From the NCBI GenBank assembly GCA_026991605.1, contig JALXBG010000171.1, positions 1 through 33,517 of the forward strand: a stretch of DNA of 33,517 bases. The letters run 5' to 3'. Origin of the DNA: Sulfurovum sp. (lineage in GTDB: Bacteria > Campylobacterota > Campylobacteria > Campylobacterales > Sulfurovaceae). A program made the translations under genes and the position numbers. The notes beneath the pieces were generated by a model, which worked only from the letters and a program-made list of their open reading frames with translations, made no database searches and was not told the origin of the DNA. This document shows, one piece after another, positions 1-33,517 of the stretch. Positions within the stretch are counted from its first letter, which is position 1. Each line of letters starts with the position of its first letter.

Positions 1-111
1 GACCTGCTTTGCAAACACGGTTGTACAGCTGTTAGTTTAGGAGAGAGGATCTTACGAACTGAGACTGTGGTTAGTGTGTTGCTTGGTCATTGGTTAAATG
101 ACAGTGAATAA
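1..111 (+). CDS. rsmE: RsmE, 16S rRNA m3U1498 methyltransferase (C-terminal end only)
   Basis: The window opens inside a reading frame that runs in frame 1 for 36 codons to a TAA at 109-111. The visible peptide contains SLGERILRTETVV, which matches the C-terminal knot-fold signature of the RsmE family (SAM-dependent SPOUT methyltransferase that makes m3U1498 in 16S rRNA), where the L-G-x-R-x-L-R-x-E-T motif helps bind SAM. The 5' part lies outside the window. The identification rests on this short motif and on the position of the stop just after it, as is usual for the family. It is the only gene on the plus strand before acnA. Confidence 0.8.
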   Translation, partial: DLLCKHGCTAVSLGERILRTETVVSVLLGHWLNDSE

Positions 112-245
112 CATACATTATAGGGCTTAGGTGAAATATAGGGGTCTGAAACTAAACCATAGATGGCTTCATGACGATGCAAACCGAACCAGATAAAGAA
201 CGCTGCTTCCTTATGGAAAGTTGGAGACGCCGCTAAAAGCTATTT
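112..245. other. Unexplained GC-richer intergenic patch, possible structured RNA or gene remnant
   Basis: Between the rsmE stop and the end of the minus-strand lipoprotein gene lie about 130 bases that are clearly less AT-rich than the other intergenic DNA of the window. No full gene is visible. A 21-codon frame (171-236, plus) has no ribosome-binding site. On the minus strand the patch contains GGAAGCAGC after a UUCC-AUAA-GGAA hairpin (about 203-220), which recalls the conserved tip of bacterial SRP RNA. The loop is not GNRA and I could not pair the flanking arms as SRP RNA requires. A second possible stem pairs 142-147 with 179-185. Identity unknown. Confidence 0.3.
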
Positions 246-683
246 TTATTCTGCTCTTTTGGGCTTTATCAAATCTTTTTTCAATCTTTCAAAACCCTCT
301 TTTACATCATCTTCATCTACATTTGAGTAAAGGTCACGATAGTAAGAGTATTGTAACTTCATACCCTCACGAAGCTCTAACTTGATAAAACTTTTTGGGA
401 ATTTACCCATGTTTTTACTCATCATATTGTTCGTACTATTACAGACAATATCTTTTTTAGATCCCAGAGTTAAAGTCAAAGCACAATTATCATTAAAAGC
501 ATATAGGTTCTCTAAACTACTTAGAAGCTCTTTATTTTCAACCAGCCTATTGAGTTTCATGCAACTTATGGGGCGTTCCAAATCAGAACTTATCGTAACA
601 CTTGGTTGTGCCTTCTCTTCACAAGAAACAAAGAAGATTAAAGTAAAAAAGCTTAAGGTAAAAAAGGTTAAATATTTTTTCAT
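246..683 (-). CDS. Small hypothetical lipoprotein
   Basis: 145-residue protein with a lipoprotein signal: Met-Lys-Lys start, a very hydrophobic stretch (residues 5-18) and a lipobox-like FFVSC with the lipid-attachment cysteine at residue 21. The mature part of about 125 residues is hydrophilic, has three further cysteines (about 41, 67 and 81) and a highly charged C-terminus, and shows no domain I recognise. It probably sits in the outer or inner membrane facing the periplasm. It stands alone on the minus strand, end to end with rsmE and divergent from acnA. A TATAAT on the minus strand (690-695) ends only six bases before the ATG and no Shine-Dalgarno sequence precedes it, so the mRNA may be leaderless. 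Function unknown. Confidence 0.7.
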   Translation of the reverse strand: MKKYLTFFTLSFFTLIFFVSCEEKAQPSVTISSDLERPISCMKLNRLVENKELLSSLENLYAFNDNCALTLTLGSKKDIVCNSTNNMMSKNMGKFPKSFIKLELREGMKLQYSYYRDLYSNVDEDDVKEGFERLKKDLIKPKRAE

Positions 684-689
684 TTTAGG

Positions 690-705
690 ATTATACTATA
701 GTATA
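690..705 (-). promoter_or_regulatory. Promoter of the lipoprotein gene, with a 14-bp palindrome
   Basis: TATAAT on the minus strand (690-695) is embedded in the perfect palindrome TATACTATAGTATA (692-705). The distance from this -10 to the ATG at 683 predicts transcription start at or very near the A of the start codon. A second -10-like TATACT lies about ten bases further upstream and would give a leader of about ten bases without a ribosome-binding site. Confidence 0.5.
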
Positions 706-910
706 TTTAATCAGCACAAACAACAAAATAAACATTCTCAAGGTGAACTTTAGGGTTCAGGTCAATGAAACAAACTTTCAAGAAAAACATCACTATGATA
801 CTAAGCCTAAAAACAACACGGAAAATAGTTTTATCCCTGACAGGTGATTCTACATATATTACACAGACTTAAGGTATCTTAGTCATTATTGACTCGTAAA
901 GGAGTTTAAG

Positions 911-3658
911 ATGACTAAGCACCAATTTCAAAAAACTTTACAGATAGGGTCTCATACCTATACCTATTTCTCTCTTGATGACATTGCCTCCCACTTTGGC
1001 ATTACACTTTCCAAACTGCCTTACACGATACGTATACTTTTAGAAAACTTACTTGCCCATTATGAGGGTGAAGTAGTGACCTTAAGTGATATAGAAAAAC
1101 TTGCAAAATGGCAAAAGATACAAACAAAGGCGGAGGAGATAGCATTTTATCCCTCTCGTGTGGTGATGCAGGATTTTACAGGGGTACCTTGTATTGTAGA
1201 TTTTGCCGCATTAAGAGATGCGATGCTGGAACATGGAGGCAATCCTTCAGATATTAATCCTGTGGTACCTATCGATTTAATCGTAGATCACTCTGTGCAG
1301 GTAGACTACTTTGGTACTTCTGATGCACTCAGTGAAAATCTTCGGATGGAGTATGGACGTAATCAGGAGCGTTATGTACTGTTAAAATGGTCTCAAAAAG
1401 CCTTTGATAACATTCGTGTATTTCCTCCTGGAGCAGGTATCGTCCATCAGGTTAATTTGGAATACATTGCAACTGTGGTGATACAGACAGAAAAAGAGGG
1501 AGAAACGATACTCTCTCCTGACACACTCATAGGTACGGACTCACATACGACGATGATTAATGGCTTAGGTGTAATGGGATGGGGAGTAGGGGGGATAGAA
1601 GCTGAAGCAGTGGCACTGGGTGAGCCGTACAGTATGAAAATCCCTGAAGTAGTAGGCGTGAGACTTACAGGAAAACTTCCAGTAGGGGCGACAGCTACAG
1701 ATATGGTGTTACGTGTGACGCAGATGCTTAGAGAAGAAGAAGTCGTAGAAAAATTTGTAGAGTTTTTTGGTGAGGGGATGCAGGCACTTTCTCTTCCCGA
1801 TAGAGCAACCATTGCCAATATGTCTCCAGAGTATGGTGCTACCATGGGCTTCTTCCCTGTAGATGAAGAGACACTACGCTATATGAGACTTACCAACAGA
1901 GATAAAGAAGCTGATGTGGCAGAAGTCTATTTGAAAAAGCAAGGTCTTTTTTATGATGCAAGTACCCAAGCAGACTACACAAAAGTCATCGAACTTGATT
2001 TACATACCATAGAACCATCCATCGCAGGACCATCACGACCACAAGACAGGATAGCACTTAAAGATGTGAAAAATGAGTTTCTCAATATGCTTACCTGTGA
2101 TTATGGCAGAGAGATAGATACCCATAGTATCAATGTGCTTGAAGATGAGATGGCAGTATCGGATGAAAAAACCATTGATACCTGTAGAATTATCCCTGGA
2201 CAAGTATGTGAAACGATAAAACTGAACAAAGAAGATGTAGAACTCTGTGATGGTTCTGTCGTCATCGCTGCTATTACCTCTTGTACAAACACTTCTAACC
2301 CTTCAGTGATGATAGGCGCTGGACTCATGGCAAGAAATGCTGTACAAAAAGGACTTGAAGTACCTGCCTATGTCAAAACATCATTAGCCCCTGGTTCAAA
2401 GGTTGTGGAAGCTTATCTTAAAGAAGCAGACCTGCTTCCTTATTTGGAGACCTTGGGCTTTCAGATAGTGGGGTACGGCTGTACGACCTGTATTGGTAAC
2501 AGCGGACCTTTAGATGATGAGATACAAAAAGCCATACTGGAAAAAGAACTCATCGTCTCAGCGGTACTCTCTGGAAACAGAAACTTTGAAGCACGTATAC
2601 ATCCCCAAATCAAAACCAATTTTCTTGCCTCTCCTCCCTTAGTCGTTGCGTATGCCCTAGCAGGTAAAATGTGGATAGACTTTGAAGAAGAAGCATTAGG
2701 CATAGATAGTGATGGTAAAGCGGTGTACCTCAAAGACATATGGCCTTCACAAGAGGAGATAGACAGTATCATCGCTTCGGTACTCAAACCACAAATGTTT
2801 GAAGAAAAATATGCAGATATTTTAGAAGGTGAAGTACGTTGGAAAATGTTGGAAGTCCCTGAGGATACCATTTTTCACTGGGATAAAGACTCTACATATT
2901 TACGGCTGCCTCCCTATTTTGATGACTTTAAAAAAGATGCCTCTGCTATCGCTGATATTGATGATGCAAATGTACTACTGCTCTTAGGTGATTCTGTAAC
3001 CACAGACCATATCTCTCCTGCTGGAAAGATACCAACTTCTTATCCTGCTGGGCAGTACCTTTTGGCACACAATGTGCCACAAAATGCTTTTAATTCCTAT
3101 GGTTCAAGACGGGGAAATCACGAAGTCATGATGCGAGGAACCTTTGCCAATGAACGCATCAAAAATAAGCTAGTCTCACCTAAAGAAGGTGGGTACACAG
3201 TGCATTTTCCAGAGAAAAAAGAGATGTTTGTGTATGATGCAGCTATGCATTACAGGTCAGAACATATCCCTCTCGTAGTATTGGCTGGTGATGACTATGG
3301 TATGGGCTCTTCACGTGACTGGGCAGCCAAAGGGACACAGCTTTTAGGGGTAAAATCAGTCATAGCCACCTCCTATGAACGTATCCATAGAAACAATCTT
3401 GTGGGTATGGGTGTTTTGCCTTTGGAATTTAAAGAAGGTGAATCGGCAGAGAGTTTGGGACTTGATGGTTCAGAGCGTTTTAGCATAGAGGGGTTAGATG
3501 CGGTAAAGGCAGGTGGTGTGCTCACTATCACTGTTGAAAAAGAGGATACTAGTACACAACACTTTGAGGTGTATGTAAGGCTAGATACCCCTGTAGATTT
3601 AAAATACTATCTCAACGGAGGAATACTTCCTTATGTACTAAGAGAAAAACTTAGTTGA
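911..3658 (+). CDS. acnA: Aconitate hydratase, AcnA/IRP1 type
   Basis: 915 residues, close to the 890-900 usual for AcnA. It interconverts citrate and isocitrate via cis-aconitate in the cytoplasm, in the oxidative or reverse TCA cycle. The three [4Fe-4S] ligands are present: Cys458 in ITSCTNTSNP, and Cys524 and Cys527 in GYGCTTCIGNSG; the 66-residue spacing from first to second equals that of E. coli AcnA. The substrate-site motif DSHTTMINGLGVMGWGVGG (about 210-230) and the swivel-domain motif GDDYGMGSSRDWAAKGT (about 795-812) are intact. The start is set by AAAGGAG eight bases upstream. It appears to be a single-gene unit. I know Campylobacter and Helicobacter aconitases as AcnB, so an AcnA-type enzyme here is noteworthy. 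2-methylisocitrate dehydratase (AcnD) is a less likely alternative. Confidence 0.93.
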   Translation: MTKHQFQKTLQIGSHTYTYFSLDDIASHFGITLSKLPYTIRILLENLLAHYEGEVVTLSDIEKLAKWQKIQTKAEEIAFYPSRVVMQDFTGVPCIVDFAALRDAMLEHGGNPSDINPVVPIDLIVDHSVQVDYFGTSDALSENLRMEYGRNQERYVLLKWSQKAFDNIRVFPPGAGIVHQVNLEYIATVVIQTEKEGETILSPDTLIGTDSHTTMINGLGVMGWGVGGIEAEAVALGEPYSMKIPEVVGVRLTGKLPVGATATDMVLRVTQMLREEEVVEKFVEFFGEGMQALSLPDRATIANMSPEYGATMGFFPVDEETLRYMRLTNRDKEADVAEVYLKKQGLFYDASTQADYTKVIELDLHTIEPSIAGPSRPQDRIALKDVKNEFLNMLTCDYGREIDTHSINVLEDEMAVSDEKTIDTCRIIPGQVCETIKLNKEDVELCDGSVVIAAITSCTNTSNPSVMIGAGLMARNAVQKGLEVPAYVKTSLAPGSKVVEAYLKEADLLPYLETLGFQIVGYGCTTCIGNSGPLDDEIQKAILEKELIVSAVLSGNRNFEARIHPQIKTNFLASPPLVVAYALAGKMWIDFEEEALGIDSDGKAVYLKDIWPSQEEIDSIIASVLKPQMFEEKYADILEGEVRWKMLEVPEDTIFHWDKDSTYLRLPPYFDDFKKDASAIADIDDANVLLLLGDSVTTDHISPAGKIPTSYPAGQYLLAHNVPQNAFNSYGSRRGNHEVMMRGTFANERIKNKLVSPKEGGYTVHFPEKKEMFVYDAAMHYRSEHIPLVVLAGDDYGMGSSRDWAAKGTQLLGVKSVIATSYERIHRNNLVGMGVLPLEFKEGESAESLGLDGSERFSIEGLDAVKAGGVLTITVEKEDTSTQHFEVYVRLDTPVDLKYYLNGGILPYVLREKLS

Positions 3659-3780
3659 TAGGGATGTATGTTTTTCTCACGTTATATAACCTAATATTTG
3701 AAGTTGCTTTGATAAAATTAGAAAAAGTAGCTAAAATAGGTGAACTTTAAAGCTTACCATTGAGAATAAAAAGAGAAAAG

Positions 3781-4203
3781 ATGCCAAACCTAAAAATATC
3801 AAACACCGTCACCTTAGATGAAAATGAAGTAGAAATCTCTGCAATACGGGCAAGTGGTTCTGGTGGACAGAAGGTCAACAAGGTTTCTGCGGCAATTCAC
3901 CTGCGTTTTGATATAGAGGCTTCTTCTTTGCCTGAGTACTATAAAGAGAAACTACTCTCACTCAAAGACAAACGCATCACCAAAGAGAGCATAGTAGTCA
4001 TAAAGTCCCAACAGCACCGAAGCCAAGAACAAAACAGAGATGAGGCACTGGAGCGTCTGGTAGAGCTCATAAAAAGTGTGAATGTGGTACAAAAAAAGCG
4101 TGTGCCTACCAAGCCTACCAAAGGCTCTGTAGGTAGACGACTGGACTCTAAAAAGAAGCAGGCGAATAAAAAACGCCTGCGTGGAAAAGTGGAGAGTGAA
4201 TAG
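3781..4203 (+). CDS. arfB: ArfB-like peptidyl-tRNA hydrolase (alternative ribosome rescue factor)
   Basis: 140 residues from the ATG at 3781, the usual length of ArfB/YaeJ. The release-factor catalytic loop is at residues 26-33 (GSGGQKVN), with GGQ at 28-30 hydrolysing peptidyl-tRNA in the ribosomal P site; it is followed by the family pattern KVSAAIHLRF. The C-terminal 40 residues are Lys/Arg-rich and end in a tail that in ArfB inserts into the empty mRNA channel of a stalled ribosome. A TTG 21 bases upstream would add seven residues, but the N-terminus from 3781 aligns directly with E. coli ArfB, so I use the ATG. The domain is too short to be RF1/RF2, having no codon-recognition domain. 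It may be co-transcribed with acnA, which ends about 120 bases upstream without an evident terminator. Confidence 0.9.
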   Translation: MPNLKISNTVTLDENEVEISAIRASGSGGQKVNKVSAAIHLRFDIEASSLPEYYKEKLLSLKDKRITKESIVVIKSQQHRSQEQNRDEALERLVELIKSVNVVQKKRVPTKPTKGSVGRRLDSKKKQANKKRLRGKVESE

Positions 4204-4225
4204 AGAATTAAGATGAACAGCTAAT

Positions 4226-4330
4226 ATGAAATATGCTTGCGAAGTGATTGCGACGGGTTCAGATATCATGACCTTGGGGTCTTTGCGTACGAATGTTCCC
4301 TATGCCATGGGCGCACAGGAGCGAATGTGA
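4226..4330 (+). other. GC-richer intergenic segment with a 34-codon ORF, identity unknown
   Basis: The 209 bases between arfB and the arsC-like gene include a stretch that looks unlike local intergenic DNA: GC-richer, with open frames and no promoter-like AT blocks. ATG at 4226 opens a 34-codon frame ending in TGA at 4328-4330. No Shine-Dalgarno sequence precedes it and I recognise nothing in the peptide. It could be a chance ORF, a decayed gene end or part of a non-coding RNA. A short GACC-TTGG-GGTC hairpin lies inside. The remaining 80 bases before the next gene carry its leader. Confidence 0.25.
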
Positions 4331-4412
4331 AAGGCACAGCTAAAGGGAAGTATTACGAGCAATAGTGTACACTTCGTAAAAAATAATGTAGTTAAAAAAG
4401 AAGGATTATTTT

Positions 4413-4763
4413 ATGAACAATGTAAAAATCTGGCATAACCCAAGATGTAGTAAATCAAGAAATGCAGTAGCACTTTTAGAAGAGCAGGGTGTAGAGGTAG
4501 AAGTAGTGAAATATTTAGAAACACTTCCAAGCAAAGATGAGATTGTTGAGGTGTTGAAAATGCTTGGTATCTCTGCAAGAGAGCTTATGCGTACTAAAGA
4601 AGATATTTATAAAGAGTTAGGGCTTAAAAATGTAAGTGACGAAGATGCTTTGATAGATGCAATGGTAACACACCCGAAACTTATCGAAAGACCTATTGTG
4701 ATTAAAGATGGTAAAGCAGCTATTGGTCGTCCTATAGAGAACATTGTAGAACTTCTTAAGTAG
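4413..4763 (+). CDS. arsC: ArsC-family (glutaredoxin-dependent) arsenate reductase-like protein
   Basis: 116 residues with the ArsC thioredoxin-like fold. The N-terminal catalytic motif is HNPRCSKSR (Cys12), the form seen in E. coli YfgD and ArsC homologues. The conserved ERPIVIKDGKAAIGRP near residues 92-107 carries the arginine that holds the oxyanion. Such enzymes reduce arsenate to arsenite with glutathione/glutaredoxin, but many chromosomal CSKSR-type members without neighbouring arsB/acr3/arsR have unproven substrates, and no arsenic genes are visible here. The ATG at 4413 is preceded by AAGGAT. A clear intrinsic terminator directly follows. Confidence 0.87.
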   Translation: MNNVKIWHNPRCSKSRNAVALLEEQGVEVEVVKYLETLPSKDEIVEVLKMLGISARELMRTKEDIYKELGLKNVSDEDALIDAMVTHPKLIERPIVIKDGKAAIGRPIENIVELLK

Positions 4764-4774
4764 ATATCTTAATT

Positions 4775-4805
4775 CAATACTCTCTGTGAGGAGGAGTATT
4801 GTTTT
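4775..4805 (+). terminator. Intrinsic terminator after the arsC-like gene
   Basis: CAATACTC (4775-4782) pairs perfectly with GAGTATTG (4794-4801) over an 11-base loop and is followed by a run of T (4800-4805). It ends the arsC-like transcript. Its presence also argues against translating the ABC-F gene from any start before about 4810. Confidence 0.85.
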
Positions 4806-4881
4806 GTATTTCCTTCACTTTCAGCACATTTCGCTAAAATCACATCAATATATAAATGATATAAATACACAAGGATACCAT

Positions 4882-6477
4882 TTGCTAAGTACAGTAAATT
4901 TAACACAACGTTACGGAAAAAGAGTTCTTTTCGATAAAATAAATATGACTATGGATGTAGGAAAACGCTATGGGCTTATAGGAGCGAATGGTGCAGGGAA
5001 GTCTACTTTTATGAAGATTCTTGCAGGTGAATTGGAGCAGAGTGATGGTGAAGTGCAACTGCAACCAGGACTTAAACTGGGGATGCTTTCTCAAAACCAG
5101 TATGCTTTTGAAGATTTCACCTTAACTGATGCAGTACTCTATGGGAACAAAAAACTTTATGATGCACAAAAAGAGAAAGAAAAACTCTACATGGAGGGTG
5201 ACTTTGAGTCGGATGAAGTCAATAACCGTCTGGGTGAACTTGAGATGATTTGTGCCGATGAAGATCCAACGTATGAGTCTGATGTCAAGATAGAAAAACT
5301 GCTTCAATCTCTTGGATTCCCTGTAGCACAACATAGTGAACTTATGAGCTCACTAACAGGTGGAGACAAGTTTAAAATCTTACTTGCACAAGTACTTTTT
5401 TTGAAACCAGATGTTTTACTCCTAGATGAGCCTACGAACAACTTGGATATGGAGACTATCTCATGGTTAGAGCAAGAGCTTAAGCGTCATGAGGGTACGT
5501 TGATGGTTATCTCTCACGATAGACACTTCCTTAACGGTGTTGTGACACATATACTTGACCTTGACTTCCAAAATATACGTGAATTTACCGGAAACTATGA
5601 TGAGTGGTATATCGCTGCGAACCTCATAGCAAAACAAGCAGAGACTGACAGAGCAAAAGGGCTTAAGGAAAAAGAAGAGCTAGAGGGTTTCATTAAGCGA
5701 TTTTCGGCGAATGCTTCAAAGGCTAAACAAGCAACTTCACGTCAAAAACAACTTGATAAACTTGACGTTCAAGCCATCAAACTTTCTTCACGTCGTGACC
5801 CGTCTATTATGTTTAAACCACACCGTGACATAGGAAATGAAATACTCGATGTAGAAAACCTTTCAAAGTCTTATGATGGTGAAACAGTATTTGAAAATCT
5901 TAGTTTTAAAGTAAATGGTGGAGATAGGATAGCACTTATCGGTGGAAATGGTGTGGGTAAAACAACACTACTTAAAATATTGATGGAAGAAATACAAGCA
6001 AATAGTGGAAGTATGAAATGGGGGCAGACAATTACCTATAGTTATTTCCCTCAAAATACCACAGACTTGGTAGTAGGTGACGAAGAGTTACCACAGTGGA
6101 TACAAGGTTTTGATGTTAAGTGGCATATTGATGACATTAGAAAAACACTTGGACGTATGCTTTTTTCTGGTGAAGAGCAGAAGAAAAAGATAGATGCCTG
6201 TTCTGGTGGAGAAAAACACCGTGTAATGCTTAGTAAAATGATGATGGACGCTGCAAACTTCTTGGTAATGGATGAGCCAGATAACCATTTAGACCTTGAA
6301 GCCATCGTAGCATTAGGTGAAGCACTACATAACTACAAAGGCGGAGTCATCTGTGTTTCTCACGATAGAGAACTCATCGATGCTTTTGCAAATAGAATTA
6401 TTCAAATCAACGAAGATGGGTCGATTATAGACTTTGAAGGTGACTATGAAAGTTTTGTGGAACAACACGGAAAGTAG
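4882..6477 (+). CDS. ybiT: ABC-F family ATPase, YbiT-like
   Basis: 531 residues from a TTG at 4882 that has AAGGAT at 4871-4876. The upstream ATG at 4786 lies inside the preceding terminator and is rejected. Two ATP-binding cassettes without membrane segments: Walker A GANGAGKST (34-42) and GGNGVGKTT (about 355-363), Walker B LLLDEPTNNLD and LVMDEPDNHLD, and a charged linker between them (about 245-310) that in ABC-F proteins reaches the peptidyl-transferase region of the ribosome. The whole length follows E. coli YbiT, a ribosome-associated translation factor. The first signature motif is degenerate (LTGGDK), as in YbiT; the second is CSGGEK. In the second cassette the usual DEPTNHLD reads DEPDNHLD, which is unusual. 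No drug-resistance role can be claimed. Confidence 0.9.
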   Translation: MLSTVNLTQRYGKRVLFDKINMTMDVGKRYGLIGANGAGKSTFMKILAGELEQSDGEVQLQPGLKLGMLSQNQYAFEDFTLTDAVLYGNKKLYDAQKEKEKLYMEGDFESDEVNNRLGELEMICADEDPTYESDVKIEKLLQSLGFPVAQHSELMSSLTGGDKFKILLAQVLFLKPDVLLLDEPTNNLDMETISWLEQELKRHEGTLMVISHDRHFLNGVVTHILDLDFQNIREFTGNYDEWYIAANLIAKQAETDRAKGLKEKEELEGFIKRFSANASKAKQATSRQKQLDKLDVQAIKLSSRRDPSIMFKPHRDIGNEILDVENLSKSYDGETVFENLSFKVNGGDRIALIGGNGVGKTTLLKILMEEIQANSGSMKWGQTITYSYFPQNTTDLVVGDEELPQWIQGFDVKWHIDDIRKTLGRMLFSGEEQKKKIDACSGGEKHRVMLSKMMMDAANFLVMDEPDNHLDLEAIVALGEALHNYKGGVICVSHDRELIDAFANRIIQINEDGSIIDFEGDYESFVEQHGK

Positions 6478-6486
6478 TGTTACCCC

Positions 6487-7302
6487 TTAAAATACGGTAT
6501 CTTCTCCTAAAAGAAGAGATAAATCAACGTCATCTCCATACTCTTTGAAGAGCTGGCAAATTCTATCTAGCTGAATATCTGAACGTTCTAGGTAAGGATT
6601 GTTGTCTATGAACTCCCAAAAAGAGTCTGGATTTTGACAAAGCTCTTTGAGATAGTGACGGGTGATTGTGCCCATAGTTTCTTCTGTGTCTTGTAGGAGT
6701 TTCTCCCTTTGTATAGCAAAGGGTATTTTTTTTATTCCACAAGAGTCTACAAAATCACCTATTGGCTCAAAATTAACTTTTTGTTTTTTTAAAATACGCT
6801 GTAATGAAGGTTCCATAATAGAAAAAATCATTTTACAAGGATAAAGTAAAAAATTAATACGTGTTGCAATTCTTAATCTAAATGTGAGTAATGCACTCAA
6901 TTGTAATCTGGAATATTTTTTATGGTGAGGTAGATTTTGAATAAGCGCAGCTCTCGAAATTTCAATTAATGGTAATGTTTTTATCAGCAAATCAATATCT
7001 CGAACTCGACCATTTTTCTGCATGGGTAATTGTTGTACATCTGTTTTATTGTTTATGAAAAATATTCGTACTGTACCTACATATTTATTTGTTTGGTTGT
7101 GTTTGAGTAAATAAATAAAAGATTGTTTATCTTCTTGATTATAAATAAATCCGATGGATTCTAATTGATTTGGTGACATGTCATATTTAGAAGAAAAGAC
7201 TTCTTTTCGTATTTTTTTTACAGACTGGAAGTGTTGGGGAGTGGTTGCCAATATTATACTATATTCTTTGGTTAATAGGTTAATAACTTGTTCATTTTGC
7301 AT
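6487..7302 (-). CDS. LuxI/FeeM-superfamily N-acyltransferase (PEP-CTERM/exosortase-associated acyltransferase type)
   Basis: 271 residues, no signal peptide. The N-terminal half shows the acyl-amide synthase pattern of the autoinducer-synthase/FeeM superfamily: Arg32, Val-Phe 35-36 and Tyr40 near the N-terminus, then GTVRIF (about 76-81) and EISRAAL with Glu114 and Arg117. Overall it resembles the family annotated as 'PEP-CTERM/exosortase system-associated acyltransferase', which resembles N-acyl amino acid and acyl-homoserine-lactone synthases; substrate and product are unknown. No exosortase or PEP-CTERM protein occurs in the window. It is convergent with the ABC-F gene (9-base gap) and divergent from the TonB/YfiR/EAL operon across a 130-base AT-rich spacer. 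The spacer's promoter has TATAAT on the minus strand at 7335-7340. The family call is by motif memory only. Confidence 0.68.
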   Translation of the reverse strand: MQNEQVINLLTKEYSIILATTPQHFQSVKKIRKEVFSSKYDMSPNQLESIGFIYNQEDKQSFIYLLKHNQTNKYVGTVRIFFINNKTDVQQLPMQKNGRVRDIDLLIKTLPLIEISRAALIQNLPHHKKYSRLQLSALLTFRLRIATRINFLLYPCKMIFSIMEPSLQRILKKQKVNFEPIGDFVDSCGIKKIPFAIQREKLLQDTEETMGTITRHYLKELCQNPDSFWEFIDNNPYLERSDIQLDRICQLFKEYGDDVDLSLLLGEDTVF

Positions 7303-7334
7303 AAAAAAACTTTCATCAATAAAATATTGTATTA

Positions 7335-7347
7335 ATTATAGTATAGT
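7335..7347 (-). promoter_or_regulatory. -10 region of the acyltransferase gene
   Basis: On the minus strand ACTATACTATAAT contains overlapping TATACT and TATAAT hexamers, about 33 bases before the ATG at 7302. The same TATACTATA core occurs in opposite orientation in the divergent promoter at 7390-7400, so the two promoters mirror each other. Confidence 0.5.
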
Positions 7348-7363
7348 TTCACCATTGCATAAC

Positions 7364-7400
7364 TTTTTTTTGACTTTTTTTGACTTTTTTATACTATACT
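7364..7400 (+). promoter_or_regulatory. Promoter of the TonB receptor operon with phased T-tracts
   Basis: Three T-tracts of 8, 7 and 6 bases (7364-7371, 7375-7381, 7385-7390) are separated by GAC and repeat every ten bases. They run into two overlapping -10 hexamers TATACT (7390-7395 and 7395-7400). Campylobacterota sigma-70 promoters rely on periodic AT-rich DNA upstream of a -10 rather than on a -35 box, which fits this arrangement. Confidence 0.6.
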
Positions 7401-7432
7401 AACAGTAAGCATCACTCATTCTAGGATTTATT

Positions 7433-9301
7433 ATGTATGTATTTAAGACAATTATACTTTTTTTATGGCTTTTTTTTACCTATTTTCTTCAGGCATCTGA
7501 AGTAGAAACACTTCTTAATAACTATACCCATAAAAATGATTTGAGTCAGAAAACCATCGATGAAAACAAAGGTCATTTAGTCCTGTACACCAGAGAAAGA
7601 CTAGAAAAGATGCATGCCAAAACACTCAAAGATGTGTTTAAAACTGCACCAGTGATTTATTATCATGAAAATAGATATGGACTAACTGATCCTCTTTCTG
7701 GTACATCACCTAGACCGTATTTAAGTAATTTTATCCGTCTTTATATCGATGGTGTAGAAGTTACCCAAGGTTGGATGGGGAGTGGTCTGGTTCTGTATGG
7801 TGATATGAACATTGATTTTGTGGATCATATAGAGTTTTATTATGCAGTACCTTCTTTTGAGTCAGCTGTTGAGCCTGCGTATCTGACTATGTTCGTTTAT
7901 AGTAAAAATCCAAAACAAGACAGTGGAGGAAAACTGAGTCTTATAGCAGGTAGCCGGGGGCATAATGGACAAAGCATCAGCTATGGGGAAGAAAAAGAAA
8001 AGTATGCCTATATGCTTAACCTTTCACATACTGATGCAAAACGTGAGAAAATAGACAATGGCACAAGCCGTCCTCTCTCACGAGATTTTGAACGTACACA
8101 GCTTTTTTCTTATGTTAAGACTGAAAATCAAATAGCGCATTTACAAGTCATGAAAAAAAATACAGACAGTCTTGCTGGATTTAGTCTTGATGCAACACCG
8201 CTAGTTTCTCAAATAGACTACTTAAATGTTCATATGGATTATGGGATAGACTTTAATGAGCATTGGCATGCACAGATTGCGTATGAGTGGTTAAAAACTG
8301 ATATCAATCAAGAAGATGATTTTCCACTTATTATAAATAATCCTCTTTCTCCTAATCGTATTACTTCAATAACAAAAAGTAGTACATACAGTGCAGAACT
8401 AAGCTATAAAGACACCATAGGTAAACATCGTATTACTTCAGGCATTAAAGGGAGATGGAAATCGTTAGATTCTGTATCGTTAGATGGTTTTGGGAATATC
8501 CCCATAAGCTTTACAAAAGAAAATATTTTTTCGCTTTTTTTTCAAGATCAATATGCATTAAGTTCAGTAGAACTACTGACTTTTGGTGTTGAATATAGTA
8601 AACTTTATAGAAATGATTCAATTAATGATGATGCACTTTTACAACTAAGACTAGGTTATATTTTCACTTCTGAATCATGGAGTTATAAAACATATCTCTA
8701 TCGTACAATGTTTGCACTTGATCCGCTTTCCAGACAAATTAATACACAAAGTTTAAACACGGTTCCTAATCAAGTGACTAAAGCTTTTACACAAGAAGTG
8801 AGCTATACAAAGGATAACTCTAGAACAAGACTTATGGTGTTACTAATGCAAGACCAAGATGGACTTGTCCAAAATATAGGTTCAGGTAAAACACAATATT
8901 TCTTTACCATTTTTAATTATGATTATGATTTTGATATGGATAACAAAGTAAATTTACAACTCTACTATGCGCGTTATAAAGACATTTTTAATTTAGATAA
9001 ATTAGAAGACTTTAGTGGATATTTGAGTTTAAGTAACAGTTATGAAAAGTTTGATTTTTACAATGCCGTGATCTGGCATCAAAACAGTATAGATGACATT
9101 AATTACTTTGATGTGACAAGTTCTATCTCTTGGAATGCCAGTGAAAACCTCACCTTTACACTGAAAGGACAAAACCTTTTAGACAAAGCAAAAGCAACAG
9201 GTTTATTTAGAATAAGTCCAACGACAGGGAGCTTTTTAAAACCACTCTCCATCTCCCCTATAGACCAGAGAGTGACATTTGAAGTGGAGTATACATTTTG
9301 A
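7433..9301 (+). CDS. TonB-dependent outer-membrane receptor-like protein
   Basis: 622 residues. A signal peptide (residues 1-22, cleavage near QAS-EV) is followed by a plug-like domain at about 45-165, with the pattern LKDVFKTAPVIYYHENRYGL and IRLYIDGVEV typical of receptor plugs. The rest is a long beta-rich barrel of alternating aromatic strands ending in VEYTF, a C-terminal phenylalanine suited to BAM-mediated insertion. No clear TonB box is visible. The length is at the short end for TonB receptors. AGGA at 7422-7425 serves the ATG. The stop overlaps the TTG start of the YfiR-like gene by four bases, so receptor, periplasmic protein and membrane phosphodiesterase are translationally coupled. 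This suggests a sensory rather than a purely nutrient-uptake role. The ligand is unknown. Confidence 0.8.
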   Translation: MYVFKTIILFLWLFFTYFLQASEVETLLNNYTHKNDLSQKTIDENKGHLVLYTRERLEKMHAKTLKDVFKTAPVIYYHENRYGLTDPLSGTSPRPYLSNFIRLYIDGVEVTQGWMGSGLVLYGDMNIDFVDHIEFYYAVPSFESAVEPAYLTMFVYSKNPKQDSGGKLSLIAGSRGHNGQSISYGEEKEKYAYMLNLSHTDAKREKIDNGTSRPLSRDFERTQLFSYVKTENQIAHLQVMKKNTDSLAGFSLDATPLVSQIDYLNVHMDYGIDFNEHWHAQIAYEWLKTDINQEDDFPLIINNPLSPNRITSITKSSTYSAELSYKDTIGKHRITSGIKGRWKSLDSVSLDGFGNIPISFTKENIFSLFFQDQYALSSVELLTFGVEYSKLYRNDSINDDALLQLRLGYIFTSESWSYKTYLYRTMFALDPLSRQINTQSLNTVPNQVTKAFTQEVSYTKDNSRTRLMVLLMQDQDGLVQNIGSGKTQYFFTIFNYDYDFDMDNKVNLQLYYARYKDIFNLDKLEDFSGYLSLSNSYEKFDFYNAVIWHQNSIDDINYFDVTSSISWNASENLTFTLKGQNLLDKAKATGLFRISPTTGSFLKPLSISPIDQRVTFEVEYTF

Positions 9302-9753
9302 AAAAAATCTTAGTACTCTTCATTCTTACCTATGGGCAACTTGTTGCGTTAGATAAGGAGAGTACACTCAAATTTTACCAGCATATATTTACAGCAATCA
9401 CCTCTGCACATTCTGTGTTGGTGTATGTAGAAGACCCAGAGTACAGAGAGGTTTTTATGCATGCAGATAAAATTTTACTGACAAAACGTATGAAGGATTC
9501 AGATGTGATTGTACTTACAAGCAAAGCCATGCTTGAAAAAGTGTTAGATCAAAAAGAGTTGCACCCTCAAAAAGATAAAAAGCCACTTTTATTTGCCACT
9601 GATTATCATATATTAAAAGACTCAAAAGAGGTGATAGGTGCATTTTATTGGAAAAAAGGAAGAGCACAGTTATTGTTTGTTAGAAGCAGGTTGAAAGCGT
9701 ACGGTATTGTACTCTCTTCAGAATATCAAAAATTTATAATCGATGAACTATGA
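9298..9753 (+). CDS. YfiR-like (DUF4154-type) periplasmic protein
   Basis: 151 residues with a signal peptide (1-17, MKKILVLFILTYGQLVA). The start is TTG at 9298, with GTGGAG eight bases upstream and a TTGA overlap with the receptor stop. The body has the alpha/beta rhythm of YfiR proteins. Its C-terminal 40 residues (IGAFYWKKGRAQLLFV..., then GIVLSSEYQKFI) match the family pattern of a beta strand, an arginine-containing strand and an 'S-S-x-x-L' helix. In Pseudomonas, YfiR binds the periplasmic part of the cyclase YfiN and represses it. Here the next gene, overlapping by ATGA, is a membrane EAL protein, so a partner relation is likely. The assignment is by pattern, not by search. Confidence 0.62.
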   Translation: MKKILVLFILTYGQLVALDKESTLKFYQHIFTAITSAHSVLVYVEDPEYREVFMHADKILLTKRMKDSDVIVLTSKAMLEKVLDQKELHPQKDKKPLLFATDYHILKDSKEVIGAFYWKKGRAQLLFVRSRLKAYGIVLSSEYQKFIIDEL

Positions 9754-11627
9754 GAGAACAGTACTTTAATAAATTTATTATTTTTCTTATAATATTACTT
9801 ATTGGTTTTGCTGTTTTTTTACAAATATCAACAGAACACAGTACTGAAAAACTTAAAAATGAAGAGGTTTTAAAAGCAGAACAGTATGTACATCATATAG
9901 TAAAGCTTATGCAACTTCGTACACATAATAAGTTGGAAGAGACACTCAATAAGAATCCTCAATTACAAACACGGCTTAATGAGGCATTACAAGCATTTTT
10001 AACCAAGCAGTATCAATATATATTTGTGCTGAAAAAAGATGATAAAGGGCAATATCGTTTTCTATTAGATGGTGCAAAAGATGCAGAAGAATATCACTCT
10101 TTATTTATGCCACAAAGTACGCTTTTTGATGAAGTATATGAAAGTGGAAAAATGCAGATTATTCAACAAGAAGATGAAGTTAAAAATCTTTGGTTGTCGT
10201 TGGTTTATCCTATTGTAGTCAACCATAAAACAGAAGCACTTTTAGTGTTAGATTTTGCTAAGACATATGGAGAAAAATTAAGCCATTTCAACTCCCCATT
10301 AATGTTTGTGATTCGTATGATGCAAGTCTTTTTATTACTTAGTATAGTGTTGTTGCTTTTCTTAGCATATCGCTATTTTAAAGCACGTGAGGCACTGATA
10401 AAAGATAAATTAACGTCAACATATAGCAAATATTATTTATCAGAATTATTTAATCGAGATGAAGTAAGTAATTATTATGTGATACTTATAGACATTGATG
10501 AATTTAAAAATATTAATAAAAAATATGGTGAGGTATTTGGAGATAAAGTGATTATACTTTTTTCTAAAGTTATGTTAAAAGCGCTGTCCTCAGCTTCAAA
10601 AGTGGTACGTACTGGTGGAACCGAGTTTTTAGTACTCATCCCTAAAAATGAAGGAAAGATAGAGACTTTAGCGCATACGCTATTTGCAACGATGCAAAAG
10701 CAAAAATACTATTATAATAATGAAGAGATTTATTTAAGTATTTCTATGAGTGCAATGTCTACGCCTTCAAATGCAACTTCAATACAAAATATACAAAGAG
10801 TTTTAGATGAGAAATTACTTGAAGTAAAAAGTAAAGGTAAAAATGCCTTAGGGATTATTGATGCTAAGAGTTTAGAAGATATAGACTATAGCAATATAGA
10901 CTATATCAAAGAGGCATTAGAAAAAGAGCGTTTACTCTGTTTATATCAACCTATATATCATACAAAAAGTAAAGAAATCGTCAAGTATGAGGCATTGGTG
11001 AGATTAATAGATGAAAAAAATCCAGATAAGCTCATAGCACCTTTTTATTTTATGGATGTCATTAAAGGGACAAGTCAATACATTAAAATGAGTAAGTTGG
11101 TTTTTAATCATGTTTTTTCTACATTACAAAAATATCCAGAGATTAAATTAAGTCTGAATGTAGATTTAGATGATTTAGAGAATGAAGAGATGATGGAAAT
11201 GATACGTATCAATCTCGAAAAACATAAGAAAATAGCCAATAGGCTTACCTTTGAGATTCTTGAAGAACATGAAATCAAAGACTATAATAAGGTACAAGAG
11301 ATATTTAAACAATTAAAAGCGTATGGCTCAGAAATTGCATTGGATGATTTTGGAAGTGGTTATGCAAGTTACGGATATCTTATTAGACTCGATATCGATA
11401 TTTTAAAGATAGATGGTACGCTGATTAAAGAATTGGAAGAAAACCCACTACGTGCAAAAGAAGTCTTGCAATCCATTAAAGAACTAGCAGATAAATTTGG
11501 GTATGAAGTTGTTGCAGAATTTGTCTCAGATGAAAATATTTATGAGATGGTAAAGCATTTGGGTATTACTTATTCTCAAGGATATTATTTGGGTGAACCT
11601 AGACCTATCAATGAGTATATTTCCTAA
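9750..11627 (+). CDS. Membrane EAL cyclic-di-GMP phosphodiesterase with degenerate GGDEF domain
   Basis: 625 residues. One membrane segment at about 8-26, a periplasmic sensor of about 155 residues, a second membrane segment at about 185-207, then a GGDEF domain (215-365) and an EAL domain (380-625). The GGDEF signature reads GGTEF (289-293): the metal-binding/catalytic Asp/Glu at the third position is Thr, so cyclase activity is unlikely. The EAL domain looks catalytically complete: YEALVRL (EAL 414-416), Asn in LSLNVD, Glu in FEILEE, DDFG (532-535), KID (553-555), the Glu of VAEFV, and QG (610-611). Expected activity: c-di-GMP to pGpG, possibly with GTP acting at the GGDEF site. Its ATG overlaps the YfiR-like stop (ATGA). 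It is the probable output of the TonB/YfiR-like module. Confidence 0.88.
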   Translation: MREQYFNKFIIFLIILLIGFAVFLQISTEHSTEKLKNEEVLKAEQYVHHIVKLMQLRTHNKLEETLNKNPQLQTRLNEALQAFLTKQYQYIFVLKKDDKGQYRFLLDGAKDAEEYHSLFMPQSTLFDEVYESGKMQIIQQEDEVKNLWLSLVYPIVVNHKTEALLVLDFAKTYGEKLSHFNSPLMFVIRMMQVFLLLSIVLLLFLAYRYFKAREALIKDKLTSTYSKYYLSELFNRDEVSNYYVILIDIDEFKNINKKYGEVFGDKVIILFSKVMLKALSSASKVVRTGGTEFLVLIPKNEGKIETLAHTLFATMQKQKYYYNNEEIYLSISMSAMSTPSNATSIQNIQRVLDEKLLEVKSKGKNALGIIDAKSLEDIDYSNIDYIKEALEKERLLCLYQPIYHTKSKEIVKYEALVRLIDEKNPDKLIAPFYFMDVIKGTSQYIKMSKLVFNHVFSTLQKYPEIKLSLNVDLDDLENEEMMEMIRINLEKHKKIANRLTFEILEEHEIKDYNKVQEIFKQLKAYGSEIALDDFGSGYASYGYLIRLDIDILKIDGTLIKELEENPLRAKEVLQSIKELADKFGYEVVAEFVSDENIYEMVKHLGITYSQGYYLGEPRPINEYIS

Positions 11628-11665
11628 ATTTCAAAAGTATTTTTCCTTTATTAAAGCTATTTGGC

Positions 11666-11671
11666 TATAAT
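11666..11671 (+). promoter_or_regulatory. -10 of the polyprenyl synthetase-hemC operon
   Basis: TATAAT with a G-C-rich trinucleotide before it, followed by an AT-rich leader of about 33 bases to the first possible start codon at 11711. It is the only good promoter hexamer in the spacer after the EAL gene and precedes a tightly packed run of genes reaching to hemC. Confidence 0.6.
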
Positions 11672-11710
11672 TATTGACTTTTAAAAAAATAAATTAATTT
11701 AGGATACAAC

Positions 11711-11800
11711 ATGAGTCACTATACAGATGAAGATACCGATGGTAGAACAGGGTCAGTGTTTATAGATTTTGTTTGTCGTATAGTAACACAGTGTGAATAA
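11711..11800 (+). CDS. 29-residue small ORF at the head of the haem/quinone operon
   Basis: ATG at 11711 with AGGAT seven bases upstream opens a 29-codon frame (begins MSHYTDEDTDGRTG, ends CRIVTQCE) stopped by TAA at 11798-11800. The gap to the polyprenyl synthetase GTG is 12 bases. The placement directly after the promoter, the proper ribosome-binding site and the ordinary codons favour translation. It could be a leader peptide that couples translation to the next gene, a small protein, or chance. It does not resemble the DUF2018 proteins known from Campylobacterota, and I recognise no family. Confidence 0.45.
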   Translation: MSHYTDEDTDGRTGSVFIDFVCRIVTQCE

Positions 11801-11812
11801 GGCAAGTCAACC

Positions 11813-12709
11813 GTGCTAAGTGCAGTAGAGAGAAAAATAGAACAATTTATAGCAGATTTAAATGACAAGGAAGTAGCATTTTTATATGCAAAACTTCCTC
11901 AGGGTAAAAGACTACGTGCAAAACTCATTTTGAAAATAGCAGGTAATTCTTTGGCTGTAGTCAAAACGGCAGCTATTGTCGAGATGATACATGCAGCAAG
12001 TCTTTTGCACGATGATGTGATAGATGATGCGTACACAAGACGTTCACGTCCTTCTCTCAATGCACTGTACGGCAATAAAACCGCCATTATGTTGGGGGAT
12101 ATCCTCTATTCAAAAGGTTTTTTAGAGTTAAATAACATTAGCCCAGATGTGGCTAAACTGGTTTCCAATGCTGTAGTGCAGCTAAGCCTTGGTGAGCTCA
12201 AAGATGTTTCACTCTCAAAAACATTTAACACAGATAAAGCCATTTATTTAGAGATGATTTATCAAAAAACAGCTTCTCTCATGGAAGCATGTGCAGGCGC
12301 AGCAGCCTTGCTTGCAGATAAAGATAAAAATGCCTATATGACCTACGGACGTAATTTAGGCATTGCTTTTCAAATGATAGATGATCTTCTTGATATTACG
12401 ATGGACAGCGAGACTTTGGGTAAGCCAGCATTGCATGACTTTGTTGAAGGTAAAACTACATTACCGTATATATACCTTTATGAAGCATTGAATGATGATG
12501 ATAAAAAAAGACTTAAGTTATTACATGCCAAAGTTTTATCTGAAGATGAAAAAACATGGATTAAGTCTATGATGCAGGACACAGGTGTAATACAAAAGAG
12601 TTATACTGAAGCAAAAGTACTCATAGAAGAGGCAATAGCGCTCATGGATGCACGTGGAGAAAGTGCACTCAGTAGTATTGCAATGGCGATGATAGAGAGG
12701 GATTTTTAA
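11813..12709 (+). CDS. Polyprenyl diphosphate synthase (menaquinone side chain)
   Basis: 298 residues, all-alpha isoprenoid synthase. The first aspartate-rich motif is LLHDDVIDDA (Asp67, Asp68, Asp71) followed by RR at 76-77; the second is QMIDDLLD near residues 190-197. Together they bind Mg2+ and the allylic and isopentenyl diphosphates. The enzyme elongates farnesyl or geranylgeranyl diphosphate, most likely for the menaquinone tail; chain length cannot be read reliably. The start is GTG at 11813, with AAGG about ten bases upstream. The stop overlaps the hemA ATG (TAATG). This position before hemA and proS is the same as that of the polyprenyl synthase gene in Campylobacter, which supports the phylum assignment. 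Confidence 0.9.
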   Translation: MLSAVERKIEQFIADLNDKEVAFLYAKLPQGKRLRAKLILKIAGNSLAVVKTAAIVEMIHAASLLHDDVIDDAYTRRSRPSLNALYGNKTAIMLGDILYSKGFLELNNISPDVAKLVSNAVVQLSLGELKDVSLSKTFNTDKAIYLEMIYQKTASLMEACAGAAALLADKDKNAYMTYGRNLGIAFQMIDDLLDITMDSETLGKPALHDFVEGKTTLPYIYLYEALNDDDKKRLKLLHAKVLSEDEKTWIKSMMQDTGVIQKSYTEAKVLIEEAIALMDARGESALSSIAMAMIERDF

Positions 12710-14016
12710 TGTACTATCAAGTAGTAAGCTTTTCACATAAAAATTGTGACCAGGGTATGAGAGAAAAATTGGCTTTTGCCAATGAAGAAGAAAAAATTGA
12801 GATGCTTAATATGCTTGTGGCATTTGAGTTTGTGCATGAAGCATTTATTATATCAACGTGTAACCGTGTGGAGATAGTCATTGCAACACGCGACAATTTC
12901 TCCTCTTTTCATGCGATACTTGGACTTATGGCACAAAAGAGTGACTTAAACTTTTATGAACTTAAAACTACAGCTGTTCGTTTTGATGATGAAGAAGCAG
13001 TACAGCATATTTTTTCTGTGGTTTCTTCTTTGGACTCTTTGGTTGTAGGGGAATCACAGATTACAGGACAGGTAAAAGAGGCATTTATGCTCTCTCATAA
13101 AAATAAAACTGCAGGACATAAACTTAACCGTCTGATATCTTATGCTGTAAAATGTGCAGCAGAAGTACGTAATGCAACAAACATTTCTCAAAATCCTATT
13201 TCCATTGCTTCTGTAGCTGTGGCACAAGCCCATAAAACATTGGGTGATAATATGGCAGGCATGACGGGAGTGGTACTTGGTGCTGGTGAGATGGGTGTGC
13301 TTGCAGCCAAACATCTCTTGCGTGCTGGATGTGATGTGGTGATGCTTGGACGTGATTTTGAGAAGGTAGAGCTTGTTGCGCATACTTTAGGAGAGAATGT
13401 CAAGGCAGACACGGTAGATAAACTCGAAAAATACATCAACCGTTACCGTCTACTCTTCTCTGCGACTTCAGCAAAAGACCCAGTTGTTACCAAAGAGATG
13501 ATAGAAAATGAATCTATCAACAGACTGTGGTTTGATATGGCAATTCCTAGAGACATAGAAGATATGGATATAGAAAAGTTACAGCTTTTTCGTATAGATG
13601 ATTTACGTGCTATCTCGCAAACAAACCATGCTTTACGTGAAGAACAAGCTGTACGTGCCACTGAGATAGTTGAAAATTATAAAGAAGAATTCTATTCTTG
13701 GCTTAGAGCGCTTTCTATAGAGCCAGTTATTAAGCAGATGCGTCAATATGTAAGTGATGCCATAGATGCAGAGATAAAACGTGCTATAAAAAAAGGTTTT
13801 GTTCCTTTAGAATCTGAGGCAAATATGCGTAAGATGGCAGAGCAGATGTTCAAACGCTTTTTACATGACCCTACACAAAATTTACGTAAATCATCTACCC
13901 AAAAGAAAAATGCAAATTGTATAGAATCTGTAAAGCGTATGTTTAACATAGACACGGAAAATATAGACTTTAAGCAGTATAAAAATGACCACCATACAAA
14001 AGGATACAACGCGTGA
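12709..14016 (+). CDS. hemA: Glutamyl-tRNA reductase
   Basis: 435 residues. It reduces glutamyl-tRNA(Glu) to glutamate-1-semialdehyde with NADPH, the first committed step of C5-pathway haem synthesis. The catalytic domain carries the nucleophilic Cys51 in [10 protein letters not shown] and the family motif [20 protein letters not shown] at about 105-124. The NADPH domain starts with [10 protein letters not shown] (about 185-194), and the C-terminal helical dimerisation domain follows. The length is normal. The ATG overlaps the preceding stop by one base and the GTG of proS overlaps its own stop (GTGA), so translation is coupled. hemC lies three genes downstream in the same operon. Confidence 0.96.
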
Positions 14017-15533
14017 GATTTTCAAGACTACTCGTACCAACCAGCAAAGAAACACCAAATGATGCAACATTAGCAAGTCATATCTACCTTATTCGTGGAG
14101 GCTTTATTCAGTCTGTTGGAGGTTCTGGACTTTACAACTTTTTACCTCTTGGTAAAAAGATACTTGACAAAGTTAGAGCTGTTGTCAAAGATGAGTTAGA
14201 CAAAGCAGGATGTCAAGAAGTGGCACTTTCTTTTGTAACACCTGCGACACTTTGGGAAGAGAGTGGACGTTTAGAGAAGTATGGTAAAGAGTTACTGCGT
14301 TTTAAAGACCGTAAAAATAATGATTTTATACTTGGTCCAACACACGAAGAGATGATGGTAAACCTCGTACGTCAAAGTGTAAAGAGTTATAAACAACTTC
14401 CTTTGAATCTTTACCAAATCAACCTCAAATTCCGTGATGAGATACGTCCTCGTTTTGGATTGATGCGTGGGCGTGAATTTTTGATGAAAGATGGCTATAG
14501 TTTCCATGCAAGTGAAGAAGATATGCATAGAGAATTTGCACTGATGGAAGAGACATATAAAAAGATATTTACACGTCTTGGACTGGAGTTTAGAGTTGTA
14601 GAAGCAGACTCAGGTGCTATTGGTGGAAGTGGTAGCAAAGAGTTTATGGTACTTGCTGACTCGGGGGAAGACACGATTGTTGTCTGTCCTGACTGTGAAT
14701 ATGGTGCAAACATTGAAGCTGCTGTGGCAAAACCTAAATCGTATGATGCAGATACTGAGATAAAAATTATCACTATGAAAGCACTCTATGATGAAGGAGA
14801 GACAAAAATAGTACACTTCGCACTTCCTGTTTCTATAGAGTTACAAGATGTCAAAGCTTGTAATGCAGTCAATGCCAATGACTTAGTAGAGTGTGAAGAG
14901 TCTACGGACATTCAAACCTTGGTTGTAGATGCTGCTTTAGAAGGGATTGACAGCCTTAATGCCCAAGAGAAAAGCTATGCAGACATCTCTGCAGTACAGG
15001 AGAATGACGCCTGTATCCACTGTGGAGGCGCATTGACCTATACAAAAGGGATAGAAGCAGGGCATATTTTCCAGCTTGGTACACAATATTCTGAACCACT
15101 AGGGTGTAATTTCTTAGATGAAAATGGTAAGTCTGTCCCTATGGTAATGGGAACGTATGGTATTGGCGTGAGTCGTTTACTTGCAGGTATCATTGAGCAA
15201 AACCATGATGACAAGGGGTGTATCTGGACAAAAGAGTCTGCACCTTTTGATTTACATATCATTATCTCCAACATCAAAGATGAAGCACAGGTAGCACTTG
15301 GGGAGAAACTCTATGAGACACTGAAGTCTAAAGGTGTAGATGTTTTACTGGATGATAGAAAAGAGCGTTTTGGTCCTAAAATAAAAGATTTTGAACTTAT
15401 GGGGGTACCATATGGTGTACTTATAGGTAAAAAGTTAGCAGATGGCATGGTCGAATTTATGACCAGAGACGGGATGATCAAAGAAGAGATGTCAAGTGAA
15501 GAGATTTTGTCATTTTTAGAAGGTAAATTTTAG
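14013..15533 (+). CDS. proS: Prolyl-tRNA synthetase with shortened editing insertion
   Basis: 506 residues, against about 565-572 for bacterial-type ProRS with a full insertion domain. Class II core: motif 2 [20 protein letters not shown] (140-159) and motif 3 [13 protein letters not shown] (380-392), plus the C-terminal anticodon-binding domain with [13 protein letters not shown] (445-457). Between them the cis-editing INS domain, about 180 residues in E. coli, is reduced to about 115 (232-346). I cannot find the usual YbaK-like motifs in it. Two CxxC pairs (225/228 and 334/337) flank the insertion and may bind zinc, as in other bacterial ProRS. The start is GTG overlapping the hemA stop. 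Charging of tRNA-Pro should be normal; removal of mischarged alanine is doubtful. Confidence 0.94.
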
Positions 15534-15959
15534 ATGACATTTCTTCTTGTTCCCTTTTTCTTTATAGAACTCTATCTTTCTCTTAAAACAGGTGAAGAGA
15601 TAGGGGTTGCATGGTCTGCGATTTGGATTATGGGGAGCTTTATGTTGGGGATGGCACTTTTAAAGCGGTCTCCTTTTACAATGATGAATAATATGAATAA
15701 CTTAAAACAGGGGAAGTTAGATATACGCAGGTTTCAAAATGCAAGTATGTCTTACTTTGTGGCAGCTATATTGTTGATGATTCCGGGGGTATTTTCAGAC
15801 TTTTTAGGGATTCTTGCTTTGGCTTACACCTTCTATTTACAATTTGTTGCTAAAATTACACCTGAGTCAGCAAATAACAACTTTAAAACACAAGGAGAAG
15901 ATGATGTCATTGATGTCGAAATTATTGATGAGCACAGTCGTAGCGACCGTAGCTCTTAG
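15534..15959 (+). CDS. fxsA: FxsA-family membrane protein
   Basis: 141 residues starting on the base after the proS stop. Membrane segments at about 2-20, 25-43 and 72-100, with the family pattern F-x-E-x-x-L beginning helix 1 (FFFIELYLSL) and the conserved IPGVFSDFLGILAL. FxsA proteins are small inner-membrane proteins; in E. coli overexpression relieves phage T7 exclusion by the F plasmid, and the native role is unknown. The C-terminal tail is acidic and probably disordered. Its last 56 bases double as the start of the next gene in another frame. A FxsA-like gene occupies the same place in Campylobacter (Cj0544 region, from memory). Confidence 0.82.
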   Translation: MTFLLVPFFFIELYLSLKTGEEIGVAWSAIWIMGSFMLGMALLKRSPFTMMNNMNNLKQGKLDIRRFQNASMSYFVAAILLMIPGVFSDFLGILALAYTFYLQFVAKITPESANNNFKTQGEDDVIDVEIIDEHSRSDRSS

Positions 15960-16737
15960 TGCAAATACGCAACCAGATAATAAAACGCTCGTAAATTATG
16001 TAAAAAAAGCAGTGGTGAAAAACCCACAGGTAAAAGTAAAGGGTGTGACTGTTATTGAGTCCACAACACACAAAGATTTACCAGGGTGGACGATACTTTT
16101 AACAAATATGGATTTAGAATATCAGAAAAAAGATATTCATGCGCCAGAGACTATGTTTATTAAAGATGGTATGGTGACCGGACATCTTGTTAATTTGAAG
16201 ACAGATGTAGACTATAGAGATATTATTAAACCAAAAGTGCCAGCTAGTATGTATGATGATGCACACCTTTTATTTGGAAATAAAGATGCAGCACACAAAA
16301 TAGTTGTATTCTCTGATCCAATGTGTCCTTTTTGTAGAGAAGTTCTACCTGGTTTGATGAAAGCAGCCAAAGAAAATCCTTCTAAAATTGCACTTTACTA
16401 TTATCATTTACCTCTTTTGCGTATTCACCCAGTATCAGGTATCTTGACTAAGGTAATGCATGTAGCACAAGAAGAAGGTAAAACAGATGTGGTAGAAAAA
16501 ATGTATTCATTGAAAATTAAACCACAAGAGACAAATATGACTAAAGTATTGGCAGCGGTTAAGTCTCAAACAGGATACAGTATAAGTGCTGATAAAATCA
16601 ATGCTAAATCTGTAAAAGATGCACTTAAGGTAGATTCTGATGCAGCAAGTAAAATGATGGTATCTGGTACCCCAACAGTATATGTTGATGGTAGCTGGGA
16701 TAAAAATCGTGATGCTTATAAAGCTCTGATTAAATAA
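15904..16737 (+). CDS. DsbC/DsbG-like periplasmic thioredoxin-fold protein
   Basis: 277 residues from the ATG at 15904, set by AAGGAG at 15892-15897. An ATG three bases earlier is possible; the long frame that continues upstream has no ribosome-binding site. The signal peptide ends near LSA-NTQ (residue 20). An N-terminal domain of about 100 residues resembles the DsbC dimerisation domain. A thioredoxin domain follows, with FSDPMCPFCREV (Cys141 and Cys144, CPFC) and the cis-proline loop GTPTVYVDG near residue 255. Expected role: disulfide isomerisation or reduction in the periplasm, for example of c-type cytochromes. The gene starts inside fxsA and ends 21 bases before hemC, so it is an operon member. 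Confidence 0.82.
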   Translation: MSLMSKLLMSTVVATVALSANTQPDNKTLVNYVKKAVVKNPQVKVKGVTVIESTTHKDLPGWTILLTNMDLEYQKKDIHAPETMFIKDGMVTGHLVNLKTDVDYRDIIKPKVPASMYDDAHLLFGNKDAAHKIVVFSDPMCPFCREVLPGLMKAAKENPSKIALYYYHLPLLRIHPVSGILTKVMHVAQEEGKTDVVEKMYSLKIKPQETNMTKVLAAVKSQTGYSISADKINAKSVKDALKVDSDAASKMMVSGTPTVYVDGSWDKNRDAYKALIK

Positions 16738-16758
16738 ATTTAACATAAAGTAGTAGAT

Positions 16759-17712
16759 GTGGAAAAACTTATTATTGCTACAAGAGCCAGTAATCTGGCT
16801 TTATGGCAGGCATATCATATTAAAGAACGTATAGAAACGACCTTCCCAGAGGTTACAGTAGAACTTAATGAAATCACCTCTAAAGGGGATAAGATACTTG
16901 ATAAACCTTTAGCGCTAATAGGTGGGAAAGGACATTTTACCAAAGAGCTTGAAGATGAGATGATTGCAGGGAATGCACATCTTGCTGTACACTCTTTAAA
17001 AGATGTCCCTACCTATATTCCTGATGGGCTAGAACTTTGTGCGATTACCGAACGTCAAGACCAAAGTGATGTACTTCTTTCGCATACCTATAAAAGTTTA
17101 GATGAACTCCCACAAGGTGCCACGGTAGGAACCACAAGCCTACGTAGACGTATGCAACTCTTAGAACGCCGTCCTGACCTTAAAGTGAAAGAACTTAGAG
17201 GAAATGTTAACACAAGACTAAGAAAGCTCAAAGAGGGGCAATATGACGCGATTATCCTTGCATATATTGGTCTTTACAGACTTGATTTACTCAAAGACAT
17301 TCCTTTTGTAGAAAAACTAGACTTTTTTATACCACCTATGGGTCAAGCCGCACTTGGTATCGAGATTGTAAGTTCAGATGATAAAGTACGTGAAATAGCG
17401 ATGACACTCAATGATGAAAATTCATTTATGTCTACCAAACTTGAGCGTGACTTTGTCTCAGCCATAGGTGCAGGATGTTCAGCTCCTGTTGCAGTAAATG
17501 CCATTATTGCTGGTGAAGATATTACAGTAAAAGCCATGCTCGGTTACCCAGATGGTACAAATATCATGCACAAAGAACTTACGTCTAAAGTAAGTGAATG
17601 TGAGACACTTGGCTTGGAATTGGCAGAACTTATGATTGCCGATGGCGCACTGGATATCTTGGAAAAAGCAGAGAGTATCGCTTTTAAAGATGAAATGCCT
17701 GAGAGGCTTTAA
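16759..17712 (+). CDS. hemC: Porphobilinogen deaminase (hydroxymethylbilane synthase)
   Basis: 317 residues, the usual length. It polymerises four porphobilinogens into hydroxymethylbilane in the haem pathway. Visible signatures: ATRASNLALWQA at the N-terminus, GGKGHFTKELEDEM, HSLKDVPT (catalytic Asp), GTTSLRRRMQLLERRPDL, LRGNVNTRLRKL, and IGAGCSAPVA with Cys240 carrying the dipyrromethane cofactor. The start is GTG at 16759 with only a weak ribosome-binding site, suggesting translation depends partly on the upstream gene 21 bases away. It is the last gene of the operon, meeting the AsmA-like gene tail to tail. Confidence 0.96.
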   Translation: MEKLIIATRASNLALWQAYHIKERIETTFPEVTVELNEITSKGDKILDKPLALIGGKGHFTKELEDEMIAGNAHLAVHSLKDVPTYIPDGLELCAITERQDQSDVLLSHTYKSLDELPQGATVGTTSLRRRMQLLERRPDLKVKELRGNVNTRLRKLKEGQYDAIILAYIGLYRLDLLKDIPFVEKLDFFIPPMGQAALGIEIVSSDDKVREIAMTLNDENSFMSTKLERDFVSAIGAGCSAPVAVNAIIAGEDITVKAMLGYPDGTNIMHKELTSKVSECETLGLELAELMIADGALDILEKAESIAFKDEMPERL

Positions 17713-17737
17713 TCGGCTAGCCGCCATTTAAGTCTGT

Positions 17738-19228
17738 TTAAAAAAACACCTTCATAAACGAAGCACCCATATCTGTAGCCATATCTTTGGCTACGCCTCC
17801 CATAGGCATATGTTCCATCATTTTTCTTCCATCTTTTCCTATCATTTTATCTACCTGTTTATCCATTTGATACCGAACAAGTTTTTGCATATTGAGATTG
17901 ACTTTAGGACTATCAAGTGAACCGTACACTTTCCCTGCAAACTCTTGATGTTGCATTTTAAAGTCAAAATAGGCGTTAATAGTACTTAGATTTGTATCTA
18001 CCTTGGTACTGGTTAAGTAGACATGGTTACGTGGGTTGATGAGTTTTAAGTTACCAAGTATGACATTCTGATGGTAAGATAAATCAAGTTTTGAGTTGTC
18101 AAAAGTTTCATTCATCATATTGACATGGGATTTCTTCTTAACCACATTTACAAGTTTGCTAGGAAGAAATCTTGCTTGATTGAGTGTGGTATGCACATCA
18201 AGTGTCTCATGTGTAAAGTCATAGGTTATAGTCCCATCAGTATTTGCTTCCAGCATAGAGGGAAAAGGAAAGAGATGCATGATGTTCACAAGCGAGACTT
18301 TTGTAAGTTGCATTTTTAAGAGATTATTTTCAAATACAAAATCTAGCAGTCCACCAAAACTCTTAGAGAGACCAGTAATTTTTACTTTATCCGTGTATGC
18401 CATCTCGCCTCGTGCATAAAAAGATCCTTGGTAGTCGTACCCTAGAAGCTTTTCAAGTTTATGCAACTCTTTAATGTCAAGTACATAAAAAGCCTTAGCT
18501 TGTTTAGTCTCTTGGTTGTAACTTCCTTTATCTATGTCCAAGGTAAGATAAGGAGAGTTTACTTTTATGCTAAAGGTGTGTTGGTTATTATTTATATTGA
18601 TATCACTATGTAGACGTAGAGGGATGCCTCTAAAGTTTTTATCTGCTACATCGTAGACGATAGTCCCATGTTTTTCTTTATCATCCATAAATGAAAAGTT
18701 TACTTTGGCATCGGCTTTACCTTTTATAAAGGCTTCCTGACCTAAGAGGTGTGCAAGTTTTGTAGCATTGACATCGTGCATATGTAGTATCAAATCTTCG
18801 ACTTTCTCTGTATATTTAACAGTTTGGTAAGTAACATTACCATCAAGTGCTTTACCTTTTCCTGTAATGAAAAGTTTTGTAAAAGGCCCCTTAACATGTC
18901 CTTCTATCTCTATGTCATCATCTATTTGGCAATGTTCACTTGCTATACAGTCACTGCTAAGTCTGTAGTCCATATCTACTAAGGCATCATTGAGATGTCC
19001 CCATAATGTAAGTTTTGCCTTCTTTTCAATATTTAAGACCATACTCACTTGAGGATAATATGCTATATTGATGGATTGTACTTCAATATGCACACCATTT
19101 TTTTTACTTAGTTTTTCACCTATAAAGTGATAGATATTGGCATGCCCAAGTGGAGTAAAAAGAAAATAGAAGAGTAGGAGTGAAAGAAAAATAAGAAAAT
19201 AGACAAAATATTTAAAGAAAATAAACAT
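17738..19228 (-). CDS. AsmA-like envelope protein, one-module paralogue
   Basis: 496 residues with an N-terminal membrane anchor (about 5-27) and a long beta-rich periplasmic part of the AsmA/TamB-like kind: short amphipathic strands, recurrent 'GKG-ALDGNV-Y' and 'GLSKSFGGLLDF' patterns. The C-terminal tail is MEHMPMGGVAKDMATDMGAS. This tail and the whole module recur in the adjacent larger gene, so the two are tandem paralogues. AsmA-like proteins are thought to form grooves that carry phospholipids between membranes or control outer-membrane assembly. The family call rests on overall character, not on a decisive motif. It lies 68 bases after its paralogue, probably co-transcribed, and converges with hemC. 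Confidence 0.65.
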   Translation of the reverse strand: MFIFFKYFVYFLIFLSLLLFYFLFTPLGHANIYHFIGEKLSKKNGVHIEVQSINIAYYPQVSMVLNIEKKAKLTLWGHLNDALVDMDYRLSSDCIASEHCQIDDDIEIEGHVKGPFTKLFITGKGKALDGNVTYQTVKYTEKVEDLILHMHDVNATKLAHLLGQEAFIKGKADAKVNFSFMDDKEKHGTIVYDVADKNFRGIPLRLHSDININNNQHTFSIKVNSPYLTLDIDKGSYNQETKQAKAFYVLDIKELHKLEKLLGYDYQGSFYARGEMAYTDKVKITGLSKSFGGLLDFVFENNLLKMQLTKVSLVNIMHLFPFPSMLEANTDGTITYDFTHETLDVHTTLNQARFLPSKLVNVVKKKSHVNMMNETFDNSKLDLSYHQNVILGNLKLINPRNHVYLTSTKVDTNLSTINAYFDFKMQHQEFAGKVYGSLDSPKVNLNMQKLVRYQMDKQVDKMIGKDGRKMMEHMPMGGVAKDMATDMGASFMKVFF

Positions 19229-19296
19229 ATGATGAGACCCCTATAGTTTCAAGGGCGTATCATACCATATTGTAGATTTTTATTGCATAATTTGGA

Positions 19297-21963
19297 TTAA
19301 AAGAACATTCCCATAAAAGCACCACCCATACCAGAGGCAACATCTTTTGCCACACCACCCATTGGCATATTCTCCATAAGTTTTCTATTGTCTTCTCCCA
19401 TAAAGGAGTCTAGTTGCTTATCCATCTCATGACGGATGAGTTTTTGCATATTAAGATTGACTTTTGGATGTTTTAAATCACCATATATTTTTCCTGAAAA
19501 TGCCTGCTTTTGCATATTAAAATCAAAGTAGGCATTAATAGTATTGAGTTTGGTATCAATATGTGTATTGGTTAGGGAAAAGTGACTATTTCCTCTATCC
19601 ATAATAATATTACCTATGACTTCATGGTTTTGATACTTTGCTTCCAAGATGGCATTGTTGAAATGTTCTTTGAGCATATTCACCCCAGCTTTTTTGTAAA
19701 TGGTATCAACAGTATCTGTATGTAAAAATGTTGTATGGTCTAATCTTGTTTTTACCGTAAGTGTTTTTTTAGGGAAGTTGTAGTGAATGGTACCATTGGT
19801 ATCTGCATCTAGTTGAGGAGGGTAGGGGAAGAGTTGCATAAACTGTTTAAGAGAAACACGTTCTAAATCTATGTTCAAATCTTTTTCATCATAGTTAAAT
19901 TCTAACATACCATCGAAACTTTTTGAAAGCCCTTGAATATATATGTTTTTGTTATATTTTACTTCTCCCATAGCGTAAAATGGATCTCTGTAGGCATAAC
20001 CAAAGAGAGGTTTAAATGCTGTTAAGTCTTTGACATTCAAAGTATAAAAGGCACGGGTTTCATTGCTCTTGGCATCATGAAACCCTTTACTCAAATGTAC
20101 TTTTGCATTGGCAAGTTGCAAGTCAGCTGTAAAAGTTTGTTTCTGGTTATGTACATCTACATCAGCATCTAGTGTAAATGGCAGTGTATAGAGTTTGGAG
20201 TTTCTTAGAAGATAGTGTATTTTCCCTTGTTGTGTTTCTTCTGAAAGCTTTTTAAAATTTATATCTGCATCTACTTTACCAAATGGAAGTTCTGAGTATC
20301 CTAAGAGTGTGGAGAGCTTTTGTGCATGCACATCTTTTAGTGTAACACGAACATCTTCATAGTTTGAACCTATTTTAACCCCATCATATCTTACGTTTCC
20401 ATTCATTGCAGTACCATAGCCTTCAATGTGTAGACGTTTTAGAGGACCGTTGACGTGACCTGTAAGATTGACATCATCTACAATGGTACAGATGTGACTT
20501 GGCAACCTTGCAGCATTGACGCTATAGTCCATACTTGTCCAGTCTGAGTTGACCAATCCTTTCAGTGTCACATTGTAGTGTCTCTGCATGGTACCTTTGA
20601 AGTTGACATAGGTGTCATTTGAAGAGGTATATTTGTCTATTTTAAGGAAGAGATCACCTTTTAGATAATACTTTGCCATCTTCAAATCTACTTTACTTCG
20701 TATAGAGTTGTTCTCACTGTTGACATAGGTATCTACAAAGTGCAAGTGGTTTGTTTTATTGTTCAAATAGAGGTCTGTAAATATTTTTTTATCGACACTT
20801 CTTACATGTATATGGCTTTGGTCAAACACTTCTTTGGCTAGGTCAATGTGTTGTTTATCACGTATAGAACGGGTGAGTTTACTGTCTATAAATTGTGCGT
20901 TATCAAGGTTGGCATCAAACTTGACAGTTTTTTTACGCAAGTCATACACCCCTTCTCCTGTGATATTTGTGTGTACTACTGACTCGGTATGTAGTTTTTC
21001 TAAGAGTGGTGAGAGCGCAGTGTCATGAAGATAAAAATGTAATTTATTGTCTTTAAGTACCAAGTCTAGCATACCACCAAGACTTTTAGAAAAACCACGT
21101 AATCCTATTTTCTTATGGTCATAGCTTAGTGTTCCTACAGAGTAAAAAGACCCTGCATATTTTACTTTTAAAAACGAGTGGAGATCTTCCACATTTTCTA
21201 TATCTAAAGTATATATTGCGGAGGCTATACGTTTCTCTTGATTGTATTTTCCTTCTAACAATGTCAGTGTTGCTGTAGGTGTTTTTAAATACATGTTGAA
21301 AGTATGTTTTTCATTGTTCACATCGATACGTGCCTTAAGGTCAACCTCTAGACCATGGTAGTTTTTGTCTTTTACTGCATACGCCAACATACCTTTACGT
21401 ACATCTTGAGAGAGCTTGTCAAAATGTATATATACATTTGCCTTTCCGTCAAGCAGAGCATTTTGTCCTAGCAACTTAAAAAGTTTAGTTGAGTTTATCT
21501 CTTGTACATCGATATTGATATCTCTAAAGGCATGGCGCTCTTTGATGCCGGTATAGCTGATATTCCCATCTAAAGCAATTCCTTTCCCTGTAATGAGAAT
21601 ATTTCTTTTTGGCCCTTTAAAATTCCCTTCTATCTCAACGTCACCTTTTACTTTACAAACATTACTTTCGATACAGTGGCTTACCAGCGTATAGTGCATA
21701 TCAAATTGTTTGTCTTTGTAGTATCCGTCAATATCGAGCTGATACATGTCTTCAATAATCAAAGAAGCCGTCATATATGGGTAGTCTGTCAAATTGATAT
21801 CGGTGACTTTTGTTTGTAAATGGACTTTTTGTGTGAGGATGAAACCTATAACATTGTAAGAGAATTTTCGACCTGAATCGGTATAGACAGTATAATAGAG
21901 TGCTGCTATGATAAAAAGTAGTGAAAATAGTACTATTTTTATTGTCTTTCTTATCTTTTTCAT
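19297..21963 (-). CDS. AsmA-like envelope protein with internally duplicated module
   Basis: 888 residues. Membrane anchor at about 8-27, then two homologous modules of about 390 residues. Module 1 (about 50-440) has ITGKGIALDGNISY at 124-137 and LRGFSKSLGGMLDLV at 288-302. Module 2 (about 455-845) has IEGYGTAMNGNVRY at 513-526 and IQGLSKSFDGMLEF at 676-689. The tail is MENMPMGGVAKDVASGMGG, as in the downstream paralogue. The repeating strand-rich build suggests an extended periplasmic groove or bridge of the AsmA/TamB class, lengthened by duplication. It is divergent from ubiD; the pair of AsmA-like genes separates ubiD from the haem operon. Function inferred, substrate unknown. Confidence 0.65.
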   Translation of the reverse strand: MKKIRKTIKIVLFSLLFIIAALYYTVYTDSGRKFSYNVIGFILTQKVHLQTKVTDINLTDYPYMTASLIIEDMYQLDIDGYYKDKQFDMHYTLVSHCIESNVCKVKGDVEIEGNFKGPKRNILITGKGIALDGNISYTGIKERHAFRDINIDVQEINSTKLFKLLGQNALLDGKANVYIHFDKLSQDVRKGMLAYAVKDKNYHGLEVDLKARIDVNNEKHTFNMYLKTPTATLTLLEGKYNQEKRIASAIYTLDIENVEDLHSFLKVKYAGSFYSVGTLSYDHKKIGLRGFSKSLGGMLDLVLKDNKLHFYLHDTALSPLLEKLHTESVVHTNITGEGVYDLRKKTVKFDANLDNAQFIDSKLTRSIRDKQHIDLAKEVFDQSHIHVRSVDKKIFTDLYLNNKTNHLHFVDTYVNSENNSIRSKVDLKMAKYYLKGDLFLKIDKYTSSNDTYVNFKGTMQRHYNVTLKGLVNSDWTSMDYSVNAARLPSHICTIVDDVNLTGHVNGPLKRLHIEGYGTAMNGNVRYDGVKIGSNYEDVRVTLKDVHAQKLSTLLGYSELPFGKVDADINFKKLSEETQQGKIHYLLRNSKLYTLPFTLDADVDVHNQKQTFTADLQLANAKVHLSKGFHDAKSNETRAFYTLNVKDLTAFKPLFGYAYRDPFYAMGEVKYNKNIYIQGLSKSFDGMLEFNYDEKDLNIDLERVSLKQFMQLFPYPPQLDADTNGTIHYNFPKKTLTVKTRLDHTTFLHTDTVDTIYKKAGVNMLKEHFNNAILEAKYQNHEVIGNIIMDRGNSHFSLTNTHIDTKLNTINAYFDFNMQKQAFSGKIYGDLKHPKVNLNMQKLIRHEMDKQLDSFMGEDNRKLMENMPMGGVAKDVASGMGGAFMGMFF

Positions 21964-22033
21964 AAGAGCAAAATATCCTTATACTCATTTTATATATGAT
22001 AACATAATCATCAACTATAAATCACTTTATAGC

Positions 22034-22061
22034 TATAATATTTTTAATTATTTATAGAGGG
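22034..22061 (+). promoter_or_regulatory. ubiD promoter -10 and ribosome-binding site
   Basis: TATAAT at 22034-22039 followed by a T-rich start region, and AGAGGGAT at 22055-22062 eight bases before the ATG at 22070. The divergent AsmA-like gene starts at 21963, so both promoters share the 106-base spacer. Confidence 0.6.
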
Positions 22062-22069
22062 ATGTAACA

Positions 22070-23890
22070 ATGCAAGACGTAGTACAGTGGCTAAAAGAGA
22101 ATGGTAATTTAAAAATAATTGATGAACCTTTAGACGTGGAATTAGAAATCCCTCATGTGGCATATGTAGAGGTTAAAACGGATGACTCCAGACCTATCCT
22201 TTTTACAAACCCTATCAATAAAGCAAAAGATATCAGTTATGACATGCCTGTGCTAATGAATATATTTGCAAACAAAGCACTCACAGAGAAAATATTTGGT
22301 AAACACCCAGACCTTGTTGCTGAAGGGATAGAAGAACTTTTAAAGCTCAAACCCCCTAAAGGACTTAAGGCAAAACTTGCGATGATACCTAAACTTTTTT
22401 CACTTAAAAATGTATTTCCTAAACGTCTGAAGTTTAAAGGGGAGTGTCAAGAAATTATCATCTCTAAAGAAGAGGTAGATTTAGACAAATTGCCCATACT
22501 GAAAACATGGGAAGAAGATGGTGGACCTTTCATTACTATGGGACAGGTGTATACGCAGAGCTTAGATGGACAGATGCAAAACCTAGGGATGTACAGACTC
22601 CAACAGTACGATAAAAACCGTCTAGGTATGCACTGGCAAATCCATAAAGATGCGTCACACTTTTTCGACCAGTACCAACGGGCAGGTAAAAAGATGCCTG
22701 TCACTGTTGCTATAGGTGGTGACCCGCTTTACATCTGGTGTGGTCAAGCACCTATGCCTCATGGTATGTTTGAGATGTTGCTTTACGGTTTCGTACGTAA
22801 CAAAAATGCACAACTAGTGAAGTCCATTACCAATGACATCTACATTCCTAGAGATGTAGATATAGTCATAGAGGGCTTTGTAGACCCCGAACTCATGGAA
22901 ATAGAAGGACCTTTTGGTGACCATACTGGCTACTATACGCTTAAAGAACCATTTCCTGTGATGGATGTAGAGACTATTACCATGAAAAAGAACCCTGTCT
23001 TTGTAGCCACAGTGGTAGGTAAGCCAGCACTAGAAGACAAGTATATGGGTTGGGCGACAGAGCGTGTGTTCCTGCCTATGCTCAAACCTATGGCGCCTGA
23101 CCTCATAGACTACAATATGCCTGAAAACGGAGTATTTCATAATCTCATTATGGCAAAGATGAAAACCCTTTACAAAGGTCATGCAATGCAGTTTATGCAT
23201 GCATTTTGGGGTGTAGGGCAGATGTCTTTTGTGAAACATGCACTTTTTGTAGGTGAAGATGCACCAGAGCTTGAAGAGAGTGTTGCTTTAACAGAACATA
23301 TATTGAACCGTCTTAGTTCTGAGAGAGTGTTTATTACCAAAGGTATCGTTGACCACCTAGACCACTCTTCAGAAGAGCAGTTTGTGGGTGGTAAGTTGGG
23401 TGTAGACGCGACAGGAGATGAGGTAGAAGAGGGGGTAGAAGAGCTACTTTCAGATGAAGTTTTGTATGAAAAACTCCATAAACTGGATAGACATATTGTT
23501 GCCCTTAGACAATACTTTACCCATACTAAAAACCCGGTATGTGTCTTACAAGTTGAAAAAACAGAGTCTATGTCCATCCTTATGGAAAAACTAGAACCAT
23601 TTTATAAGCATATTAAAGTACTTATCATCATAGACAAAGCCAACAATGACATTGACGACCCCTATATGCTTATTTGGAGAGTGACAAACAATATAGATGC
23701 AAGTAGAGATGTGCTTCTTAATCCATTTATCATGCTAGATGCTACCAATAAAGGAGACCTTGACGGTTTCCAAAGAGAATGGCCGGGAGATACTTTTTGT
23801 ACAAAGTCTGTGCTAGATGATTTGCAGAAAAAAGGACTGATAGATATAGATGAGGCATTTGTTAGGCAGTTTGGGTTGTTGCCGTTTTAG
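22070..23890 (+). CDS. ubiD: Menaquinone biosynthesis decarboxylase, UbiD family
   Basis: 606 residues, the length of the long UbiD-type enzymes of the futalosine menaquinone pathway (SCO4490-type family). It should decarboxylate a naphthoate-type intermediate with prenylated FMN supplied by a UbiX partner, which is not in the window. The active-site pattern EIEGPFGDHTGYY (about 282-294) carries the catalytic glutamate; other UbiD features are the Mg/prFMN-binding segments around GMHWQIHKDASHF and PMPHGMFEMLLYG. The position after the hemC cluster parallels the Campylobacter order, and polyprenyl synthetase upstream serves the same quinone. The next gene starts nine bases downstream but looks foreign. 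Confidence 0.9.
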   Translation: MQDVVQWLKENGNLKIIDEPLDVELEIPHVAYVEVKTDDSRPILFTNPINKAKDISYDMPVLMNIFANKALTEKIFGKHPDLVAEGIEELLKLKPPKGLKAKLAMIPKLFSLKNVFPKRLKFKGECQEIIISKEEVDLDKLPILKTWEEDGGPFITMGQVYTQSLDGQMQNLGMYRLQQYDKNRLGMHWQIHKDASHFFDQYQRAGKKMPVTVAIGGDPLYIWCGQAPMPHGMFEMLLYGFVRNKNAQLVKSITNDIYIPRDVDIVIEGFVDPELMEIEGPFGDHTGYYTLKEPFPVMDVETITMKKNPVFVATVVGKPALEDKYMGWATERVFLPMLKPMAPDLIDYNMPENGVFHNLIMAKMKTLYKGHAMQFMHAFWGVGQMSFVKHALFVGEDAPELEESVALTEHILNRLSSERVFITKGIVDHLDHSSEEQFVGGKLGVDATGDEVEEGVEELLSDEVLYEKLHKLDRHIVALRQYFTHTKNPVCVLQVEKTESMSILMEKLEPFYKHIKVLIIIDKANNDIDDPYMLIWRVTNNIDASRDVLLNPFIMLDATNKGDLDGFQREWPGDTFCTKSVLDDLQKKGLIDIDEAFVRQFGLLPF

Positions 23891-23899
23891 GATGAATAA

Positions 23900-25471
23900 A
23901 TGGAAATAAGTGTTGAAGAAGAAATTAATTTAGCAAGTCGATTAATTGATGAAGGTGAATTTGAACAATCATTTATTGTAACTTTGTTTATATGTGAAAA
24001 ATATTCTAATCCTTTGGTATTATTTAGTGTAGCCGCACTTTTAGTTGATATTGGGCAAATGGGACAAAACAAGGAAGCTTCACAATTGGCTTTGAAAATT
24101 ATGGAAGATAATGAAAGTATATTTTTATCTATAGAAGAGATAGATAAAAATGTTTTTTATTATAATTTTGGAAATGCAAAATCTAATTTTATTGAAGATA
24201 AAATAGATTTAGATATTTCTAATAATTTATCTTTTAGTGATATAGAAGATTTGATTGAACTAAAGACTTACTATTGGAAGGCAATTAAATTTGCTAAAGA
24301 AGAGTATGAAAACGTACCTCCTGAGTATATTGTAAATTTAGGAAATTCATTAAAGAGGCAATTTAGATTGGTTGAGGCATTGGCTTGTTATGATACTATC
24401 AATCAGCTCAATTTAGGCATTCCTCAATCATGGGTAAATAGGTCTGAAACACTAGAATTATTAAATCAAATGTCAAATACATTTACTATCTCAATGCTAA
24501 ATGAGATAAAGAAGGGATATGATTTTTGTACTCTATCTAATAGTATCCCTGAACAATGGAGAGAAGGCTACAAACATTATAGTATCAATGTAGAAAAACA
24601 AATCAATGATATGATAGTGAAAGAAGATATAACCCTTGATGAATATGAAAATAATCATTTAAAGGAAGAATATTCACAATTAAGCCAGAATAGAAAATTC
24701 TATCTCAATGAGCACTTGAGTTTAAGTGAACATGGTTTGTACTGTAAATGTAATGGAAGTGCAAGGGATAATTTAACTATACCAACTTTAAATGGGATTA
24801 CGGGAGAGTATATTATCCCTATGGAGTTTGTATTAAATCGTTTAAAGTCAGAATTTATATTTGCAAGACAAATGTATTATGAATTTTTACATGATAATAA
24901 TGATAAATCTATTAAATATGAATCATGTTTCTCTGAATTACATAATGATGATATATTAAATATAGATATTGAAAAGGCTAGAACATCTTTTCGTATATGT
25001 TTTGGTATTTTAGACAAAATAGGTGTTGCAATATGTGATTTATATAACCTCTATCCTAAGAATAATATAGTTTATTTTCAAAATTTTTGGCAATTAGATA
25101 AGGATAACAGACGAGAGAAATTTGAAAGAATAAAGACTCCAGGTCTTTTGGCTTTGTATAGCATAGCTACTGATTTGAATAATAGAAAAGATGGAGAATT
25201 GGCTTTTTTTAAAGATTGGAGAAATGATTTAGAACATAAATTTGTTGTTATACATAAAAATGAAATTCCAATTGATGACTATGATACATATTCATTTTTT
25301 GAGGATATATTATTCATTCAAGAATCAGAATTAATCGAAAATTTAAAAATATTATTACAATTAACAAGGTCTGCAATATTTTCCTTTGTATATATGGTGA
25401 GAGAAGATGCTTTGCAGAATGAAAAGAAAGATATTTATGGAATACGGAGAATTGAGAAACAAAATAGTTAA
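23900..25471 (+). CDS. LA2681-type HEPN domain protein with N-terminal helical repeats (putative RNase toxin)
   Basis: 523 residues. The N-terminal 210 residues are helical with TPR-like spacing, including NLGNSLKRQFRLVEALACYD at 146-165. The C-terminal third is helical and carries FKDWRNDLEHKF: Arg441 and His446 form the Rx4H motif of HEPN ribonucleases. The overall layout recalls the LA2681-like HEPN family, suggested to act in toxin or defence contexts. Base composition is markedly AT-richer than in ubiD, with many AAT/TTT/ATA codons, suggesting recent acquisition. The ATG at 23900 uses AGGATG overlapping the ubiD stop, so it could be expressed by read-through. No dedicated antitoxin is evident immediately beside it. 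Family call by memory. Confidence 0.68.
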   Translation: MEISVEEEINLASRLIDEGEFEQSFIVTLFICEKYSNPLVLFSVAALLVDIGQMGQNKEASQLALKIMEDNESIFLSIEEIDKNVFYYNFGNAKSNFIEDKIDLDISNNLSFSDIEDLIELKTYYWKAIKFAKEEYENVPPEYIVNLGNSLKRQFRLVEALACYDTINQLNLGIPQSWVNRSETLELLNQMSNTFTISMLNEIKKGYDFCTLSNSIPEQWREGYKHYSINVEKQINDMIVKEDITLDEYENNHLKEEYSQLSQNRKFYLNEHLSLSEHGLYCKCNGSARDNLTIPTLNGITGEYIIPMEFVLNRLKSEFIFARQMYYEFLHDNNDKSIKYESCFSELHNDDILNIDIEKARTSFRICFGILDKIGVAICDLYNLYPKNNIVYFQNFWQLDKDNRREKFERIKTPGLLALYSIATDLNNRKDGELAFFKDWRNDLEHKFVVIHKNEIPIDDYDTYSFFEDILFIQESELIENLKILLQLTRSAIFSFVYMVREDALQNEKKDIYGIRRIEKQNS

Positions 25472-25528
25472 TGTGTTGATATCAAAGAGGTTAAAAACTA
25501 ATAAAAAGCTATAAAGTAACTACTTTAA

Positions 25529-25544
25529 GTATCATTTATGATAC
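25529..25544. promoter_or_regulatory. Operator 1 of the XRE-Fic operon
   Basis: GTATCATTTATGATAC, a perfect 6+4+6 inverted repeat. It lies where a -35 region would be for the -10-like TAAGAT at 25552-25557. The same half-site (GTATC) recurs in operator 2, exactly 30 bases further, centre to centre. Confidence 0.7.
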
Positions 25545-25558
25545 CTTCTGATAAGATA

Positions 25559-25574
25559 GTATCATAAACGATAC
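25559..25574. promoter_or_regulatory. Operator 2 of the XRE-Fic operon
   Basis: GTATCATAAACGATAC, an inverted repeat with GTATC/GATAC arms, matching operator 1 at 12 of 16 positions as written (the arms agree in all but one). It overlaps the expected transcription start and ends just before the ribosome-binding site AAAGGAG. Two sites three helical turns apart suggest cooperative binding by the XRE protein encoded next. Confidence 0.7.
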
Positions 25575-25583
25575 AAAGGAGAG

Positions 25584-25958
25584 ATGATGCATGCATCTAC
25601 TTATGAACTTTTAAAAACTAGACAAAAAAATATGCAGATACCTTATGAGGTTATAGCTAAACAGTCAGAGCTAGGTATAGCAACCGTGAAGCGGTTTTTT
25701 TCTGGAGCAAACAGTTCTATGGCTACGGTAGAGAAGATAGCATCTGTATTGGCTTGTGATATACATATATCTGCTAGAAGTACAGCAGAAAAACTTTTAG
25801 AAGAACAGATAGAAAGAAAAGCAAAACTTGTCGTAGATAGGGTTATGAAAACATCTGCACTTGAAGCACAAAAGCCTCACAGTGCAGCCTATGCACAAAT
25901 GCTGCAACGAGCTAAAGACAAAATATCCAAAATGACAAAGACTCAAATCTGGTCATGA
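25584..25958 (+). CDS. XRE-family HTH regulator/antitoxin ('mobile mystery protein A' type)
   Basis: 124 residues. A lambda-repressor-like HTH covers about 8-60: TYELLKTRQKNM, then VIAKQSELGIATVKRFFSG as the helix-turn-helix, then MATVEKIASVLACDI. The C-terminal half is a charged helix region. AAAGGAG lies at 25575-25581 before the ATG. Its stop overlaps the Fic ATG (ATGA), the classical coupling of an antitoxin/regulator with its toxin. Two inverted repeats in its own promoter point to autorepression. The pairing with the following Fic protein matches the 'mobile mystery protein A/B' couple. Direct antitoxin action is inferred only. Confidence 0.78.
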   Translation: MMHASTYELLKTRQKNMQIPYEVIAKQSELGIATVKRFFSGANSSMATVEKIASVLACDIHISARSTAEKLLEEQIERKAKLVVDRVMKTSALEAQKPHSAAYAQMLQRAKDKISKMTKTQIWS

Positions 25959-26536
25959 TAGTATTTGATAAAGTTGGTGAAACTCCCTTAGATGACATCT
26001 CAGGACTCAAAATAAAAAATATTACAACACGGGCAGAACTCGATGTTGTAGAAGCAGACAATATATTGGATGCTTTTTTAAACTATACACTTAGTATAGA
26101 ACAACTAGAAAATATAACATTTGATACACTTTTTCTACAACAACTGCATGTTGATATGTTTGGAAAAGTTTGGACTTGGGCAGGAGAGTTCAGAACTACT
26201 CAAACATCCATAGGCATAGAAGCAGTAAATATTAGACAAGCACTTTATAGACTTATGGATGATTTGGTTTATTGGGAAAAGGAGTGGGACTATAAAGACA
26301 CGGCAACAAGATTGCATTATAGTCTTGTCAAGATACATCCTTTCCTAAATGGCAATGGTAGATGTGGCAGACTTTTTACTGACTTATGGTTACTCTCTCA
26401 AGATCAAGAGATGCTAGAGTGGGGAAGTGACGATATTAATGTAGAAAACGAAACAAGAAAAGAGTATATATCTGCACTTCAAGCGGTAGATAGTGGAGAT
26501 TATGAAAAACTAAAACAATTTATGTTCCCTAATTAA
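25955..26536 (+). CDS. Fic/DOC-family protein ('mobile mystery protein B' type)
   Basis: 193 residues. The N-terminus contains ITTRAELDVVEADNI (23-37), the hallmark beginning of 'mobile mystery protein B'. The Fic core has W73-W75-G77 (VWTWAGEFR) and the catalytic loop HPFLNGNGRCGR at 128-139. Fic enzymes transfer AMP or another nucleotide/phosphate group to a target. The catalytic His128 is present, but the metal-binding Asp/Glu of the canonical HPFx(D/E)GNGR is Asn132, as I recall for this subfamily, so the chemistry may differ from AMPylation. Its ATG is coupled to the XRE stop. It is a probable toxin or regulator of a mobile toxin-antitoxin-like unit. Confidence 0.85.
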   Translation: MIVFDKVGETPLDDISGLKIKNITTRAELDVVEADNILDAFLNYTLSIEQLENITFDTLFLQQLHVDMFGKVWTWAGEFRTTQTSIGIEAVNIRQALYRLMDDLVYWEKEWDYKDTATRLHYSLVKIHPFLNGNGRCGRLFTDLWLLSQDQEMLEWGSDDINVENETRKEYISALQAVDSGDYEKLKQFMFPN

Positions 26537-26552
26537 ACCTTTTGAAATATGG

Positions 26553-26558
26553 TATAAT
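26553..26558 (+). promoter_or_regulatory. -10 of the mntA-hepT operon (leaderless arrangement)
   Basis: TATAAT ends six bases before the ATG at 26565, so transcription should begin at or beside the start codon. There is no Shine-Dalgarno sequence between them. It sits 17 bases after the Fic stop, giving the pair its own promoter. Confidence 0.6.
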
Positions 26559-26564
26559 AACCTC

Positions 26565-26861
26565 ATGAACATAAGACTACAATCCACACAACAAGAAGCC
26601 ATAAAGCAACTAGCATCAGAACTGTTTGACAATGCAAAGGTATTTGTATTTGGTTCACGTACCGATATGAGTCAAAAAGGTGGGGATATAGACATTTATA
26701 TACAAACCAGTAAGAAAGATGCTGTGCTCAAAGCGAAACTAGCCTTTTTACGTGAATTTGAAAAGCGTTTTGGGGAGCAAAAGGTAGATTTACTTGTGGA
26801 TAATGGCAGTAAAAAAAAACCTATATTTGAAATAGCCAGAAAAGAAGGTGTATTGTTATGA
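26565..26861 (+). CDS. mntA: MntA-type minimal nucleotidyltransferase antitoxin
   Basis: 98 residues. The active-site pattern is FVFGSRTDMSQKGGDIDIYI (residues 28-47): Gly-Ser followed by DID, the metal-binding aspartates of the minimal nucleotidyltransferase fold. A third acidic position is likely in VDLLVDNG near 74-81. In type VII toxin-antitoxin systems, MntA transfers AMP to a tyrosine near the HEPN motif of HepT and inactivates it. The gene has its own promoter and appears leaderless, and its stop overlaps the ATG of the HEPN partner (ATGATG context). The small size and the direct pairing with a HEPN protein make the call secure. Confidence 0.88.
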   Translation: MNIRLQSTQQEAIKQLASELFDNAKVFVFGSRTDMSQKGGDIDIYIQTSKKDAVLKAKLAFLREFEKRFGEQKVDLLVDNGSKKKPIFEIARKEGVLL

Positions 26862-27295
26862 TGACATTGTCACAAGTCAGTGAAGAGTTAGAAATACATT
26901 TTAAGAGGATTGATGCATTATTACCAGAGTTACAAGGTTATATGCCTTTTAAAGAGTCTGATTTTGAAGATATTGAAAAGATAAAAACTATCGACTCTTT
27001 TATTTATAGATTTACAAAGATTCAAGATAGAATGGGTGAGAAGTTCTTTCCTCTAGTATTAGCAGAACTTTATGAATATAAAAGAACCATGGCACTTATA
27101 GATGTGCTGCACAGACTTGAAAAACTAGAATTATTATCTAGTAGCGATAAGTGGATTGAGTATCGAAAGTTACGTAATGTGTTGACGCATGAATATCCAG
27201 ATAATGAAGATGAAATCATTGAAGCGATTAATTTGTCTATAGATGCATATATTGATATGAAAAATATATATCACACTATGCTTGAACGGTTATAA
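26858..27295 (+). CDS. hepT: HepT-like HEPN ribonuclease toxin
   Basis: 145 residues, all helical. The HEPN catalytic motif is EYRKLRNVLTHEYPD: Arg106, His111 and Tyr113 give Rx4HxY, the exact form in which MntA modifies the tyrosine in known HepT proteins. The expected activity is RNA cleavage as a dimer, silenced by AMPylation. The start overlaps the mntA stop by four bases; ATG at 26858 or the next codon are both possible. The length is typical. It is the last gene of the toxin patch; 80 bases later the peroxiredoxin gene begins with its own promoter. Confidence 0.85.
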   Translation: MMTLSQVSEELEIHFKRIDALLPELQGYMPFKESDFEDIEKIKTIDSFIYRFTKIQDRMGEKFFPLVLAELYEYKRTMALIDVLHRLEKLELLSSSDKWIEYRKLRNVLTHEYPDNEDEIIEAINLSIDAYIDMKNIYHTMLERL

Positions 27296-27344
27296 TTAGT
27301 TCATTTTATCTCCCTTTAAACTTAATATGATAATATTCCTTTAC

Positions 27345-27362
27345 AAATAAAAATTGTTATTT
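27345..27362. promoter_or_regulatory. Possible PerR/Fur-like site before the peroxiredoxin gene
   Basis: AAATAAAAATTGTTATTT is an inverted repeat (AAATAA and TTATTT arms, six-base centre) directly before the ribosome-binding site AAAAGGAA. Fur-family boxes are AT-rich dyads and a PerR-like gene lies just downstream, but AT-rich chance is a serious alternative. Confidence 0.3.
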
Positions 27363-27375
27363 AAAAGGAATTAAT

Positions 27376-27972
27376 ATGATCGTAACTAAAAAAGCTCCAG
27401 ATTTTACAGCAGCAGCTGTACTTGCAAATGGACAAATTGTAGAAGACTTTAACCTAATGAACAACCTTGGTGAAAAAGGTGCAGTACTTTTCTTTTATCC
27501 ACTAGACTTTACATTTGTATGTCCTTCAGAAATTATTGCATTTTCACACAGAGCAAAAGAGTTTACTGACAGAGGTATCAATGTTATTGGTGTATCTGTA
27601 GATAGCCAATTTTCACACTTTGCATGGAGAGAAACTCCAGTAGAAAAAGGTGGAATAGGGCGCATCAACTTCCCATTGGTTGCTGACCTTTCTAAGCAAA
27701 TTGCAAGAGACTATGATGTACTTCTTGATGATGCAGTAGCACTTAGAGGTTCATTCCTTATCGATGCTGATGGTACGGTAAGACATGCAGTCATCAATGA
27801 CCTTCCACTAGGAAGAAACATTGACGAAATGATCAGAATGGTAGACACAATGTTATTTACTAACGAGCATGGTGAGGTATGTCCTGCTGGTTGGGTAAAA
27901 GGTGATGAAGGTATGAAAGCTGACACTGAAGGTGTAGCTGAGTATCTTGAAAAACACGCTGAAGAACTGTAA
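27376..27972 (+). CDS. ahpC: Typical 2-Cys peroxiredoxin (AhpC/TSA family)
   Basis: 198 residues. It reduces hydrogen peroxide, organic peroxides or peroxynitrite in the cytoplasm. Peroxidatic Cys49 is in DFTFVCPSEI, with Thr46 of the PxxxTxxC motif. Resolving Cys169 is in GEVCPAGW. The GGIG loop is present (92-95), but the C-terminus ends EYLEKHAEEL, with Tyr-Leu instead of the Tyr-Phe of over-oxidation-sensitive eukaryotic forms. No AhpF-like flavoprotein is next to it, so electrons probably come from thioredoxin, as described for Helicobacter AhpC. AAAAGGAA precedes the ATG. A PerR-like regulator follows 140 bases downstream. Confidence 0.95.
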   Translation: MIVTKKAPDFTAAAVLANGQIVEDFNLMNNLGEKGAVLFFYPLDFTFVCPSEIIAFSHRAKEFTDRGINVIGVSVDSQFSHFAWRETPVEKGGIGRINFPLVADLSKQIARDYDVLLDDAVALRGSFLIDADGTVRHAVINDLPLGRNIDEMIRMVDTMLFTNEHGEVCPAGWVKGDEGMKADTEGVAEYLEKHAEEL

Positions 27973-27981
27973 GTTTTTCAT

Positions 27982-28012
27982 ATATCTCTCAGGTTTTTAG
28001 CTTGAGAGATAT
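27982..28012 (+). terminator. Hairpin after ahpC, probable weak terminator
   Basis: ATATCTCTCA (27982-27991) pairs perfectly with TGAGAGATAT (28003-28012) around an 11-base loop containing TTTTT. Only TTT follows the stem, so termination may be incomplete and some transcripts may run on into the larger inverted repeat that begins one base later. Confidence 0.55.
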
Positions 28013-28013
28013 T

Positions 28014-28083
28014 TAAACCATAATTTAGCCTCGTACTTTCTCCCTCCCTTCCCTTTATAAGTGCGAGGCTAACTTATGGTTTA
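28014..28083 (+). repeat. 25-bp inverted repeat with C/U-rich loop between ahpC and perR
   Basis: The arms 28014-28038 and 28059-28083 are complementary over 25 bases, with one mismatch and one G-U pair in RNA. The 20-base loop between them (28039-28058) is almost purely pyrimidine, with three CCC runs on the plus strand. The right arm ends 29 bases before the perR ATG, so the hairpin lies in the perR leader or between two transcripts. No T-run follows, which distinguishes it from an intrinsic terminator. It could be a regulatory leader, the body of a small RNA, or a small repeated element. Confidence 0.75.
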
Positions 28084-28112
28084 GAGTACCTCTAAATAAA
28101 AAAGGATTTTAA

Positions 28113-28535
28113 ATGACTGACTATGCAAGATTGCTTAATGAAAGTAATCTTAAAGCAACATTTCAACGTATGCAACTCTTAGAGAGCATAGAAGAACATG
28201 GACATATGTCGATTGAAGCCATCTATGATGAAGTAGTTAAAATGCATCCTTCTCTCTCTTTAGCTACAGTATACAAAAATATTATTTTGATGGTTGAAAA
28301 GGGTGTTTTGGTTGAAGTACCCATAGAGGGTAAAAAATCAAAATATGAACTTCGTAAAGAAGATCATATTCACTTAGTATGTACAGAGTGTGGAAAAGTA
28401 GAAGACAAGCCTCGTATGACAGAGACAGATACTATTTTGAATACACTCACAAACAGTGAGCATTTCAAATTAACAAAACAGCAGATTAACCTTTATGGGG
28501 TTTGTGAGCATTGTCAAGAAAAAGTAGCATCATAG
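28113..28535 (+). CDS. perR: Fur-family transcription regulator, PerR-like
   Basis: 140 residues. The N-terminal winged helix (about 1-80) contains LKATFQRMQLLESIEE and the recognition helix SLATVYKNI. The C-terminal dimerisation domain has two CxxC pairs, Cys90/Cys93 and Cys131/Cys134, which hold the structural zinc of PerR and many Fur proteins. HIHLVC carries the regulatory-metal histidines. PerR senses hydrogen peroxide through iron-catalysed histidine oxidation and derepresses peroxidase genes. The adjacent peroxiredoxin gene supports PerR over Fur, but sequence alone does not separate them. AAAAAGGA precedes the ATG. Confidence 0.85.
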   Translation: MTDYARLLNESNLKATFQRMQLLESIEEHGHMSIEAIYDEVVKMHPSLSLATVYKNIILMVEKGVLVEVPIEGKKSKYELRKEDHIHLVCTECGKVEDKPRMTETDTILNTLTNSEHFKLTKQQINLYGVCEHCQEKVAS

Positions 28536-28557
28536 GGGCATCCCTTTGTGGGTGCCC
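28536..28557. terminator. Shared hairpin between convergent perR and yggS
   Basis: GGGCATCCC (28536-28544) pairs with GGGTGCCC (28550-28557) with a single bulged T and a five-base loop. It starts on the base after the perR stop and ends four bases before the yggS stop. No long T-run follows on either strand, so it is a likely bidirectional pause/terminator of moderate strength. Confidence 0.5.
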
Positions 28558-28561
28558 TTAA

Positions 28562-29248
28562 CTATTTAAACAGTGCAGACCCGACACGTACAAGATTTGA
28601 ACCACATTTTATCGCCAAAGTATAATCACTACTCATTCCCATAGAACAGTATGTCGCTCCCTCTTTTTGTAGTTTTTCATAGATACTGTGTGTAATCTCA
28701 AAACTTTTTTGTATCAGTTGGCTATCTTCTGTGTGTGCACCGATAGTCATGACACCCTTAAGATTGATATTTGGACAGCTCTCTTTAATGCTCAGGTACA
28801 TATCATACGCTTCTTCAGAAGAAAATCCAGATTTACTCTCTTCATTGGCTGCATTAATCTGGAGTAAACAGTTCATTTTACTCTCTTTTGCTGCCAATTT
28901 TTTGTTAAGTTCCTGTGCCAAATCTAAACTATCTAGTGATTGCATCAGTGTAGGGCGTAAGTCAATGAGATTGTTAATTTTGTTTTTTTGTAATGAACCT
29001 ATCATGTGCCATTCAAGAGGTAACTCTTCTAGGGCATGCATACGCTCTTTAAGCTGTTGTACCTGGTTCTCACCAAAGGCACGTTGTCCAAGCTCGTAGA
29101 GTGTTGAAATATTTTCTAGTTCTGTGTATTTCGCAACAGTCACAAGCTTTACAATGTGATGTTCACTCACTGTGATACGTGCCTCTTCTATATTCCAGAT
29201 GACTTCATCTAAGTTTGCTCTTAAGTGTTCTTTATCTAGTATTGCCAT
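28562..29248 (-). CDS. yggS: YggS/PLPBP-type pyridoxal phosphate homeostasis protein
   Basis: 228 residues from the ATG at 29248, whose A is the last base of the rseP stop (TAATG), with GGGGA about eight bases upstream. An in-frame ATG 15 bases earlier lies inside rseP and is rejected. Single-domain alanine-racemase-like TIM barrel: the PLP lysine is Lys40 in LVTVAKYTE. Family motifs FGENQVQQL and WHMIGSLQKNKI follow, and the phosphate-binding end has CSMGMSSDYTLAIKCGSNLVR. The protein buffers PLP and affects amino-acid metabolism; it is not an enzyme. It is translationally coupled to rseP. Confidence 0.93.
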   Translation of the reverse strand: MAILDKEHLRANLDEVIWNIEEARITVSEHHIVKLVTVAKYTELENISTLYELGQRAFGENQVQQLKERMHALEELPLEWHMIGSLQKNKINNLIDLRPTLMQSLDSLDLAQELNKKLAAKESKMNCLLQINAANEESKSGFSSEEAYDMYLSIKESCPNINLKGVMTIGAHTEDSQLIQKSFEITHSIYEKLQKEGATYCSMGMSSDYTLAIKCGSNLVRVGSALFK

Positions 29249-30306
29249 TAGTGTGTTCCCCATATTCTATTAATATCATTATACAATCCTAACATCATAA
29301 GTGCAAGAAGTAGTGCCCATCCAACCATAGTAATGTACATCATAACTTTTTCACTTGCTGTTTTACCTGTAATCATCTCATAGAGGTTAAACATAATATG
29401 TCCACCATCTAAGGCGGGAATAGGAAGTAGATTGAGTACCCCTAAGTTTACTGATATAAGTGCAGTAAAGAAAAAAAGTGCTAGTATACCGGCAGAACTC
29501 GCTTCTGCTGTGACATCAACAATAGTGATGATTCCTCCAAGTTTATCGGTACTGACATCACCTGTGATCAGCTTTTGTACGGATTGTACTATGAGTAAAG
29601 AAGCCTTTTTGGTTTCGTCCCATGCATAGTCTAACCCAGCCCATAAACCAAAATAGACAGTGGTTTGTTTCCCTGAGGGACTTATACCAATAATACGTCT
29701 AGTGATTTTTTCACCAAAAATATTTTTGTCATCTATAACCTTTGGGTGTAATTGCAGGGTTATAAGTGTACTGTTACGCTCGATAATAAGTGTAATATCA
29801 TTTTTTGATGCATTGATGGACTTACCTATATCTTCCCAATATTTAATATTGATACCATTCACTTTGACAAGTTTATCATCTTTTTTTATACCTGCTGAGA
29901 GTGCAGGACTGTCTTTACCTACAGAACCAACATAGGGTAATAGCTTTGGTACACCAAGGTTTGCTATGGCAAAATAGAGTATAAACGCCATCAAAAAGTT
30001 AGCAAACGGACCAGCGAGTAGAATGACAATACGTTGCCAAGGTTTTTTAGCATTGTACGAGTCTTCATCATAGCTCACTTTGGTTGGGTCAGAGTCATCT
30101 TGACCCTTCATTTTGACATACCCGCCTAGAGGTATGGCAGAGATGCTCCACTCAGTTTTACCAATCATACGTGAATAGAGTTTTTTACCAAATCCTATAC
30201 TAAATACATCTACTTGCACACCAAAAAATCGTGCAGCAGTGAAGTGTCCTAGCTCATGAAAGAAAATAAGTACCGATAAAACCAAAAGTGCGACTAAAAT
30301 GCCCAT
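29248..30306 (-). CDS. rseP: RseP-type site-2 zinc metalloprotease
   Basis: 352 residues, slightly short of the 350-450 family range, in keeping with a single PDZ domain (about 120-200) instead of two. The zinc site is HELGH (17-21) in the first membrane helix, and the third ligand is Asp300 in NLLPIPALDGGH. At least three further membrane segments are visible at about 92-115, 268-290 and 328-348. S2P proteases cut membrane-bound regulators such as anti-sigma factors and also remnant signal peptides; no anti-sigma gene is visible here. Coupled to yggS downstream and divergent from the two-TM protein gene. In Campylobacter I recall pgsA directly upstream of it; here two genes intervene. Confidence 0.93.
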   Translation of the reverse strand: MGILVALLVLSVLIFFHELGHFTAARFFGVQVDVFSIGFGKKLYSRMIGKTEWSISAIPLGGYVKMKGQDDSDPTKVSYDEDSYNAKKPWQRIVILLAGPFANFLMAFILYFAIANLGVPKLLPYVGSVGKDSPALSAGIKKDDKLVKVNGINIKYWEDIGKSINASKNDITLIIERNSTLITLQLHPKVIDDKNIFGEKITRRIIGISPSGKQTTVYFGLWAGLDYAWDETKKASLLIVQSVQKLITGDVSTDKLGGIITIVDVTAEASSAGILALFFFTALISVNLGVLNLLPIPALDGGHIMFNLYEMITGKTASEKVMMYITMVGWALLLALMMLGLYNDINRIWGTH

Positions 30307-30423
30307 ATAAATCCTAATAATTTTTAATAGATTATAGCAAACAGAAGTAAATTCTTGATTGGTATCAAAAAGTTAATGGGTTTTTTTGCTAAAATAAAGT
30401 AATAAGCTTTTTAAGGAAAATGT

Positions 30424-31467
30424 ATGAGTGAAGAAGAAATTAATGAAACTAAAGAGAATGTCAAAGTATCTGAAAACGAAAATGAGAACTTAATCGTAGA
30501 TGAGCGTTCAAATACACATGTTGATCTACCTAAGAAAAAAGAAAAAAAACATCAACAAGCAGTTCACCTTGTGGAACAGGCAAGGCAAATAGTAAAAGAT
30601 GCACATGAACAGACAGAGGTATGTAAACTCTTACTTGTAGGTGATTTAAAAGAGTATGAAGCGGCTAAAAGATCACTTAAAGCAGGAGGATATGATGCTT
30701 GTTCATCACTCTTAGAACAATTGGGTTATACAAACCAAAATGATGAACCTGTTGAAGAAAATATTGTTGTTTTTGAACCTAAAGAAGAGATTTCTCCACT
30801 TGCGTTAAAAAATGTATCAAGTGGAAAGTTTACAGGACTTATATTATCTCTTTTTGGTGGGGTAGCGACTGTTGCCGGACTAACATACCTTGCAACTGAA
30901 AAACTAGGTATCACTTTAGATATTACAAAAGTACCTTCTACTGAAACGCTGGAGAAAATAGCCACATGGTTTAGTACAGCAGTTGGACTGGAACCCAATG
31001 TCTATGTAGGTGCAGGTATCGCAGGTATAGCATCTTTGGCAGTTATGGTTGTTATTTATATGATACGTGTAGGTCTTAAAGGGCACAAAAACCTTCATTT
31101 GGCTACTAAACAACTTTCTGAAGCTGAACGCTATACTGAAGAAAAAGGCAATTGTAAAGCAGAGATGGATAAAGTAGATGCACATATGAAAGAGACAGTA
31201 TCACTCTTAAAAATGTATGAAGTACTCTTTAATGAACAAAAAGGAAAGCTTGAACGTATTTTACATATTGAAGGTTCAAAAGAGAAAAGTTCAGACTATC
31301 ACGAAAAGTCATTTTTAGAGATACGTGATACTAAAGAGTTACTTCGTACAATTAAGAACTTTATCTCTACACCCATGTCTCAAGAGGGAAAACTTTCTGA
31401 AAAATCAGTCCAACTACTACAAAATGCTAAAACACAGATGGATAAAGTACTAGAACGACTTTATTAG
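30424..31467 (+). CDS. Unknown two-TM protein with charged cytoplasmic and coiled-coil parts
   Basis: 347 residues without a recognised family. The first 130 residues are highly charged and helical, with no signal peptide. Two membrane segments follow at about 136-156 and 193-215, separated by a loop of about 37 residues probably in the periplasm. The last 130 residues (about 217-347) are a long charged helical region with heptad-like spacing and again cytoplasmic. This build suggests a membrane-tethered scaffold. Codon use looks native. AAGGAAAA lies before the ATG at 30424. It is divergent from rseP and converges with the porin gene. It splits what I expect to be an ancestral pgsA-rseP neighbourhood. 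Function unknown. Confidence 0.75.
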   Translation: MSEEEINETKENVKVSENENENLIVDERSNTHVDLPKKKEKKHQQAVHLVEQARQIVKDAHEQTEVCKLLLVGDLKEYEAAKRSLKAGGYDACSSLLEQLGYTNQNDEPVEENIVVFEPKEEISPLALKNVSSGKFTGLILSLFGGVATVAGLTYLATEKLGITLDITKVPSTETLEKIATWFSTAVGLEPNVYVGAGIAGIASLAVMVVIYMIRVGLKGHKNLHLATKQLSEAERYTEEKGNCKAEMDKVDAHMKETVSLLKMYEVLFNEQKGKLERILHIEGSKEKSSDYHEKSFLEIRDTKELLRTIKNFISTPMSQEGKLSEKSVQLLQNAKTQMDKVLERLY

Positions 31468-31494
31468 AGGTTCCCTAAATTTTCTCAATATATT

Positions 31495-31510
31495 CTCGTG
31501 CTTGCACGGG
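31495..31510 (+). terminator. Short hairpin downstream of the two-TM gene
   Basis: CTCGTG and CACGGG pair (six pairs, one G-U) around a CTTG tetraloop, 27 bases after the stop. No T-run follows on the plus strand, so it is a weak candidate for a 3' end. Confidence 0.35.
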
Positions 31511-31597
31511 AAAACTACATGTTATATCATAAATAAAATATAAGTATTAATGTTCAGTGATTAAAGTGTTATTATTGGAAGTTTAAAAGTAAGTAAG

Positions 31598-31654
31598 AAA
31601 AAAAAGCCCAAACACCCTCCTAGAGGAGAGTGAAGTATTCAAACAATGTTTGGG
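31598..31654 (-). terminator. Intrinsic terminator of the porin gene
   Basis: On the minus strand CCCAAACA (31647-31654) pairs with TGTTTGGG (31607-31614), with an inner CCTC/GAGG hairpin in the long loop, and then runs into eight Ts (31598-31605). It begins 17 bases after the porin stop, the arrangement expected for a highly expressed outer-membrane protein gene. Confidence 0.85.
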
Positions 31655-31670
31655 AGATTACAAGTTTTGA

Positions 31671-32786
31671 TTAAAATTTGTATGTTGCAACAAATTCAAG
31701 TTGGTTAGTTGCGTCTTGAACTTCATCAAGTGTGTAGTTAACATAAACAGCATCTAGAGAGATACATTTTGTTACATCGTATCCTAAGATAAGGTTAAGC
31801 TCATCACCAGCTACATCGTAATCTGCGTAAGAAACTTCTGCAGAAATACCAGCAAATTTAGTTGAAGCATCTACTTTCCATGAAGAACCGATATCATTGA
31901 AATATGCTGCACTGTTCCATTGAGCAGTATAAAGACCTGTTCTTCCAACAAAACCAGCAGCTCTATCAGATACATCATTGTATGCAGCATAAAGATCAAA
32001 ACCAGCAAGTGTAGCACCAATTTTGATACCATAAGCGTCAGAATCTTGACCTAGGTCATAGTCTGTTGATGCATATTGTGCAGCAACATTAGCAACACCA
32101 AAATCATATCCAGCATCTACATATACTTGAGTATATTTGTTTGCACCATATGCATCAATGTTGTAGTACCATACGCTTGCAGATAATGCATCTGCACCAT
32201 AAACAGCACCTACTGTCCAGTTGTCTCCATCAAGAGTAATGAAATCTGAACCAGAGTTATTTGGTCTCCATTTTGCAACATAAGCACCAACAAGTGTTAC
32301 GTTAGAGATTGAGTTATTTACTAAAGTATATGACTCAAATGCACCTGGTGCTAGAAGCCAGTCATATCCACCAAACATTGGAGTGTCAACTAGTTGACGA
32401 CCAAGTACTGCTGTAGTTCCAGCAAAAGTTGCAGTGATGTTTGCTACGTTAAAGTATGCACCAGTTTTTTGTGCATCCATAAGATAGTTCTCATTGATTG
32501 CATTTGTGTAACCAACTGCAGTGAAGTTTGCTGCAATATTTTCTGTAAAGTTATGTTTTACATTTAAAGTTGCTGCAAGACCTAATGAGCTACTTTTGTT
32601 GTCAAATAAATCTACTGTATCATCAGTATAGTAGTAAGCTACTGCTTTACCATCGATTGTTGTGTTTGCGTTACAAGCTGTTGCTTCAACTACTGGAGTT
32701 TCTACTACTGGCTCTACTGGAGCGATGTCTCCACCGGCGAATGCTGCGCTAACTGCTAAGATAGCTACTAGACTAAGTTTTGTCAT
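31671..32786 (-). CDS. Major outer-membrane porin-like protein
   Basis: 371 residues. Signal peptide MTKLSLVAILAVSAAFA, then an acidic/proline-valine linker (VEPVVETPVVEA) and a beta-barrel of about 16-18 predicted strands with alternating aromatic residues, ending ...LEFVATYKF with the terminal Phe used for BAM recognition. Two cysteines, near residues 38 and 345, could pair. The overall character matches Campylobacterota major porins of the OprD/MOMP kind. Composition is rich in Ala, Asp, Asn, Tyr and Thr. Strong signals surround it: TATAAT at 32817-32822, AAAGGAAA as ribosome-binding site, and a strong terminator, indicating high expression as a monocistronic unit. Confidence 0.8.
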   Translation of the reverse strand: MTKLSLVAILAVSAAFAGGDIAPVEPVVETPVVEATACNANTTIDGKAVAYYYTDDTVDLFDNKSSSLGLAATLNVKHNFTENIAANFTAVGYTNAINENYLMDAQKTGAYFNVANITATFAGTTAVLGRQLVDTPMFGGYDWLLAPGAFESYTLVNNSISNVTLVGAYVAKWRPNNSGSDFITLDGDNWTVGAVYGADALSASVWYYNIDAYGANKYTQVYVDAGYDFGVANVAAQYASTDYDLGQDSDAYGIKIGATLAGFDLYAAYNDVSDRAAGFVGRTGLYTAQWNSAAYFNDIGSSWKVDASTKFAGISAEVSYADYDVAGDELNLILGYDVTKCISLDAVYVNYTLDEVQDATNQLEFVATYKF

Positions 32787-32816
32787 TTTATTTCCTTTTA
32801 ATTAAAATTCGGTGCG

Positions 32817-32845
32817 ATTATACCATAATAATTAATAGAAAGTAA
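32817..32845 (-). promoter_or_regulatory. Porin gene promoter
   Basis: On the minus strand TATAAT (32817-32822) is preceded at 18 bases by TTTACT, and the start codon at 32786 follows after a leader of about 25 bases with AAAGGAAA. The remainder of the 181-base gap to pgsA is AT-rich and shows no further feature I can support. Confidence 0.65.
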
Positions 32846-32967
32846 ACGATTAGTTGTCTAAATTTTAACCAATTGTTACAAAATGTGGTTTTATTACAAA
32901 TATTAATGGAGATTTTTAGTCAAAATATAATTGTTTTTCTAAATAATTAGATAACACTCTAAATAAT

Positions 32968-33516
32968 TTATGCAGTCATATCTACATTTTTAAAAAAGTC
33001 TCTTACATATTCATATCCGGAGTAGAGTGTAAATGCAACTGCTGTCCAGAGCAAAATACTTCCTCCTGGCCATTGCATGAGTAAAAAACCTATGGCAATC
33101 ATCTGCACAACTGTTTTTACTTTACCCATCCATGATGCAGAAATATCAAGCCCTTGACTCACTGCCGAGACACGTAATCCAGTAATAAAAAGTTCACGCG
33201 TAATGATAAGAAATACAGCCCATTCAGAGGCGCGGTCTAACATCATGAGACCTAGAAATCCTGCAAGTGTTAGCATCTTATCTGCTAGAGGGTCAAGTAT
33301 TTTTCCAAGGGTTGTAACCTGATCAAACGTACGTGCTATATAGCCATCGAAGAAATCTGTAGCAGAGGCAACAACAAAGATAAATGCTGTCATGTAGTCT
33401 AGCCATGTATAATGTATATGTATAAGTAAACTACTTTCTCTATTAACCAGTAAGAAAAACATAACTGGTGCTAAAAGTAGACGTATAAACGCCAGTGTAT
33501 TTGGTACATTAAACAT
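32968..33516 (-). CDS. pgsA: CDP-diacylglycerol--glycerol-3-phosphate 3-phosphatidyltransferase
   Basis: 182 residues, the usual length, with the ATG one base from the window edge; the N-terminus MFNVPNTLAFIRLLLAP matches the normal start of the family. It makes phosphatidylglycerophosphate from CDP-diacylglycerol and glycerol-3-phosphate in the inner membrane. The CDP-alcohol phosphotransferase signature is complete: Asp54, Asp57-Gly58, Ala61-Arg62, Gly71, Asp75, Asp79 (DFFDGYIAR ... GKILDPLADK). Four to five membrane helices are visible. Phosphatidylserine synthase is less likely, given the PgsA-like N-terminus and size. Confidence 0.93.
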   Translation of the reverse strand: MFNVPNTLAFIRLLLAPVMFFLLVNRESSLLIHIHYTWLDYMTAFIFVVASATDFFDGYIARTFDQVTTLGKILDPLADKMLTLAGFLGLMMLDRASEWAVFLIITRELFITGLRVSAVSQGLDISASWMGKVKTVVQMIAIGFLLMQWPGGSILLWTAVAFTLYSGYEYVRDFFKNVDMTA

Positions 33517-33517
33517 A

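Follow-up and report, generated by a model that had tools for sequence, protein, structure and literature searches.

Among the described systems that come closest to the locus presented here, RpfF/RpfR (BDSF) of Burkholderia and Cronobacter combines a fatty-acyl signal synthase with a receptor of the GGDEF-EAL type, and c-di-GMP turnover changes in response to the signal (PMC6361424, PMC4698668). The YfiBNR system of Pseudomonas aeruginosa and HmsC-type systems are built from an outer-membrane part, a periplasmic part with the YfiR fold and an inner-membrane c-di-GMP enzyme (PMC4655355). N-acyl amino acid synthases have been connected with exosortase (Craig 2011, as referenced in PMC7293339), and FadL has been implicated in the handling of long-chain AHLs (PMC9938287). 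In the literature searched, which was covered in part, the combination of an acyl synthase of this kind with a relay consisting of a TonB-type receptor, a YfiR-like protein and a c-di-GMP enzyme is not described.

Such a combination is encoded in a stretch of 33,517 nucleotides from Sulfurovum sp. (contig JALXBG010000171.1, assembly GCA_026991605.1), hereafter called the window. A preliminary description of this DNA had placed an acyltransferase gene opposite three translationally coupled genes, with a shared promoter region of 130 bases between them. The open reading frames match the claimed coordinates exactly, the gap between synthase and operon corresponds to 7303-7432, and the coupling of the three-gene operon is visible as two start/stop overlaps of 4 nt. 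The features are as follows:

6487-7302, minus strand: predicted LuxI/FeeM-superfamily N-acyl synthase (acyltransferase), 271 aa, divergent from the operon
7303-7432: divergent promoter region of 130 nt, with -10-like TATACT repeats at 7390-7400 (from the sequence)
7433-9301, plus strand: predicted outer-membrane TonB-dependent-receptor-type protein, plug and beta-barrel, 622 aa
9298-9301, plus strand: overlap of the receptor stop with the YfiR-like start, 4 nt (TTGA), from the sequence and kept in relatives
9298-9753, plus strand: YfiR-like small periplasmic protein (predicted), 151 aa, TTG start, signal-peptide-like N-terminus
9750-9753, plus strand: overlap of the YfiR-like stop with the GGDEF-EAL start, 4 nt (ATGA), from the sequence and kept in relatives
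9750-11627, plus strand: predicted inner-membrane protein with periplasmic sensor, degenerate GGDEF and EAL, 625 aa (Pfam)
9831-10289, plus strand: periplasmic sensor, residues ~28-180, predicted Cache/PDC-like fold (AlphaFold2, Foldseek)
10614-10628, plus strand: degenerate GGDEF motif, GGTEF (alignment A4)
10905-11600, plus strand: EAL domain (alignment A4, Pfam)

Comparison of loci indicated that both overlaps are conserved at nearly all related loci. With all 23 loci whose contigs extend past the acyltransferase (readable loci) preserving it, the arrangement goes far beyond chance. The divergent intergenic regions of the relatives are -16 to 356 nt long, and a search of these regions for a conserved operator revealed no motif common to them.

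The product of 6487-7302 is assigned by sequence comparison to the LuxI/FeeM/TIGR03694 superfamily, in agreement with the preliminary description. The NCBIfam model TIGR03694 matches it with E 3e-20 and 72.5 bits, which is below the curated cut-off of 111.95 bits, and matches all 23 relatives (best E 2e-28). Pfam models FeeM (9 of 23 relatives, best 4.6e-6), Autoind_synth (15 of 23, best 6.6e-5) and Acetyltransf_5 (14 of 23) also recognize members of this group, the window protein itself matching only weakly (0.006). Residues R32, D58, R79, E114, S116 and R117 are invariant in the alignment of 23 sequences, and we take the conserved R, D, R and E-x-S-R to represent the hallmark positions of LuxI. 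The receptor shows a weak match to the Plug model, below the Pfam cut-off; among its relatives, this model matches 18 of 27 (best 2.5e-6) and the barrel model 6 of 27 (best 1.8e-7), and the product of 7433-9301 is thus predicted to be a diverged protein of the TonB-dependent-receptor type.

The 151-residue protein had been described as YfiR-like, and what stands of this assignment is the fold and the profile, not membership in the Pfam family. Sequence searches of Pfam and PDB gave no meaningful match for it, and PF13689 is absent from the matches of all 37 relatives even at E 1, so that the term ‘YfiR-like’ rests on fold and profile comparison. PDB sequence searches with alignments A1-A3 likewise yielded nothing above chance level. 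The AlphaFold2 model (pLDDT 87) retrieves PDB entries of YfiR in Foldseek with a probability of 0.98-1.00 and TM values of 0.50-0.61, and also matches 3LFT and 3LKV, which the paper on the YfiR structure gives as the nearest folds of YfiR itself (PMC4655355). Alignment with hhalign to the YfiR/HmsC family, represented by 16 bona fide PF13689 proteins from the phylum, covered almost the whole protein at 83-88% probability, compared with less than 1% for unrelated controls; the profile check of the 9298-9753 product therefore leaves its YfiR-likeness in place. The window protein contains no cysteines; P. aeruginosa YfiR has a disulfide (PMC4655355). No canonical YfiR relatives were found on plasmids. 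Taken together, modelling and profile comparison indicate a protein with the predicted YfiR fold, though outside the Pfam family.

In the inner-membrane protein, a GGDEF domain (Pfam E 5e-22) precedes an EAL domain (E 2e-52). According to alignment A4, none of the 24 operon-linked sequences has D or E at the third position of the GGDEF motif (GGTEF in the window), and E414, N470, E502, D532, D533, K553, E590 and Q610 of the EAL domain are invariant in 31 sequences. Since the catalytic residues of EAL are intact and GGDEF is degenerate, the output of the operon is expected to be c-di-GMP breakdown. The model of the periplasmic sensor (AlphaFold2, pLDDT 82) matches the extracellular domain of WalK, McpU and the periplasmic domain of DvhD in Foldseek. 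The periplasmic sensor and EAL output proposed earlier are supported by a predicted Cache-like fold and an intact EAL domain, and the degenerate GGDEF domain is added to the picture.

The acyltransferase occurs in 27 of 78 Sulfurovum genomes, and all 27 also carry the YfiR-like gene, although in one of them a contig end leaves just a fragment of it. The synthase lies divergently beside the receptor in all 23 readable Sulfurovum loci, which represent several chromosomal settings. An intact YfiR-like gene of this clade was found without the synthase in two genomes only, in both of which the contig ends at the receptor, and receptor operons of this clade without synthase were seen in Sulfurovum only at contig ends or in the decayed locus of G081. 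On a tree of the two flanking genes ispB and hemA, presence of the unit changes at least 16 times, 13 of these changes being forced by well supported (starred) branches; gaps in draft genomes could inflate the absences entering this count, while empty sites were read directly in many genomes. When the labels were shuffled 500 times, the mean number of changes was 18.5 and 62 shufflings gave a number as low, so that presence is clustered no more than at random; with so many joint changes and such random-like clustering, common descent does not explain the link between synthase and operon. At empty sites the flanks are joined without the unit; G116 and G106 show this for ABC-F and polyprenyl synthase, the window's own flanking genes. 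In G064, which is a single contig, the usual site lacks the unit, which is found ~0.9 Mb away between other genes. In G081, with flanks 96% identical to those of the window, there is no synthase, and an inverted segment interrupts the operon; the ends of this segment carry as inverted repeats just a weak 14-nt pair. Plain synteny as the cause of adjacency was rejected on the grounds of patchiness, empty sites and the moved unit. The link to the synthase, which the preliminary description had drawn from divergence only and which would have fallen had the gene been rarely beside the operon in relatives, is thus borne out by every readable Sulfurovum locus and by at least 13-16 changes in which the four genes were gained or lost jointly. 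We consider it very likely that the four genes form one functional unit.

The relay part of this unit extends well beyond Sulfurovum. Of 298 Campylobacterota genomes sampled, 52 encode a receptor of this family, and at most receptor loci examined the YfiR-like gene comes next, followed by a gene for a GGDEF/EAL protein or a histidine kinase; the same gene order is found at locus L187, which encodes a true PF13689 YfiR. The receptor-YfiR relay is therefore a general module with exchangeable output. Since many Campylobacterota have receptor-YfiR-output operons but no synthase next to them, the relay can do without the synthase, which is an add-on in Sulfurovum, and the relay may sense something other than the synthase product. 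A partner of the LuxR type was also looked for and set aside, no Autoind_bind (LuxR ligand-binding) domain being present in the 78 Sulfurovum genomes. The RND exporter c14 was discarded as a fifth member, as it occurs at empty sites and is not found next to the unit of the window; an RND transporter adjoins many units, yet remains where the unit is absent, and the unit as such does not account for export of the product.

For the four-gene cassette we favor, with a probability of roughly 0.52, a reading in which the product of the synthase is sensed through the receptor and the YfiR-like relay, and c-di-GMP breakdown is changed. The acyltransferase would make an acyl-amide from an acyl chain, probably delivered by acyl-carrier-protein, and an amine, e.g., an amino acid. 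This amphiphilic compound would get outside the cell and be bound or imported by the TonB-type receptor of the same cassette; that outer-membrane proteins such as FadL have been implicated in the handling of long-chain acyl signals makes a receptor in the outer membrane plausible here. The occupied receptor, or the admitted product, would then alter the action of the YfiR-like protein on the Cache-like periplasmic domain, and this action would shift the breakdown of c-di-GMP by the EAL domain. Within this scheme, we infer both the identity of the product and the sign of its effect on phosphodiesterase activity, and give about even odds that the product is the ligand of the receptor. The arrangement suggests chemical self-sensing that is read at the outer membrane.

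The variation of the four proteins bears on this reading. Once the distances of the YfiR-like and EAL proteins are removed, the distances of synthase and receptor remain correlated (partial r 0.54, p 0.0005); for the synthase and either the YfiR-like or the EAL protein, given the receptor, the values are 0.15-0.20, and for the YfiR-like and EAL proteins the same analysis gives 0.72. In the close genome pair G091/G098, flanking proteins are 94-98% and the EAL proteins 86% identical, with 52% identity for the synthase and 72-73% for the receptor, stretches of which go down to 30-42%. Codon identity at same residues is 0.36-0.57 in the synthases of this pair vs. ~0.75 in the flanks, which indicates that their synthase alleles are distinct and older than the flanks; the synthase also looks mosaic in G069, G072 and G096. 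Co-variation of this type would be expected if the specificities of synthase and receptor were exchanged jointly, but it is suggestive only, because recombination between neighbors gives a similar chain. It may indeed stem from physical neighborhood in recombination, the order of coupling being the order of the genes. A more specific version of the favored reading, which we put forward tentatively and with the odds somewhat against it, would be a type of quorum sensing in which an acyl-amide of the LuxI superfamily is read by an outer-membrane TonB-type receptor, and not by a cytoplasmic LuxR, and the YfiR-like protein passes the signal through the periplasm to a c-di-GMP phosphodiesterase; strains would swap the alleles of synthase and receptor together, as specificity types.

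Three other explanations have to be weighed against sensing of the synthase product. N-acyl amino acids serve elsewhere as envelope lipid, surfactant or matrix component, and the acyl-amide could likewise be an output, made when the relay, which does exist without the synthase, senses another ligand and sets c-di-GMP for surface life; the genes would then be kept together as the product and the switch of lifestyle are required jointly. We regard this as unlikely. Synthases of this family usually go with exosortase, which was examined as a partner and rejected, given that an exosortase-like gene occurs in 15 of 27 synthase genomes vs. 26 of 51 others, i.e., without association, and this speaks against an output role in Sulfurovum. 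So does the finding that the synthase co-diversifies with the receptor and not with the EAL protein, which an output enzyme need not do.

As TonB-type receptors are importers and amphiphilic acyl-amides could conceivably carry hydrophobic or metal cargo, the product might alternatively be a carrier (of metal, elemental sulfur or lipid) that is released and re-imported via the receptor, the YfiR-like and EAL proteins reporting its uptake; the unit is, however, without a binding protein, an ABC permease or a release enzyme, no chelator biosynthesis is found beside it, and we judge this explanation improbable. Least probable, with only a slim chance of being correct, is that the locus is a recombination hotspot, where phage or predator pressure diversifies receptor loops and the synthase merely travels along as a passenger on the mobile DNA. 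Replacement of receptor barrel segments and of the synthase between near-identical genomes, and the patchy occurrence of a unit that has moved, would fit such a hotspot, but a passenger would not persist in all 27 genomes while the unit went through at least 13 joint changes. The edges of the unit also showed no recognisable mobility genes, and gene order and overlaps are constant.

Many Sulfurovum bacteria of vents and sediments carry the cassette. If sensing of the synthase product is correct, an orphan synthase of the LuxI/FeeM type gains a receptor, in chemolithotrophs without LuxR that are common at vents and in sediments, and the sensing of an acyl signal is placed at the outer membrane with c-di-GMP as output. 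It would also shed light on the receptor-YfiR-GGDEF/EAL/kinase operons that are widespread but uncharacterised in Campylobacterota: in the subset accompanied by the synthase, the biosynthetic gene for the ligand may adjoin the operon, and the question of the ligand could be addressed by expressing one gene.

How does this cassette relate to the known systems? It shares the superfamily of its synthase with FeeM and with the N-acyl amino acid synthases of PEP-CTERM/exosortase systems (TIGR03694), differing from the latter in that the window protein falls below the cut-off, has no exosortase link and is partnered with a signaling operon. With LuxI/LuxR it has in common the R, D, R and E-x-S-R of the synthase, but a LuxR domain is missing and the proposed receptor is located in the outer membrane. 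Campylobacterota operons outside this cassette for a TonB receptor, a YfiR-like protein and a GGDEF/EAL protein or histidine kinase have the same order, but lack the acyl synthase. YfiBNR and HmsC-type systems likewise combine parts in the outer membrane, the periplasm (YfiR fold) and the inner membrane; their outer-membrane part is, in YfiBNR, an OmpA-like lipoprotein and the output a GGDEF cyclase, whereas the Sulfurovum cassette has a predicted TonB-type receptor, an EAL phosphodiesterase and, in addition, a synthase, and its YfiR-like protein, unlike P. aeruginosa YfiR, is devoid of cysteines and fails the Pfam model. We claim membership in neither RpfF/RpfR nor YfiBNR, and liken the putative mechanism to both by analogy. 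The closest working analogy is provided by RpfF/RpfR, where an acyl signal synthase is likewise combined with a GGDEF-EAL protein; the fatty acid made by RpfF binds directly to a PAS domain of RpfR, whereas in Sulfurovum a synthase of the LuxI/FeeM type would act by way of an outer-membrane receptor and a periplasmic adaptor.

In the nearest relative of the window, at L087:9027-11442 in genome G081, the unit is disrupted: the synthase gene is deleted, the 3′ part of the receptor gene and the 5′ part of the YfiR-like gene form a single inverted block, and the EAL gene carries a frameshift. The locus may be decaying, it may contain a segment that can invert, or the assembly may be faulty here. 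The assembly of G084 contains two differing copies of the synthase and YfiR-like genes (G084:C171 and G084:C228); either the genes are truly duplicated in this genome or the bin is mixed. Mosaic synthase genes were also observed at loci L063, L065 and L070, that of L063 resembling L065 in its N-terminal part and L070 in its central part.

At two other Sulfurovum loci, L088:8403-12198 (G121) and L089 (G093), the synthase is absent, and the place after the receptor and YfiR-like genes is taken by a histidine kinase gene rather than the EAL gene. Loci L091 and L094-L096 of genus g11 have a YfiR-like/GGDEF-EAL pair without an adjoining receptor; this pair is adjoined by a tryptophanyl-tRNA-synthetase-like gene, and its GGDEF domain is nearer to intact. 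Receptor - YfiR-like - output operons are widely distributed in Campylobacterota (L140-L169, L181-L189), with either GGDEF-EAL proteins or histidine kinases as outputs, and as a class they are apparently undescribed.

Short exosortase-like proteins (about 165 aa) occur in 41 of the 78 Sulfurovum genomes surveyed; in the window's own genome the match (G000:C26:20062-20547) is interrupted by an internal stop. The Pfam exosortase family, at 254 positions, is longer than these proteins.
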